Source: Bifidobacterium breve
Lineage (GTDB): Bacteria; Actinomycetota; Actinomycetes; Nanopelagicales; Nanopelagicaceae
Direction: 5' to 3'
NCBI GenBank assembly: GCA_945889195.1
Contig: CAMDBB010000005.1
Span: 51,075 to 115,074, forward strand
Length of the DNA: 64,000 nt
The notes below the pieces were generated by a model. It was given only the letters and a program-made list of their open reading frames with translations, made no database searches and was not told the DNA's origin. Below, piece after piece: positions 1-64,000 of this stretch (its first letter is position 1; every line of letters begins with the position of its first letter). A program made the translations under genes and the position numbers.

Positions 1-2133
1 CGCGTTCTTGGTTATCCATATGCAATCGGTGAGAAACTCACCAAAGCGCTTCCACCTTCAGTCATGGGTAAAGACATCACACTTTCAGGAATCTTTGATT
101 CGAAAGATTCACGTTACGGCGAGGCCGGCGAATTTAGACAACTCTACGAGAGCGACCCTGATTCCAAGCGGGTAGTTGATTTAGCAAAGGGTTTGGAAGG
201 ACTTAAACGCCAATGGGGAGTTCATGCTGCAGGTGTGATTCTCTCTCGTGAACCGCTGCTCGATGTAATTCCTATCCACCGTCGTGAAGCAGATGGCGCA
301 ATCATTACTCAATTCGATATGGGCGCCTGCGAATCAACGGGCCTACTTAAGATGGACTTCCTGGGGCTACGAAACCTCTCTGTTCTCGATGATGCTCTGC
401 TCAATATCAAAGCAAATCAAGGGATAGATGTAGTACTTGAAGATCTGCCACTGCACGATCAGAAAACATTCGAACTTCTATCGCGCGGTGACACTCTCGG
501 CGTCTTCCAGCTCGATGGTGGACCAATGCGCGCACTTCTACGCAGCATGGCTCCAGATTCTTTTGCCGATATCTCTGCAGTGATTGCGCTCTATCGCCCT
601 GGCCCAATGGGAGAGAATGCACATAACAACTACGCCGATCGTAAGAATGGGCGCAAGCCAGTTGAGCCGATCCACCCAGAGCTATCTGCACCGCTCAATG
701 AAATTCTCGGCGATACCTACGGCCTCATTGTTTATCAAGAGCAGGTAATGGCGATTGCGCAGAAGGTTGCTGGCTTTACCTTGGGACGCGCGGATCTACT
801 CCGTAAAGCGATGGGAAAGAAGAATAAAGAGATTCTCGATAAGGAGTACATCCCATTCGAAGCGGGCATGAAGGAGAATGGTTTCTCTGTCGCTGCCATT
901 AAGCGTCTCTGGGAAGTTCTTATTCCATTCTCTGATTACGCATTTAACCGAGCACATAGCGCGGGTTACGGCGTTGTTTCATTCTGGACCGCCTACCTCA
1001 AGGCAAATTACCCAACTGAATACATGGCGGCGCTCTTAACAAGTGTGCGCGATGATAAAGATAAATCTGCGCTCTACCTCTCTGAATGTCGTCGCATGGG
1101 AATCAAGGTCTTGCCACCTGATGTCAATGAATCTGATGCTGAGTACACACCTCGCGGAGTTGATATTCGCTTTGGTTTAGCTGCTATTCGAAACGTTGGA
1201 GAAGGAGTAGTTGCATCTATCAAGGCAGCGCGAGCGAGCAAGGGATCATTTGCCTCATTTGGAGATTTCTTAGCTAAGGTCGATGCCAATGTCTGTAATA
1301 AAAAGACGATCGAATCTTTAGTAAAGTCGGGAGCATTTGATTCGCTCTCTCATCCACGCAAGGGCTTGATGGCAATCCACCTCGAGGCGATTGACTCTGT
1401 CATTGAGACCAAGCGCGCCGAAGCAATTGGCCAATTTGATCTCTTCGGTGGCGACACTATTTCGCAAGTTGCCGGACTCGATATCGAGATTCCAAATACC
1501 GAATGGGATAAATCAACTCTTCTTACCTTTGAACGCGAGATGCTCGGACTCTACGTCTCAGATCACCCACTCTTAGGTGTTGAGCATGTGTTGCGCTCAC
1601 ATACAGATATGTCTATCTCAGAGCTCCTGGAAGATGGCCCACAAGATGGCGTTGTCACTATCGGCGGACTCATTACTGGTATTCAACGGAAAGTTTCTCG
1701 CCAAGGTGCTTCGTGGGCGGTCGTCAATGTAGAAGACCTCGAAGGTGCGATTGAAGTTCTCTTCTTCTCCAATACCTACAATCAATATGCGCTCTCACTC
1801 ACCGAAGATCGTGTAGTTGTTGTGCGAGGACGTTTCTCGCGCACTGATGAACAAGTTCGCTTCACAGCCCTTGAGATGAAGATGCCAGATATCAGCGCAA
1901 CGCCAACAGGACCTCTTCTCATCTCACTTCCTGCGAATCAAGTGACTCCGCCGGTTGTCGAGCGAATGAAAGAGATTCTCCGTTCTCATCCGGGCAAGCG
2001 CGAAGTGCATCTTCAAGTCATTGATCAGCAGAAATCAACGACGCTAAAGATTGATGCACTTGTGACATCATCACCGAGTTTGAGCGCAGATCTCAAGGCG
2101 ATCTTGGGCCCTGACTGCCTCATACGTATCTAA
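1..2133 (+). CDS. dnaE: DNA polymerase III alpha subunit, 3' part (5' end outside window)
   Basis: Replicative DNA polymerase catalytic subunit. The reading frame is open from base 1, so the ATG at 64 in the ORF track is internal. About 710 C-terminal residues are visible. They include the palm/finger region (FDMGACESTGLLKMDFLG, YRPGPM, VYQEQVMAIAQ), the FNRAHSAGYG segment, a helix-hairpin-helix/tail region, and a C-terminal OB fold (VVTIGGLITGIQRKVSRQG) typical of DnaE1. The PHP domain lies upstream of the window. The gene ends 76 bp before hisD. No frameshift is seen. Family assignment is secure; DnaE1 rather than DnaE2 follows from the complete OB/tail region. Confidence 0.96.
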   Translation, partial: RVLGYPYAIGEKLTKALPPSVMGKDITLSGIFDSKDSRYGEAGEFRQLYESDPDSKRVVDLAKGLEGLKRQWGVHAAGVILSREPLLDVIPIHRREADGAIITQFDMGACESTGLLKMDFLGLRNLSVLDDALLNIKANQGIDVVLEDLPLHDQKTFELLSRGDTLGVFQLDGGPMRALLRSMAPDSFADISAVIALYRPGPMGENAHNNYADRKNGRKPVEPIHPELSAPLNEILGDTYGLIVYQEQVMAIAQKVAGFTLGRADLLRKAMGKKNKEILDKEYIPFEAGMKENGFSVAAIKRLWEVLIPFSDYAFNRAHSAGYGVVSFWTAYLKANYPTEYMAALLTSVRDDKDKSALYLSECRRMGIKVLPPDVNESDAEYTPRGVDIRFGLAAIRNVGEGVVASIKAARASKGSFASFGDFLAKVDANVCNKKTIESLVKSGAFDSLSHPRKGLMAIHLEAIDSVIETKRAEAIGQFDLFGGDTISQVAGLDIEIPNTEWDKSTLLTFEREMLGLYVSDHPLLGVEHVLRSHTDMSISELLEDGPQDGVVTIGGLITGIQRKVSRQGASWAVVNVEDLEGAIEVLFFSNTYNQYALSLTEDRVVVVRGRFSRTDEQVRFTALEMKMPDISATPTGPLLISLPANQVTPPVVERMKEILRSHPGKREVHLQVIDQQKSTTLKIDALVTSSPSLSADLKAILGPDCLIRI

Positions 2134-2197
2134 ATAGGGCGTATCTAACTCAGCGGTAACTGAAAAAATCAGGTCTCACGGCAATCGCTGTCCAAAG

Positions 2198-2203
2198 TAG
2201 AAT
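2198..2203 (+). promoter_or_regulatory. -10 hexamer for leaderless hisD
   Basis: TAGAAT ends 6 nt before the GTG start of hisD. At normal -10 to start-site spacing, transcription would begin at or next to the G of GTG. No Shine-Dalgarno is visible upstream. This is inference from position and from recurrence of the same layout elsewhere in the window. Confidence 0.6.
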
Positions 2204-2209
2204 GCGCTT

Positions 2210-3517
2210 GTGATTCGTACCGTCGATCTGCGAGGCAAACCCCTTGATAAAGCTGGTTATCAAGAGCTGCTTCCGCGCGCCACCCTTGATGTGGCATCTG
2301 CGATGGTGGCGATCGCTCCAATTTTGCAACGAGTTAAAGCAGGTACTGAGGCAGATTTAATCGCGCTGGCAGAAGAGTTTGACGGCACAACTCCAGCATC
2401 GATTCGTATTCCGCAGAGCGCACTTGATGAGGCGCTGCGCAACCTTGATCCAAAGATCAGAGCAGCGCTTGAAAAGTCAGCGCTAAGAATTCGTAAGGTC
2501 CATGAAGATCAGCGCCGCAGCGAAAGCACCACAAAAGTTGTTGACGGCGGAACTGTCACTGAACGTTGGGTGCCGGTAGATCGCGTTGGTCTCTATGTTC
2601 CTGGAGGACGCGCGGTCTATCCAAGTAGCGTCATGATGAATGTGATACCTGCACAGATTGCACAGGTAAGTAGCATCGCAGTTGCTTCTCCTCCTCAGAA
2701 AGAGTTTGCAGGTCTGCCACACCCAACTATTTTGGCGACTTGTGCTCTCTTAGGAATCACAGAGGTATATGCCGTTGGGGGAGCGCAAGCAATCGCGCTC
2801 TTTGCTTATGGCATGAAAGATCTTTGTGCCAAGTGTGATTTGGTAACTGGCCCTGGCAATATCTATGTGGCCGCTGCTAAGCGCGCGCTCCGCGGAATTA
2901 TCGGAATCGACTCTGAGGCTGGACCTACAGAGATTGCTATTCTCGCCGATGACACAGCGATTGCCGCCGACGTTGCTACCGATTTAATCAGCCAAGCGGA
3001 GCACGATGTCATTGCTGCTGCTGTGCTCGTCACAACTTCAACGAGGCTGGCCAGCGAGGTCGAAGCTGAGCTTGAGAAGCGCGTTGCTGCAACGAAGCAC
3101 TCCGAGAGAATTCGCACTGCGCTCTCTGGTATCCAATCTGCGATTGCACTTGTTGACTCTATTGAGCAGGGTCTTGATGTTGTAAACGCATATGCCGCCG
3201 AACACCTTGAGATTCAGACTTCACAATCAGCGCTAGATGCAAAGAAGATTCGCAATGCCGGCGCAGTATTTATTGGACGTTTCTCTCCAGTATCGCTGGG
3301 TGATTACTCAGCTGGCTCTAATCACGTTCTACCAACGGGTGGTTGCGCATGCCATAGCAGCGGACTTTCTGTGCAGACTTTCTTACGAGGTCTGCATTTC
3401 ATCGAGTACAACCAAGCTGCATTTACAGAGATCCTCGAGACCGTTGTTACCTTGGCAAACTCTGAAGATCTTCCTGCTCACGGTGAAGCCATGACTGCGC
3501 GATTGGAAAATCTATGA
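2210..3517 (+). CDS. hisD: Histidinol dehydrogenase
   Basis: Catalyses the last two steps of histidine synthesis (histidinol to histidine, NAD and Zn dependent). The 435 aa are full length. Diagnostic segments are [22 protein letters not shown], the QAEHD Zn/catalytic region and SNHVLPTGG. The GTG start gives MIRTVDLRG, the usual actinobacterial N-terminus, and matches a leaderless -10 just upstream. It is the first gene of a tightly overlapped his cluster, with its stop overlapping the hisC ATG (ATGA). Confidence 0.97.
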
Positions 3518-4602
3518 ACCAGTGGCCAACCTGGTTGCCCCTGCGCCAAGACTTACGCGAGCTCTCTGCTTATGGTGCGCCACAAGTTCCAGCTGACGCT
3601 GTGATGAATACAAATGAGAATCCCTATCCGCTTTCGCAAGAGCTCTCTGCAGCAATCGCGGCCAGAGTGCTGGATGCAGCGAAGAACCTCAATCGCTATC
3701 CCGATCGCGACGCAACAGTTCTACGAGGCAAGTTGGCGCGGTTCATCAACTCGCTCTCTGCGACGAAGTTGACCGAAGAGAACATCTGGGCTGCTAATGG
3801 CAGCAATGAAATCATTCAATCTCTCTTCATGGCCTTCAGTAGCGGTAGCGCTCTTGGTTTCACACCTTCCTATTCGATGCACCCCTTGATTGCCAAGGTG
3901 ACAGGTGTTTCTTGGATCAATGGTTCTCGTCGCGAAGATTTCACCTTGGATTACGACTCTGCCCTGGCACAGATTCAACGCGAAAAACCAGCCCTTACCT
4001 GTATCACTACGCCCAATAATCCAACGGGTTCATCGCTTTCGATTAATGAGATTGAGAAGTTAGCTAAGGCCACGCCAGGGTTATTGGTCATCGATGAGGC
4101 CTATGCCGAATTCTCTGAAGAAACTTCCGCGGTAACTCTGATTGAGAAGTATCCACATGTGGTTGTCATTCGAACAATGAGCAAGGCCTTTGCCTTCGCT
4201 GGAGTTCGTTTAGGTTATTTAGTTGCAGATAAAGCCGTTATTGATGCGATGTATTTGGTCCGCCTTCCGTACCACCTCAGCGCGCTGACTCAAGCTGCCG
4301 GAGAAGTAGCGCTGGATTATCAAGAAGAGCTGCTAGCCAACGTTGCACGTCTGCGCGCGGACCGCGAGAAGTTAGCGCAAGAGATCGTGGCGCTTGGACT
4401 TACCGTCGTGCCGAGTGATGCCAACTTCCTCCTCTTCGGTGGATTTACTAAGCCGGCAGCGCAACTCTGGAAAGAGATGCTGGAAAGAGGAGTTCTCATC
4501 AGAGATGTGGGATTATTAGGCTACTTGCGAGTGACCATTGGCAACGAAGCCGAGAACAAGAAATTTATCGACTCACTATCGGCTTGCCTGGGAGAAAAAT
4601 GA
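3514..4602 (+). CDS. hisC: Histidinol-phosphate aminotransferase
   Basis: PLP enzyme converting imidazole-acetol phosphate to histidinol phosphate. Fold-type I aminotransferase motifs are present: [19 protein letters not shown] (PLP Asp/Tyr) and [16 protein letters not shown], with the Schiff-base lysine in SKAF. At 362 aa it is full length. The start overlaps the hisD stop by 4 bp, indicating translational coupling. HisC-type paralogues can act on other substrates, but the location between hisD and hisB settles the role. Confidence 0.96.
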
Positions 4603-5186
4603 GCAGAACAGCACGCGTTGAACGCACAACGAAAGAATCTAGCGTTCTTGTAGAACTGAACTTAGATGGCACCGGTGAAATCTCGGTCGAAACTGGAGTT
4701 CCCTTCTTCGATCACATGATGAGCCAGTTAGGAAAGCACTCTGGCTTTAATCTCACCATTAAGACAACAGGTGATGTTGATGTTGATTCACACCATACTG
4801 TTGAAGATACCTCTCTCGCCTTTGGTCAAGCTCTCCGCGAAGCTCTAGGAGATAAAGCTGGTATTCGCCGCTTCGGTGATGCGATGGTTCCACTTGATGA
4901 AGTTCTAGTACAGGCAGCTGTAGATTTATCAGGGCGACCATATTTAGTCCATCGTCAACCAGAGATTGTCGAGCTGATCGGTACCTTCGATACAACTCTT
5001 GGAAAACATATCTGGGAATCTATTGTCGCTGAAGCCCGTATCGCTCTCCATGTGCGCGTACTTGAAGGTCGCAATGCCCACCACGTCTTCGAAGCGCAAT
5101 TTAAGGCAGTCGCACGTGCGCTGCGAGATGCCGTTGCGCTAGATAGCCGTGTTACAGGAATTCCTTCCACCAAGGGCTCTCTCTAA
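4599..5186 (+). CDS. hisB: Imidazoleglycerol-phosphate dehydratase
   Basis: Dehydrates IGP to imidazole-acetol phosphate. Monofunctional form (195 aa) without the phosphatase domain. Metal-binding His clusters are visible: [29 protein letters not shown] and [12 protein letters not shown]. The ORF track begins at a TTG at 4584; I prefer ATG 4599, which overlaps the hisC stop (ATGA) and follows a GGGAG ribosome-binding site. Confidence 0.96.
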
Positions 5187-5191
5187 CGTTC

Positions 5192-5785
5192 GTGATTGCA
5201 ATTCTTGATTACGGTTCTGGAAATCTAAGGTCGGCCCAACGCGCCTTTGAAACCTCGGGGCGTGAAGTTGTCATCACATCCGACTATGAAGTTGCGCTCA
5301 ATGCTGATGGCTTAGTAGTCCCAGGTGTTGGTGCCTTTGCCGCTTGTATGGAAGGGCTGATCACAGTGCGCGGAGATCAGATTGTGCGCGAAAGAATCGC
5401 CGCCGCTCGTCCCACGCTTGGAATATGTGTCGGAATGCAGATTCTCTTTTCGCAAGGGCTCGAGCATGGAGTGCATCCGGGAGTTGGCATCTGGGACGCC
5501 ACAGTTGAGAAGTTAGAGGCACCGATATTGCCGCATATGGGCTGGAACACTGTGAAGGCCGGAGCGGGCTCACAACTTTTCAACGGCGTTGAAGATGAAT
5601 CTTTCTACTTTGTGCATTCATACGCTGTAAAGAATCCCGTTGGCACCATTTCAACGCTTTCGAACTATGGCGAGGATTTCTTAGCTGCAGTCGAAGATGG
5701 AGCAATTGCTGCGACGCAATTTCATCCTGAAAAATCTGGAGATGCCGGCTTACACTTGATTAAGAATTGGGTACAAACGCTATGA
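5192..5785 (+). CDS. hisH: Imidazole glycerol phosphate synthase, glutaminase subunit
   Basis: Class I glutamine amidotransferase that supplies ammonia to HisF. Visible are [14 protein letters not shown] at the N-terminus, the nucleophile loop LGICVGMQ (Cys), and QFHPEKSG with the catalytic His and Glu. 197 aa, full length. The start is GTG, 5 bp after hisB. The 3' end overlaps the hisA start. Confidence 0.96.
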
Positions 5786-6507
5786 GTTACTTAGAACTAC
5801 TTCCTGCCGTCGATGTGAAAGATGGTCGCGCTGTACGCCTAGTGCAAGGCGAACTCTCTGCTGAAACGGCATATGGCAATCCGCTAGAAGTAGCCCTCGA
5901 GTTTCAAGCAGCAGGAGCTGAGTGGTTACACCTTGTGGACCTTGATGCCGCCTTTGGTCGCGGCGAAAATAGCGCGCTCTTAGCTGAAGTTGTTGGAAAG
6001 CTCGATATTAAAGTCGAACTCTCTGGCGGAATCCGTGATGATGAATCACTGCGTCGCGCTCTGGCAACTGGCTGCACTCGCGTCAATCTAGGAACAGCCG
6101 CGCTAGAAAATCCCGAGTGGACTGCGAAGATTATTCAAGAGTATGGCGATCGCATCGCTGTTGGTCTTGATGTTCGTGGACATGTCTTAGCTGCCCGTGG
6201 TTGGACGAAAGAGGGCGGAGATCTCTTTGAAACTATTGAACGCCTAGAGCGCGATGGATGCGCACGTTATGTTGTTACAGATGTAACGAAAGATGGAACT
6301 CTGCAAGGACCGAATGTGCAACTTCTGCAGGAGGTATGTGCTGTTACCAAGAAGCCAGTTGTAGCATCGGGTGGAATTTCATCTCTTGCCGATATCGAAT
6401 CCCTCATGGCTCTTAACGCCATCGGAGTTGAAGGTGCAATCGTTGGCAAGGCTCTCTATGCCGGAGCCTTTACTGTGCAAGAGGCGCTGGAGTTAACGAA
6501 GCGATGA
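5782..6507 (+). CDS. hisA: PriA-type phosphoribosyl isomerase (HisA, probably also TrpF)
   Basis: TIM-barrel ProFAR isomerase. The sequence matches actinobacterial PriA closely ([56 protein letters not shown]). In that family PriA also does the TrpF reaction of tryptophan synthesis. No trpF is visible in the adjacent trp operon, which fits a dual role. Start chosen at ATG 5782, overlapping the hisH stop (ATGA), rather than TTG 5767 of the track. 241 aa. Bifunctionality is family knowledge plus context, not proven by sequence. Confidence 0.94.
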
Positions 6508-7277
6508 GCCTTTCCGTTCGCATCATTCCCTGTCTTGATGTCACAGATGGTCGCGTTGTTAAGGGAGTAAATTTCACAGATCTCCGCGATGCTGGCGATC
6601 CAGTTGAGATGGCTGCCCTCTATGGACGTGAAGGCGCAGATGAACTTACCTTTCTCGATATCTCTGCAAGTGCTGCAGGGAGAGAGACAACACTTGATGT
6701 AGTTCGAAAAACTGCAGAGCAAGTCTTTATCCCTCTGACTGTGGGAGGGGGAATACGTACCGTTGAAGATGTCAATCAATTACTGCGTGCAGGTGCAGAT
6801 AAAGTCTCCATTAATACTGCAGCGCTGGCACGACCTGAGTTAATCGCTGAAATCGCCGATCGTTTTGGTTCACAAGTTCTCGTTCTCTCAGTCGATGCGC
6901 GCCGCGCACGTACTGAATCAGGATTTGAAGTAACAACACATGGTGGGCGACAGAGCGCAGGTGTAGATGCGCTTGCCTGGGTTGAGAAAGCATGTGCACT
7001 GGGTGTTGGTGAAATTCTCTTAAATTCAATGGATGCCGATGGAACTCGCGCTGGCTATGACATTGGAATGATCACCGCTGTACGTGCTGTTTCGCGAGTT
7101 CCACTCATTGCAAGTGGTGGGGCAGGAACGCTAGAAGATTTCTCTGCTGCCCTCGATGCCGGCGCAGATGCGCTCTTGGCAGCGAGCGTCTTTCACTTTG
7201 GGATTCACCGTATTCCTGATGTGAAAAAGTACTTGCAAGGCCAGGGTTATTCAGTTCGCAACGCGCAGGCTTCGTAA
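6504..7277 (+). CDS. hisF: Imidazole glycerol phosphate synthase, cyclase subunit
   Basis: TIM-barrel partner of HisH that makes IGP and AICAR. Motifs include [17 protein letters not shown] with the catalytic Asp, [35 protein letters not shown] and [11 protein letters not shown]. 257 aa, full length. ATG overlaps the hisA stop by 4 bp. Its TAA stop starts an 11-mer that carries the hisI -10. Confidence 0.97.
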
Positions 7278-7285
7278 GGCAGAAT
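7275..7285 (+). promoter_or_regulatory. Stop-linked -10 for leaderless hisI (TAAGGCAGAAT)
   Basis: The hisF stop TAA opens the 11-mer TAAGGCAGAAT. Its CAGAAT ends 7 nt before the hisI ATG. The identical 11-mer, with the same TAA stop and the same 7-nt spacing, precedes rapZ. I read it as a promoter for the hisI-trp segment; start-site mapping would be needed to prove it. Confidence 0.5.
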
Positions 7286-7292
7286 AGGGTCT

Positions 7293-7637
7293 ATGAGCGG
7301 CCAACTTCCCGAAGCAATTCTTGCGCTGCTCAAAGATCCAACAACTCTGATTCCAGCGATTGCCCAAGATGCCACAAGTGGTGAAGTTTTGATGTTGGCA
7401 TATATGAATACTCAGTCTTTGGCGTTGACCATCCAGACAGGACGCGCCACCTATTGGTCGCGTAGTCGTAGCGAACTCTGGGAGAAGGGCGCCACTTCGG
7501 GAAATACGCAGATGGTTCACTCCATCTCTTTAGATTGCGATGGCGATGCCTTGTTACTGAAAGTTGAACAGAGCGGTGCTGCCTGCCATACCGGTGATCG
7601 CACCTGCTTCCATACAAATATTGGGTTGGCGCGATGA
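7293..7637 (+). CDS. hisI: Phosphoribosyl-AMP cyclohydrolase
   Basis: Opens the purine ring of PR-AMP in histidine synthesis. 114 aa, cyclohydrolase domain only, so the pyrophosphohydrolase (HisE) must be encoded elsewhere. Motifs are [27 protein letters not shown] and the Zn ligands in [20 protein letters not shown] and RTCF. The start lies 15 bp after hisF, and its stop overlaps the trpE ATG, joining the his and trp blocks. Confidence 0.96.
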
Positions 7638-9118
7638 AGCTCGAAGAATTCCGTGAATTTGCAAAGAACCATAACGTCATCCCGGTCTACCGAAAGCTCC
7701 TCGCCGATGGCGAAACTCCGCTCAATGTCTATAAGAAGTTAGCGAAGAACCTACCTGGAACTTTCTTACTGGAATCGGCAGAACATGGGGGAGTCTGGTC
7801 ACGCTATTCATTTATCGGCGCTTATAGCCAGACAACTTTGACCGAGAAGGATGGAGCAGCCTTCTGGTTAGGCACGCCTCCAGCGGGCGTACCGGTGGAT
7901 ATGAGCCCACTCGATGCGCTCCGTAAATCTGTTTCACATTTGAAATCTCCAAAGATTGCTGGCCTTCCTACTCTGACAGGTGGCTTAGTTGGATATATGG
8001 GTTACGACTGCGTCCGCAGTCTGGAGCGGATTCCAGAGCTTGCCCAGAAAGATATTGCTCTTCCTGAAATCGCCTTTATGTTAACTAGTGATTTAGCGGT
8101 GATGGATCACGCTGAAGGAACAATCACTCTGATTGCCAACGCTATCAATTGGGATGGTTCCGACGAACGCATCGATGAGTCTTATGCAGATGCCGTATCT
8201 CGCCTTGATCGCATGCAAGCAGAACTTCTTTCACCTCTTGCTGGAGATGTCACAACTATTCCTTCGAAGAAGGCGCCCCAATTTTCTCGGAATATGACCG
8301 CTGATGAATTTATGGCAAAGGTTGAGATAGCGAAAGAGGAAATCCGAGCAGGAGAAGCTTTTCAGATTGTTTTATCGCAGAGATTTGCAATGCCATGTAC
8401 CGCTGATGCCCTCGATGTCTATCGCATGTTGCGACTCAATAATCCAAGTCCATATATGTACTTATTCCGCTTTGAAGATGGCGTTGAGATTGTCGGTTCC
8501 AGTCCAGAAGCACTTGTTAAAGTCACTGGCGATGAAGTCATGGTGCACCCAATTGCTGGCACTCGTAAACGTTCTGCCTCAGTAGAAGAAGATATTCGCC
8601 TAGGTGAAGAGCTCCTGGCAGATCCCAAGGAGCGCGCTGAGCATTTGATGTTAGTTGATTTAGGTCGCAATGATTTAGGACGCGTCTGCGCACCTGGTTC
8701 GGTGGAAGTAATCGACTTTATGCATATCGAGCGTTACTCACATGTGATGCATATTGTTTCGACTGTCATCGGAAAGTTAGATCCTTCCTCAACTCCTATT
8801 GATGCGCTCTTCTCAGTCTTTCCAGCAGGAACGCTTTCAGGAGCGCCCAAGCCACGCGCTATGGAGATCATTGAATCGCTCGAACCAACAAGACGTGGGT
8901 TGTATGGTGGTGCGATCGGATACTTTGATTTCACCGGCAACATAGATGCGTGTATTGCAATTCGAACTGCGCTCCTTCATGGCGGCACTGCATATGTACA
9001 AGCAGGGGCTGGACTTGTAGCTGACTCAGATCCAGCATCAGAAAATGAAGAGACGCTCAATAAGGCAGCTGCCGTTCTCGGCGCAATCAGCGCAGCACAC
9101 GAATTGCAGCGACCATGA
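7634..9118 (+). CDS. trpE: Anthranilate synthase component I
   Basis: Converts chorismate (with TrpG glutaminase) to anthranilate. 494 aa with no fused glutaminase domain. The N-terminal feedback-site segment LLESAEHGG is present. The chorismate-binding domain shows [48 protein letters not shown] and [19 protein letters not shown] overlaps the hisI stop (ATGA). trpG and trpD are not in the window. The 3' end overlaps the small ORF that follows. Confidence 0.96.
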
Positions 9119-9270
9119 AGCTAGCGATCTCACTCTTCTTTGTAGCGGTCATCGCAATTTCAATAAGCCGACGTCTACGACTTTCTGCTCGCTACGAGAG
9201 GGCTCCACGCGAACTCAATACCTGGACGGCGCTCGATAAAGGTATTGATCCAACTGAGGAGACCAAGTGA
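9115..9270 (+). CDS. Small one-TM protein between trpE and trpC (51 aa)
   Basis: Too short for the ORF track. The ATG overlaps the trpE stop by 4 bp and the TGA overlaps the trpC GTG by 4 bp, so the frame is translationally coupled on both sides. The protein has one membrane segment (about residues 3-16, LAISLFFVAVIAIS), a basic stretch (RRLRLSARYER), and a tail [17 protein letters not shown]. Many actinobacteria have a larger multi-TM 'Trp operon-associated' membrane protein here. From memory its C-terminal tail resembles W-x-ALD-x-G-x-DPT, so this could be a reduced version. Function unknown. Confidence 0.75.
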   Translation: MKLAISLFFVAVIAISISRRLRLSARYERAPRELNTWTALDKGIDPTEETK

Positions 9271-10040
9271 GCGTCCTCGACTCGATTATCGAAGGCGTCC
9301 GTGAAGATTTAGCAGCGCGCCGCGGCTCCATGGGAGCTTTACATGAGCGCATTGATGCGCAAGCGCCCGCACTTGATGCTCACTCATTTCTATCGCGCAA
9401 TGAGATGAATGTAATCGCAGAGGTAAAGCGCTCATCTCCTTCCAAGGGAAACCTGGCACCCATTACAGACCCGGCAGCCCTTGCAGAGAAGTATCAAGAA
9501 GCAGGCGCTGCAGCTGTCAGTGTTCTTACTGAACAACGCAGATTTGGTGGTTCGCTAGCAGATCTTGATGCGGTGCGCTCTCGCATTGAAATACCGGTGC
9601 TGCGTAAAGATTTTATGGTTGATGAATATCAATTTCTAGAAGCGCGTGCACATGGCGCAGATATCGTCTTATTGATTGTGGCCGCGCTCTCCAAGAGCCA
9701 ATTGAAAGATTTCTATGATCTTGCTACCGAACTTGGTATGGCCTCTCTCATTGAAGTACATACGCAATCTGAGTTAGAGAGCGCTATGGATATCTCACCT
9801 CGCATTGTTGGAGTTAATTCGCGAAACCTTAAGACACTTGAAGTCAGCGCATCAGTATTTGAAGAGCTCATCCCAGCAATTCCATCCACTGTGATTCGAG
9901 TTGCCGAGTCAGGGATCTCAACCCGCGCAGATGTCGCTCAGGCGCAAAAGGCGGGGGCAACTGCGATTCTTGTCGGTGAATCCCTCGTGAAATCAGGTGA
10001 CCCTATTTCTGCAATGCGTGAACTACTAGGTCACGGGTAG
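9267..10040 (+). CDS. trpC: Indole-3-glycerol-phosphate synthase
   Basis: TIM-barrel enzyme forming indole glycerol phosphate from CdRP. Motifs are [40 protein letters not shown] (catalytic Lys), [13 protein letters not shown] and RVAESGI. 257 aa. GTG start overlapping the stop of the small membrane ORF. The stop TAG is also the first three bases of the predicted trpB -10 hexamer. Confidence 0.96.
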
Positions 10041-10043
10041 GCT
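10038..10043 (+). promoter_or_regulatory. -10 hexamer for trpB made from the trpC stop codon
   Basis: TAGGCT, whose first three bases are the trpC stop codon, ends 7 nt before the trpB ATG. It is preceded by GG, as at several other predicted promoters here. It predicts an internal, leaderless trpB-trpA transcript. Inference from position and recurrence. Confidence 0.55.
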
Positions 10044-10050
10044 TTCAGCT

Positions 10051-11244
10051 ATGACAACTCTCGATGAGATTGCAGGCCACTTTGGCCAATATGGCGGGCG
10101 CTTTGTTCCAGAAGCGTTGATTGGAGCCCTTGAAGAGCTCGATGCCGCGCGCATCAAGGCGCAGACGGATCCCACATTTATCGAAGAGTTGGCAGAGCTG
10201 CATCGCACCTACACAGGTCGTCCTAGCATTCTGACTGAAGCGAAACGATTTGCAGAACATGCAGGTGGTGCACGCATTCTCTTGAAGCGCGAAGATCTCA
10301 ATCACACCGGAAGCCACAAGATCAATAATGTTCTTGGTCAAGCGCTCCTGACAAAACGTATGGGCAAGAAGCGCATCATCGCCGAAACAGGAGCTGGCCA
10401 ACATGGAGTTGCATCAGCGACTGCTGCAGCGTTGATGGGTCTTGAATGTGTTGTCTACATGGGCGAAGAAGATACAAAGCGCCAGGCGCTTAACGTAGCT
10501 CGCATGAAGTTACTTGGCGCAGAAGTAATTCCTGTAACTTCAGGTTCACGCACTCTCAAGGATGCGATTAATGAGGCGATGCGCGATTGGGTGACCAATG
10601 TTGAAACCACTCATTACATGCTCGGCACTGTTGCCGGACCGCACCCATTCCCTTCCATGGTGCGCGACTTCCATAAAATCATCGGTGAAGAATCTCGCGA
10701 ACAGGTATTGGCGCTGACTGGAAAACTTCCAACAGCAGTTCTCGCCTGTGTCGGGGGCGGATCTAATGCCATCGGAATCTTCCATCGCTTTATCTCTGAT
10801 CCTGAAGTTCGTTTAATCGGACTTGAAGCAGCAGGAGATGGCGTTGAAACTGGACGACATGCTGCAACGATTACCGGTGGAAGCCCAGGTGTGCTGCATG
10901 GAAATCGCACCTATGTTCTTCAAGATGAGAATGGTCAGACAATTGAATCTCATTCAATCTCAGCTGGACTTGATTACCCAGGTGTAGGTCCAGAACATGC
11001 TTACCTTCATGACATTGGTCGCGCTGAATATCGCGCGATTACCGATGCGCAGGCGATGCATGCATTTGCACTTCTTTGTAAGACTGAAGGAATCATTCCT
11101 GCCATCGAAACTGCTCATGCTCTCGCTGGCGCACTTCAGATTGGTAATGAGCTCGGACCTGAGGCGATATTGCTCATCAATCTATCGGGACGTGGCGATA
11201 AAGATGTTCACACTGCGGCGCAGTATTTTGGAATCCCACTGTAA
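10051..11244 (+). CDS. trpB: Tryptophan synthase beta subunit
   Basis: PLP enzyme that condenses indole with serine. 397 aa. Motifs are [25 protein letters not shown] (PLP lysine), [22 protein letters not shown] and [12 protein letters not shown]. TrpB1 type, paired with the adjacent trpA. ATG start lies 10 bp after trpC and is preceded by a -10-like TAGGCT rather than a clear ribosome-binding site. Confidence 0.97.
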
Positions 11245-12048
11245 ATGTCCACACCGCTTGATGATCTCTTTATAAAGGTCCGTGCTGAAAATAGAGCAGC
11301 CCTCATCGCCTATATCCCTGCTGGATTTCCAACGATTGAAGGTTGCAAGAAAGTAATCCAAGCCTTTATCGAAGGTGGCGTAGATGCCATTGAAATCGGC
11401 TTTCCTTATAGCGATCCGGTGATGGATGGGCCAACAATCCAAGCTGCTGCAGACCAATCACTTTCACAGGGAACAAATGCAGCCGATGTATTTGACGCAC
11501 TTAAAGTTGCAACCGATTCAGGTGTTCCTGCAGTTGTGATGACTTACTGGAATCCAATCGAAAAATACGGAGTCGAGAAGTTCGCCCAATCAATTGCAGC
11601 AAACGGTGGCTCAGGAGTGATTACTCCAGATCTCACTATCGAAGAATCCGCTGGATGGAAGTCAGCTGTTGAGAAGAGCGAGATCAATCCAATTTACGTT
11701 GTTGCGCCAAGTACATCTGCACAACGTCTGCCGCAAGTAACATCACGATGCGGTGGCTTTGTTTATGCAGCAAGTCTCATGGGGGTAACTGGTACACGCA
11801 CTGCTGTCTCATCAGGAGCGCCTGACCTTGTTGCGCGCATTAGAGAGACAACGGATCTTCCGATTGCAGTTGGCCTTGGCGTTTCAACTCGCGAGCAGGC
11901 CAAGGGCGTTGCAGGATATGCAGACGGAGTGATTGTGGGATCAGCATTTATTAAGGCGATGCAGGATGCTCCAAATGAGGCAGAAGGATTGAAATCTGTG
12001 AAAGAGTTAGCGCAACAACTTTCTTTGGGAGTGCGAGAAGGACGATGA
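11245..12048 (+). CDS. trpA: Tryptophan synthase alpha subunit
   Basis: TIM-barrel subunit that cleaves indole glycerol phosphate. 267 aa with YIPAGFPT, the catalytic-Glu segment EIGFPYSDPVMDGPTIQAA, and GVTGTRTAVS. ATG directly abuts the trpB TAA. The 3' end overlaps the MauE/DoxX start (ATGA), so the operon runs on into the thiol-redox pair and lgt. Confidence 0.97.
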   Translation: MSTPLDDLFIKVRAENRAALIAYIPAGFPTIEGCKKVIQAFIEGGVDAIEIGFPYSDPVMDGPTIQAAADQSLSQGTNAADVFDALKVATDSGVPAVVMTYWNPIEKYGVEKFAQSIAANGGSGVITPDLTIEESAGWKSAVEKSEINPIYVVAPSTSAQRLPQVTSRCGGFVYAASLMGVTGTRTAVSSGAPDLVARIRETTDLPIAVGLGVSTREQAKGVAGYADGVIVGSAFIKAMQDAPNEAEGLKSVKELAQQLSLGVREGR

Positions 12049-12533
12049 AGAAAATTCAGCCATGGCTAGGGCTTGCCGCTCGACTCATCCTTGGCGGAAC
12101 CCTGATTGCTGCTGGCTATCTCAAATTTGATGAGCTTGATAAATCGCAGATGGCAGTTCGGGCCTACGAGATGCTGCCGATTCCACTGGCGAATTTTCTC
12201 GGAATCTTTGTGCCATTCTTTGAATTGGCGATAGGAATCCTCCTGGTTATCGGAGCAGCTGTCCGCATCAGCGGTGCGCTGAGCGCGCTCTTAATGATCG
12301 GTTTCATGATCGCAATCTCCCAAGCCTGGGCACGCGGACTCTCTATCGACTGCGGATGCTTCGGTGGCGGGGGACAAGTTCCTGAAGGTGAAGCCAATTA
12401 TCTGACTCCACTTCTGCGCGACACAGGCTTAGCGCTCTTGGGAATTTACTTAACCCTCTTTCCACACACTAAATTTGGCCTGGATAAATCACCAGCGCCT
12501 GCGACACAACTAGGAGAAAGCAACAATGGCTAA
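12045..12533 (+). CDS. MauE/DoxX-family membrane protein
   Basis: 162-aa integral membrane protein with four predicted segments (about residues 7-24, 45-65, 70-88 and 115-133) and a cysteine pair in LSIDCGCFGGGG between segments three and four. This pattern is typical of MauE/DoxX proteins, which are proposed to pass reducing or oxidising equivalents across the membrane. It overlaps the next gene, a membrane-anchored DsbA-like protein, by 8 bp, so a DsbB- or CcdA-like partner role is likely. The exact electron path is inference. Confidence 0.85.
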   Translation: MKKIQPWLGLAARLILGGTLIAAGYLKFDELDKSQMAVRAYEMLPIPLANFLGIFVPFFELAIGILLVIGAAVRISGALSALLMIGFMIAISQAWARGLSIDCGCFGGGGQVPEGEANYLTPLLRDTGLALLGIYLTLFPHTKFGLDKSPAPATQLGESNNG

Positions 12534-13197
12534 ACAACCAGGAAAAGATAACTTCACTCGCAATCTTGTTATTGCAGTCGTCGTAGGCGTTCTCCTCATT
12601 ATGTTGGTGCCAACCTTGCTCTCTCGACAGACCGATTCTTCAGCCAGCATCCCAGCGAACGTTTCAGCCGATCGCGGGTATGGAGTTGTATTTAATGGCG
12701 AACTCACTGGAGTCCCTGTTGTCGATATCTATGAAGACTTTCAATGTCCGGTCTGTGCTCAATTCACACAGCTCAACGGCCCATACATTGAATCGCTGAT
12801 TGCCGAAAAGAAGGCAACCGTTGTCTATCACACGCTCTCATTCTTGGGACCTGAATCTGTCAACGCTGCAAATGCAGCTGCATGTTCTGCAGATGAGGGC
12901 AAATTCCTTGATTACCACCGCTTGCTCATGATGAATCAGAAGCAGGAAAATTCAGGTGCTTGGGATAACACTTTCCTTGCAAGCCTCGGACAGACAGCTG
13001 GAATCACCAGCCAGAAATTTAGTAGCTGCGTCAACAAGGGTGAATATGTCGGTTGGGTCAGCAATGTTGCTGCAGCCGGCGCAAAGGCAAATGTAAATTC
13101 AACGCCTACTGTCTTCGTCAACGGTAAAGAGATTGACCGCAACGCAAGCGAATACTTTGACGCTGCTAAGTTCAAAGCTGCAGTAGAGCGCGGATAA
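12526..13197 (+). CDS. Membrane-anchored DsbA-like thioredoxin-fold protein
   Basis: 223 aa. N-terminal membrane anchor (about residues 15-37, LVIAVVVGVLLIMLVPTLLS) followed by a DsbA/thioredoxin_4 domain with the active site DFQCPVCAQF (CPVC, about residue 75) and a cis-Pro region NSTPTVFVNG. Probably acts outside the membrane in disulfide formation or reduction. A ribosome-binding site AGGAGA precedes ATG 12526. Coupled to the upstream MauE/DoxX gene. Confidence 0.9.
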   Translation: MAKQPGKDNFTRNLVIAVVVGVLLIMLVPTLLSRQTDSSASIPANVSADRGYGVVFNGELTGVPVVDIYEDFQCPVCAQFTQLNGPYIESLIAEKKATVVYHTLSFLGPESVNAANAAACSADEGKFLDYHRLLMMNQKQENSGAWDNTFLASLGQTAGITSQKFSSCVNKGEYVGWVSNVAAAGAKANVNSTPTVFVNGKEIDRNASEYFDAAKFKAAVERG

Positions 13198-13202
13198 GTA
13201 CT

Positions 13203-14006
13203 TTGCAAGCCTTTCCAACTCCGAGTACATCGGCAGTTGCGCTAGGCCCTTTTACGATTCACTTCTATGCGCTCTGCATCATCGCAGGGGTAGCGGTGGC
13301 GATCTGGGTAGGAAATAGAAGATTTGTTGCAGCCTTTCCCGGTGCAAAAACTGTTCTTGGAGATGTTGCCGTCGTTGCTGTACCCAGCGGTGTTATTGGT
13401 GGACGTCTTTATCATGTACTCACTTCACCGGAACTTTACTTTGGTGCGGGTGCAAACTTCACTGATATTTTCAAGATCTGGAAAGGCGGTCTTGGAATTT
13501 GGGGCGCCATTGGCTTGGGTGCGTTAGGTGCATATATCGCTTATCGCAGAATCGCCCGTCGCATCGAACTACCGAGCTTTGCCCACTTTGCAGATGCGTT
13601 GGCTCCAGGTTTACTACTTGCGCAAGCGATTGGTCGATTCGGTAATTGGTTTAATGGAGAACTCTTTGGTAGACCACTAGATTCTTGGTGGGCGCTAGAA
13701 ATACCAGCAAACCTTCGCCCCAGTGGATATGAAAACTTTGCCACCTTTCATCCCACCTTTGCATATGAAGCACTCGCAACCACGTGCCTTGCTGTTTTTT
13801 TGATTGCGCTCGGTTCTCGATATCCAGCTGGCTCAATCTTTGCGCTCTATGTCGCGGGCTACTCGCTCGCTCGATTCTTTATCGAAGGAATTCGTATTGA
13901 TCAGGCCCATGTTTGGGGTGGGCTACGTCTCAATCAATATGTTGCGATGACTCTTTTCGCACTGGCATGTGCTGCCTTCATCAAATTCAGACGCTCAGAC
14001 AGGTAG
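13203..14006 (+). CDS. lgt: Prolipoprotein diacylglyceryl transferase
   Basis: Transfers diacylglycerol to the lipobox cysteine of prelipoproteins. 267-aa polytopic membrane protein with the Lgt signature GRFGNWFNGELFG and HPTFAYEAL. The start is TTG 13203, 5 bp after the DsbA-like gene, giving MQAFPTPS and the usual LGPFTIHFYAL first segment. The TAG stop is reused as the start of the next gene's -10. Confidence 0.95.
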   Translation: MQAFPTPSTSAVALGPFTIHFYALCIIAGVAVAIWVGNRRFVAAFPGAKTVLGDVAVVAVPSGVIGGRLYHVLTSPELYFGAGANFTDIFKIWKGGLGIWGAIGLGALGAYIAYRRIARRIELPSFAHFADALAPGLLLAQAIGRFGNWFNGELFGRPLDSWWALEIPANLRPSGYENFATFHPTFAYEALATTCLAVFLIALGSRYPAGSIFALYVAGYSLARFFIEGIRIDQAHVWGGLRLNQYVAMTLFALACAAFIKFRRSDR

Positions 14007-14009
14007 GCT
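14004..14009 (+). promoter_or_regulatory. -10 hexamer for the VIT gene made from the lgt stop codon
   Basis: TAGGCT begins with the lgt TAG stop codon and ends 6 nt before the VIT-family ATG. It is preceded by GG. Same arrangement as trpC/trpB. Predicts a leaderless mRNA. Confidence 0.6.
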
Positions 14010-14015
14010 TGCAAG

Positions 14016-14729
14016 ATGGGGCTAGAAGATGTCTATCAACGCAATCTCAACCATCGCACTCATCGCGCTGGTTGGTTACGCGCTGCCGTCCTTGGCGCAA
14101 ATGACGGTTTAGTCTCGACTGCAAGTTTGATGATTGGCGTTGCTGCAGCGCGCGCCGGAGAACAGAGTTTCCTTGTCACAGCAGGTGCCGCTGGAATTGC
14201 AGCGGGTGCCATGTCTATGGCCGTTGGTGAATATGTCTCAGTTCGTTCACAAAATGATATTGAACATTCTGATCGATTATTAGAAATTGAACATCTTGCT
14301 ATCGACCCAGAAGGTGAGCTGGAAGAGTTAATTCAAATTTATATGAAGCGCGGGCTCTCACGTGAGTTAGCGGTACAGGTTGCTATTGAAATGCATAAGA
14401 AGGATCCACTCGAAGCGCATCTTCGCGATGAGTTGGGTCAGCACCCACATACCAAGGCGCGTCCAGTACAAGCGGCAATTGCATCGGCGCTTAGCTTTAC
14501 CGCAGGAGGCCTCATTCCATTTGTTGGAGCATTTGCGCCTACGGTTGGCACGGCGGCCTGGAGCATCGTCGCCTTCACCATCATCGGCCTCACCTTTACC
14601 GGGATTTTGAGCGCAAGAATTGCAGGATCCAAGTTACTCACTCCCACCGTGCGAGTCATCGCCGGCGGCTGCCTCGGTATGGCTATCACCGCAGGCATTG
14701 GGCAGGCGCTACACATAAGTGGCATCTAA
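14016..14729 (+). CDS. VIT1/CCC1-family membrane transporter
   Basis: 237 aa. The N-terminal stretch [20 protein letters not shown] and [18 protein letters not shown] are hallmarks of the VIT1/CCC1 family of Fe/Mn transporters. A soluble acidic region (about residues 85-140, with [15 protein letters not shown]) separates the first two TM segments from the C-terminal three. Substrate in this organism is unknown; iron or manganese is inferred from the family. Confidence 0.88.
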
Positions 14730-14800
14730 ACCACCTAGGTTGCTACTCTTTCGCTACTGATTTTGGTAGGCGCACCAGTACTTACCGCTCACGGGCCAAA

Positions 14801-14834
14801 GTTGTCCCTTTTGTTTTTTTAAAAAAAGGACAAC
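14801..14834 (+). promoter_or_regulatory. Hairpin over the gltB ribosome-binding site
   Basis: GTTGTCC (14801-14807) is the exact inverse complement of GGACAAC (14828-14834). Between them a T7A7 palindrome (14814-14827) extends the pairing. The only Shine-Dalgarno-like bases (AGGA, 14827-14830) lie in the 3' arm, 9 nt before the gltB ATG, so folding would hide them. It could act in RNA (translation control) or as a DNA operator. The rest of 14730-14839 shows no clear promoter. Confidence 0.55.
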
Positions 14835-14839
14835 GGGTT

Positions 14840-17800
14840 ATGGCACTCTCTTCAAACTATCCCGCACGCCAGGGTCTCTACGATCCTGCAAACGAGCATG
14901 ATGCATGCGGCGTTGCGATGGTTGCCACCCTTAATAAAGTTGCAACACATGACATTGTCGAAAAGGCGCTGACTGCACTTCGCAATCTTGAACACCGCGG
15001 CGCATCGGGCGCTGAACCAGATAGCGGAGATGGAGCAGGAATTCTTATCCGCGTTCCTGATGCTTTCTATAAGGCAGTGACAGAGTTCTCTCTTCCAGCA
15101 GAAGGTTCATATGCAACGGGTATTGCATTTGTCGCACAGGGCGCAGATGTTCAGAGCGAGATTGCAAAGATTGCAGCAGAAGAAGGCCTCACGGTTCTAG
15201 GTTGGCGCGAACTTCCAATCGACTCATCATCTCTTGGCAAGACAGCGCTATCAGTGATGCCAAAGTTTGAACAACTCTTCGTTGCTGGAAAAAAGAACGA
15301 ATCAGGGCTCGCACTTGACCGCTTGGCTTTCGCACTTCGTAAGAGGGCAGAACACACACTCGATCTCTACTTCGCTTCCCTTTCTTCCCAGACAATTGTC
15401 TATAAGGGCATGCTCACAACCGGGCAGCTAGAAGAGTTCTTCCCTGATCTCAGCGATGAAAGAGTGGTCTCACCACTTGCGCTTGTTCACTCACGTTTTT
15501 CAACAAATACCTTCCCATCATGGCCGCTGGCACACCCATATCGCTTTATCGCTCACAACGGTGAAATCAATACAGTTAAGGGAAATCGTAACTGGATGCG
15601 CGCACGCGAATCTCTCCTTGCAAGTGATCTCATTGGGGGAGACCTCAAGCGCCTCTTTCCAATCGTTGAAATGTCAGGCTCTGACTCTGCCTCTTTTGAT
15701 GAAGTCCTTGAACTTCTCTACTTAGGTGGACGTTCACTTCCACATTCAGTTTTGATGATGATTCCTGAAGCATGGGAGAACCATGCGACGATGCCACAGA
15801 AGCGTCGTGATTTTTATGCGTTCCATGCATCCCTTATGGAACCTTGGGATGGACCAGCGTGTGTGACATTTACCGACGGCCATCAAGTAGGTGCAGTGCT
15901 CGATCGCAACGGTCTTCGCCCATCACGTTTCTGGGTTACAGATGACGGCCTTGTTGTTCTTGCATCAGAAGTTGGAGTATTGGATTTTCCTGCAGAGAAG
16001 ATTGTTCGTAAGGGTCGTCTGCAACCAGGAAAGATGTTCCTTGTCGATATCGAAGCAGGCCGCATCATTGAAGATGATGAGATTAAGGATTCATTGGCCG
16101 ATGCAGCTCCTTATGGCCAGTGGCTAAAAGATGGAATGATCAAACTCTCTGATCTTCCTTCACGTGAACATATTGTCTATCCGCACAAATCAGTTATCCG
16201 TCGTCAGAAAGCCTTCGGTTATACCGAGGAAGAAATCAAAATCATCATTACCCCGATGGCTAAAAGCGGGGGAGAAGCCCTTGGTTCGATGGGAACTGAT
16301 ACTCCAATTGCGGCTCTTTCACAGAAGCCAAGACTTCTCTTTGATTACTTCACACAGCTCTTTGCTCAAGTAACCAACCCACCGCTAGATGCGATTCGTG
16401 AAGAGTTAGTAACGAGCTTGGGTGGATCTCTTGGCCCAGAACATAACTTGCTTGATCCAGGCCCAGATTCATGTAAGCAAATCTCTCTGGCATTTCCTGT
16501 CATCGATAACGATGAACTTGCCAAGATTATTCACGTCAACGCTGATGATGATTACCCAGCTCTTGAGGCCTACGTTGTCCGTGGTCTCTTCCCAGTCACA
16601 GGTGATGGAAACACTCTGCGCATTCGCCTGGAAGAGATTAAGCGCGAAGTTTCAGATGCAATCGCAAAGGGTGCTCGCATCATTGTTCTCTCTGATCGTG
16701 ATGGTGATGCCGAAGATTGCCCAATCCCATCGCTATTGCTAACAGCAGCTGTTCATCACCACTTAATTCGCGAAAAGACTCGCACCAAGGTGGGTCTCGT
16801 TGTTGAAGCTGGCGATGTCCGCGAAGTGCACCATGTTGCTCTCTTGATCGGTTACGGAGCAGCAGCGGTAAATCCATATTTGGTTATGGAGACAGCTGAA
16901 GATCTTGTTAATCAAGGCGTTATCACTGGCATCACTCCTGAAAAGGCAGTTCGCAATGTTATTAAGGGCCTCGGCAAGGGCGTTCTTAAGGTGATGTCCA
17001 AGATGGGTATTTCAACCATCGCCTCCTACACAGGAGCACAGGTATTTGAAGCTATCGGCCTTGCCCAAGATGTTGTCGATGAATTCTTCGTTGGGACAAC
17101 TTCACGACTTGGGGGAGTAGACCTTGATGTTATCGCTGAAGAAACCATTAAGCGCCATCACTTTGCCTATCCAGTAGGTGGAGAGATTCCGGGAGCCAAA
17201 CGTCTTGCAGTTGGCGGTGAATACCAATGGCGTCGCGATGGTGAGCCACATCTATTTAACCCTGAGACCGTCTTTGCTTTGCAGCACTCAACTCGCAATA
17301 AGCGCTACGACATCTTTAAGCGCTACACATCAAAGGTCAACGATCAGAGCAAGACCTTGATGACTTTGCGTGGACTCTTCCAATTTAAGGAAGGCGAACG
17401 CGCACCCATCTCAATTGATGAAGTAGAACCAATCTCTGAAATTGTGAAGCGCTTCTCAACAGGTGCGATGTCATATGGATCAGTTTCCCAAGAAGTCCAC
17501 GAAACGTTAGCAATCGCCATGAACCGTTTGGGCGGCAAATCCAATACCGGAGAAGGCGGCGAAGATGAAGTTCGCTACACCCTTCTTCCTAATGGAGATT
17601 CTAAGAAATCTGCCATCAAGCAGGTTGCCTCAGGTCGTTTTGGCGTAACAAGTAATTACCTCATCAACGCGACTGATATTCAGATCAAGATTGCGCAAGG
17701 TGCAAAGCCGGGCGAAGGTGGACAGCTACCTGGAAATAAGGTCTATCCATGGATTGCTAAGGCGCGCTTTTCAACTCCGGGTGTTGGACTAATTTCGCCA

Positions 17801-19357
17801 CCACCTCATCACGACATTTACTCGATTGAAGATCTAGCCCAGTTGATTCACGATCTTAAGAATGCCAATAAGGATGCTCGAGTCCATGTGAAGTTGGTAG
17901 CCGAAGTTGGCGTTGGAACCGTTGCTGCCGGCGTATCTAAGGCGCATGCCGATGTAGTTCTGATTTCCGGACACGATGGTGGAACCGGTGCTTCACCGTT
18001 GACTTCACTCAAGCATGCAGGTGCGCCATGGGAGCTCGGTCTTGCCGAAACTCAGCAGACACTTCTTCTCAACGGACTACGCGATCGCATCGTTGTTCAG
18101 GCAGATGGTCAATTAAAGACTGGGCGCGATGTTGTGATTGCAGCTCTGCTTGGCGCCGAAGAGTATGGATTTGCAACAGCGCCACTTGTGGTCTCAGGTT
18201 GCATCATGATGCGCGTCTGCCACTTGGATACCTGCCCAGTTGGAGTCGCTACACAGAATCCAGAGCTTCGCAAGAAGTTCACCGGAAAGCCAGAGTTTGT
18301 TGAGACCTTCTTTGAATATATTGCTGAAGAAGTCCGCGAAATCTTGGCATCCCTTGGCTTCCGCACATTGCTTGAAGCTGTTGGCCATGTCGAATATCTC
18401 GACACCAAAGCTGCAATTGATCACTGGAAAGCAAGCGGTCTAGATCTTTCTCCTCTTCTTGTGCGTCCGGATGTTGATTCACCTCTTCATCGCACAACAA
18501 CTCAAGATCATGGATTGGCCGCAGCTCTTGATAACACCTTGATTGATTTGGCTCAGGCAGCGCTTGATAAGAAGGAGCCTGTTCGTATCGATCTTCCTGT
18601 GCGTAACGTCAACCGCACAGTAGGAACGATGTTAGGCGCTGAGATCACTCGTCGCTATGGAGCAGAAGGTCTACCGGTCGGAACTATCGATGTCACTCTC
18701 CATGGTTCTGCAGGACAATCTCTTGGAGCTTTTATTCCACAAGGTCTAACACTGCGCCTTTATGGCGACTCCAACGATTACGTTGGTAAGGGAATTTCTG
18801 GTGGTCGCGTCATCGTTCGTCCAGACGAGAAGGCAACTTTCTCATCTGCGAAGAATGTCATTGCTGGAAATGTGATCGGCTATGGCGCAACGTCAGGCGA
18901 AATCTTCATCCGTGGTTTAGTTGGTGAACGTTTCTGCGTTCGAAACTCTGGCGCAACCGCCGTTGTTGAAGGTGTGGGAGACCACGCGCTCGAGTATATG
19001 ACTGGCGGAACTGCAGTCATTCTTGGCGCAACCGGTCGCAATATTGCAGCTGGTATGTCAGGTGGTCGCGCCTTCGTTCTCGATCTCGACACAGCAATCG
19101 TCAATACCGAGATGGTTGATGTCCTTGCTGTCCCGGCAGATCAGCGCGAAGTTCTTCGCTCCATTATTTCAACCTTCCACGTTGAAACCGGTTCAGAAGT
19201 TGCAGCGAACCTGTTGAAGAACTGGGATGCCGAGGTAGCTCGTTTCTCACTCATCATGCCGCGTGACTACGCACGTGTTCTTGCAGCAATTGAAAAGGCA
19301 AACCGTGAAGGTCTTCCAGTAGATGAATATGTCATGGAGGTTGTAGCAAATGGCTGA
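14840..19357 (+). CDS. gltB: Glutamate synthase large subunit
   Basis: 1505 aa. N-terminal class II glutaminase: a short propeptide is followed by the catalytic cysteine in EHDACGVAM (Cys23). Central and FMN domains show [12 protein letters not shown] and [10 protein letters not shown]. The Fe-S cysteines are in [18 protein letters not shown]. The C-terminal beta-helix (GXXG repeats, about 1270-1450) is present. Makes two glutamates from glutamine and 2-oxoglutarate together with GltD. The stop overlaps the gltD start by 8 bp. Confidence 0.98.
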
Positions 19358-20804
19358 TCCAAAGGGATTTATGACCACACCTCGCGAGACTCCAAAGCGC
19401 AGACCTGTTGATGTGCGTATCCAAGATTGGAGAGAGGTCTACGAGCCACAATCTTTTGAGCACCTGCAGAAGCAGGCGGGTCGTTGCATGGATTGCGGTA
19501 TTCCGTTCTGTCACTCAGGGTGCCCGCTCGGCAATCTCATTCCAGAGTGGAACGACCTGATCTATCGCGGCGATAAGGCCGAAGCTATCGACCGTCTTCA
19601 TGCAACCAATAACTTCCCAGAGTTCACAGGTCGCCTCTGTCCTGCGCCCTGTGAAACCGCGTGCGTTGTTGGAATAAATCGCGACGCAGTAACTATTAAG
19701 CAGGTTGAACTTCGCACTATTGAAGAAGCCTTTGATGCCAACAATGTAAAGCCGCTAGCGCCAGATCGTCTCTCTGGAAAGACTGTTGCTATCATTGGTT
19801 CAGGTCCTGCAGGACTTGCTGCAGCGCAACAACTGACTCGCGCCGGACACACTGTCGCTGTCTATGACCGCGCCGAGAAAATCGGCGGGCTTCTGCGTTA
19901 TGGAATTCCTGAATTTAAGATGGAGAAGCACATCCTTGACCGCCGTCTTACTCAGATGGAGCAAGAAGGAACTCGTTTCCGTCCCGGCGTAAACGTTGGC
20001 GTTGAGCTCACTGGTTCAGATCTACGCGCTAAGTACGATGCGGTTGTATTGGCCGTTGGCGCTACCCAGTGGCGCGATCTTCCTATTGCTGGACGTGAAA
20101 ATAAGGGCATCTATCAAGCGATGGAGTTCTTGCCGTGGGGAAATAAGCAAGCGCTCGGTGAGATTGAAGAATCGCCAATCAATGTAGCTGGTAAGCACGT
20201 CATCATCTTGGGTGGCGGCGATACTGGCGCAGATTGCTTGGGTACATCTGTTCGCCAAGGCGCTGCCAGCGTGACACAACTTGAAATTATGCCTCGCCCA
20301 ACGGAAGAGCGACCATCGTCACAGCCATGGCCTACTTATCCGATGATTTATCGCGTCTCGAGCGCACACGAAGAACTTGATAATCGCGTCTTCTCTGTCA
20401 GCACTCAAGAGTTCGTGGGGGATGGCAAAGGAAATCTCAAGGCTCTCAAGATTGTCGAAACAAAGTTTGAGAACGGAAAGTTTGAACCAGTTCCAGGAAC
20501 TGAGAAAGAACTTCCCGCTGACTTTGTATTTCTTGCTATGGGCTTTACTGGTCCTGAAAAGTCTGCACTTATTGACCAGTTAGAGGTAAAACTCGATGAT
20601 CGCGGAAATATTGCGCGCGATGAAAATTTCCAGAGCAGCGAAGAAGGCATCTTTGTTGCAGGCGATGCTGGCCGTGGGCAGTCACTGATTGTCTGGGCTA
20701 TCGCTGAAGGGCGCTCAGCAGCGGCTGCTGTGGATCGCTATCTGACCGGAGAGACTCAACTCCATTCACCAATCGAACCAACTACTCGACCGCTGATGGT
20801 TTAG
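19350..20804 (+). CDS. gltD: Glutamate synthase small subunit
   Basis: 484-aa flavoprotein that feeds electrons from NADPH to GltB. N-terminal 4Fe-4S ligands in [19 protein letters not shown] and [15 protein letters not shown] site [23 protein letters not shown] site [14 protein letters not shown]-terminal [22 protein letters not shown] lies within the end of gltB, giving translational coupling and stoichiometric expression. Confidence 0.98.
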
Positions 20805-20843
20805 AACTCGTTAGTACTCACTCTCTATAGATAAGGTAGGCAT

Positions 20844-22283
20844 ATGCGCCGCGCGAAAATAGTTTGCACACTTGGACCTGCCGTTGAATCACCCGAAAAG
20901 GTGCGTGAACTGATCGCCGCCGGCATGAATATGGCGCGCCTGAACCTTTCACATGGCTCCTATGAAGAGCATCAAGGTCGCCTGGATCGAGTTCGCGCGG
21001 CTGCGAAAGAGGCAGGGAAAGCGGTCGCTGTATTGGTTGACCTACAAGGCCCAAAGATTCGCTTGGCGCGATTTGAAAATGGTCCACATGAATTAGCTCG
21101 TGGCGATATCTTCACAATTACCACCGATGATGTTCCCGGAACTAAAGAGCGCGTTGGAACTACCTACAAAGGTCTACCGGGGGATTGCAAAGCTGGAGAT
21201 CGCATTCTTATCGATGATGGCAAGGTCACCGTTGAGGTCGTAGAAGTTAAGGGCAACGATGTTGTCACTAAGTGCATCCAGCCAGGATTTGTGAGCAACA
21301 ACAAGGGCATTAATCTTCCAGGTGTTGCTGTATCAGTTCCTGCGATGTCTGAAAAAGATGAAGATGATCTTCGTTGGGGACTTCGCGCCGGTGCAGATTT
21401 TATTGCTCTCTCATTTGTTCGTAACGCTGCTGATATCAAAGATGTGCATGCAATCATGGATGAAGTTGGTATCCGCGTTCCTGTTATTGCGAAGATTGAG
21501 AAGCCACAAGCCGTTGCCAATCTTGTCGAGATCGTTGAAGCATTTGATGGCATCATGGTGGCTCGTGGCGACCTTGGCGTAGAACTGCCAATTGAAGATG
21601 TGCCAATGGTGCAGAAGCGTTGCGTTGAGTTAGCTCGTGATGCGGCAAAGCCGGTCATCGTGGCAACTCAGATGCTCGATTCCATGATTACCAACTCCAG
21701 TCCTACTCGTGCTGAAGCCACAGACTGTGCCAATGCTGTGCTCGATGGCGCAGATGCCTTGATGCTCTCTGGTGAAACTTCTGTTGGTGAATTTGCTATT
21801 GAATCTGTAAAAACAATGGCGCGCATCATCGAACGCACCGAAGAGCTAGGACTTGATCGCATCCGCCCACTGATGACAGCGCCACGAACTAAGGGTGGAG
21901 CAATCACAAAGGCCGCTGCAGAGGTAGGCGCCACAGTAGGTGCGAAATTCCTGGTTACCTTCACGCAATCTGGAGATTCCGCCCGACGTATTAGCCGCCT
22001 ACGTTCACCAATTCCAATCCTTGCAATCACGCCAGAAGATGGCACTTACAATCGCCTAGCTCTCTCATGGGGTGTGGAATCTTTAGTAACTCCTATGGTT
22101 AAACACACTGATGAGATGGTTCTGCAGGCAGATAAAATGCTCCTCGAAGGTAAGCGCGCTGTAGAGGGCGAACTTGTAATGATCGTTGCAGGGTCACCTC
22201 CCGGGATTCCTGGATCGACCAATGCGATGCGTGTTCACAAAGTGGGCGATGCTGTAAACGGCGTAGCCGCTGCTTATCGCTAA
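20844..22283 (+). CDS. pyk: Pyruvate kinase
   Basis: Final ATP-forming step of glycolysis. 479 aa with KIVCTLGPAVESPEKV, MARLNLSHG, the active-site segments VIAKIEKPQAV and GIMVARGDLGVELP, and LSGETSVGEF. ATG 20844 is preceded by AAGG at a 7-nt spacing. A TATAGAT element 13 nt upstream could be a -10, but the promoter is not clear. A pyrimidine-rich tract follows the stop without a convincing hairpin. Confidence 0.97.
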   Translation: MRRAKIVCTLGPAVESPEKVRELIAAGMNMARLNLSHGSYEEHQGRLDRVRAAAKEAGKAVAVLVDLQGPKIRLARFENGPHELARGDIFTITTDDVPGTKERVGTTYKGLPGDCKAGDRILIDDGKVTVEVVEVKGNDVVTKCIQPGFVSNNKGINLPGVAVSVPAMSEKDEDDLRWGLRAGADFIALSFVRNAADIKDVHAIMDEVGIRVPVIAKIEKPQAVANLVEIVEAFDGIMVARGDLGVELPIEDVPMVQKRCVELARDAAKPVIVATQMLDSMITNSSPTRAEATDCANAVLDGADALMLSGETSVGEFAIESVKTMARIIERTEELGLDRIRPLMTAPRTKGGAITKAAAEVGATVGAKFLVTFTQSGDSARRISRLRSPIPILAITPEDGTYNRLALSWGVESLVTPMVKHTDEMVLQADKMLLEGKRAVEGELVMIVAGSPPGIPGSTNAMRVHKVGDAVNGVAAAYR

Positions 22284-22336
22284 AGCCAAGAACCTAGTTT
22301 CTCTTCTCTCCTTTTTCTTATTTGGGGGCGGTGCCT

Positions 22337-22342
22337 TAGGAT
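22337..22342 (+). promoter_or_regulatory. -10 hexamer of the tRNA / ANTAR regulator unit
   Basis: TAGGAT ends 8 nt before the first base of the tRNA, so the transcript would start 1-2 nt upstream of it. No second -10-like element can lie between the tRNA and the response regulator, because only one base separates them. The tRNA and mRNA should therefore share this promoter. Confidence 0.55.
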
Positions 22343-22350
22343 TGGAACAC

Positions 22351-22423
22351 GCCTCGGTACTCCAACGGTAGAGAGGGCAGTCTCAAACACTGCATAGTGT
22401 CGGTTCGAATCCGACTCGAGGCA
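22351..22423 (+). tRNA. tRNA with CAA anticodon (Leu by codon table) but class I shape
   Basis: 73 nt. Acceptor GCCTCGG pairs with TCGAGGC (one G-T pair), discriminator A. Anticodon stem GCAGT/ACTGC, 7-nt loop CTCAAAC with T33 and anticodon CAA at 22384-22386. T arm GTCGG-TTCGAAT-CCGAC. D arm is weak (CTC/GAG with GG in the loop). The variable loop is only 5 nt (ATAGT), whereas bacterial leucine tRNAs normally have a long variable arm. No CCA is encoded. The next base but one is the ATG of the ANTAR regulator. tRNA fold is well supported; amino-acid identity is not. Confidence 0.85.
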
Positions 22424-22424
22424 C

Positions 22425-23033
22425 ATGAGTATCGACGCAGCAACGCAGACAGGTGCTACACCTGTGCGGATCCTGGTCGCTGAAGATGAAGCGCTTATCC
22501 GTATGGATCTAGTAGAGATGTTGCAAGAGGCTGGTTACTCAGTCGTTGCGCAAGCTGCTAATGGTGAGGAAGCAATAGCACTCGCTACTGAGCATCGACC
22601 AGATTTAGCAATCTTGGATGTAAAGATGCCAATCCTTGATGGAATATCTGCAGCTGAAAAAATCATTTCGATTGCACCAGTTCTAATGTTGACTGCATTT
22701 AGCCAACGTGAATTGGTTGAACGCGCCCGCGATGCGGGCGTGATGGCATATGTCGTTAAGCCATTTACTATCGGCGACCTCATACCCGCCATTGAGATAG
22801 CCATCAGTCGACATACCCAGATGAGATCTCTGGCTGAAGAAGTCGCCGATTTACATGAGCGCCTTGAAACTCGAAAAATTATCGATCGGGCTAAGGGAAT
22901 CTTGATGAAGGCGCTCAACCTCTCTGAGCCAGAGGCTTTTTCGTGGATTCAGCGAGCCGCCATGGACCGACGGTTGACCATGAAAGAGGTCGCCCATGCC
23001 GTTATCTCCCCTGAAGCAGCTCTCGATAAATAG
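22425..23033 (+). CDS. pdtaR: ANTAR-domain response regulator (PdtaR-like)
   Basis: 202 aa. N-terminal receiver domain: acidic DE pair in VAEDEALIRMD, phospho-acceptor Asp in LAILDVKMPILDG, and MAYVVKPFTI with the conserved Lys. C-terminal ANTAR RNA-binding domain (LETRKIIDRAKGILMKALNLSEPEAFSWIQRAAMDRR). Closely resembles mycobacterial PdtaR (Rv1626), an antiterminator that binds hairpin RNA under control of kinase PdtaS. ATG follows the tRNA by one base and has no room for a ribosome-binding site outside the tRNA. Confidence 0.93.
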   Translation: MSIDAATQTGATPVRILVAEDEALIRMDLVEMLQEAGYSVVAQAANGEEAIALATEHRPDLAILDVKMPILDGISAAEKIISIAPVLMLTAFSQRELVERARDAGVMAYVVKPFTIGDLIPAIEIAISRHTQMRSLAEEVADLHERLETRKIIDRAKGILMKALNLSEPEAFSWIQRAAMDRRLTMKEVAHAVISPEAALDK

Positions 23034-23202
23034 CCCTTTCGCACCCCATCTGAACAGTTCAGCCCCATGATTTCGTAACCAAAAAGTAATCTCCCGCGCC
23101 CAGAAAAAAGGGCTTTCACCTTGTCTCAAGCGTAGGTTGAGCATTACGCTTCATGCCTCCCTGTCCCGGGACTTAAAGCATGAAAAAACAGGAAGGCAAT
23201 AC
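23034..23202 (+). promoter_or_regulatory. Leader region of livJ
   Basis: 169 bp without a gene. It holds an inverted pair AGCCCTTT (23032-23039) and AAAGGGCT (23107-23114) enclosing a small CTGAA-CAG-TTCAG hairpin, which may be a terminator for the regulator gene. It also has a -10-like TAGGTT (23133-23138) flanked by CTCAA/TTGAG arms. A strong ribosome-binding site (AGGAAGG) lies just before ATG 23203. Confidence 0.4.
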
Positions 23203-24354
23203 ATGAACAAGAAGATCGTAAGCGGTCTTGCTATTGCTGCTGCTACAACTCTCGCCCTTGGCGTAGTTGTTGCATCACCGGCAAGCGCTGCTAAGAAGAC
23301 ATCTGTAACACTTGCATTTCAGGGCCCACTAACTGGTCCAGATGCACAACTTGGTCAGGATCAGTTCCCTGGCGCAGAGTGGGCGATTGCGCTTTACAAC
23401 GCAAAGAAGCCAGCTGTAAAGATCAACCTTATTAAGGCTGACTCACAGTGCGACGGAACAGTTGCTGCAAACATCGCTCCTGGTGTTGCTGCGAACAAGG
23501 CAGTTATCGGCGTTATCGGAACATCATGTTCAGGTGAAGCACGTAACTCTTTCCCTGCATACAAGGCTGCTGGTCTAACAATGGTTGCACCATCAGCATC
23601 AGCTGTATCACTTTCAGATCCAAAGGCTCCAGACCGTGGATTCCCAATCTTCCACCGCGTCGTAGCTCATGATGGATTCCAGGCACCTGCACTAGTTCGT
23701 TATGCAACTAAGGGTGTTTCATCACCAAAGATTTACCTTGTTGATGACCAGACCACATACGGCGCAGGTCTCATCAAGTACGCATTGGCACCAGCTAAGA
23801 AGATCGGTGTTGTAGGTACAGATTCAGTTCCACGCGGAACTGCAGACTGGTCTTCAGTTGCATCAAAGGTGAAGGCTTCAAGCGCTAACGTCGTTATCTA
23901 CGGTGGTTACACTGTTGAAGCAGCGAAGTTCTTCAAGGCTCTTCGCGATGGTGGATACACAGGTATTCTTGCAGCTGGAGATGGTGTGAACACATCAGAC
24001 TTCCCAGATCTAGCAGGAAAGGCAGCTGAAGGCGTTCGCCTCACAGCAGCTGATGTTCCTTTCGACTCACTTCTTACTGCAGCAGAACTTGCTTCATTCC
24101 AGAAGATCACAGGCGTAAAGGTTCCTGGCCTCTACTCAGCAACTGCATACAATGCAGCTCAGGTGTTTATCACATGTATCGAAATGGGCAAGCTAACTCG
24201 TCCAGCAATTCAGTCATGCGTTAACAACACAACCTTCACAGGTGCAGGTGGATCAAAGATTAAATTCAACCGTTATGGTGACATCATCGGTGGAGCTGAC
24301 GTCGGCGGTTACCTTGTAAAGAACGGAAAGATTATCTACGACGCAATTGCTTAA
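23203..24354 (+). CDS. livJ: Branched-chain amino-acid ABC transporter, substrate-binding protein
   Basis: Type I periplasmic-binding-fold protein (383 aa) that captures the ligand outside the membrane. Sec signal peptide MNKKIVSGLAIAAATT... with cleavage near PASAA-KK; no lipobox cysteine is seen. Mature start VTLAFQGPLTGPDAQLGQD is typical of the Liv/HAAT family. The ORF track starts at 23137, but ATG 23203 has the AGGAAGG site and begins the signal peptide. Ligand may be branched-chain amino acids or related compounds such as urea; the family does not decide. Confidence 0.94.
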   Translation: MNKKIVSGLAIAAATTLALGVVVASPASAAKKTSVTLAFQGPLTGPDAQLGQDQFPGAEWAIALYNAKKPAVKINLIKADSQCDGTVAANIAPGVAANKAVIGVIGTSCSGEARNSFPAYKAAGLTMVAPSASAVSLSDPKAPDRGFPIFHRVVAHDGFQAPALVRYATKGVSSPKIYLVDDQTTYGAGLIKYALAPAKKIGVVGTDSVPRGTADWSSVASKVKASSANVVIYGGYTVEAAKFFKALRDGGYTGILAAGDGVNTSDFPDLAGKAAEGVRLTAADVPFDSLLTAAELASFQKITGVKVPGLYSATAYNAAQVFITCIEMGKLTRPAIQSCVNNTTFTGAGGSKIKFNRYGDIIGGADVGGYLVKNGKIIYDAIA

Positions 24355-24394
24355 TGAGCGTTGCCTGTAGAAATACTTTCACTATGTAGTAAGG

Positions 24395-24433
24395 CGTGGC
24401 CATTTCCGCAGCGATGCGGGAGTGGCCACGTTT
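24395..24433 (+). terminator. Strong hairpin after livJ
   Basis: CGTGGCCA (24395-24402) pairs exactly with TGGCCACG (24423-24430), with inner CCGCA/TGCGG, followed by TTTCAT. A partial terminator or 3' stabiliser here would give more livJ than livHMGF mRNA, which is common for binding-protein genes. Confidence 0.75.
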
Positions 24434-24468
24434 CATAACACTCACTCGGCTCGCATAGATCGGTTGAT

Positions 24469-25422
24469 ATGAATTTTTCAGTTGTTACGACCCAGTTCTG
24501 GTCACTTGTTCTACAAGGGCTAGCGCTCGGCCTCATCTATTCTCTGGTAGCTCTCGGCTACACGATGGTCTACGGAGTCCTTCGACTCATTAACTTTGCA
24601 AACTCTGAAATATTTATGCTCGGAACATTTGCAGTTCTTTGGGTTGAAATCGAGCTACTCGGCCATCCAGTTGCCGCAAAACCACTCGGTGGATTTGAAT
24701 TGGTGTACACACTTGTTATTGCCCTCGTCGGTTCAATGATTGCCTGCGCAGTTCTCGCGGTTATTGTCGAACTCGTTGCATACCGTCGCCTTCGTGCACG
24801 AGGTGCTAGCCGACTAGCCTCACTTATCTCGGCAATTGGTGTCTCTATCTTCCTAATGGAGACCATGCGTATGTTTACAGAGTCACGTCCACGTACAGCC
24901 CCGCGACTTCTTGAAAAGTGGAGTTTTGGCGAGATTGCTGGAGCTAACTTCCGTATCGACACGATGTTGGCGATTGTTGCCCCGATTATCATCTTCGTAA
25001 TCCTCGACCAATTCGTCAACCGATCACGTCTTGGTAAGGCAATCCGCGCAGTCTCGTTATCAGAAGAGAATGCGAAGTTGATGGGTATCAATATCAACCG
25101 CGTTATCTCGCTGACATTCCTTATCGGTGGCCTCACCACGGGCGCTGCGGCATTCCTTTACACAACTGTCTACGAAAACACCGTCTTTAACGTCGGATTC
25201 AATATGGGAATCGCCGCCTTTACCGCTGCAGTTCTCGGTGGAATCGGAAATATTCGAGGCGCTTTCTATGGCGGACTGGCCCTAGGAATGATGGAGCAAT
25301 TTGCTTCAGCAGTTCTTGGTTCACAGTGGAAAGCTGTTACCGTCTTCGTAGTTCTAGTTCTTATCCTTCTATTCAAACCGAACGGCCTCTTTGGTGAGGC
25401 TGTACAGCAGACGAGGACATGA
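24469..25422 (+). CDS. livH: Branched-chain amino-acid ABC permease LivH
   Basis: 317-aa polytopic permease. Motifs: GLALGLIYSLVALGYTMVYGVLRLINFA near the N-terminus, the cytoplasmic loop VSLSEENAKLMGININRV that docks on the ATPase, and AAVLGGIGNIRGAFYGG. Partner of LivM. Its stop overlaps the livM ATG (ATGATGA). Confidence 0.95.
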   Translation: MNFSVVTTQFWSLVLQGLALGLIYSLVALGYTMVYGVLRLINFANSEIFMLGTFAVLWVEIELLGHPVAAKPLGGFELVYTLVIALVGSMIACAVLAVIVELVAYRRLRARGASRLASLISAIGVSIFLMETMRMFTESRPRTAPRLLEKWSFGEIAGANFRIDTMLAIVAPIIIFVILDQFVNRSRLGKAIRAVSLSEENAKLMGININRVISLTFLIGGLTTGAAAFLYTTVYENTVFNVGFNMGIAAFTAAVLGGIGNIRGAFYGGLALGMMEQFASAVLGSQWKAVTVFVVLVLILLFKPNGLFGEAVQQTRT

Positions 25423-26465
25423 TGAGCGCACTTAAAGATTTCAATCTTCGCGATAAAGGCGCAGAGATCTGGGCAGGCTGGAACCGCCCAGTACGTACCG
25501 CTTTTGTCATTATCGTTGTAGTTCTCGTCGGACTACTTCCATTCGCTCCATCATGGGGGCCAACAAGCTTCCTCAACACTCCAATTACCTCATTTGAGAA
25601 CGTACTCGTTTATCCAGTGGGTATGTTCGTATTGATGGCCTTGGGTCTCAATATCGTTGTTGGTAAATCAGGACTTCTCGATTTGGGTTACATCGCCTTC
25701 TTCGCAATCGGCGCCTATAGCCAAGCGATTCTTTCAACGCTTTACGGATGGAACACTTGGCAAGCTCTTCCAGTTGGAATGGGCATGGCGATGATCTCGG
25801 GAGTAATCCTCGGCCTACCAGCGCTACGTGTTCGTGGAGATTATCTGGCCATTATCACCCTTGGCTTTGGTGAAATCATTCGTATCGTCGCACTCAACCT
25901 TTCGGTCACAGGTGGACCTAACGGAATTGCAGGTATTCCAAATCCTCCAACAATCTTTGGATTTGAATTTAACTTGATGTTCCCAGAACACTTCTTCTGG
26001 CTAGTTCTGGCTCTGATCCTCCTTACTATCTGGATGATTCGCCGCTTTACCGTGCGTCGCCCAGGCCGTGCGTGGGAAGCGATCCGCCAAGATGAAGATG
26101 TCGCATCCCTTATGGGCGTCAACACTCTGGTCTACAAGCTCTGGTCATTTGTGATTGGTGCAGCAGTGGGTGGAGCAGCGGGCGTTATCTATGCATCGAA
26201 GGTCATGGTTATCTCTCCGGATATGTTTAAGTTTGAAGTCTCAATCTTGATCTTGGCCTGTGTTGTCTTCGGCGGTATGGGAAATATCTGGGGCGTCGCA
26301 CTCGGAGCTTCAATTCTCGCCTACCTACCCGAGCGAATTCGCTTTATCGCTGATGAGCGTCAGATCATCTTCGGATTGGTCCTTATCATCATGATGAACC
26401 TCAGACCTGATGGTTTATTGCCTCGTAAGAAACGCGAGAAAATTCAAGAGAAGAGGACGATGTAA
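25419..26465 (+). CDS. livM: Branched-chain amino-acid ABC permease LivM
   Basis: 348 aa, second permease of the complex. LivM features are LNIVVGKSGLLDLGYIAFFAIGAY, LRVRGDYLAIITLGFGEI, the coupling loop AWEAIRQDEDVASLMGVN and VVFGGMGNIWG. Two consecutive ATGs (25419, 25422) are possible starts, both overlapping the livH stop. The TAA shares one base with the livG ATG. Confidence 0.95.
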   Translation: MMSALKDFNLRDKGAEIWAGWNRPVRTAFVIIVVVLVGLLPFAPSWGPTSFLNTPITSFENVLVYPVGMFVLMALGLNIVVGKSGLLDLGYIAFFAIGAYSQAILSTLYGWNTWQALPVGMGMAMISGVILGLPALRVRGDYLAIITLGFGEIIRIVALNLSVTGGPNGIAGIPNPPTIFGFEFNLMFPEHFFWLVLALILLTIWMIRRFTVRRPGRAWEAIRQDEDVASLMGVNTLVYKLWSFVIGAAVGGAAGVIYASKVMVISPDMFKFEVSILILACVVFGGMGNIWGVALGASILAYLPERIRFIADERQIIFGLVLIIMMNLRPDGLLPRKKREKIQEKRTM

Positions 26466-27241
26466 TGTCAGAGAAGCTTCTTGAACTCAAAAACGCCACA
26501 ATTAAGTTCGGTGGAATCACCGCCCTTAATGAGGTCAACTTTCATGTCAGTAAGGGCGAAATCTGCGCACTGATCGGCCCAAACGGCGCCGGTAAGACAA
26601 CAGTCTTCAATGTAGTCACAGGTGTCTATCCAATTACTTCTGGCGAGATTCTCTTCAACGGCGAAAGCCTTTCAGGTAAGAAGCGCCATCAAGTAACGAA
26701 GATGGGTCTTGCGCGTACCTTCCAAAATGTTCGTCTCTTTGGGGATATGACAGCTCTTGAAAATGTCATCACTGCAACAGATGTGCATAAGAAGACCGGG
26801 CTAGTTCGTGCTCTCTTTGGAACCCCGCTCAACCGTCGTGAAGAGAAGGAGAGCCGTCAACGCGCTCAGGAACTCCTCGACTTTATGGGAATTGGGCATC
26901 GCTCAGATCAATTGGCGAAGAATCTTCCTTACGGAGATCAGCGCCGACTTGAAATTGCGCGTGCACTAGGAACTGAACCACAATTGGTTCTCCTTGATGA
27001 ACCAGCAGCGGGCTTCAACCCAGCTGAAAAGGTTGCACTCGCTGAAACCATTAAGAAGATTCGCGACAAGGGTTACACCGTGCTTCTCATTGAGCACGAT
27101 ATGTCGCTCATCATGGGAATCTCTGACCGAGTAGCAGTTCTCGACTTCGGACAGAAGATTGCAGATGATCTTCCTTCAGTAGTTCAAAACGACCCTCGTG
27201 TTATCGAGGCTTACCTAGGAGTGCCAGCAGATGCGTCTTGA
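26465..27241 (+). CDS. livG: Branched-chain amino-acid ABC ATPase LivG
   Basis: 258-aa ATPase. Walker A GPNGAGKTTVF, Q-loop region MGLARTFQNVRLF, signature LPYGDQRRLEIARAL, Walker B LVLLDEPAAGF and H-loop LLIEHDM. The LPYGDQR signature variant and the NPAEK segment are typical of LivG. Overlaps livM by 1 bp and livF by 11 bp. Confidence 0.96.
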   Translation: MSEKLLELKNATIKFGGITALNEVNFHVSKGEICALIGPNGAGKTTVFNVVTGVYPITSGEILFNGESLSGKKRHQVTKMGLARTFQNVRLFGDMTALENVITATDVHKKTGLVRALFGTPLNRREEKESRQRAQELLDFMGIGHRSDQLAKNLPYGDQRRLEIARALGTEPQLVLLDEPAAGFNPAEKVALAETIKKIRDKGYTVLLIEHDMSLIMGISDRVAVLDFGQKIADDLPSVVQNDPRVIEAYLGVPADAS

Positions 27242-27950
27242 AATTAAGGATCTTCGCGTTCACTACGGCAAGATTGAAGCAATCAAGGGCGTTTCAGTTG
27301 TTGTAAATGAAGGTGAAATCGTCACACTCATTGGCGCTAACGGTGCCGGCAAGACAACGATCTTGAAGACAATTTCTGGCCTTCGACCAGTATCTAGTGG
27401 ATCCATCAGCTTCGATGGTCAGGATCTCAACAAGATCCAAGCTCACGAACGCGTTGATCTTGGAATTTCACAGGTTCCTGAAGGCCGCGGTATCTTCGCT
27501 GGAATGACGGTTCTTGAGAACCTTGAGATGGGTAAGTTCAATCGCAAGGATCGCAAGAATGAGATGGATGAAGATCTTGATCGTATCTACACGCTCTTCC
27601 CACGCTTAAAGGAACGTACATCGCAAGCAGGTGGAACGCTCTCTGGTGGAGAGCAGCAGATGTTGGCGATGGGACGAGCGTTGATGGCTCGCCCAAAGGT
27701 TCTTCTACTCGATGAGCCATCTATGGGACTTGCTCCTCAGATGATTGCAAATATCTTCCGCATCATCACTGAAATCAATAAGCAGGGCGTCACAATCTTG
27801 CTGGTAGAACAGAATGCACAGCAGGCGCTACAACGCGCACATCGCGCCTACATTCTTGAGACCGGAAATGTGACGAAAGAAGCTAAGGCTTCTGACTTGC
27901 TCAACGATCCTGCAGTACGTGAGGCATACCTTGGAACAGGTGCTCACTAA
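27231..27950 (+). CDS. livF: Branched-chain amino-acid ABC ATPase LivF
   Basis: 239-aa ATPase. Walker A GANGAGKTTIL, ISQVPEGRGIFAGMTVLENL (LivF hallmark), signature LSGGEQQMLAMGRALM, Walker B VLLLDEPSMGLAP and LLVEQNA. Last gene of the liv operon. Its apparent terminator lies inside the end of the convergent thioesterase gene. Confidence 0.96.
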   Translation: MRLEIKDLRVHYGKIEAIKGVSVVVNEGEIVTLIGANGAGKTTILKTISGLRPVSSGSISFDGQDLNKIQAHERVDLGISQVPEGRGIFAGMTVLENLEMGKFNRKDRKNEMDEDLDRIYTLFPRLKERTSQAGGTLSGGEQQMLAMGRALMARPKVLLLDEPSMGLAPQMIANIFRIITEINKQGVTILLVEQNAQQALQRAHRAYILETGNVTKEAKASDLLNDPAVREAYLGTGAH

Positions 27951-27955
27951 GTTAA

Positions 27956-28363
27956 TTAAGGGTTGAGAATGAGGCAGGTTATGCGAGCGGTACAAGTTCG
28001 CTGACCTGCCTCGTTTGTTATTACGATCTCGTAGACGCAGAGCGTGCGCCCAAGTGAGAGCGGTGTTGCAACTGCTGTGACATATCCACTAGTTGCAGAT
28101 TTATGATGAGTTGCATTGATATCAACCCCAACAATCTTGCGGTCTGGTCCAGCGTGAAGTTGGGTACCGATAGACCCGAGCGATTCAGCGAGAACGACAT
28201 TTGCTCCGCCGTGAAGTAAACCAATGGGTTGTGTATTGCCTTCAACTGGCATACGAGCGACTAAACGTTGCGGCGATACCTCTAGCATCTCGATGCCCAT
28301 CTTGAGATCGAGAGCTCCTTGGCCGCGTTCTTTAATGATTGCTAGGTAATCAGGTTCAGTCAT
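27956..28363 (-). CDS. Hotdog-fold thioesterase (PaaI/MenI-like)
   Basis: 135 aa. Hotdog motif QPIGLLHGGANVVLAESLGSIGT with the catalytic-type acidic residue in the central helix, and VGVDINATHHKSA, as in acyl-CoA thioesterases of the PaaI/MenI group. The ORF track begins at 28435, overlapping polA; I prefer ATG 28363 (MTEPDYLAII), which leaves a 31-bp divergent promoter region with a TAAACT element 8 nt upstream. Substrate unknown. Confidence 0.88.
   Translation of the reverse strand: MTEPDYLAIIKERGQGALDLKMGIEMLEVSPQRLVARMPVEGNTQPIGLLHGGANVVLAESLGSIGTQLHAGPDRKIVGVDINATHHKSATSGYVTAVATPLSLGRTLCVYEIVITNEAGQRTCTARITCLILNP
27971..28018. terminator. Terminator of livF within the thioesterase coding end
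   Basis: GAGGCAGGT (27971-27979) pairs with ACCTGCCTC (28004-28012), with inner GAGCG/CGCT, followed by GTTTGTTATT. It sits about 20 bp after the livF stop and entirely inside the last 19 codons of the convergent thioesterase. Confidence 0.8.
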
Positions 28364-28371
28364 AGCAACGG

Positions 28372-28387
28372 AGTTTATACCTATGAT
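28372..28387. promoter_or_regulatory. Back-to-back -10 elements for the thioesterase gene and polA
   Basis: On the plus strand TATGAT (28382-28387) ends 7 nt before ATG 28395 of polA. On the minus strand TAAACT (complement of 28372-28377) ends 8 nt before ATG 28363. The two starts are 31 bp apart, so each -35 region must lie in or next to the other gene. Confidence 0.5.
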
Positions 28388-28394
28388 GTCCCAC

Positions 28395-31007
28395 ATGAGC
28401 GTTAAAGCGAATGAGAAGAAGAGGCTTCTGCTCATTGATGGCCATTCGATGGCCTACCGCGCCTTCTTCGCGCTACCTGCTGAAAACTTTACGACTGCGC
28501 AAGGTCAGCACACCAATGCTATTTATGGTTTTGCCACCATGCTCATCTCTTTGCTCAAGGAAGAGAAGCCAACGCATGTCGCAGTGGCTTTTGATGTTTC
28601 GCGCAAGACTTTCCGTACTGAGATATTTCCTGAATATAAAGCTAATCGCGCTAAAACCCCCGATGAATTCCGTTCTCAGATGTCCTATCTGCACGACTTG
28701 GTGACTGGATTTGGAATTACCCAATTTGAAGTTGAGGGTTTTGAAGCCGATGACATCATCGCAACCATCACCAAGCAAGCCGAGAAAGAGGGGGCAGAGG
28801 TTTTAATCTGCACAGGTGACCGAGATAGCTTCCAACTCGTTACCGATCAGACAACGGTGTTGTATCCAAAGCGCGGCGTTTCAGAGCTAGCGCGTATGAC
28901 GCCTGCCGCAGTCATTGAAAAGTATGGAATGACACCCGAGCAATATCCAGACTTTGCAGCCCTTCGTGGAGATCCCAGCGATAACCTGCCATCGATTCCA
29001 GGCGTTGGTGAAAAGACCGCTGCCAAATGGATCGTTGAATATGGATCGTTAGTCAATCTCTTGGAGCAGGCCGATAAAGTCTCTGGAAAGGTAGGAGATG
29101 CGCTGCGCGCTCATCTCGACAGCGCGCGCCGCAATCGCGAACTCACTCAGCTCATTCACGATGCTCCGATTGAACTCTCCATAGATGCACTCGCGTGGAG
29201 CGGCGTTGCCGCAAGTGATCTCACCGCGCTCTTTGAAAAGTTAGAGTTTAGAACTCTGAAAGATCGCCTCAAGGCGATTGCGGTAACTCCTGAAGAGAGC
29301 GCAACAAAGAACTCTAAACCAGAACTTTCGCTCTTTGCTGCAGATATCGATTCATCTGTACTTACCCCTGTACAGCTTTCAGAGAAGATTGCTGCCCATC
29401 AAGATCCGATTGCGCTAGCTTTTGAGATTCACGATAACGCGCTACATCGTTATGCAGTTGCACTCTCGGCACAACAAGCGCATCTGGTCCATTCAGCTGA
29501 GATGGGAAGCTGGGCTATTGATGGTGCTGTCCAGAAGATTGCACACGGTGCAAAATCTCTAGCACGAATCAATGGGCTGAAAGGTGTGGTCTTCGATACT
29601 GAGTTAGCTGCTTACTTAGTTAATCCAGGAACACGTGCACAAGAGCTACAAGATCTCCTTGACCGCTGGGGGAGCGGTGCAACAATTGATACTTCATCTG
29701 CCGAACAAACACTTCTAACATCTGCATGTGCGCTCTTTGCTTTACAGGGTTCACTGACGAAAGAGCTTGAATCCCGTGGTGTTGGAAAACTCTTCTACGA
29801 ACTAGAACTTCCAATTGCAGACTTACTTGCCACGATGGAGAACCGTGGAATTGCAGTGGATAAGAAGGCGCTAGAGAAGCTACTTACCTTCTTTGAAGCA
29901 GAAGTCACGCGCGAAACCAAGGTTGCTCATACAGCGGCAGGGCACGAATTTAATGTGGCATCTCCTAAGCAGCTACAAGTAGTCCTCTTTGATGAACTTG
30001 GTCTTCCCAAGACAAAGAAGATTAAAACTGGATTTACAACAGATGCCGATGCGCTTACCTGGCTCTTTGAGAAGACTGAACACCCTGTTTTAGCTGCGCT
30101 CTTACGTATACGTGAGACAAAGAAACTGGCAACAACTATTGAGGGGCTTCTAGTTGAGATCGCTGCAGATAAGAGGATTCACACCCACTTTGCACAGACA
30201 GTTGCTGCAACAGGTCGACTCTCATCGGTAGGGCCTAATCTGCAGAACATTCCAGTGCGAACTGAAGAGGGAAGAAAGATTCGCGACTGCTTTATTGCAG
30301 GCGATGGTTATGACGCTTTGCTTACTGCCGATTACAGCCAGATCGAAATGCGCATCATGGCGCACCTATCTAACGATGAAGGTCTTCTAAAAGCCTTTGA
30401 ATCTGGTGAAGATCTTCATGCAACAGTTGCCGCTCTTGTTTTTGGAGTGAAGCAGGCAGATGTTGATCCCGAGATGCGCCGCCAGATAAAGGCAATGTCA
30501 TATGGGCTGGCATATGGGCTTAGCTCATATGGGTTAGCTGCGCAGTTAGATCTAACTCCACCTGCAGCACAAGATTTGATGGATCGATATTTCCAACGCT
30601 TCGGCGGTATCCGGGACTATCTCAAGACCGTTGTTGAAGATGCGCGGAAGGTGGGCTATACCGAAACAGTGATGGGACGCAGACGCTATCTTCCAGATCT
30701 CATGCACGATAATCGCCAACGTCGAGAAATAGCAGAACGCATGGCCCTTAACGCTCCAATTCAAGGTTCGGCCGCAGACATCATCAAGCAAGCGATGCTC
30801 AATGTGCAAAGCGCGCTGGTTGCCGGAAAGTACAAGTCACGCTTATTGCTACAAGTTCACGATGAGCTCATCCTCGAAGTTGTCACCAATGAAGTTGATG
30901 CAGTCTCAGAATTGGTCCGCACTCAGATGGGTAGCGCTTATCCGCTACATGCGCCTCTGGATGTATCGGTGGGAATCGGAAAGAGTTGGAACGAAGCAGC
31001 TCACTAA
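28395..31007 (+). CDS. polA: DNA polymerase I
   Basis: Repair and Okazaki-fragment polymerase, 870 aa from ATG 28395 (four codons after the track start; this ATG fits a leaderless -10). N-terminal 5' nuclease domain: LLIDGHSMAYRAFFALP, FEADDIIATI, GDRDSFQLV, PGVGEKTA. The middle 3'-5' exonuclease-like domain lacks the acidic catalytic set and is probably inactive. Polymerase motifs: ADYSQIEMRIMAHLS, RRQIKAMSYGLAYG (Tyr at the position that is Phe in E. coli and Taq), and QVHDELILEV. Confidence 0.97.
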   Translation: MSVKANEKKRLLLIDGHSMAYRAFFALPAENFTTAQGQHTNAIYGFATMLISLLKEEKPTHVAVAFDVSRKTFRTEIFPEYKANRAKTPDEFRSQMSYLHDLVTGFGITQFEVEGFEADDIIATITKQAEKEGAEVLICTGDRDSFQLVTDQTTVLYPKRGVSELARMTPAAVIEKYGMTPEQYPDFAALRGDPSDNLPSIPGVGEKTAAKWIVEYGSLVNLLEQADKVSGKVGDALRAHLDSARRNRELTQLIHDAPIELSIDALAWSGVAASDLTALFEKLEFRTLKDRLKAIAVTPEESATKNSKPELSLFAADIDSSVLTPVQLSEKIAAHQDPIALAFEIHDNALHRYAVALSAQQAHLVHSAEMGSWAIDGAVQKIAHGAKSLARINGLKGVVFDTELAAYLVNPGTRAQELQDLLDRWGSGATIDTSSAEQTLLTSACALFALQGSLTKELESRGVGKLFYELELPIADLLATMENRGIAVDKKALEKLLTFFEAEVTRETKVAHTAAGHEFNVASPKQLQVVLFDELGLPKTKKIKTGFTTDADALTWLFEKTEHPVLAALLRIRETKKLATTIEGLLVEIAADKRIHTHFAQTVAATGRLSSVGPNLQNIPVRTEEGRKIRDCFIAGDGYDALLTADYSQIEMRIMAHLSNDEGLLKAFESGEDLHATVAALVFGVKQADVDPEMRRQIKAMSYGLAYGLSSYGLAAQLDLTPPAAQDLMDRYFQRFGGIRDYLKTVVEDARKVGYTETVMGRRRYLPDLMHDNRQRREIAERMALNAPIQGSAADIIKQAMLNVQSALVAGKYKSRLLLQVHDELILEVVTNEVDAVSELVRTQMGSAYPLHAPLDVSVGIGKSWNEAAH

Positions 31008-31013
31008 AAGGCG

Positions 31014-32240
31014 CTATTGATTGGTGTTCGCGTTATTTTTCATCGCTGCTAAATCTTCATCATCTGTCGGGATGCGATCGGCGGCAATTAAGCGCGACTT
31101 ACCAAGCGCCAGAATTAAATATCCAGCGCCTATGCAGAGCGCTGTAATGCTCAAGGCGATAGTGGGGGATGAATGTTCTGAGATAAATCCACCTGCCATG
31201 GAACCAACCGCCATCAGCGTGCCTTCTACAGACCAGAGCCAACCCATCATCGCAGTCGGTGAACCTTGTGGGCGGATTGCTTCCATAACTTCCCAATAGA
31301 AGACTTGAATTGCTCCACCTACTAAACCTAAAAACGCACCAGCAATGATCATCGTCCAATTTGGATAGGAAAGCGCCATCGGGATAGATACAAAGAACCA
31401 GACACCGTAGGTACGACGCATCGCCTTCAAAGAAGAAGTCTTCTTTGAGACGAGCCCTGCTAAGAGACCTCCAACTACATTAGACACTCCCATGGCAGCG
31501 AAGATCCAGGCAGTCATATGAGGGACCTTCTCTATCGTTGTGAATGCGGGAACTGCGACATCAAAGAGACCCCAACCAAATCCGATAAAGCACCCTTCAA
31601 TCATGAGCAGTTGCAGAGGTTTATGCTTCCAAAGCGGCTGATAATCAGCGCCCTTTGTTTCGGGGATCCAATTACGCGAGACCTTTGTCATGCCAAGTGA
31701 AATTCCACCGAGGAGCATCAGCGCTGCGCAGATAAATAGAGGAGAAGAAGAAAATCTTGAGAGTGCAAGGGATGTAGCAATGACGGGCCCTACAACAAAA
31801 GCAAAATTCATAATCGAAGAGTCGACCGCGTATGCAGTGCGCAGGTCCTTTTCTGGAACAACAATTTTCCATAAGGGGCGAACCGAGAGATTAATCGGGG
31901 GAGCGCTCAACCCCATCACAAATGCAAGAGTCAGCATCGTTGCCTTTGCATCTGCAAGATTGAGGGCAATCGTCAACGTTGCATAAGTGGGAACCATGAT
32001 GCGCAGCGGCCACTTCTGTCCGTACTTATCCATGACCGATCCACGAATTCCAGCAGTCAACGCGCCAGATGCTGCATTAAGTCCGAGCGCGAGGCCCGCA
32101 CTTGAAATAGAACCTGTCGATTGCTCGACTTTGAAGAAGATTGAGAGACTGACCATTCCGTAGGCAACGCGCGCCGGAAAGCAGGTGAGTACGAGAACCC
32201 AAACATTTGGAATCCGGAATAACGCAACATAGCGATTCAT
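31014..32240 (-). CDS. Major facilitator superfamily transporter
   Basis: 408 aa with about twelve hydrophobic segments and an MFS-type loop after the second segment (GSVMDKYGQKWPLR). Begins MNRYVALFRIPNVWVLVLTCFPARVAYG. Substrate cannot be deduced; the closest look is of the drug/unknown-substrate MFS group. A TAGGAT lies 9 nt upstream of the ATG on the minus strand. Ends 6 bp from the convergent polA with no visible terminator. Confidence 0.88.
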   Translation of the reverse strand: MNRYVALFRIPNVWVLVLTCFPARVAYGMVSLSIFFKVEQSTGSISSAGLALGLNAASGALTAGIRGSVMDKYGQKWPLRIMVPTYATLTIALNLADAKATMLTLAFVMGLSAPPINLSVRPLWKIVVPEKDLRTAYAVDSSIMNFAFVVGPVIATSLALSRFSSSPLFICAALMLLGGISLGMTKVSRNWIPETKGADYQPLWKHKPLQLLMIEGCFIGFGWGLFDVAVPAFTTIEKVPHMTAWIFAAMGVSNVVGGLLAGLVSKKTSSLKAMRRTYGVWFFVSIPMALSYPNWTMIIAGAFLGLVGGAIQVFYWEVMEAIRPQGSPTAMMGWLWSVEGTLMAVGSMAGGFISEHSSPTIALSITALCIGAGYLILALGKSRLIAADRIPTDDEDLAAMKNNANTNQ

Positions 32241-32285
32241 TGTCCGTGCATCCTACTGTGATGGAGGCGATATCTAAGCGGGGAT

Positions 32286-32315
32286 TTGCTGGTATTTAGC
32301 CCTCACCCGTACTCT
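32286..32315 (+). promoter_or_regulatory. rpsA promoter
   Basis: TTGCTG (32286-32291) and TACTCT (32310-32315) are spaced 18 bp, giving a plausible sigma-A promoter with a leader of about 38 nt. The leader carries TATCCCTAC twice, and a GGAG site lies just before the TTG start. Confidence 0.45.
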
Positions 32316-32358
32316 TAGCCCGTCCTATCCCTACTACTTTCTATCCCTACGGAGCATC

Positions 32359-33690
32359 TTGACTACACAAATTGCAATAAATGACATTGGATCAGCAGAA
32401 GATTTTCTAGCCGCAATCGAAGGCACAATCAGAAATTTCAGCGACGGAGACTTAGTCGTTGGCACAGTCGTTCAAATTGATCGCGAAGAAGTACTCCTAG
32501 ACGTCGGTTACAAGACAGAAGGCGTTATTCCGTCACGCGAACTCTCAATCCGCCATGATGCAGATCCAAATGACATCGTCAAGGTTGGCGATAAGGTCGA
32601 AGCTCTTGTTCTTCAGAAGGAAGATAAAGAAGGCCGCCTCATTCTCTCCAAGAAGCGTGCACAGTACGAGCGCGCATGGGGCGAAATCGAAGGCAAGAAG
32701 GAACGCGACGAAGTTGTCGTCGGAACAGTTATTGAAGTTGTTAAGGGTGGACTCATCGTCGACATCGGACTTCGCGGCTTCTTGCCAGCATCTCTTGTTG
32801 AAATGCGTCGCGTCCGCGATCTCACCCCTTACATTGGTAAGCAGGTTGAAGCTCGCATTATCGAACTCGATAAGAATCGCAATAACGTAGTTCTTTCACG
32901 TCGCGCATTCCTTGAGCAGACACAATCACAGTCACGCACTGAATTCTTGAACCAGCTCCAAAAGGGCCAGGTTCGTACCGGTGTAGTTTCATCAATCGTT
33001 AACTTCGGTGCATTCGTTGACCTTGGTGGCGTAGATGGACTCGTTCACGTCTCTGAGCTTTCATGGAAGCACATCGATCACCCAGGTGAAGTTGTTGAAG
33101 TTGGCGACGAAGTAACCGTTGAGGTTCTTGAAGTTGATTTCGAGCGCGAGCGTGTCTCACTCTCACTTAAGGCAACACAGGAAGATCCATGGCAGGCATT
33201 TGCTCGCACCCACACAATTAATACTGTGGTTCCAGGTGTGGTCACCAAGCTTGTTCCATTCGGAGCATTCATCCGTGTCCACGAAGGCATCGAAGGACTT
33301 GTTCACATTTCAGAGTTGGCTGAACGCCACGTTGAAATTCCAGAGCAGGTTGTCTCTGTCGGAGATGAACTATTCGTGAAGATTATCGATATCGACCTAG
33401 AGCGTCGTCGTATCTCACTCTCATTGAAGCAGGCTAATGAAGGACATGAAGTTGAAATCGAAGCATTCGATCCAACTCAGTACGGAATGTCTGCTCGCTA
33501 CGATGCAGAAGGAAACTTCATCTATCCAGAAGGTTTCGATCCTGATACTCAGGAATGGAAGCCAGGATATGACACACAGCGCGAAGAGTGGGAGCGTCAA
33601 TACGCTGTTGCTCAAGAGCGCTTCCTTGCTCACAAGAAGCAGAAGTCAGAGGCAAAGGCAGCTGAAGAAGCTGCTGTTGTAGCTGAATAG
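32359..33690 (+). CDS. rpsA: 30S ribosomal protein S1
   Basis: 443 aa with four S1 RNA-binding repeats (about residues 30-105, 120-190, 205-275 and 290-360; e.g. GVVSSIVNFGAFVDLGGVDGLVHVSEL and the matching GVVTKLVPFGAFIRVHEGIEGLVHISEL). The acidic/alanine-rich tail is short. TTG start, preceded by GGAG, giving the actinobacterial N-terminus with INDIGSAEDFLAAIEGTI. Followed by a strong terminator. Confidence 0.97.
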   Translation: MTTQIAINDIGSAEDFLAAIEGTIRNFSDGDLVVGTVVQIDREEVLLDVGYKTEGVIPSRELSIRHDADPNDIVKVGDKVEALVLQKEDKEGRLILSKKRAQYERAWGEIEGKKERDEVVVGTVIEVVKGGLIVDIGLRGFLPASLVEMRRVRDLTPYIGKQVEARIIELDKNRNNVVLSRRAFLEQTQSQSRTEFLNQLQKGQVRTGVVSSIVNFGAFVDLGGVDGLVHVSELSWKHIDHPGEVVEVGDEVTVEVLEVDFERERVSLSLKATQEDPWQAFARTHTINTVVPGVVTKLVPFGAFIRVHEGIEGLVHISELAERHVEIPEQVVSVGDELFVKIIDIDLERRRISLSLKQANEGHEVEIEAFDPTQYGMSARYDAEGNFIYPEGFDPDTQEWKPGYDTQREEWERQYAVAQERFLAHKKQKSEAKAAEEAAVVAE

Positions 33691-33696
33691 AAGTTA

Positions 33697-33760
33697 AAAA
33701 ATCCGGCTGGTCCGCGAGCTGCTCCTTAACCTCGCGATAACCAGCCGGATTTTTCTTTTT
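33697..33760. terminator. Rho-independent terminator after rpsA
   Basis: AAAAATCCGGCTGG (33697-33710) is the exact inverse complement of CCAGCCGGATTTTT (33741-33754), with an inner CGCGAG/CTCGCG helix, then TTTTTCTTTTT. The A-tract on the 5' side makes it look bidirectional, but no convergent gene is present. Confidence 0.93.
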
Positions 33761-33778
33761 CCACCGCTTTCTGAAAGG

Positions 33779-33784
33779 TAAGGT
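33779..33784 (+). promoter_or_regulatory. -10 hexamer for leaderless coaE
   Basis: TAAGGT preceded by GG ends 6 nt before the coaE ATG, just downstream of the rpsA terminator. The repeated GGTAA could alternatively be part of a weak ribosome-binding site. Confidence 0.5.
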
Positions 33785-33790
33785 AAGGCC

Positions 33791-34387
33791 ATGTTGGTAG
33801 TCGGACTTACTGGTGGAATCGGTGCAGGAAAGTCGACGGTAGCCCAATTCTTCGCAGAGCTCGGCGCTCTTGTTATCGATGCCGATCAGTTGGCACGTAT
33901 GGCGATAGAACGTGGAAGCGATGGCTTTGCAGATGTCATGCTCCGCTTTGGGGATGAGGTCATCGTTAACGGTGATATTGATCGAAAGAAGCTCGCTGAG
34001 ATTGTCTTCTCAGACCCAGAAGCCCGCAAAGATTTAGAGGCAATCATCCACCCGCGCGTGCAGGCCCTCTTTGCAGAAGCTGTTGCAGATCTCGATATTG
34101 ACGACATCTTGATTTATGAAATTCCACTCTTGGTAGAAACAGGTGCGGCAGCCAAGTTTGATTACATCATTACCGTTGAATCAGATATCGAACTGCGCAA
34201 GGCGCGCCTCCTCAAAAAGGGTCTCTACATCTCGCAGATTGAAAAGCGGATGGCATCACAGGCAACTCCCGAGGCGCGTGGGGCAATCGCCGATAAAGTC
34301 ATTCGAAATGATGGGGATGAGGATTCACTCCTGCGCCAGGTCGAGAATCTTTGGGAGGGCGTTCTGCAGCCTCTCTCTTTAGGATAA
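33791..34387 (+). CDS. coaE: Dephospho-CoA kinase
   Basis: Last step of coenzyme A synthesis. P-loop [13 protein letters not shown] at the N-terminus, VIDADQLAR, and [11 protein letters not shown]-like segment [13 protein letters not shown]. 198 aa, without the C-terminal UPF0157-type extension found in some actinobacteria. The last bases overlap the predicted uvrB -10. Confidence 0.95.
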
Positions 34388-34391
34388 GCAG
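34380..34391 (+). promoter_or_regulatory. -10 plus spacer for leaderless uvrB (TAGGATAAGCAG)
   Basis: TAGGAT is followed by a 6-nt spacer AAGCAG and then the GTG start. The same 12-mer sits directly before the sufT ATG at 58333-58344. It overlaps the coaE stop codon. AGGA could alternatively serve as a ribosome-binding site at a spacing of 7. Confidence 0.55.
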
Positions 34392-36467
34392 GTGCGCCCC
34401 GTAACTGACCTGCAGCGAAAAGTTGCTCCCTTTGAGGTTATTAGCGACTACGTACCTGCCGGCGATCAGCCCGCTGCAATTGAAGAGATTGCCCGTCGAA
34501 TTAACGCTGGAGAGCAAGATGTAGTTCTTCTGGGTGCTACCGGAACTGGAAAGTCAGCAACGACTGCCTGGCTGATCGAAAGGTTGCAACGTCCAACGCT
34601 CGTTCTAGCTCCCAATAAGACTTTGGCTGCGCAGTTGGCAAATGAGTTTCGCGAGTTGTTGCCAAATAACGCCGTTGAATACTTCGTCTCTTACTACGAC
34701 TACTACCAACCTGAAGCATATGTTCCGCAGACGGATACCTTTATCGAGAAGGATTCCAGCGTCAATGATGAGGTAGAGCGGTTGCGCCACTCAGCGACAA
34801 ACTCGTTGCTGACCAGACGTGATGTCATCGTCGTCGCCACAGTCTCTTGTATCTATGGCCTAGGAACACCTCAAGAATATATCGACCGGATGATTCGTCT
34901 TAAAGTGGGCGATGAGATAGAACGTAACGCGCTACTACGTAAATTTGTGGATGTGCAGTACAAGAGAAACGATATGGCCTTCGAGCGCGGCACCTTTAGG
35001 GTGCGTGGCGACACCGTCGAAATCATTCCCATGTACGAGGAACTCGCGGTGCGCATTGAGATGTTTGGTGATGAGATCGAGAAGATTATGACTCTCAATC
35101 CGCTGACCGGCGAGATTGTCAACGATGAGACCGAGATCTATATATTTCCAGCTACTCACTATGCAGCAGGTCCCGAGACCATGAAGCGTGCGATGAGCGA
35201 TATTCAAGATGAGCTTCAGGTGCAGCTCAACCTACTTACAAAACAAGGCAAGTTACTTGAAGAACAGCGCTTGCGTATGCGTACAACCTTTGATCTAGAG
35301 ATGATGGAGCAGCTTGGCTTCTGTTCCGGAATTGAGAACTATTCACGTCACCTCGATGGGCGAGATCCAGGTTCGCCTCCTAACTGCCTCTTAGATTATT
35401 TCCCTGAAGATTTCTTAGTTGTTATCGATGAGAGCCATGTGACTGTTCCGCAGATAGGTGCGATGTATGAAGGCGATGCCGCACGTAAACGCACACTTGT
35501 TGAACATGGATTCCGTCTACCCAGCGCCCTCGATAACAGGCCGCTGAAGTGGCCCGAATTTCTTGAGCGCACCGGGCAGAAGGTGTACCTCTCTGCAACG
35601 CCCGGAAAGTATGAGATGGCCAAGGTCGATGGTGATGTGGTTGAGCAGGTTATCCGCCCAACTGGTTTGGTTGATCCACAGATTATCGTTAAGCCAATCA
35701 AAGGTCAGATTGATGATCTGCTCCATGAGATAAACATCAGAGCAGAGAAGAACGAGAGAGTTCTTGTTACTACGCTGACCAAGAAGATGTCAGAAGATCT
35801 CACAGATTATTTGCAAGAAAAGGGCGTGCGGGTTCGCTACCTCCACTCTGAGGTCGACACCTTGCGCCGCGTTGAGCTCTTGCGTGAATTGCGAAGTGGT
35901 GAATACGACGTACTTATTGGAATCAACCTCTTGCGTGAAGGTCTCGATCTTCCGGAAGTTTCACTCGTTGCTATTTTGGATGCCGATAAAGAGGGCTTCC
36001 TTCGCTCTGCAACATCTCTCATTCAAACTATTGGCCGCGCAGCTCGTAACGTTTCTGGTGAAGTGCATATGTATGCCGACAACATCACAGCATCCATGGC
36101 TAAGGCAATCGATGAGACAAACCGTAGACGTGCAAAGCAGGTCGCCTATAACTTAGAACGTGGGGTAGACCCGCAGCCGCTGCGTAAGAAGATCTCTGAT
36201 ATCACCGATCTCATTGCGCAAGAGAGCGACGATACTGACGACATCATGGCCTCAACCAAGGGTAAGAAATCCTCGGCGATATTGCCTTTCTCATCGAAGC
36301 GAACAGATTCCATGCCGCGCCAAGAGTTGATTGCGTTGATAGGCTCGCTCACCGAGCAGATGCGTAGCGCTGCAGATGAACTCGCCTTTGAATTGGCAGC
36401 TCGCCTTCGCGATGAACTCCGCGAACTCAAGCGCGAACTTCGAGGAATGGATGAGGCAGGGACATGA
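34392..36467 (+). CDS. uvrB: Excinuclease ABC subunit B
   Basis: Damage-verifying helicase-like subunit of nucleotide excision repair, 691 aa. Walker [12 protein letters not shown], beta-hairpin region [31 protein letters not shown], helicase motif VI around QTIGRAARN, and a C-terminal UVR motif ([20 protein letters not shown]) that contacts UvrC. GTG start. The stop overlaps the uvrA ATG. Confidence 0.97.
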
Positions 36468-39340
36468 GCATCGATAAGTTAGTTGTTCGTGGTGCGCGTG
36501 AACATAACCTCAAGGATGTCTCGATTGAACTTCCTCGTGAGTCTCTCATTGTCTTTACAGGGCTATCGGGTTCAGGAAAATCTAGTTTGGCCTTCGACAC
36601 CATCTTCGCTGAAGGACAGCGTCGTTATGTTGAATCTTTATCCGCCTACGCCCGCCAATTCTTGGGTCAGATGGATAAGCCGGATGTGGATTTTATTGAA
36701 GGCCTTTCACCAGCAGTCTCTATTGATCAGAAATCTACCAATCGCAATCCTCGCTCAACGGTCGGAACTATCACCGAGGTCTATGACTATTTCCGCCTTC
36801 TCTTTGCTCGTGCGGGGCGGCCGCACTGTCCGCAATGTGGCAAAGCAGTCTCTCGCCAGAGTCCACAACAGATTGTTGATCAGATTCTCACAATGCCGGC
36901 AACAACGAAGTTTCAGGTATTAGCTCCAGTAATTCGTGAACGTAAAGGCGAATTCGTCGATCTCTTTGCAGAGCTTGTCACACAGGGTTATTCACGTGCA
37001 CGAGTCGATGGCGAAACGATTCAACTGACCGAACCGCCAAAGCTGAAGAAGCAAGAGAAGCACACCATTGAAGTCGTGATCGATCGTTTGACCGCAAAGG
37101 CTGAGAGTAAATCTCGTTTAACTGACTCGATTGAGACGGCGCTCAAGTTAGGAAATGGCCTAGTCCTTCTTGATTTTGTAGATGCTAAAGCGGGAGAAAA
37201 AGAACATACCTATAGCGAGCACATGGCTTGCCATGACTGCAATCTCTCTTTTGAAGAGCTAGAGCCGCGTTCGTTCTCATTTAACTCACCCTTTGGCGCA
37301 TGCCCTGAATGCACTGGCATTGGAACCCGTCTAGAAGTTGATGAAGAGCTCATCATTCCTGATGATGCCATCTCCATTAATGAAGGTGCAATCGCCCCCT
37401 GGACAGGAGCGCAATCCTCCGAATACTTCTTACGACTTCTTGAGGCTCTGGCTAAAGAGTTGAAGTTCTCTCTTGATAATCCTTGGAAGAAACTCTCGGT
37501 CAAAGCTAAAGAGGCAATCCTGAATGGGTTCGATTACGAGGTTCACGTTAAGTATAAGAATCGCTATGGTCGTGTTCGTAATTACTCCACAGGATTTGAA
37601 GGTGTTATCCCTTTCATTCAACGCCGACATAGCGAAACAGATAGCGATTACAGCCGCGACAAGTACGAGGCGTATATGCGCCAGACTCCATGCCCTGCAT
37701 GTAAAGGTGCGCGCTTAAAGCCAGAGGTTCTCTCTGTAACGCTCGGCGGAAAGAGCATCGCTGAAGTCTGCGCGCTCTCTATCGATGATTGCGCAGCTTT
37801 TCTTAAAGAGGTCAAGCTCAATAAGCGTGAGGCGCAGATTGCCGAACGAGTAATGAAAGAGGTGCATGCGCGACTTGGCTTCTTACTTGATGTCGGTCTT
37901 GATTACCTTTCTCTCGATCGACCAGCTGCAACGCTCTCTGGTGGAGAAGCCCAGCGCATTCGCCTAGCAACCCAAATTGGCTCTGGCCTTGTCGGCGTTC
38001 TCTATGTTTTGGATGAACCTTCAATTGGACTTCACCAACGCGATAACCGACGTCTGATCGATACCCTCACTCGTCTGCGCGATCTTGGCAACACCTTGAT
38101 TGTGGTCGAACATGATGAAGAGACCATTCGAACCGCTGATTGGATAGTCGATATCGGACCGGGGGCAGGCGAACATGGTGGACGCGTCGTTGTCTCTGGT
38201 TCCTATGAAGAGTTAATAGCATCAGAGGAATCCATTACCGGCGCATATCTCTCGGGACGTAAATCGATCGAAATTCCAAAGGAACGACGCCCCGTTGATC
38301 CAAAGCGTCAATTAGTTGTTAAGGGCGCTAAAGAGAATAACTTGAAGGATATTGAAGTCTCCATTCCGCTAGGACTCTTTGTCTCTGTCACCGGTGTATC
38401 AGGGTCAGGTAAGTCAACGCTGGTAAATGACATTCTCTATACAACCCTTGCCAATAAACTCAACGGTGCCCGACTTGTGCCGGGACGCCATCGCACAGTT
38501 ACTGGCATCGATCAGCTTGATAAAGTTGTGCACGTAGATCAATCACCAATTGGTCGCACACCGCGTTCTAATCCTGCGACCTACACAGGGGTATTCGATA
38601 AGGTCCGCGCGCTCTTTGCTGAAACTACCGAAGCTAAGGTTCGTGGCTATCAACAAGGTCGTTTCTCCTTTAACGTAAAAGGCGGACGCTGCGAGAACTG
38701 TTCAGGTGATGGAACTATCACCATCGAGATGAACTTCCTTCCCGATGTTTATGTTCCCTGCGAGGTCTGCCACGGAGCTCGCTACAACCGCGAGACTCTG
38801 GAAGTGCATTACAAGGGCAAGACCATCGCTGAAGTCCTTGATATGCCTATCGAGATAGCTCACACATTCTTTGAATCAGTGCCAACAATCGCCCGATATC
38901 TCAAGACGCTCTGCGATGTAGGGCTGGGATATGTGCGTCTTGGACAGTCAGCGCCCACACTTTCAGGCGGAGAAGCGCAACGTGTAAAGCTGGCAACTGA
39001 ACTTCAACGCCGTTCAACTGGTCGCACCATCTACGTTCTGGATGAACCAACAACTGGACTTCACTTTGAAGATGTCAGTAAGTTGCTGGGGGTCCTCAAA
39101 CGCCTAGTTGAATCAGGAAACACTGTCATCGTCATCGAACATAATCTTGATGTCATCAAATCTTCTGACTGGGTTATCGATATGGGCCCTGAAGGTGGAT
39201 TCCGAGGTGGCACAGTGGTTGCTGAGGGAACGCCTGAGGAAGTGGCAAAGGTGAAGGGAAGCTACACCGGAGAATTTCTCGCCGAGATGCTTGCCAATAA
39301 TCGACAGGTTCCTGTCCGAAAGACCGCAAAGCAGAAGTAG
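36464..39340 (+). CDS. uvrA: Excinuclease ABC subunit A
   Basis: 958-aa damage sensor with two ABC ATPase modules: [20 protein letters not shown] and [15 protein letters not shown] as Walker A motifs, and two LSGGEAQR signatures. Zn-finger cysteines in [29 protein letters not shown] and [10 protein letters not shown]...[10 protein letters not shown]. Class I UvrA length. ATG overlaps the uvrB stop (ATGA). Confidence 0.98.
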
Positions 39341-39342
39341 CC

Positions 39343-41271
39343 ATGGCGCAACCTGCGAGTTATCGCCCCAAGGAGATTCCTGAAGAGCCAGGTGTTTATC
39401 GCTTCTTTAACGCTGACGACAAAGTTATCTATGTCGGGAAGGCGAAGAACCTCAAGAACCGTCTCACAACATACTTCGGATCTAATCTGGCGCAGAAGAC
39501 CTACCGCATGGTCCACGAGGCAGTGCGAGTGGATTGGACGATTGTTGCCACAGAACTTGAAGCTCTGGCTCTTGAATTCAGTTGGATTAAACAGTTTCAT
39601 CCAACGTATAACGTGCAATTTAAGGATGATAAGTCTTATCCATATTTAGCAATCTCACTGAACGATGAATTTCCGCGCATCTTTATTACCCGTAAAGAGA
39701 AGCGCCCTGGACTTAAATACTTTGGCCCCTATACAAATGCCTGGGCGCTTCGCAATACCTATGAAGTTCTTCTCAAGGTGTACCCAGTTCGTTCATGTAG
39801 CGCTGGTAATTTTCAGAGAGCGCAACGCACTAAGCGTCAATGTCTCTTGGGGGATATCGGTAAGTGTGCTGCTCCTTGTGTCGGTTGGGTCAGCCCAGAA
39901 GAGCATAAGGAGATTGCCCATAAGTTAGATGCCTTTATGGAGAAGGGGATGGAGAATCTGCTCCCAACTCTACGGAACGAGATGGATCAAGCATCTGAAC
40001 GTGAAGAGTTTGAACGAGCAGCTCGCCTGCGTGATCAGATTGAATCCTTTGAAAAGGCGCAACGCTCTACCCAAGGCAATCTCTCTGATGATCTAGATGG
40101 GGATTTCATCTCCATCCATGAAGAAGGGTTGCACGCTGCCGGTTCCATCTTTGTTGTAAGGCGCGGCTCAATCAAAGGTTCGCGTTCTTGGATTGTCGAT
40201 CAAGAGCGGGCGCTAGAAGGCGATGATCAGATGGCCTCACTCTTCTTCTCTATCTATAGTCAGAGCGCACCCACAGATATTCCAGCCGAGATTTATCTCA
40301 ATCAAGCACCACTCGATCAGAGCGCCCTGGAAGAGTGGCTGACCCAATTACGGGGAGCGAAGGTTTCAATCAAAGTTCCACAGCGTGGCGAGAAGGTTGA
40401 ACTTCTGCAAACTGTCGAGCGCAACGCCCACTATGCCCTGGTTCAATACTTAAGTAAGCGGGCTACCGATGCTGCCGTATCAGGCAAAGCGCTCCTTGAA
40501 CTGGAGGAGGAGTTGCAACTGGCTCGCACTCCTTTACGTATTGAGTGCTATGACATCTCCAATATTTCAGGGACATCTGTTGTCGCATCCATGGTGGTCT
40601 TTGAGGATGGGTTGGCGAAGAAGAGTGAGTACCGCAGATTTATCATTGATACAGATACCGCTCAAGATGACACCCGCGCGATGCACCAAGTGATTACACG
40701 TCGCATGAAACGTTTATTAGCCGACCGTCAGGTCAATCCTGCCGAGATTGCAGAGACTGGCGGCAAGGTCAGTAAGTTTGCCTACCCACCACAATTGATT
40801 GTTGTTGACGGTGGAGCGCCACAAGTTGCAGCAGCGCAGAGAGCGCTCGATGAACTCGGTATCACCGATGTTGCGCTCTGCGGTTTGGCCAAGCGCCTGG
40901 AAGAAGTCTGGATGCCGGGGGATAAGGACCCATTGATTCTTCCGCGCACAAGCGAGGGGATGTATTTACTTCAACGAATTCGCGACGAAGCGCATCGCTT
41001 TGCAATTACCTTCCACCGCTCGCGCAGATCTAAGGTAATGCTTGAATCACTTCTCGATGACATCCCACAACTTGGAGAATCACGCAGAGGCGCGCTCTTG
41101 GCTCGCTTTGGCTCTGTGACGGCGATGCGCAAGGCTTCCCGTGAAGAACTCGCTGCCACTCCCGGAATCGGCGCAACCATCGCAGGAATTATCTTTGAAT
41201 ATCTACAATCACTCTCAACCACTGCGGATGTGAAGGTAGATATGGCCACCGGCGAGATACTTGACACCTAA
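39343..41271 (+). CDS. uvrC: Excinuclease ABC subunit C
   Basis: Dual-incision nuclease, 642 aa. N-terminal GIY-YIG domain (PGVYRFFNADDKVIYVGKAKNL), UVR motif (EREEFERAARLRDQIESFE), RNase H-like domain (ECYDISNISGTSVVASMVVF and IVVDGGAPQV) and C-terminal helix-hairpin-helix (ELAATPGIGATIAGII). Begins 2 bp after uvrA, so all three uvr genes are consecutive. The TAA stop opens the rapZ promoter 11-mer. Confidence 0.97.
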   Translation: MAQPASYRPKEIPEEPGVYRFFNADDKVIYVGKAKNLKNRLTTYFGSNLAQKTYRMVHEAVRVDWTIVATELEALALEFSWIKQFHPTYNVQFKDDKSYPYLAISLNDEFPRIFITRKEKRPGLKYFGPYTNAWALRNTYEVLLKVYPVRSCSAGNFQRAQRTKRQCLLGDIGKCAAPCVGWVSPEEHKEIAHKLDAFMEKGMENLLPTLRNEMDQASEREEFERAARLRDQIESFEKAQRSTQGNLSDDLDGDFISIHEEGLHAAGSIFVVRRGSIKGSRSWIVDQERALEGDDQMASLFFSIYSQSAPTDIPAEIYLNQAPLDQSALEEWLTQLRGAKVSIKVPQRGEKVELLQTVERNAHYALVQYLSKRATDAAVSGKALLELEEELQLARTPLRIECYDISNISGTSVVASMVVFEDGLAKKSEYRRFIIDTDTAQDDTRAMHQVITRRMKRLLADRQVNPAEIAETGGKVSKFAYPPQLIVVDGGAPQVAAAQRALDELGITDVALCGLAKRLEEVWMPGDKDPLILPRTSEGMYLLQRIRDEAHRFAITFHRSRRSKVMLESLLDDIPQLGESRRGALLARFGSVTAMRKASREELAATPGIGATIAGIIFEYLQSLSTTADVKVDMATGEILDT

Positions 41272-41279
41272 GGCAGAAT
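41269..41279 (+). promoter_or_regulatory. Stop-linked -10 for leaderless rapZ (TAAGGCAGAAT)
   Basis: The uvrC stop TAA starts TAAGGCAGAAT. CAGAAT ends 7 nt before ATG 41287. The layout is identical to hisF/hisI and decides the rapZ start in favour of 41287 over 41278, which would lie inside the hexamer. Confidence 0.55.
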
Positions 41280-41286
41280 GAGAGCC

Positions 41287-42153
41287 ATGGCCACTAAAGA
41301 GCTTCTGATTCTTACCGGGATGTCGGGCGCAGGTCGATCAACCGTTGCGCACGCGTTGGAAGATCTTGGTTGGTATGTGGTCGATAACCTGCCACCTGCG
41401 CTACTTCCATCTCTTGCCGAACAGACCCTCGAAACTCACGCAGCGCTAGCTGTGGTTGTAGACGTTCGTGGTGGAAAGTTCTTCGATGAACTTAACAACT
41501 CACTCGCAAAGTTAAAGTCAGCTTCGGTTCCATATCGCCTGCTCTTCCTAGATGCATCTGATCAAGCCTTAGTTCAGCGCTTTGAATCAACTCGCCGACC
41601 ACATCCGCTGCAAGCAAAGGATCGCATCGTCGACGGCATAGCGCGTGAGCGAGCCAAGTTAGAAGAGATTCGCGCCCAAGCGGATGTTGTTATCGACTCT
41701 TCCAATCTCAATGTTCATCAGTTAGAAAAGCGCACCTCCGAAATCTTTGCAGCAGGCATGCTGGCATCTCTTCGCATCAACGTTCTCTCATTCGGATACA
41801 AATACGGAATCCCAGTAGACTCTGATTTGGTTCTGGATTGCCGCTTCATTCCCAACCCACATTGGATTCCCGAACTACGACCACTCAATGGGCTAGATGC
41901 CCCAGTCTCGGCTAAGGTTTTAGGAAGTGAAGGCGTCGCTGACTTCGTAAAGAGTTTTGTCGGCGTTGTGAAACAGATGATTCCTGGATATTTTCGCGAA
42001 GGAAAGAAGTACGTCACGATTGCAATTGGTTGCACAGGCGGCAAGCATCGCTCCGTCGCCATAGCTGAAGAAATTGCTAAGCAATTGTCATCCACATCTG
42101 CTGACCTAGAAATTTCGGCACACGCAACGCATCGAGATGTAGGACGCGAATAA
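41287..42153 (+). CDS. rapZ: RapZ-type nucleotide-binding protein (YvcJ family)
   Basis: 288 aa from ATG 41287. P-loop LLILTGMSGAGRSTVAHALEDLGW, VVDNLPPALLP, and the C-terminal domain FGYKYGIPVDSDLVLDCRFIPNPHW with GCTGGKHRSVAIAEE. In E. coli RapZ is an RNA-binding adaptor in amino-sugar control; in Gram-positives the role is less clear and includes nucleotide or sugar-phosphate binding. The rapZ-yvcK-whiA order is conserved in Gram-positive bacteria. Confidence 0.95.
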   Translation: MATKELLILTGMSGAGRSTVAHALEDLGWYVVDNLPPALLPSLAEQTLETHAALAVVVDVRGGKFFDELNNSLAKLKSASVPYRLLFLDASDQALVQRFESTRRPHPLQAKDRIVDGIARERAKLEEIRAQADVVIDSSNLNVHQLEKRTSEIFAAGMLASLRINVLSFGYKYGIPVDSDLVLDCRFIPNPHWIPELRPLNGLDAPVSAKVLGSEGVADFVKSFVGVVKQMIPGYFREGKKYVTIAIGCTGGKHRSVAIAEEIAKQLSSTSADLEISAHATHRDVGRE

Positions 42154-42154
42154 G

Positions 42155-43096
42155 TTGAGTAAGAAAGTTGTTGCTCTCGGTGGGGGACATGGGTTGGCTG
42201 CAACCTTGACCGCACTACGTAGCCTTACTTCGGATATCACAGCAATTGTGACCGTCGCTGATAACGGTGGTTCTAGTGGTCGGCTACGAGAAGAGTTTCC
42301 GATACTTCCGCCAGGTGATTTACGTATGGCTCTTGCAGCTTTATGTAGCGATGATGAATGGGGCCGTAGCTGGGCGCAGATAATGCAATATCGCTTTACG
42401 AGCGAAGGCCCACTCAATGGACATGCAGTTGGCAATCTTTTGCTGGCAGCTCTTTGGGATCGCGATGAAGATACCGTGGCAGGCCTTGACCGAGTAGGCG
42501 CTCTTCTAAAAGTTGTTGGCAGAGTATTGCCGATGGCTGCCGAACCTCTTGATATTGAAGCCACGTTTGAGAGCTCATCTGGTACGCAGATTGTCCGAGG
42601 GCAAGCAGAAGTTGCCACCACAAAAGGAAAGTTAAAAACGTTACGAATAATCCCTGAAGTTCCGGCAGCGCAACCAGAAGCGCTCACTGCAATCAAAGAT
42701 GCTGAGTGGATCACTATGGGTCCAGGTTCTTGGTTCTCTAGCGTCATCCCACATCTATTGGTTCCATCCCTGAGAGATGCTTTGATTGAAACGGATGCGA
42801 AGAAGATTCTGCTTTTGAATCTAGATTCTGCCGATAAATCAGCAGGAGAGTACGCCGGATATTCACCACTTGAACATCTACAGATTCTGCAGCGCTATGC
42901 ACCAGGGCTGCGCTTTGATTTGGTAATTCTTGATAGCTCTGCAGAGGGCGCAACTGAGCTACATTCATATCTTTCAACCATAGGTTCAGAGTTATTGGTG
43001 GCCGATCTACGTAGTTCTGGCGCTCCTTTGCATCATGATGTAAAGAAATTGGGTCACCTTTTCGCACACATTGCTACTGAAAAACTGGTTGGATAA
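42155..43096 (+). CDS. yvcK: Gluconeogenesis factor / CofD-like protein YvcK
   Basis: 313 aa. CofD/YvcK family: [41 protein letters not shown] near the N-terminus, [12 protein letters not shown], and [13 protein letters not shown]. Linked in other Gram-positives to growth on gluconeogenic carbon and cell-shape control, with UDP-sugar binding. TTG start 1 bp after rapZ. The start is short relative to some homologues but includes the whole Rossmann motif. Confidence 0.94.
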
Positions 43097-43101
43097 CCCC
43101 C

Positions 43102-44085
43102 ATGGCGATGACAGCAGCAGTGAAGGATGAGCTCAGTCGTCTTGCAGTGACCAAGCCTTGTTGCCGTAAGGCTGAAGTCTCCTCCTTGCTTCGCTTTGCA
43201 GGTGGGCTCCATATCGCAGCCGGCAAGGTCCTTATCGAAGTTGAGCTAGATACTTCACAGAGCGCCCGCCGTCTTAAGAAAGATATCGCTGATATCTATG
43301 GCCATGACTCTGATTTAGCAGTTCTTTCATCAAGTGGACTCCGTAAAGGTTCACGGTACGTTGTTCGCGTAGTTGAAGCAGGAGATGCTTTAGCTCGCCA
43401 GACAGGTTTAATTGACGCCAATGGTCGACCAGTTCGTGGACTTCCACCGCAAGTAGTTGCAGCAAATGTCTGCGATGCCGAAGCGGCGTGGCGTGGCGCA
43501 TTTATCGCTCATGGCTCGCTGACCGAGCCAGGCAGATCTTCATCTCTTGAAATTACATGTCCTGGCCCTGAGGCAGCACTTGCTCTCGTTGGAGCTGCGC
43601 GTCGACTCAACATTGTTGCTAAAGCGCGTGAAGTACGAGGCGTAGATCGCGTTGTTATTCGCGATGGAGATGCAATAGGAGTTCTCCTCACTCGCTTAGG
43701 CGCACATGAGAGTGTTCTTGCATGGGAAGAGCGACGTATGCGCCGCGAAGTTCGCGCTACTGCGAATCGTCTTGCAAACTTTGATGATGCTAATTTGCGC
43801 AGATCAGCCCGAGCTGCGGTAGCTGCAGCTGCGCGAGTACAACGCGCCATGGAGATTCTTGGCCCCGAAATTCCTGATCATCTCAAAGAGGCGGGCGAGC
43901 TTCGCATCGCACATGGTCAGGCAAGTTTGGAAGAACTTGGATCTCTTGCAACTCCACCGATGACCAAGGATGCAATCGCGGGTCGAATTCGCAGATTGCT
44001 CGCGATGGCCGATAAGCGCGCAGGAGAACTTGGGATTCCTGATACTGAGGCGGGGCTCTCGCCAGATTTACTCGGGGATTCCTAA
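43102..44085 (+). CDS. whiA: WhiA-family DNA-binding regulator
   Basis: 327 aa. N-terminal LAGLIDADG-like fold ([28 protein letters not shown]) without homing-endonuclease catalytic residues, and a C-terminal helix-turn-helix ([31 protein letters not shown]). In Streptomyces it controls sporulation with WhiB; in non-sporulating actinobacteria it probably acts in cell division or chromosome segregation. Last gene of the rapZ-yvcK-whiA set. Confidence 0.95.
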
Positions 44086-44091
44086 CCGGTC

Positions 44092-45197
<1,106 letters not shown>

Positions 45198-45198
<1 letters not shown>

Positions 45199-46385
45199 TG
45201 ACTTCATTGGCTGACCTAGATGTAGCAGGAAAGCGCGTATTTCTTCGTTGCGATCTCAACGTTCCTATTAAGGATGGAAAGATCACAGATGATGGACGTA
45301 TTCGCGCCTCACTTCCAACAATTAACGCGCTCCTTGCAAAGGGCGCGAGCATTGTTATTGCAGCACATCTAGGTCGACCAAAGGGTGAAGCAAAGCCTGA
45401 GCTTTCGCTAGCTCCTGTCTCTATTCGCTTGGCAGAACTTCTTGGAAAGCCTGTCACCTTCGCTGGAGCAATTACTGGCGCAGATGTAACTGCCAAGGCA
45501 GATGCTCTGGCTGCTGGTGAAGTACTTCTCCTAGAAAACATTCGCTTTAGCGCAGCTGAAACCTCTAAAGATGAATCTGAGCGCGCATCCCTTGCTACCG
45601 AACTAGCCAAGCTCGCAGATCTCTATGTCGGCGATGGATTTGGCGCGGTACATCGCAAGCATGCATCAGTCTTTGATCTACCAAAGTTGCTTCCACATGC
45701 AGCCGGAACTCTCGTTGCCGATGAAGTTGAAGTACTGAAGAAGTTGACCATTGATCCAGCCCGTCCTTATGGGGTTGTACTTGGTGGTTCAAAAGTTTCC
45801 GACAAGATTGGCGTCATTTCAAATCTACTTGGCAAGGTTGATGTCATGGCTATCGGTGGCGGAATGCTCTTCACCTTCTTAGCTGCCCAAGGAAAAGAGA
45901 TTGGTTCATCACTCGTCGAACGCGATCTGATCGACACTGTAAAAGAGTTAATTCACCAGGCCGAGACTTCTGGGGTAAAGCTTCTTCTTCCGACCGATAT
46001 CGTCGTTGCTCCAACCTTTGCAGCCGATGCCACACCAACTTTGGTGAGTACAGATAACATCCCAGCAGATCAGATGGGGCTAGATATTGGACCTGAAAGT
46101 GCGCGCGCCTTTGCAGATGCAATCAAGGGTTGCAAAACTGTCTTCTGGAATGGACCGATGGGCGTCTTTGAGTTCCCTAACTTTGCAGCCGGTACAAAGG
46201 TTGTTGCTCAAGCCCTGACTGAAGTTTCAGGAATATCTGTTGTTGGTGGAGGAGACTCAGCTGCAGCAGTACGTGCACTTGGCTTTGCAGATTCAGCCTT
46301 TGGCTATATCTCAACAGGCGGGGGAGCATCTCTTGAATATCTGGAAGGTAAAGAACTACCTGGTTTGAAAGCGCTCGATCTTTAA
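45198..46385 (+). CDS. pgk: Phosphoglycerate kinase
   Basis: 395 aa. Motifs: [65 protein letters not shown] and [10 protein letters not shown]. Makes ATP from 1,3-bisphosphoglycerate. One-base overlap with gap. Confidence 0.98.
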
Positions 46386-46414
46386 TCTATTTCATCGTTT
46401 ATAAGGAGCACGTA

Positions 46415-47188
46415 ATGCGTAAACCGTTAATGGCTGGTAACTGGAAGATGAACCTCAATCACCTTGAGGCTATCGCAGTTGCACAGAAGCTTGTCTACTC
46501 ACTTGAGGATAAGGATTACGACGCCGTTGATGTTGCAATCATCCCGCCCTTTACAGATATTCGCTCTATCCAGACCATGGTCGATGGTGATCGCCTCCGC
46601 TTGCAATATGGAGCTCAAGATCTTTCGCCTGAAAGTTCGGGAGCATTTACCGGCGATATTTCAGGTTCGATGTTGGCAAAGCTTGGCTGCACCTTTGTAG
46701 TCATCGGTCACTCTGAGCGACGCGCTATTCATAAGGAAGATGATGCTCTTATCAATCGCAAGATCAAGGCAGCGCTAGCCAATGAGCTGACACCGATTTT
46801 CTGCGTAGGCGAAGAGCTTGCCATCCGCGAATCCGGAACACATGTATCTCATGTCATCCGTCAGGTGCGCGCAGGGCTAGAAGGTTTCCATAAACCAGAG
46901 TTGAAGAAGATTGTCATCGCCTACGAACCTGTATGGGCGATCGGAACCGGAAAGACTGCAACCCCTGAAGATGCACAAGAAGTCTGCGCTGCTATCCGTG
47001 AAGAGGTTGAACAGATTGGATCAGCTGAGATTGCAGCAAATATGCGCATCCTCTATGGCGGTTCCGTGAAATCTGCCAATATCGTTGAAATCATGAAGCA
47101 GGCTGATGTCGATGGCGCTCTCATCGGTGGAGCCAGCCTCGACCCAGAAGAGCTTGCGAAGATTGCCAAGTTCTACGCTCAGGTCTAA
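46415..47188 (+). CDS. tpiA: Triosephosphate isomerase
   Basis: 257 aa. [30 protein letters not shown] (catalytic His), [22 protein letters not shown] (catalytic Glu and phosphate loop) and [12 protein letters not shown] ribosome-binding site AAGGAG precedes ATG 46415. 29 bp separate it from pgk. Confidence 0.98.
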
Positions 47189-47205
47189 GTCGGAGTAAGA
47201 GCGTC

Positions 47206-47220
47206 CGCTCAGGTATCCTT
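47206..47220 (+). promoter_or_regulatory. secG promoter with a 15/16-nt match to the infC promoter
   Basis: CGCTCAGGTATCCTT contains a -10 TATCCT (47214-47219). Together with the preceding C the 16-mer CCGCTCAGGTATCCTT matches the infC-upstream segment at 63035-63050 at 15 of 16 positions. It predicts a leader of about 22 nt holding AGAGGAG before the GTG. Confidence 0.5.
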
Positions 47221-47247
47221 TACCCCTATCTCTAGAGGAGTTTTACA

Positions 47248-47478
47248 GTGGCTTTAGCGTTATCAATCTTTCTCGTAATCTCGAGCATCGTGATGATCCT
47301 CCTGGTTCTGCTCCACAAGGGCAAGGGCTCTGGACTCTCCGATCTCTTTGGTGGCGGAGTCTCTTCCAACTACGGCGGTTCTTCAGTTGTAGAACGTAAC
47401 CTTGATCGACTCACAATCGTGGTCGGTGGACTCTGGTTCGCCGGAGTCGTCGGTCTCTCTCTCGTTTTGAAGGGTTAA
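47248..47478 (+). CDS. secG: Preprotein translocase subunit SecG
   Basis: 76 aa with two membrane segments (about residues 1-20 and 53-73) joined by the glycine/serine loop KGKGSGLSDLFGGGVSSNYGGSSVVERNLDRLT, the SecG hallmark. GTG start after AGAGGAG. Auxiliary subunit of SecYE. Followed immediately by rbpA. Confidence 0.95.
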   Translation: MALALSIFLVISSIVMILLVLLHKGKGSGLSDLFGGGVSSNYGGSSVVERNLDRLTIVVGGLWFAGVVGLSLVLKG

Positions 47479-47481
47479 TTG

Positions 47482-47823
47482 ATGGCAAGTGCAATTCGTG
47501 GAAGTCGCGTCGGCGCAGGCCCAATGGGCGAAGCCGAGCGCGGAGATCAGATCGAACGTGCCACAGTTTCATATTGGTGTGCCAATGCCCACGAAGTACG
47601 TCCATCATTTGCAGTAGAAGAGACAGTTGTTATTCCAGCTGAATGGGATTGCCCTAAATGTGGTCTTCCAGCAGGTCGCGATCGCAACAATCCACCAAGT
47701 GCAGTCGTTAACATTCCTTACAAGACTCACTTGGCCTATGTAAAGGAACGACGTACTGACACTGAGGGTGCGAAGATTCTTGAAGATGCACTTCGCAAAC
47801 TACGCGGAGACGATCTCGACTAA
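47482..47823 (+). CDS. rbpA: RNA polymerase-binding protein RbpA
   Basis: 113 aa. Actinobacteria-specific protein that binds sigma-A and stabilises open promoters. N-terminal tail with the basic/RGSRVG stretch, Zn-type core YWCANAHEVRPSFAVEETVVIPAEWDCPKCG, and a C-terminal sigma-interaction helix (THLAYVKERRTDTEGAKILEDALRKLR). ATG 47482 chosen over TTG 47479. Its stop is 1 bp from the convergent pgi stop. RbpA is relevant to the -10-centred promoters noted here, since it helps sigma-A at weak promoters. Confidence 0.95.
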   Translation: MASAIRGSRVGAGPMGEAERGDQIERATVSYWCANAHEVRPSFAVEETVVIPAEWDCPKCGLPAGRDRNNPPSAVVNIPYKTHLAYVKERRTDTEGAKILEDALRKLRGDDLD

Positions 47824-47824
47824 A

Positions 47825-49360
47825 TTAAAGTTTCTTCGCCGCAGCAATTATTTCGTCAATACCCGCACTTCTACTCTGCAGATGCAGACGAAGGAGCGGG
47901 TATTTTCGCATTGCAAGGGCGCGGTTATCGCCAATCGCCTGCGCCATCAGGAGCGTACGGAGCGAAAATGGCTTTCCTTCAATCTGATAGTCGATGCTAG
48001 TTTCGCCGGTAATCAGTAAGAAAGAACCGTTCTTCTGTCCACCTTTATGAAATTGGCCAGTGGAGTGTAAGAAGCGCGGACCCCAACCAAAGGAAGTTGG
48101 CTTACCTGATTTCTCCGAAAGAATCGCTCGCAGCTCTGAAATTTTGGCATCATTTCGTCTATCGAGATAGGCCATGATTGCGATGTATCCGCCATCTTTA
48201 ACATCTTCGATAAATGTAGCTAGCGCATCCTGAAGCGACTGCCCATCTCCAAAGATTTCGACAGATTTATCAGAGCATGCAGGTGCAAGAACGGGAAGTT
48301 GGTTGTCCCATTCAGCTAAACAGGCAGAAGTCTGTTCTTTCGCTTCCGTAACATTTGGTTGATTGAAGGGATCGATTTTAAGTGCTGCTCCCATCAGAGC
48401 GGTCACCCATTCCCAGAAGATGAAGTGAGCGCCAAGTGGGCCTTCGACAATGAGATCGGTACCGGTGCCACCGTAACTCACGGTGAAGGCGCCTCCGATA
48501 GCGGCAACTTTTGCGTTCTCGGTCGCAATGGGAAGACGACCTGTTCCATCTTTACCAGTTGATTCAGCGATCAACTGCTCAATCCAATCGGAAAGACCAG
48601 GAACTGCAGAACCGGCATCAGTAAAGGCGATGTACTGAGATGCGCGTGCGACTAAGAGATAAGCGGTATCGAGAATTGTCTGCGGATGAGTGAGAAACTC
48701 TGACTTCTCGCTCTGCGCATCTTGCAACAGCTGCTCAATAGGAGCCCCTGCGAGAGCTGTCGGTGTTAACCCAAAGGCGCTTAAGACGCTAAAGCGACCA
48801 CCGACGTTTGGGTCGGCATTGATGACGCTAAATCCCGCATCGCGCACTTCAATATCGAGTGGAGATCCCGGGTCAGTGACAAAGAGAATGTGTTCTATTG
48901 GGTTGAGGCCAGCAGCAGTAAATGCGCTTTGAAAGAGAGATCTCTGTGCAGAAGTTTCAATGGTCGAGCCAGATTTAGAGCTGACGACAACGACTGTCTT
49001 CTTGAGATCTCCAGTAATCGCATGCTGTGCATAATTTGGATCGGTTGAGTCAAAGATGAAAATATCTTTCTTATAAGTTAGCGCGATAACTTCTGGGCCA
49101 AGGGAAGATCCACCCATGCCACAGAGAACTACTCGACTCTGCTCTTTAAAGCGTGCGACAACTTCAGCGATGCGGGGGAGAAGCGCTGCAGATGTTTCGG
49201 GTAGGTCGACCCAGTTGAGTCGGATAGCAGCCTCTGTAGCAGCTTTGCTTCCCCACGCTGTTGCATCTTTCACTGCGATACGGCCATGTGCGTGTTCTAG
49301 TAAGCGATATAGATCCGATGAGCGATCTACCTGCGCCAGGCTTGGACCAGAGATCTTCAT
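47825..49360 (-). CDS. pgi: Glucose-6-phosphate isomerase
   Basis: 511 aa. SIS-domain sugar isomerase of the actinobacterial/cyanobacterial-like branch: VVLCGMGGSSLGPEVIA, VVSSKSGSTIETSAQ, VGGRFSVLSAFGL, and a C-terminal domain ending QFHKGGQKNGSFLLIT. Interconverts G6P and F6P. Lies 3 bp after tkt. It resembles the isomerase part of Tal-Pgi fusions but carries no transaldolase domain. Confidence 0.93.
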   Translation of the reverse strand: MKISGPSLAQVDRSSDLYRLLEHAHGRIAVKDATAWGSKAATEAAIRLNWVDLPETSAALLPRIAEVVARFKEQSRVVLCGMGGSSLGPEVIALTYKKDIFIFDSTDPNYAQHAITGDLKKTVVVVSSKSGSTIETSAQRSLFQSAFTAAGLNPIEHILFVTDPGSPLDIEVRDAGFSVINADPNVGGRFSVLSAFGLTPTALAGAPIEQLLQDAQSEKSEFLTHPQTILDTAYLLVARASQYIAFTDAGSAVPGLSDWIEQLIAESTGKDGTGRLPIATENAKVAAIGGAFTVSYGGTGTDLIVEGPLGAHFIFWEWVTALMGAALKIDPFNQPNVTEAKEQTSACLAEWDNQLPVLAPACSDKSVEIFGDGQSLQDALATFIEDVKDGGYIAIMAYLDRRNDAKISELRAILSEKSGKPTSFGWGPRFLHSTGQFHKGGQKNGSFLLITGETSIDYQIEGKPFSLRTLLMAQAIGDNRALAMRKYPLLRLHLQSRSAGIDEIIAAAKKL

Positions 49361-49363
49361 AGG

Positions 49364-51409
49364 TTAGAGCGCTTTCTTGATATCGCTAACAATTCTTTCA
49401 GCGCTAAATCCAAACTCTGCGAAGAGTTTGCCTGCACCAGCGGATGCGCCGAAGTGATCGAGTGAGATAACGATTCCCTTATCTCCTACATATTCGCGCC
49501 AACCTTGTGCGATACCAGCTTCAACGCTTACTCGTAGCGCTGTAGTTGGCATAACGGAGGAGCGGTAGCTCTCTGTCTCTTCGTTAAACCATTCCAGGCA
49601 AGGGGCGCTCACAACGCGAGTTGCGATGCCATCTGCTTCAAGAGCTGTCTGTGCATCGAGTGCGATTCCAACTTCAGAACCTGTTGCAATGATGACAACT
49701 CGGGGAGCAGCTGAACCATCTTTCAAGATATATGCACCCTTATCAACACCACTGGCTGCGCCATGAGTAGAACGATCAACTGTGCGCAGGTTCTGCCTTG
49801 ATAGCAAGAGACCTGCTGGCTTCTGGCGCTGCAAAATTGATCGCCAAACTTGTACAACTTCATTGGCATCTGCTGGTCGAATAACCGCGAAGTTGGGGAT
49901 TGCGCGTAGAGCTGCAAAGTGTTCGATCGGTTGGTGCGTTGGACCATCTTCACCGAGACCAATGGAATCGTGGGTCCAGATAAATGTTGATGGAATATCC
50001 ATCAGCGCTGCCAGGCGAACTGCCGGACGCATGTAATCGCTAAAGACTGCAAATGTTCCACCGAATGTTCGCGTCAATCCATGCAACGTAATCCCGTTGA
50101 GAATCGATCCCATTGCGTGCTCACGAATACCGAAGTGAATAATGCGACCGTATGGATCTGCATCTTTCATCTGACTGCTGGCCGGAAGGAAGGATTTACC
50201 GCCTTCGATTGTTGTGTTATTGCTCTCGGCCAAATCTGCCGATCCACCCCAGAATTCAGGTAACGCCTTTGCAATGGCGTTGATGACATGGCCAGAGGCG
50301 GCGCGAGTAGCTAAATCTTTTCCAGCTTCAAAGACTGGAAGAGATGAATCCCAACCTGCTGGAAGCTCGCGCTTCTGCAAACGAGTGAGCATCTGCGCGC
50401 GTTCAGGATTTGCGGCGCTCCATGCATCAAATTTCTTATTCCATGCCGCGTGCGACGCCGCGCCACGGTCTTTGACTGAACGCACATGTGCAAAAACTTC
50501 TGCTGGCATTGCAAACTTTTCGTCAGGGTTAAGGCCTAACTCTTTCTTTGTGGCTGCAATCTCTTCATCACCAAGGGCTGACCCATGTGATTTTGCTGTG
50601 CCGCGTAACTTAGGCGCAGGCCATGCAATCACTGAGTGCATCCGAATCAACGATGGCTTTGTCGTCTCTGCCTTTGCAGCCAACATCGCAGCATCGAGTG
50701 ATGCTAAATCAATATTTCCATCAGCGAGGGCCGCAACTTCTTGAACATGCCAACCATAAGCGCGATAGCGCGCGGCGACATCTTCGGTAAATGAAACATG
50801 GGTATCGCCCTCGATAGAGATGCGGTTATCGTCGTAGATAAGATTGAGATTACCGAGCTCTTGTGTTCCGGCGAGAGAAGAAGCTTCCCCTGATACACCT
50901 TCTTGTAAATCGCCATCAGAGCAGAGCACCCAGATCGAGTGATCAAAGAGTGAAGAACCTGCAGGTGCTTGCGGATCGAGTAGCCCACGTTCGTAGCGAG
51001 CTGCCATCGCAAAGCCGACTGCTGTTGCAACGCCTGCACCCAATGGTCCAGTCGTCATCTCAACGCCTGCGGTATGGCCAAACTCAGGATGGCCTGGAGT
51101 CAGTGATCCCCAAGTACGGAATGACTGCATATCTTCCATCTCAAGTCCGTAACCGCTGAAGAAGAGTTGTGTATAGAGAGTCAGCGATGAGTGGCCACAG
51201 GAGAGAATGAAACGGTCGCGACCGAGCCAATGTGGATCTGCTGGATCATGAACGAGGTGACGCTGAAAGAGGTTGTAGGCAACTGGAGCAAGTGACATTG
51301 CAGTTCCAGGATGGCCATTGCCAACCTTCTGTACTGCATCCATCGCGAGTGCACGGGCGATAGCTACCGCCTTATCGTCTAGCTCACTCCAACCGGCGAT
51401 CTTTGTCAT
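49364..51409 (-). CDS. tkt: Transketolase
   Basis: 681 aa, TPP enzyme of the non-oxidative pentose-phosphate pathway. N-terminal AMDAVQKVGNGHPGTAMSLAP, TPP/Mg site LCSDGDLQEGVSGEASSLAGTQELGNLNLIYDDNRISIEG, the Pyr domain HDSIGLGEDGPTHQPIEH and C-terminal SLDHFGASAGAGKLFAEFGF. Strong AGGAGA site before the ATG. Middle gene of ctaA-tkt-pgi. No transaldolase gene follows, unlike many actinobacteria. Confidence 0.97.
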   Translation of the reverse strand: MTKIAGWSELDDKAVAIARALAMDAVQKVGNGHPGTAMSLAPVAYNLFQRHLVHDPADPHWLGRDRFILSCGHSSLTLYTQLFFSGYGLEMEDMQSFRTWGSLTPGHPEFGHTAGVEMTTGPLGAGVATAVGFAMAARYERGLLDPQAPAGSSLFDHSIWVLCSDGDLQEGVSGEASSLAGTQELGNLNLIYDDNRISIEGDTHVSFTEDVAARYRAYGWHVQEVAALADGNIDLASLDAAMLAAKAETTKPSLIRMHSVIAWPAPKLRGTAKSHGSALGDEEIAATKKELGLNPDEKFAMPAEVFAHVRSVKDRGAASHAAWNKKFDAWSAANPERAQMLTRLQKRELPAGWDSSLPVFEAGKDLATRAASGHVINAIAKALPEFWGGSADLAESNNTTIEGGKSFLPASSQMKDADPYGRIIHFGIREHAMGSILNGITLHGLTRTFGGTFAVFSDYMRPAVRLAALMDIPSTFIWTHDSIGLGEDGPTHQPIEHFAALRAIPNFAVIRPADANEVVQVWRSILQRQKPAGLLLSRQNLRTVDRSTHGAASGVDKGAYILKDGSAAPRVVIIATGSEVGIALDAQTALEADGIATRVVSAPCLEWFNEETESYRSSVMPTTALRVSVEAGIAQGWREYVGDKGIVISLDHFGASAGAGKLFAEFGFSAERIVSDIKKAL

Positions 51410-51418
51410 CTCTTCTCC

Positions 51419-52297
51419 TTAAGCGTGTTTTCTTACAACTGATAGACGGATTCGCCACGCTGCGATCCATACTAAGACTGAACCTAAAAGATGGAAACCT
51501 ACAAGGAGTTCGGGAACTGCTAACCAGTATTGGATATAGCCGAGTGCACCTTGTGCGATTGCCAGCAAGATAAAGATATTGAGCCATTTCTTCGTTTCAA
51601 AACGGAGATCTTTAGAACGATAAAAAATAAAGGTAATAATCAACAAGACCCAGACAGATGAGCTGTGTAATCGTGTAATTGTGGAGATATCAAAGTCGAG
51701 TCGGGGAGCATCAACATCACCAGCGTGTGGACCGCTACCGGTTACCAAAGTTCCGATAGCAATTGCTATAAAGGCAACGACAATATGAGCAAGAGATATC
51801 CGCGAGATTCTGACTTGTGTAGATGAGGTTCGTACCTGCGGATGATGTCGGCGAGAATGTAACGATGTCGCCGCTGCAATCAAGATAATCGAGAGAAGTA
51901 GGTGTGATGCGACAGAGAGTGGATTGAGATGCGTAAGTACGGTGATTCCGCCAAGGACTCCCTGCGCCAAAATTCCAAAGATCTGAGTTGCGGCAAGAAA
52001 ACGGAGATCGCGACGACCGCTTCGCACAACTGCAATTAATGTGACAACTGCTGCGAAGAAGAGCGCGAAGGTAAGAAGTCGATTTCCAAATTCAATCCAC
52101 GCATGCAAGGCGCCCTCTGCTTGTCCTTCAACAGGGAGATAGGAACCGGGAACGCACTCTGGCCATGTTGGGCAGCCCATCCCAGATCCGGTAAGGCGAA
52201 CAGCGCCTCCCGTCAGAACGAGAGCTGCTTGAAGGAAGAGAAGTAGGCCCGCAAGGGGGCCGAGTACTCGGCGTGCAATTGTGCGCGTTTTACTCAC
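51419..52297 (-). CDS. ctaA: Heme A synthase (CtaA/COX15 family)
   Basis: 292 aa, about eight membrane segments. COX15 motifs: LTGGAVRLTGSGMGCPTWPEC (with the cysteine pair), HAWIEFGNRLLTF, LTHLNPLSVASHLLLS, TRLHSSSVWVLL and GFHLLGSVLVW, placing the four heme-ligand histidines. Oxidises heme O to heme A for cytochrome oxidase. GTG start with a leaderless-type -10. The usual partner ctaB is not in the window. Confidence 0.94.
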   Translation of the reverse strand: MSKTRTIARRVLGPLAGLLLFLQAALVLTGGAVRLTGSGMGCPTWPECVPGSYLPVEGQAEGALHAWIEFGNRLLTFALFFAAVVTLIAVVRSGRRDLRFLAATQIFGILAQGVLGGITVLTHLNPLSVASHLLLSIILIAAATSLHSRRHHPQVRTSSTQVRISRISLAHIVVAFIAIAIGTLVTGSGPHAGDVDAPRLDFDISTITRLHSSSVWVLLIITFIFYRSKDLRFETKKWLNIFILLAIAQGALGYIQYWLAVPELLVGFHLLGSVLVWIAAWRIRLSVVRKHA

Positions 52298-52303
52298 GCT
52301 CGT

Positions 52304-52309
52304 AGCCTA
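52304..52309 (-). promoter_or_regulatory. -10 hexamer for leaderless ctaA
   Basis: On the minus strand TAGGCT is followed by 6 nt (ACGAGC) and the GTG start of ctaA. The divergent sufR start is 80 bp away. Confidence 0.6.
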
Positions 52310-52362
52310 GGACCTTTGCCTCTCGCCGCGCCTCTCTTCAACTGGCAGGGGCTAGGGAATTA

Positions 52363-52378
52363 CGACACAATAGTGTTG
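52363..52378 (+). promoter_or_regulatory. Imperfect palindrome covering the sufR -10 and start codon
   Basis: CGACACAATAGTGTTG has half-sites CGACAC and GTGTTG, which are inverse complements at 5 of 6 positions around a 4-bp centre. CACAAT (52366-52371) is the best -10 candidate and ends 6 nt before the GTG start. A bound regulator would block this promoter. SufR autoregulation is the natural proposal. Confidence 0.5.
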
Positions 52379-53076
52379 TGAAAATCGACGACCTGAGCAC
52401 CCGCGAGGCTATCGCTCGCTCTGTGCTGGAAAATGGTCCGTCGACCGCTGTGACCCTAGGCGAGCGTCTTGGCCTCACGCCGGCAGGTATTCGCCGCCAC
52501 CTCGATCTCCTTGTTCTCGATGGAATTCTCGAAGCGCGCGAGCCACATCAGGCGCTCAGCCGTGGTCGTGGCCGACCTTCAAAAGTTTTTGTTATGACCG
52601 ATGGTGGTCGCGAAAAATTTGAACACTCATACGATGACTTAGCGGTGGCCGCTCTGAAATTTATGTCGGCGCAATCAGGCGGCCAACTCGTTCAAGCTTT
52701 CGCACAATCTCGCGCAGATGATATTGAGCGCAAGGCAGTTACCTTTATGGCAAAGAAGTCTCAGAAGAATCAGGCGCTTGCCACTTTCCTTACTGAGCAG
52801 GGTTATGCCGCCAGCATTGAGAGCAAGCCAACAGGGGATCAGCTCTGTCAACACCATTGTCCGATTGCACACGTTGCAGCTGAGTTTCCACAACTCTGCG
52901 AGGCAGAGACCGAGGCCTTCTCAAAGATTCTAGGAACACATGTGCAGCGTCTTGCCACAATTGCACACGGTGATGGCGTCTGCACAACGTACATTCCAAA
53001 TCTTTCCCGAGTAACAACAAAGACAAAGATCACTCAATCTACAAGAACGATAACCGCTGGAAAGGCGACCAAATGA
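52378..53076 (+). CDS. sufR: SufR-type Fe-S transcriptional regulator
   Basis: 232 aa. N-terminal winged helix-turn-helix ([35 protein letters not shown]) and a C-terminal cysteine cluster ([20 protein letters not shown], then DGVCTTY) that can hold an Fe-S cluster. Family members repress the suf operon when cluster supply is adequate. GTG start. The stop overlaps the sufB ATG. It heads the operon it presumably controls. Confidence 0.93.
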
Positions 53077-54482
53077 CAACAGCACATCCTGAACTCGATG
53101 GCCTCGGCAATTATGAATACGGCTGGTCAGATAGTAATGATGCGGGCTCTAATGCCAAGCGTGGCTTAAGCGAAGAAGTTGTTCGCGATATCTCTTCTAA
53201 GAAGAGTGAGCCGCAGTGGATGCTCGACCTTCGCCTCAAAGGGTTAGACCTCTTTTACAAGAAGCCAATGCCATCATGGGGATCTGATCTGTCAGGAATC
53301 TTCTTCGACACCATCAAATACTTTGTTCGCTCTACTGAGAAGCAGGCGACAACCTGGGAAGACCTACCAGATGACATTAAGAATACCTACGATCGCCTAG
53401 GTATCCCAGAAGCTGAAAAGCAGCGTCTGGTATCAGGAGTTGCAGCCCAATACGAATCAGAGGTTGTCTATCACTCAATCCGTGAAGACCTCGAGAAGCA
53501 GGGCGTCATCTTCCTTGATACCGATAGCGCTCTCAAGCAGCACCCGGAGCTCTTCAAAGAGTATTTCGCAACTGTTATTCCAGTTGGCGATAACAAGTTT
53601 GCAGCGCTCAATACCTCTGTCTGGTCTGGTGGTTCATTTATCTATGTTCCTAAGGGCGTTCACGTGGATATCCCATTGCAGGCTTACTTCCGTATCAATA
53701 CCGAAAATATGGGTCAGTTCGAACGTACCTTGATCATCGCCGATGAAGATTCATACATTCACTATGTCGAAGGTTGTACTGCGCCTATCTACAAGTCTGA
53801 CTCACTGCACTCAGCGGTAGTTGAAATCATTGTTAAGAAGGGTGCGCGCGTTCGTTATACGACTATTCAAAACTGGTCTAACAACGTCTACAACTTGGTA
53901 ACTAAGCGCGCAACATGCGCCGAAGGTGCAACTATGGAATGGGTCGATGGCAATATCGGTTCAAAGGTCACCATGAAGTATCCAGCTGTCATGTTGATGG
54001 GCCCACACGCAAAGGGTGAAACTCTCTCACTCGCATTTGCTGGCCCTGGCCAACATCAGGATTCTGGCGCAAAGATGGTGCACGCAGCTCCTTACACATC
54101 ATCGTCAGTTATCTCTAAATCTGTAGCTCGTGGTGGAGGTCGTACCTCATACCGCGGACTTGTGCAGGTTCAAGAAGGTGCCCACCATTCAGCAAGTACT
54201 GTGAAGTGCGATGCTCTTCTCGTTGACACAATCTCGCGTTCAGATACATATCCGTATGTTGATATCCGTGAAGATGATGTATCTATGGGTCACGAAGCGA
54301 CCGTCTCTAAGATCTCTGATGATCAGCTCTTCTATCTGATGTCCCGTGGACTCAATGAAGATGAAGCGATGGCGATGATTGTTCGTGGGTTCATTGAACC
54401 AATTGCACGCGAACTTCCTATGGAGTACGCGCTAGAGCTCAACCGCCTGATTGAACTCCAAATGGAAGGCGCAGTTGGATAA
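53073..54482 (+). CDS. sufB: Fe-S cluster assembly scaffold SufB
   Basis: 469 aa. Scaffold subunit of SufBCD. Beta-helix core with [38 protein letters not shown] (conserved Cys), [16 protein letters not shown], and the C-terminal [22 protein letters not shown]. No intein. ATG overlaps sufR by 4 bp, and the TAA shares a base with the sufD ATG. Confidence 0.97.
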
Positions 54483-55573
54483 TGTCTTCATTGCAATCGA
54501 ACGTTCTTGAAAACCACACCCCTACGGGGCGTGAGGAAGCATGGCGCTTTACGCCACTCAAACGCTTGGGTGGAATGCATGATGGTTCTGCCACCGCGGT
54601 AGAGCGCAATTCACTTGCGGTAAAGGGCACACTTCCAACTGGTGTGACTTTTTCTCACCAAGAGATTGAAGCCGTAACGCAGACTGATGATGTAATCGTC
54701 AATCGTGTTCGTCAGTTCACGACTAAGGGTGCGGTGCTATCAATTGCACCTAACGCAGAGATTGCTGAGCCAATTATGCTCAATCGATCCTCTTTTGGTA
54801 CTGACTCTGCTGAATTCTCACGAGTTCTCATCAAGGCAGGCAGCCATTCCAAATCAGTCGTAGTCATTGAGAACACAGGCGATACTCACCTTGCAGAAGA
54901 TTTAGAGATCGTTGTTGAACCAGGTGCTCATCTGACTCTTATCGCTCTGCAAGAGTGGGGAAGCAAGACGATTCATGCTGCGCGCCATCACGCAATTGTT
55001 GATCGCGATGCAACATTTAAGTCAATTGTTGTCACCGTCGGGGGAGATGTAGTTCGCCTACTTCCTACCGTCGATTTCATCGCACCAGGTGCATCATGTG
55101 ATCTATCTGGTGTCTACTTTGCAACTGCCGGCCAGTTCTTCGAACACCGCATGTTTGTCGATCACAAGGTTCCAAATGCAAAGTCCCGCGTGAACTACAA
55201 GGGAGCACTTGCTGGAGATAAGGCCCATACAGTCTGGATTGGCGATGTCTTTATTCGCGCTGCAGCTGAGGGCACAGATACATATGAGCTCAACCGTAAC
55301 TTATTGCTCTCAGATGGGGCGCGAGCTGATTCAGTTCCAAACCTTGAGATCGAAACTGGTGAAATCGTAGGCGCGGGACATGCATCTACGACAGGCCGCT
55401 TTGATGATGAGCAACTCTTCTACTTAATGTCGCGTGGAATCAATATGGATGATGCGCGTCGCCTGGTTGTGCGCGGATTCTTTAATGAGATTGTCTCTGA
55501 AATTGGTATTGAAGAAATCCAGGAACGCATCATGGCTCGCATTGATGGCGAACTTGCAAAGGCTGGTAAGTAG
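54482..55573 (+). CDS. sufD: Fe-S cluster assembly protein SufD
   Basis: 363 aa, paralogue of SufB and partner in the SufBCD scaffold. Shares the C-terminal module [25 protein letters not shown] with SufB. The N-terminal EEAWRFTPLKRLGG is typical of SufD. Overlaps sufB by 1 bp and abuts the Rieske gene. Confidence 0.96.
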   Translation: MSSLQSNVLENHTPTGREEAWRFTPLKRLGGMHDGSATAVERNSLAVKGTLPTGVTFSHQEIEAVTQTDDVIVNRVRQFTTKGAVLSIAPNAEIAEPIMLNRSSFGTDSAEFSRVLIKAGSHSKSVVVIENTGDTHLAEDLEIVVEPGAHLTLIALQEWGSKTIHAARHHAIVDRDATFKSIVVTVGGDVVRLLPTVDFIAPGASCDLSGVYFATAGQFFEHRMFVDHKVPNAKSRVNYKGALAGDKAHTVWIGDVFIRAAAEGTDTYELNRNLLLSDGARADSVPNLEIETGEIVGAGHASTTGRFDDEQLFYLMSRGINMDDARRLVVRGFFNEIVSEIGIEEIQERIMARIDGELAKAGK

Positions 55574-55870
55574 ATGTCTGATCTTGCATTTTCATCACTT
55601 CAAGCAGGTAAGCCTGTGCGGATTGAGAAGAACGGCGAATCCATCTGCGTCACCCGTGTGGGCGATCAGGTCTTCGCGGTCAACGATATCTGCAGCCACT
55701 CAGATGCCTCTCTTTCAGAAGGTGATGTCACAGATTTCAAGATCGAATGCTGGCTCCATGGAGCTGAGTTTGATCTTCGCACTGGAGAGGCGTTAACGCC
55801 TCCAGCAGTAGCACCCATTAAGACCTATTCAGTAACTGTCGACGGAGACTCCGTCACGGTAGAGATGTAA
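55574..55870 (+). CDS. Rieske-type [2Fe-2S] ferredoxin of the suf operon
   Basis: 98 aa. Cluster ligands in NDICSHSDASL (C-x-H) and ECWLHGAEFDL (C-x-x-H). NirD/biphenyl-dioxygenase-ferredoxin-like small Rieske protein, common between sufD and sufC in actinobacteria. Perhaps supplies electrons for cluster assembly; this is inferred from location. The ATG directly follows the sufD stop. Confidence 0.93.
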   Translation: MSDLAFSSLQAGKPVRIEKNGESICVTRVGDQVFAVNDICSHSDASLSEGDVTDFKIECWLHGAEFDLRTGEALTPPAVAPIKTYSVTVDGDSVTVEM

Positions 55871-55881
55871 CGGAGATAGAT

Positions 55882-56634
55882 ATGAGCACTCTAGAAATTC
55901 GCGGATTGAAAGTATCTGTCGAGACCGAGCAAGGCGCAGTAGAAATTCTTAAGGGAGTAGATCTGACCATTAAGTCAGGCGAAACTCACGCAATCATGGG
56001 CCCAAATGGTTCAGGTAAATCAACTCTGGCTTACTCAATTGCAGGCCATCCTAAATACACCATCACCGAAGGCACAGTCACGCTCGATGGCGAAGATGTT
56101 CTTGAAATGTCTGTCGATGAGCGCGCTAAGGCAGGTCTATTCCTAGCGATGCAGTACCCGGTAGAAGTACCTGGCGTATCTGTCTCTAACTTCCTACGTA
56201 CTGCAGCTACCGCTCTTCGTGGCGAAGCTCCAAAGTTGCGTGAATGGGTAGGCGAAGTAAAGAGCGCAATGGAGTCACTGAAGATGGATCCATCATTTGC
56301 TCAGAGAAATGTCAATGAAGGATTCTCTGGCGGCGAGAAGAAGCGCCATGAAATCATGCAGCTCGAACTCCTCAAGCCAAAATTCGCAATCCTCGATGAG
56401 ACAGATTCAGGTCTAGATGTTGATGCGCTCCGCATCGTTTCTGAAGGAGTAGTTCGCGCCAAGGAAGCCAATAACCATGGCATCCTCTTGATTACTCACT
56501 ACACAAGAATCTTGAAGTACATCAAGCCTGACTTCGTACATGTCTTCGCAAATGGACGCATTGTTGAAGAAGGCGGACCAGAGCTTGCTGACAAGCTTGA
56601 AGCGCAGGGTTACGCGGAGTACGTCACCGCTTAA
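55882..56634 (+). CDS. sufC: Fe-S cluster assembly ATPase SufC
   Basis: 250-aa soluble ABC ATPase. Walker A GPNGSGKSTLAYSIAGHP, Q-loop LAMQYPVEVPGVSVSNFL, signature FSGGEKKRHEIMQLELL and Walker B FAILDETDSGLDVDAL, all with SufC-specific sequence. Energises SufBD. Precedes sufS by 1 bp. Confidence 0.97.
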   Translation: MSTLEIRGLKVSVETEQGAVEILKGVDLTIKSGETHAIMGPNGSGKSTLAYSIAGHPKYTITEGTVTLDGEDVLEMSVDERAKAGLFLAMQYPVEVPGVSVSNFLRTAATALRGEAPKLREWVGEVKSAMESLKMDPSFAQRNVNEGFSGGEKKRHEIMQLELLKPKFAILDETDSGLDVDALRIVSEGVVRAKEANNHGILLITHYTRILKYIKPDFVHVFANGRIVEEGGPELADKLEAQGYAEYVTA

Positions 56635-56635
56635 T

Positions 56636-57880
56636 ATGTCATTTAACGCAGGCGCGGTCATCGCGGATTTTCCGATTCTTTCTCGGACAGTTCGCGATGG
56701 CAAACGCCTTGTCTATTTAGATTCTGGGGCAACTAGCCAGAAGCCAACTGAAGTTATCGACGCTGAGAGCAATTTCTATCGTATGCATAACGCTGCCGTT
56801 CATCGCGGAGCGCATCAATTGGCGGAAGAGGCCACCGATGCCTACGAGGGTGCTCGATCAATAGTTGCGCAATTTCTTGGCGCATCAGTCAACGAAATTA
56901 TCTTCACCAAGAGCGCGACTGAATCACTCAACCTTGTGGCTTATGCAATGGGTAACGCTCCAGCTGGCAATCGCTTCCAGCTTAAGTCTGGGGATGAAAT
57001 TGTTATTACCGAGATGGAGCACCACGCAAATCTCATACCGTGGCAGCAATTGGCCGCACGCACCGGAGCGACTCTTAAATGGTTTGAAGTTACTCCCGAA
57101 GGGCGTCTAGACCTCAGCAATATTGATTCGATTATCACCTCCAAGACCAAGGTTGTCGCTCTCACGCACCAATCAAATGTCCTGGGCACGATAAATCCGC
57201 TTTCTGAAATTGTAAAACGTGCACATGCAGCAGGCGGAGTTGTCGTACTCGATGCCTGTCAATCAGTTCCACATATGCCAATTAACGTTAAAGAACTTGA
57301 AGTTGATTTTCTGACTTTCTCAGGACATAAAGCAGTAGGCCCAACGGGCGTTGGCATCTTGTGGGGGAGAGAAGATCTCCTCAGTGAACTGCCTCCCTTT
57401 CTCACTGGCGGTTCGATGATTGAGAACGTCACGATGACATCAGCGACCTGGGCAAAGGCGCCGAAGAAGTTTGAAGCTGGTGTGCCAAATATGGCCCAAG
57501 CAGTTGGTTTAGGTGCAGCTCTTACATATCTGAATAGAATTGGAATGGATCAGATCTTTTCTCACGAGAAAGCGTTAACGAAGTACGGAATGTCGGCGCT
57601 TTTGGAAATTCCCGATCTTTCGATCGTTGGACCGACTGATTTAGAGATGCGTGGTGGAACGCTCTCCTTCACTGTCGGAGATATTCATCCTCATGATTTA
57701 GGGCAGTACTTGGATAGCCAAGGAGTAGCAGTTCGCACGGGGCACCATTGCGCATGGCCATTGACGCGCAAGCTAGGCGTTCCAGCAACCACGCGCGCTT
57801 CGTTCTATCTATACAACACCAATGCTGATATCGATGCACTTGTCGACGGCATCAGAAACGCACAGAAATACTTCGGATAA
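56636..57880 (+). CDS. sufS: Cysteine desulfurase SufS
   Basis: 414 aa from ATG 56636; the track start at 56540 lies in the sufC frame overlap and is spurious. PLP lysine in FLTFSGHKAVGPTGVGILWG, VLDACQSVPH, and active-site cysteine in RTGHHCAWPL. Mobilises sulfur from cysteine and passes it to SufU. The TAA shares a base with the sufU ATG. Confidence 0.96.
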   Translation: MSFNAGAVIADFPILSRTVRDGKRLVYLDSGATSQKPTEVIDAESNFYRMHNAAVHRGAHQLAEEATDAYEGARSIVAQFLGASVNEIIFTKSATESLNLVAYAMGNAPAGNRFQLKSGDEIVITEMEHHANLIPWQQLAARTGATLKWFEVTPEGRLDLSNIDSIITSKTKVVALTHQSNVLGTINPLSEIVKRAHAAGGVVVLDACQSVPHMPINVKELEVDFLTFSGHKAVGPTGVGILWGREDLLSELPPFLTGGSMIENVTMTSATWAKAPKKFEAGVPNMAQAVGLGAALTYLNRIGMDQIFSHEKALTKYGMSALLEIPDLSIVGPTDLEMRGGTLSFTVGDIHPHDLGQYLDSQGVAVRTGHHCAWPLTRKLGVPATTRASFYLYNTNADIDALVDGIRNAQKYFG

Positions 57881-58323
57881 TGCAGCTAGATAACCTTTAT
57901 CAAGAGGTGATCCTTGATCACTATAAGAACCCACAACATAAGAAGTTAAGCCCTACCTACGACGCTCAGGTTCATCACATCAATCCAAGCTGCGGCGATG
58001 AAATCACTCTCAACGTCACGCTCTCAGGCGACACTGTGGCTAACGTTTCATGGGATGGAGTCGGCTGTTCAATTTCGCAGGCGAGCGTCTCGATTCTCTC
58101 TGATTTAGTCCTTGGTAAGACTCTGGCGCAGGCGCAGGAAATTTCAGATTCATTTATGGCGCTCATGCAGAGCAAAGGAACTCAGACGGGGGATGAGAAC
58201 CTTCTCGAAGATGCGGTCGCTCTTGCAGGAGTCTCTCAATATCCAGCTCGCATTAAATGCGCTCTTCTAGGGTGGATGGCTTTCAAAGACGCGAGCGTGC
58301 AAGCGCTGGCGAAGAATCAGTGA
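57880..58323 (+). CDS. sufU: Zn-dependent sulfurtransferase SufU
   Basis: 147 aa. IscU-like fold of the SufU type: LYQEVILDHYKNPQHKK, NPSCGDEITL, WDGVGCSISQASVSILSDL and YPARIKCALLGW, giving the three conserved cysteines and the Asp. Contains the SufU-specific insertion (about residues 85-105). Accepts sulfur from SufS. Confidence 0.95.
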   Translation: MQLDNLYQEVILDHYKNPQHKKLSPTYDAQVHHINPSCGDEITLNVTLSGDTVANVSWDGVGCSISQASVSILSDLVLGKTLAQAQEISDSFMALMQSKGTQTGDENLLEDAVALAGVSQYPARIKCALLGWMAFKDASVQALAKNQ

Positions 58324-58332
58324 ATAAGAAAG

Positions 58333-58344
58333 TAGGATAAGCAG
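58333..58344 (+). promoter_or_regulatory. -10 plus spacer before sufT (TAGGATAAGCAG)
   Basis: The same 12-mer as before uvrB, directly followed by the ATG of sufT. As a promoter it would give leaderless sufT mRNA independent of SufR. AGGA could also be a ribosome-binding site at a spacing of 7. Confidence 0.5.
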
Positions 58345-58656
58345 ATGGTCGCAAAAATCGAAGATATCAATGAGGCAATGAAGGATGTTGTCGATCCGGA
58401 ACTTGGTATTAACGTCGTTGATTTAGGTTTGATCTACGACATGATGGTCGATGACAACAACATCGCCGTTCTTAATATGACCCTGACCTCTGCCGCCTGC
58501 CCGTTGCAGGATGTTATTGAGGACCAAACTCGACAGGCGCTTGCACCCTTTACGGATGATGTGAAGATTAATTGGGTCTGGATGCCACCTTGGGGGCCAG
58601 ACAAGATTAGTGACGATGGACGCGAGCAATTGCGCGCTCTCGGCTTCACTGTCTAA
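58345..58656 (+). CDS. sufT: MIP18/PaaD-like Fe-S assembly protein SufT
   Basis: 103 aa, DUF59/MIP18 family: MKDVVDPELGINVVDLGLIYDM, LTSAACPLQDVIEDQ (conserved Cys) and WVWMPPWGPDKIS. SufT proteins help mature Fe-S proteins in low-GC and actinobacterial Suf systems. Last gene of the suf block, 21 bp after sufU. Confidence 0.94.
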   Translation: MVAKIEDINEAMKDVVDPELGINVVDLGLIYDMMVDDNNIAVLNMTLTSAACPLQDVIEDQTRQALAPFTDDVKINWVWMPPWGPDKISDDGREQLRALGFTV

Positions 58657-58673
58657 TTAACCTGAGCCACCTT

Positions 58674-58679
58674 TAGACT
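58674..58679 (+). promoter_or_regulatory. -10 hexamer for the leaderless ABC exporter gene
   Basis: TAGACT ends 6 nt before ATG 58686. This supports the longest start of the ORF track over internal ATGs at 58707 and 58722. Confidence 0.55.
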
Positions 58680-58685
58680 CTTTCT

Positions 58686-60551
58686 ATGTCGCAATATGCA
58701 GTGTGGATGACCTTTCGGTCTATGACTGCAGACCCATCTGTTAAATCACAGAAGTTAAAGCCGGGCACCGTCAAACGAATCTTCTCTTACGGAAAGCCAT
58801 ACCAAAGACAGATTTCGATTTTTCTTGTCACTGTCGTCATTGAAGCGCTCCTCATAATCTCAACGCCATTATTGTTGCGAGAGCTGATCGATAAAGGTGT
58901 AATTCCTCAAAACGGAAAGCTTGTTACCCAACTTGCTCTCCTTGTGGGGTTGCTTGCAGTCGTTGACGCTGGCTTCAATATCTTCGGTCGTTGGTACTCA
59001 GCACGAATCGGTGAGGGTCTTATCTATGATCTTCGCTCTCAAGTATTTGCGCATATTCAACGCCAATCAATCGCCTTCTTTACCCGCACTCAAACTGGTG
59101 CGCTGATTTCGCGCATCAACTCAGATGTGATGGGTGCGCAGCAAGCATTCACCGGAACGCTCTCAGGGGTCGTCAGCAACGTTGTATCTCTGATTTTGGT
59201 AGTAACTACGATGCTCATTCTCTCTTGGCAGATCACTGTTGTATCGCTCTTGCTACTGCCGGTCTTTCTCCTTCCTACTAAGTGGGTAGGCAAGCGAATC
59301 CAAGCTTTGACGCGTGATTCCTTTAATCTCAATGCGACCATGTCGAGCACAATGACTGAGCGCTTCAATGTATCTGGAGCCCTCTTGGTGGCACTTTATG
59401 GAAAACCGAAGAAGGAAGAGACCTTCTTTAGAACTCGCGCCCGCAAAGTTGCAGATATCGGTATCCATACAGCGATGCTCAATCGCGTCTTCTTTGTTGG
59501 GATAACCAGCGTGGCTGCCATTGCTACCGCCTTCGCATATGGAATCGGTGGGCATTTAGCAATCTCAGGAACTTTGACCGTCGGCACTCTCTTAGCAATC
59601 ACAGCCTTGTTGGCACGTCTCTATGGTCCGCTGACGGCACTTTCAAATGTGCGCATTGATGTAATGACTGCGCTCGTATCCTTTGAGCGAGTCTTTGAAG
59701 TGCTCGATCTGCAACCGATGATTACCGATAAACCAGATGCAATAGAGCTCAAAGATAAGCGCGCAACTGTTGAGTTCAAAAACGTAAGGTTTGCGTATCC
59801 AAGAGCCGAAGAGATATCACTCGCATCACTCGAATCTGCTGCAAAACCAGAGACCGTTGATAGCGGTGAAGTGCTTAAAGGAATTTCTTTTATAGCCGAG
59901 ACCGGAACGATGACAGCCATCGTTGGACCATCGGGTGCAGGCAAGACAACAATGAGCGCTCTTCTTCCCAGGCTCTATGACGTTACTCAAGGCGCAATCG
60001 AGATCAATGGAGTTGATATCAGAGATTTCACCGCCCAATCTCTGCGCGACTCAATCGGTGTAGTGATGCAAGACGCTCATCTCTTTCACGAAACCATCGC
60101 TGAGAATCTTCGATATGCAAAGGAAGATGCAACTGAGTCAGAGATGATTGAGGCATGTAAAGCAGCTCAAATCTGGAACTTGATCGAGTCACTTCCCAAT
60201 GGTTTCGACACTATGGTGGGGGAACGTGGCCACCGACTCTCAGGAGGTGAGAAGCAGCGCCTTGCTATCGCCCGTCTTCTACTCAAAGCCCCGGCGATTG
60301 TCATACTCGATGAAGCGACAGCGCACCTAGATTCCGAGAATGAATCTCTCGTTCATGAAGCGCTCAAAGTCGCTCTGCGTGGTCGTACCTCAATTGTGAT
60401 CGCCCACCGTTTGAGTACGGTGATGGAAGCTGATCAGATACTTGTCTTAGAGAAGGGCGAAATTAAAGAGCGAGGAAGACATGAAGAGCTAATCGCTCGT
60501 GGTGGACTTTACTCAGAGCTCTTTATCCGACAGGACATCACGACGAATTAG
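58686..60551 (+). CDS. ABC exporter half-transporter (TMD-NBD)
   Basis: 621 aa. Six-helix ABC_membrane domain (about residues 30-320) with IQRQSIAFFTRTQTGALISRINSDV, then an ATPase domain: Walker A VGPSGAGKTTMS, signature HRLSGGEKQRLAIARLLL, Walker B AIVILDEATAHLD, H-loop VIAHRLSTV. Probably a homodimeric exporter of the MsbA/multidrug type; substrate unknown. Its last 39 bp overlap the 3' end of the convergent SURF1 gene. Confidence 0.93.
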   Translation: MSQYAVWMTFRSMTADPSVKSQKLKPGTVKRIFSYGKPYQRQISIFLVTVVIEALLIISTPLLLRELIDKGVIPQNGKLVTQLALLVGLLAVVDAGFNIFGRWYSARIGEGLIYDLRSQVFAHIQRQSIAFFTRTQTGALISRINSDVMGAQQAFTGTLSGVVSNVVSLILVVTTMLILSWQITVVSLLLLPVFLLPTKWVGKRIQALTRDSFNLNATMSSTMTERFNVSGALLVALYGKPKKEETFFRTRARKVADIGIHTAMLNRVFFVGITSVAAIATAFAYGIGGHLAISGTLTVGTLLAITALLARLYGPLTALSNVRIDVMTALVSFERVFEVLDLQPMITDKPDAIELKDKRATVEFKNVRFAYPRAEEISLASLESAAKPETVDSGEVLKGISFIAETGTMTAIVGPSGAGKTTMSALLPRLYDVTQGAIEINGVDIRDFTAQSLRDSIGVVMQDAHLFHETIAENLRYAKEDATESEMIEACKAAQIWNLIESLPNGFDTMVGERGHRLSGGEKQRLAIARLLLKAPAIVILDEATAHLDSENESLVHEALKVALRGRTSIVIAHRLSTVMEADQILVLEKGEIKERGRHEELIARGGLYSELFIRQDITTN

Positions 60552-61232
60552 AATTCGTCCGTAGACCACTAATCCTCCGAAGAAGACCCACTGCAAGGCA
60601 TATGCCATGTGAGGGCCATCAGATAACTCAGGAAGTTCTGCCGCAACAGCAGGTGTGAGCGCTGGATCGTTGCCTCGAAGCAAATCGATGTAGAAATTCT
60701 CTGAAACCTGAGATTGTGATTGGGCATTAGCCTGTGAGATCAGACCGCTAGATCCATCGCTGGGAAGAGCAAAGAAAGCACCTTGTGGAAGTGAAGAATC
60801 CAACCGCAGGCGTCCTTCGATAGTGACTTGGCTAGAAGGAAGTTCAGGGATAACTGGGGGAGTCAGAGCGTTAGGGCCAGCCTTGATCCATCCGCAATCC
60901 ACCCAGAAACTCTTGCCATCTTGAGTTTCAAAGCGTGTAAGAAGTTGAAAACCGTAGACGCCTTCAAAGTAACGGTTGCGAAGAAGAATCTGTTGAGTTG
61001 TATCAAATGATCCGGAGATAGTTGTGGTTTGCCATTCATGTGCGGCGACATCACTTGCTAGGGCGGCTAGTGGCGCAGCAGGCCTTGCCGTGTTCTCTTC
61101 GATTGCGTCATTGCGAGCTTGCCTATCTAGCCCACGATTAAATTGCCATTGCGCTGCCCATAAACATAAGACAATCAGTAGTAGTGCAACCAGACTTTTC
61201 AGAAGAGAAAGTTCTTCCTGATTCTTACTCAA
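60513..61232 (-). CDS. SURF1-family cytochrome oxidase assembly protein
   Basis: 239 aa. Two membrane segments, near the N-terminus (LVALLLIVLCLWAAQWQFNRGLDRQ) and C-terminus (YALQWVFFGGLVVYGRIL), flank an extracytoplasmic domain with VTIEGRLR and FWVDCGWIKAG-type SURF1 signatures. Assists heme a insertion into cytochrome oxidase, consistent with ctaA in the window. Start overlaps the upstream DUF3099-like gene by 8 bp. Confidence 0.88.
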   Translation of the reverse strand: MSKNQEELSLLKSLVALLLIVLCLWAAQWQFNRGLDRQARNDAIEENTARPAAPLAALASDVAAHEWQTTTISGSFDTTQQILLRNRYFEGVYGFQLLTRFETQDGKSFWVDCGWIKAGPNALTPPVIPELPSSQVTIEGRLRLDSSLPQGAFFALPSDGSSGLISQANAQSQSQVSENFYIDLLRGNDPALTPAVAAELPELSDGPHMAYALQWVFFGGLVVYGRILIRRDVLSDKEL

Positions 61233-61497
61233 TTCCTCGCGGCCTCTTCTTCAAAATCGCAGCGCCTGGAATCACTGTCTCGCGACCCGCATTGGCAACA
61301 ACGACCGCTATATACGGGAGAGTAACCGCGCCAAGGAGAGCAAACCAACGATAAGGGCTAGGAAGAATGACGGTGAGGATAAAGCAGGCGGTGCGAATCA
61401 TCATGGAGATGAAATAGCGACGCTGGCGAGCTGACTGATCAGTAGATAAACCTGTAGGGGCACTAGTGATGTCGAAAACGTCATCTTCTTTAGCCAT
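61225..61497 (-). CDS. DUF3099-like small membrane protein
   Basis: 90 aa with two membrane segments (about residues 31-45 and 50-70) after a polar N-terminus that ends SARQRRYFISMMIRTACF, the typical actinobacterial DUF3099 core. Often found beside SURF1 and fabG in actinobacteria. Function unknown. Minus-strand TACTGT ends 6 nt before the ATG. Confidence 0.82.
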   Translation of the reverse strand: MAKEDDVFDITSAPTGLSTDQSARQRRYFISMMIRTACFILTVILPSPYRWFALLGAVTLPYIAVVVANAGRETVIPGAAILKKRPRGIE

Positions 61498-61503
61498 GGA
61501 GCA

Positions 61504-61518
61504 ACAGTAGGGTAGTTT
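61504..61518. promoter_or_regulatory. Divergent leaderless -10 pair between the DUF3099-like gene and fabG
   Basis: Minus strand TACTGT (61504-61509) ends 6 nt before ATG 61497. Plus strand TAGTTT (61513-61518) ends 6 nt before ATG 61525. The two start codons are only 27 bp apart, so polymerases at the two promoters should exclude each other. Confidence 0.55.
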
Positions 61519-61524
61519 TCTCTC

Positions 61525-62238
61525 ATGAGCGACTCGACTTCCATCGCGCTAGTAACAGGTGGAAACCGCGGCATCGGTTTAGCGATTGCTCGCTCCTTGC
61601 AATCAGAGGGCCATCGGGTCGTCATTACTTATCGCAACGGTACGCCGCCTGAAGGCTTTGATGCCGTTCGGATGGATGTCACAGATGGGCAGAGCGTTGA
61701 ATCTGCATTCGCCAAAATCGAAAGCGAGATTGGTCAACCAGAGATCATCGTGGCTAACGCAGGAATTACCAAGGACACCCTTGTGATGCGAATGTCTGAT
61801 GAAGATTTCGAGAGCGTGATTGATGCCAACCTCACCGGAGCTTTCCGCGTAGCAAAACGTGCGACGAAGGGGCTGCTCAAACTAAAGCGTGGCCGTCTGA
61901 TATTTGTCGGTTCTGTTGTGGGCTCCGTCGGCGCAGCCGGACAAGTTAATTACTCCGCATCTAAATCTGGCCTGGTCGGTATGGCGCGTTCCTTTGCTCG
62001 CGAACTGGGCAGCCGTGGGATTACCGCCAATGTGATCGCACCAGGATTTGTTGAGACAGATATGACCTCATCCCTTGATGAGAAGCGTCGTAGCGATATC
62101 GCAGCTCAGGTTCCACTTGGACGCTTCTGCTCTGCCGAAGAAATCGCGGAAGTGGTCTCGTTCATTGCATCGAGCAAAGCTAGCTACATCACCGGAGCGA
62201 TCATTCCGGTCGATGGTGGATTAGGAATGGGGCATTAA
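61525..62238 (+). CDS. fabG: 3-oxoacyl-ACP reductase
   Basis: 237-aa short-chain dehydrogenase. NADPH motif VTGGNRGIGLAIARSL, NAG at ANAGITKDTLVMRM, catalytic Ser and Y-x3-K in GSVVGSVGAAGQVNYSASKSG. FabG rather than another SDR is supported by the next gene, fabI, 2 bp downstream (as in the mycobacterial mabA-inhA pair). Confidence 0.95.
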   Translation: MSDSTSIALVTGGNRGIGLAIARSLQSEGHRVVITYRNGTPPEGFDAVRMDVTDGQSVESAFAKIESEIGQPEIIVANAGITKDTLVMRMSDEDFESVIDANLTGAFRVAKRATKGLLKLKRGRLIFVGSVVGSVGAAGQVNYSASKSGLVGMARSFARELGSRGITANVIAPGFVETDMTSSLDEKRRSDIAAQVPLGRFCSAEEIAEVVSFIASSKASYITGAIIPVDGGLGMGH

Positions 62239-62240
62239 CT

Positions 62241-63008
62241 ATGGGGATCTTGCAAGGAAAGAATATTCTCGTAACAGGTGTACTGACCGATGGCTCCATT
62301 GCCTTCCATATTGCCAAGATTGCACAAGAAGAAGGTGCAACAGTTCTGCTGACCGGCTTCGGTCGCGCTCTTAGTCTGACAACTCGTATCGCCGGCCGAC
62401 TTCCGCAATCGGCTCCCATCATCGAACTTGATGTCACCAACCAAGAGCATCTCGATGGGTTGGCGAGCGAAGTTACGAAGCACGTTCCTCATCTTGACGG
62501 AGTGGTTCATTCAATTGGCTTTGCACCCGAAGCTGCTTTAGGCGGCAATTTTCTCAACACTTCTTGGGAAGATGTTGCTACAGCCGTACATGTATCTGCA
62601 TACTCTCTGAAATCACTGGCAATGGCTTGTCGACCAACCTTTAAGGGTGGAGCATCTATCGTCGGGCTAGATTTTGATGCACAAGTTGCCTGGCCTAAGT
62701 ACGACTGGATGGGCGTTGCAAAGGCTGCTCTTGAATCCACATCGCGATATCTGGCACGTGATTTAGGAAGCGAGAATGTACGAATCAACTTAGTTGCAGC
62801 AGGTCCGATTAGAACGATGGCCGCTAAATCGATTCCTGGCTTTGATGAATTTGAAAAGGTCTGGAATGACCGTAGCCCTCTTGAATGGGATGTGACCGAT
62901 CCAGTGCCTGCTGCTAAGGCTGCGGTAGCGCTCCTAAGCGATTGGTTCCCAAAGACCACAGCTGAGATCATCCATGTAGATGGTGGGCTTCATGGAATGG
63001 GCGCATAA
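62241..63008 (+). CDS. fabI: Enoyl-ACP reductase (InhA/FabI type)
   Basis: 255 aa. N-terminal GKNILVTGVLTDGSIAFHIAK, the FabI form of the dinucleotide fold; HSIGFAPEAALGGNF; and catalytic Y-x6-K in KYDWMGVAKAALES. NADH-dependent last reduction of fatty-acid elongation. The stop codon sits in the loop of its apparent terminator. Confidence 0.95.
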   Translation: MGILQGKNILVTGVLTDGSIAFHIAKIAQEEGATVLLTGFGRALSLTTRIAGRLPQSAPIIELDVTNQEHLDGLASEVTKHVPHLDGVVHSIGFAPEAALGGNFLNTSWEDVATAVHVSAYSLKSLAMACRPTFKGGASIVGLDFDAQVAWPKYDWMGVAKAALESTSRYLARDLGSENVRINLVAAGPIRTMAAKSIPGFDEFEKVWNDRSPLEWDVTDPVPAAKAAVALLSDWFPKTTAEIIHVDGGLHGMGA

Positions 63009-63025
63009 CCTCGCCCGGATTTTTG
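62999..63025 (+). terminator. Terminator overlapping the fabI stop codon
   Basis: GGGCG (62999-63003) pairs with CGCCC (63012-63016) with the fabI TAA in the loop, followed by GGATTTTTG. The T-tract overlaps the presumed -35 region of infC. Confidence 0.6.
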
Positions 63026-63050
63026 ATTTAACCCCCGCTCAGGTAGCCTT
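63021..63050 (+). promoter_or_regulatory. infC-rpmI promoter
   Basis: TTTTGA (63021-63026) and TAGCCT (63044-63049) are 17 bp apart. The segment CCGCTCAGGTAGCCTT around the -10 differs by one base from that before secG. Confidence 0.55.
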
Positions 63051-63055
63051 GCCCC

Positions 63056-63220
63056 AGACCAGTAGCCCCGGCTGCTGCAAGAGGAGCTCACCGCTCCCAC
63101 CTCTTTCGCTCAGGCGGATTGGTTAGTCGGTAGTAAAACTGATTTGAGTTTTACTCTCTCTATGCGGTGCGCGTTTTTTGTAGCAACTTGGATACTCAAG
63201 AACCGAACATAGGAGCAGAA
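63056..63220 (+). promoter_or_regulatory. Structured leader of infC
   Basis: About 165 nt. Hairpin 1: GGAGC-TCACC-GCTCC (63083-63097), inside an AAGAGG/CCTCTT outer pair (63079-63084 and 63100-63105). Hairpin 2: AGTAAAACT-GATTTG-AGTTTTACT (63132-63155), perfect. Downstream GCGGTGCGCG-TTTTTT (63164-63179) looks like the 3' half of a terminator, and its GCGGTG can pair with CACCGC in hairpin 1. AGGAG (63211-63215) is the ribosome-binding site. It may control the infC-rpmI(-rplT) operon; this is inference. Confidence 0.5.
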
Positions 63221-63811
63221 ATCACAACAGAACCGCGCATTAACGACCGTATCCGCACACCCCAGATTCGTCTCATCAATTACACCGGTGAACAAGTTGG
63301 AGTTGTAGATATCGAAGCAGCGCTAGCAATGGCAGATGAAATCGGACTCGATCTCGTTGAGATCGCACCCGAAGCTAATCCACCAGTGTGCAAGATCATG
63401 GACTTCGGCAAGTACAAGTACCAGGAAGCACAGAAAGCTCGCGAAGCACGTCAGAACCAGACCCACATTGTGGTGAAGGAAGTGCGATTGACACCAAAGA
63501 TCGAAAATCACGACTACGAAACTAAGCGTTCTGCAGTCGAGAAGTTCCTCAAAGGTGGAGACAAGGTGAAGATAACGATGAAGTTCCGCGGCCGTGAACA
63601 AACACGTCCAGAGCTCGGGTACAAACTCTTGCAACGTCTTGCAGAAGATGTAAAAGAGATTGCATTCGTGGAGTTCGCTCCTAAGCAAGAAGGTCGACAG
63701 ATGACGATGGTCCTAGGGCCAACGAAGAAGAAGACCGAAGCGGTAGCAGAGCAGAAGGCAGCGCGAGCTGCCAAAGTGAAGGCTGCTGAAGAAGAAGCAG
63801 CCGCACAATAG
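63221..63811 (+). CDS. infC: Translation initiation factor IF-3, probable AUC start
   Basis: 196 aa if begun at ATC 63221 (read as [21 protein letters not shown]), which matches the normal N-terminus of actinobacterial IF-3 and follows AGGAG with 5-nt spacing. The track start (GTG 63167) lies in the leader with no ribosome-binding site; TTG 63188 is a weaker alternative. N-domain and C-domain are complete ([59 protein letters not shown]). Non-AUG infC starts allow IF-3 autoregulation in E. coli. Confidence 0.93.
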
Positions 63812-63853
63812 TTTTAGAGATTTTCACAACGACGAAGTAACAGGAGAAGATAA

Positions 63854-64000
63854 ATGCCAAAGATGAAAACCCACAGTGGTGCGAAGAAGACCTTCCGCGT
63901 CACAGGTACCGGAAAGATCATGCACGAGCGTGCAGGCAAGCGCCACCTTTTGGAGCACAAGTCATCACGCGTTACTCGTCGTTTGAGCCAAGAGTCATCA
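63854..64000 (+). CDS. rpmI: 50S ribosomal protein L35, 5' part (runs off window)
   Basis: 49 codons visible: [21 protein letters not shown] then [12 protein letters not shown], which is L35 without doubt. Not in the ORF track because it is short and truncated. AGGAGA precedes the ATG, 42 bp after infC. rplT is expected next outside the window. Confidence 0.95.

What the first reader, a model, noticed from the sequence alone, without database searches (positions are those of the whole stretch)
22351..22423. Class I-shaped tRNA carrying the leucine anticodon CAA
The 73-nt gene folds as a canonical tRNA with a 5-nt variable loop, yet its anticodon loop CTCAAAC gives CAA. Bacterial tRNA-Leu is a class II tRNA with a long variable arm, so this molecule either is an atypical leucine tRNA, is charged with another amino acid, or has a non-translational job. 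The D stem is also weak. Its place beside the RNA-binding ANTAR regulator makes a regulatory role worth testing.
Basis: partly seen in the sequence, partly recalled or inferred. Interest (0 to 1): 0.7.

Follow-up and report, generated by a model that had tools for sequence, protein, structure and literature searches.

The report
Short-armed leucine tRNA beside pdtaR
This looks like a working leucine tRNA without the long arm that textbooks give every bacterial leucine tRNA, a form found in about half of the actinomycete genomes sampled; in this bacterial family it also ends one base before a regulator gene's start codon, as if cutting out the tRNA made that gene's messenger.

Summary
In detail: window 22351-22423 is a tRNA with anticodon CAA and a 5-nt variable loop. 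It is best read as a real leucine tRNA, not a recharged or regulatory RNA. It keeps the E. coli leucine identity set (A73, A14, A15-U48, G18G19, A20a). Its nearest relative in the genome is Leu(UAA), also short-looped, and UUG/UUA codons fall on leucine positions. The genome has no class II tRNA-Leu for UUR codons and one LeuRS. The 'weak' D stem is the ordinary 3-bp leucine D stem.

This 'S-type' occurs in about half of 197 actinomycete genomes and in phages. It has a coordinated core signature (A9, C12-G23, C13, A46-G47-U48) and alternates with the long form at the same pdtaR-linked locus, even within genera. A 2023 review says bacterial tRNA-Leu is always long-armed.

Unforeseen: in Nanopelagicaceae the pdtaR start codon (ATG or GTG, never TTG among those listed) lies exactly at +2 after A73 in 156 of 201 genomes, whatever the N-terminus. 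I propose that tRNA 3' processing yields a leaderless pdtaR mRNA. This is untested, and canonical RNase Z was not found in the family.

The parts
22351..22423 (+). tRNA-Leu(CAA), short variable loop (S-type); A73 at 22423, CCA not encoded
22360..22375 (+). D arm: 3-bp stem CTC/GAG (22360-22362, 22373-22375), loop CAACGGTAGA with C13, A14, A15, G18G19, A20a
   Evidence: structure; covariation of pairs 10-25 and 11-24
22384..22386 (+). anticodon CAA in loop CTCAAAC
22394..22398 (+). 5-nt variable loop ATAGT (A46 G47 U48)
22424..22424 (+). C74, the only base between A73 and the pdtaR start codon
22425..23033 (+). pdtaR: response-regulator receiver plus ANTAR domain protein, start codon at +2 after A73
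   Evidence: Pfam PF00072 and PF03861; ORF; junction
22337..22342 (+). -10-like TAGGAT 14 nt before the tRNA; no full sigma-70 consensus
   Evidence: TANNNT at -12 to -20 in 30 of 40 distinct leaders; the strict scan found nothing
20844..22283 (+). pyk, pyruvate kinase, upstream neighbour of the conserved locus
   Evidence: Pfam PF00224 and PF02887; synteny

Best explanation
A functional elongator leucine tRNA that reads UUG. It belongs to a structural subtype of bacterial tRNA-Leu ('S-type') that has a 5-nt loop in place of the long variable arm and a core re-tuned to fit (A9, C12-G23, C13, A46-G47-U48). [quoted passage not shown] Shown here: structure, conservation, signature, identity elements kept, the genome's only UUR-reading leucine tRNAs are of this type, UUR codons on leucine positions. 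Inferred: transcription, charging with leucine and use on the ribosome.
For: Rfam and ARAGORN calls; conserved in the genus. The two UUR-reading Leu tRNAs of the genome are both short-looped and are each other's nearest relatives; one LeuRS (32). TTG aligns to Leu at 25 of 44 and TTA at 10 of 19 well-aligned E. coli sites, against 48 of 84 for CTT and 39 of 68 for CTC (51). E. coli leucine determinants A73, A14, A15-U48, G18G19 and A20a are all present, and the long arm is dispensable in E. coli (PMC9976931). Levitt pair 15-48 covaries A-U to G-C (37, 61). Short and long forms alternate at the same locus within genera, so closely similar LeuRS enzymes must accept both. Phage copies are annotated tRNA-Leu (20-23).
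Against: No expression or charging data. tRNAscan-SE isotype models could not be run. C13-A22 is a mismatch and the tertiary core is inferred from sequence.
Confidence: 0.9

Rival explanations
1. Besides being a tRNA it punctuates a dicistronic transcript: one promoter drives tRNA plus pdtaR, and endonucleolytic 3' maturation of the tRNA (after A73 or C74) leaves a leaderless pdtaR mRNA starting (C)AUG or GUG, as in animal mitochondria. This adds to the best explanation rather than replacing it.
For: Start codon exactly at +2 after A73 in 156 of 201 family genomes; only ATG or GTG seen although TTG and any base 74 were allowed; N-termini of different sequence and length behind it. A -10-like motif stands before the tRNA and none in the acceptor strand. 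Of 13 inspected genomes with a longer spacer, about 8 have AAGGA, AAAGGA, GAAAGGA or GGAGG. S. coelicolor cuts most CCA-encoding tRNAs between C74 and C75 (PMC4681348), and mycobacteria need only ATG or GTG at the 5' end (PMC4633059).
Against: No RNA data. No canonical RNase Z above cut-off in 61 family genomes, so the cutting enzyme is unknown (RNase E/G is present). GAGG in the acceptor strand near the ATG might act as a Shine-Dalgarno on an unprocessed transcript. The junction is unique among the own tRNAs.
Confidence: 0.45
2. The S-type reached different actinomycetes by replacement of a small tRNA segment (horizontal transfer, perhaps phage-borne) rather than by repeated loss of the arm in place.
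For: S and L forms differ together at 9, 12-23, 13 and 46. Nine families and six genera hold both forms. G052 and G162, same genus, are about 90-98% identical through pdtaR, and identity ends about 75 bp before the tRNA. The pdtaR tree needs 13 changes, at least 5 forced by well-supported branches. Phages carry S-types.
Against: Intergenic DNA diverges anyway; loci were chosen to include both states; 73 nt give no reliable tree; no donor identified.
Confidence: 0.6
3. The tRNA is charged with another amino acid or UUG is reassigned.
For: Only the unusual shape.
Against: UUG and UUA sit on leucine positions; leucine identity elements kept; nearest relative is Leu(UAA).
Confidence: 0.03
4. It is a pseudogene or a dedicated regulatory tRNA-like RNA.
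For: Adjacent to an RNA-binding ANTAR regulator.
Against: Sequence nearly invariant in the genus; cloverleaf pairs covary; no other class II or class I tRNA with anticodon CAA in the genome; long forms occupy the same place elsewhere.
Confidence: 0.04

Closest known systems
Bacterial class II tRNA-Leu (E. coli; also the long form at the same locus in other actinomycetes)
   Same: Anticodon, A73, 3-bp D stem with GGNAGA loop, A14, A15-U48, locus beside pdtaR
   Different: 5-nt loop instead of 12-16 nt; A9 for G9, C12-G23 for G12-C23, C13 for G13, A46 for C46
Animal mitochondrial tRNA-Leu(UUR)
   Same: Leucine tRNA without a long arm, recognised through A73 and A14 (PMC9976931)
   Different: Bacterial and chromosomal, with standard D/T-loop elements; not derived from mitochondria
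Phage-borne and horizontally acquired short-loop tRNA-Leu (Streptomyces phage Alone3, cyanophage S-CREM1, Mooglevirus; M. mucogenicum tRNA cluster)
   Same: For the phage copies the same signature and short loop; for M. mucogenicum a reported short variable loop (PMC6582537)
   Different: The window copy is a single chromosomal housekeeping gene in a conserved locus
tRNA punctuation of animal mitochondrial mRNAs
   Same: tRNA 3' end almost directly followed by a start codon, no Shine-Dalgarno in between
   Different: One bacterial junction; processing not shown; canonical RNase Z not detected

Membership tests
tRNA (Rfam RF00005) | Cloverleaf fold and score above the gathering threshold | tested here: met
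   54.2 bits against 29
tRNA-Leu (isotype) | Leucine identity elements A73, A14, A15-U48, G18G19, A20a | tested here: met
   Present in the sequence; set taken from PMC9976931
tRNA-Leu (isotype) | Its codon means leucine in this genome | tested here: met
   TTG and TTA on leucine positions
tRNA-Leu (isotype) | Charged with leucine | not testable with these tools
   Needs aminoacylation or tRNA-seq
Class II tRNA | Variable arm of 10 nt or more | tested here: not met
   5 nt, ATAGT
tRNA-punctuated leaderless mRNA | Start codon at or within one base of the tRNA 3' end | tested here: met
   +2 in 156 of 201 family genomes
tRNA-punctuated leaderless mRNA | mRNA 5' end made by endonucleolytic tRNA 3' processing | not testable with these tools
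   No RNA data; canonical RNase Z absent, RNase E/G present

The most novel reading that the evidence does not exclude
In Nanopelagicaceae (freshwater actinobacteria) maturation of tRNA-Leu(CAA) directly creates the leaderless mRNA of the ANTAR regulator PdtaR, so that regulator message is coupled to tRNA production: a bacterial case of tRNA punctuation, in a lineage that reads UUR codons only with short-armed tRNA-Leu.
Probability: 0.45. Interest if true: 0.8.

Novelty: new variant of a known kind. Interest (0 to 1): 0.6.

Why it matters
Reviews treat a long variable arm as universal for bacterial tRNA-Leu (PMC9976931), and a tRNA-seq read classifier expects 13-22 nt there for leucine (PMC6297222). 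About half of the sampled actinomycetes break this rule for UUR codons, with a recognisable core signature, swaps within genera and phage carriers. That gives a natural test of what LeuRS and SerRS really read. If confirmed, the fixed tRNA/pdtaR junction would couple an RNA-binding regulator to tRNA maturation and give a bacterial counterpart of mitochondrial punctuation.

Tried and rejected
UUR reassignment: rejected by codon alignment. Chance or pseudogene: rejected by conservation and covariation. A special link between the short arm and the ANTAR gene: rejected, long forms occupy the same locus. Plasmid relatives: none. Strict promoter and terminator scan: nothing. Paper searches for short-armed bacterial tRNA-Leu gave only indirect mentions, and reviews of odd tRNAs and of alternative codes do not describe it in the passages read. 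tRNAscan-SE isotype models were not available. Signature frequencies were set aside because those patterns preselect CCAA and AGT; one search uses loci found without them.

Full report
Observation. ARAGORN calls tRNA-Leu(CAA), Rfam gives 54.2 bits over 22351-22423, and the free fold recovers the cloverleaf with a 3-bp D stem. The variable region is ATAGT, 5 nt. A73 is 22423; CCA is not encoded; C74 is 22424 and the pdtaR ATG starts at 22425.

Genome context. The window lies in a 1.43-Mb, 97.6%-complete genome. It is close to Candidatus Planktophila (Nanopelagicaceae): pdtaR of P. versatilis is 92% identical. All 44 tRNAs were collected. The leucine tRNAs are UAG and GAG (long arm) and CAA and UAA (both short-looped, both with a 3-bp D stem and A73). 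No class II tRNA reads UUA or UUG. The closest own tRNA to Leu(CAA) is Leu(UAA) and vice versa. There is one LeuRS gene.

Meaning of the codon. I aligned window proteins with E. coli K-12 orthologues (among them gltB, gltD, pykF, polA, uvrA, uvrB and rpsA) and looked at well-aligned sites. TTG falls on Leu at 25 of 44 and TTA at 10 of 19; CTT at 48 of 84 and CTC at 39 of 68. No other residue stands out for TTG or TTA. The comparison with actinomycetes whose Leu(CAA) is class II also puts leucine first (64% for both codons, against 60-84% for CTN). UUR therefore means leucine here.

Identity. In E. coli the leucine determinants are A73, A14, the 15-48 pair, G18G19 and A20a, and the long arm is dispensable (PMC9976931). 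The window tRNA has all of them. In loci found without selecting for these positions, 44 distinct short Leu(CAA) sequences all have A9, C12-G23 and C13-A22, and 40 of 44 have A46 G47 U48; 16 long ones all have G9, G12-C23 and G13-A22. Three short tRNAs of one genus have G15 together with C48, a compensatory change of the Levitt pair. D-stem pairs 10-25 and 11-24 occur in four Watson-Crick types each. The D stem is therefore not weak but of the leucine kind.

Distribution. Pattern searches in 197 actinomycete genomes found short Leu(CAA) in 95, short Leu(UAA) in 110, and a long CAA or UAA in 57, with no hits to the reversed controls. The patterns miss some genes, so these are lower bounds. Named carriers include Streptomyces, Mycobacterium, Corynebacterium, Bifidobacterium, Micromonospora and Planktophila. 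Phages of Streptomyces, cyanobacteria and enterobacteria carry the same form, annotated as tRNA-Leu, and many viral contigs match. In the literature held I found only hints: one paper names M. tuberculosis tRNA-Leu 2, 3 and 5 as the long-looped ones (PMC11541572), and another reports a probably horizontally acquired tRNA-Leu(TAG) with a short loop in a M. mucogenicum cluster (PMC6582537). [quoted passage not shown]

Evolution at one locus. Both forms sit next to pdtaR, often with pyk nearby; 98 of 120 matched loci from named genomes have pdtaR within 1.5 kb. By the lists, nine families and six genera contain both forms. A pdtaR tree needs 13 changes of state, at least 5 of them forced by well-supported branches; the long loci were picked to cover many genera, so this is not a rate. 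In one genus G052 (long) and G162 (short) are about 90-98% identical through pdtaR, and identity ends about 75 bp before the tRNA; in another (G084, G098) both flanks are similar and the tRNA segment is not. I infer replacement of a small tRNA segment rather than stepwise change, but intergenic DNA diverges anyway.

The pdtaR junction. In most actinomycetes examined the tRNA is divergent from pdtaR (146 loci against 56 co-oriented). In Nanopelagicaceae it is co-oriented, and 156 of 201 genomes have a start codon at exactly +2 from A73. All listed cases read A73-C-ATG or A73-C-GTG, although the pattern also allowed any base 74 and TTG. The protein N-terminus before the conserved RILVAEDE motif differs in sequence and in length (3 to 15 residues in a sample of 16), so the start is held by the tRNA and not by the protein. 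Thirteen inspected genomes without the junction have longer spacers; about eight of them carry AAGGA, AAAGGA, GAAAGGA or GGAGG before the start, the others weaker motifs. A -10-like TANNNT stands 12-20 nt before the tRNA in 30 of 40 distinct leaders, and the acceptor strand before the ATG contains none. Among the own tRNAs only this one runs into a gene this way.

Mechanism proposed for the junction. One promoter, one transcript tRNA-pdtaR; endonucleolytic maturation of the tRNA 3' end leaves a leaderless (or 1-nt-leader) pdtaR mRNA. Two published facts make this plausible in actinobacteria. In S. coelicolor most CCA-encoding tRNAs are cut between the two Cs (PMC4681348), which here would leave exactly 5'-AUG or 5'-GUG. 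[quoted passage not shown] Weak points: none of 61 family genomes has a canonical RNase Z above cut-off, while RNase E/G is present in 41 of 41, so the enzyme is open; the acceptor strand contains GAGG close to the ATG, which might serve as a Shine-Dalgarno on an uncut transcript; and there are no RNA data.

Verdict. The tRNA is an unusual but sound leucine tRNA of a widespread subtype that current reviews overlook. The regulatory suspicion is not borne out for the tRNA as such, but the neighbour gene's start codon is tied to the tRNA end in a way that deserves a direct test.

Noticed in passing
window 22423-22427; family-wide: The pdtaR start codon lies at +2 after A73 of the tRNA in 156 of 201 Nanopelagicaceae genomes; a minority has a longer spacer, mostly with a Shine-Dalgarno-like motif.
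   Followed up: yes
L029 1501-1573 (G000 C2:106102-106174, minus): The only tRNA-Leu(UAA) of the genome is also short-looped, so all UUR decoding rests on short-armed tRNA-Leu.
   Followed up: yes
L038 101-175 (G000 C4:76658-76731): A tRNA with an 8-nt anticodon loop that ARAGORN reads as a four-base anticodon (gacg).
   Followed up: no
L042 (G000 C8:12146-12217, minus): A low-scoring tRNA called Gly(ACC) with a poorly paired D stem, 41.4 bits, the weakest of the genome.
   Followed up: no
Nanopelagicaceae, 61 genomes: No canonical RNase Z (TIGR02651) above cut-off in any genome; only weak partial hits in long ORFs (560-800 aa) that look like other metallo-beta-lactamase-fold proteins.
   Followed up: partly
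L074 1497-1684; L077 768-1075; L075 995-1067; L076 994-1072: Phage tRNA-Leu genes with anticodons CAA, UAA and UAG share the short-loop signature, across phages of very different hosts.
   Followed up: partly
L224, L248: Short-loop Leu(CAA) in MAGs labelled Chloroflexaceae and Deltaproteobacteria, without pdtaR nearby; real spread or contamination not decided.
   Followed up: no
G271, G260, G249, G237 (genus g88), downstream of the tRNA: Instead of the start codon, an inverted repeat (CCTACC...GGCAGG in three of them) follows the tRNA within about 60 nt.
   Followed up: no
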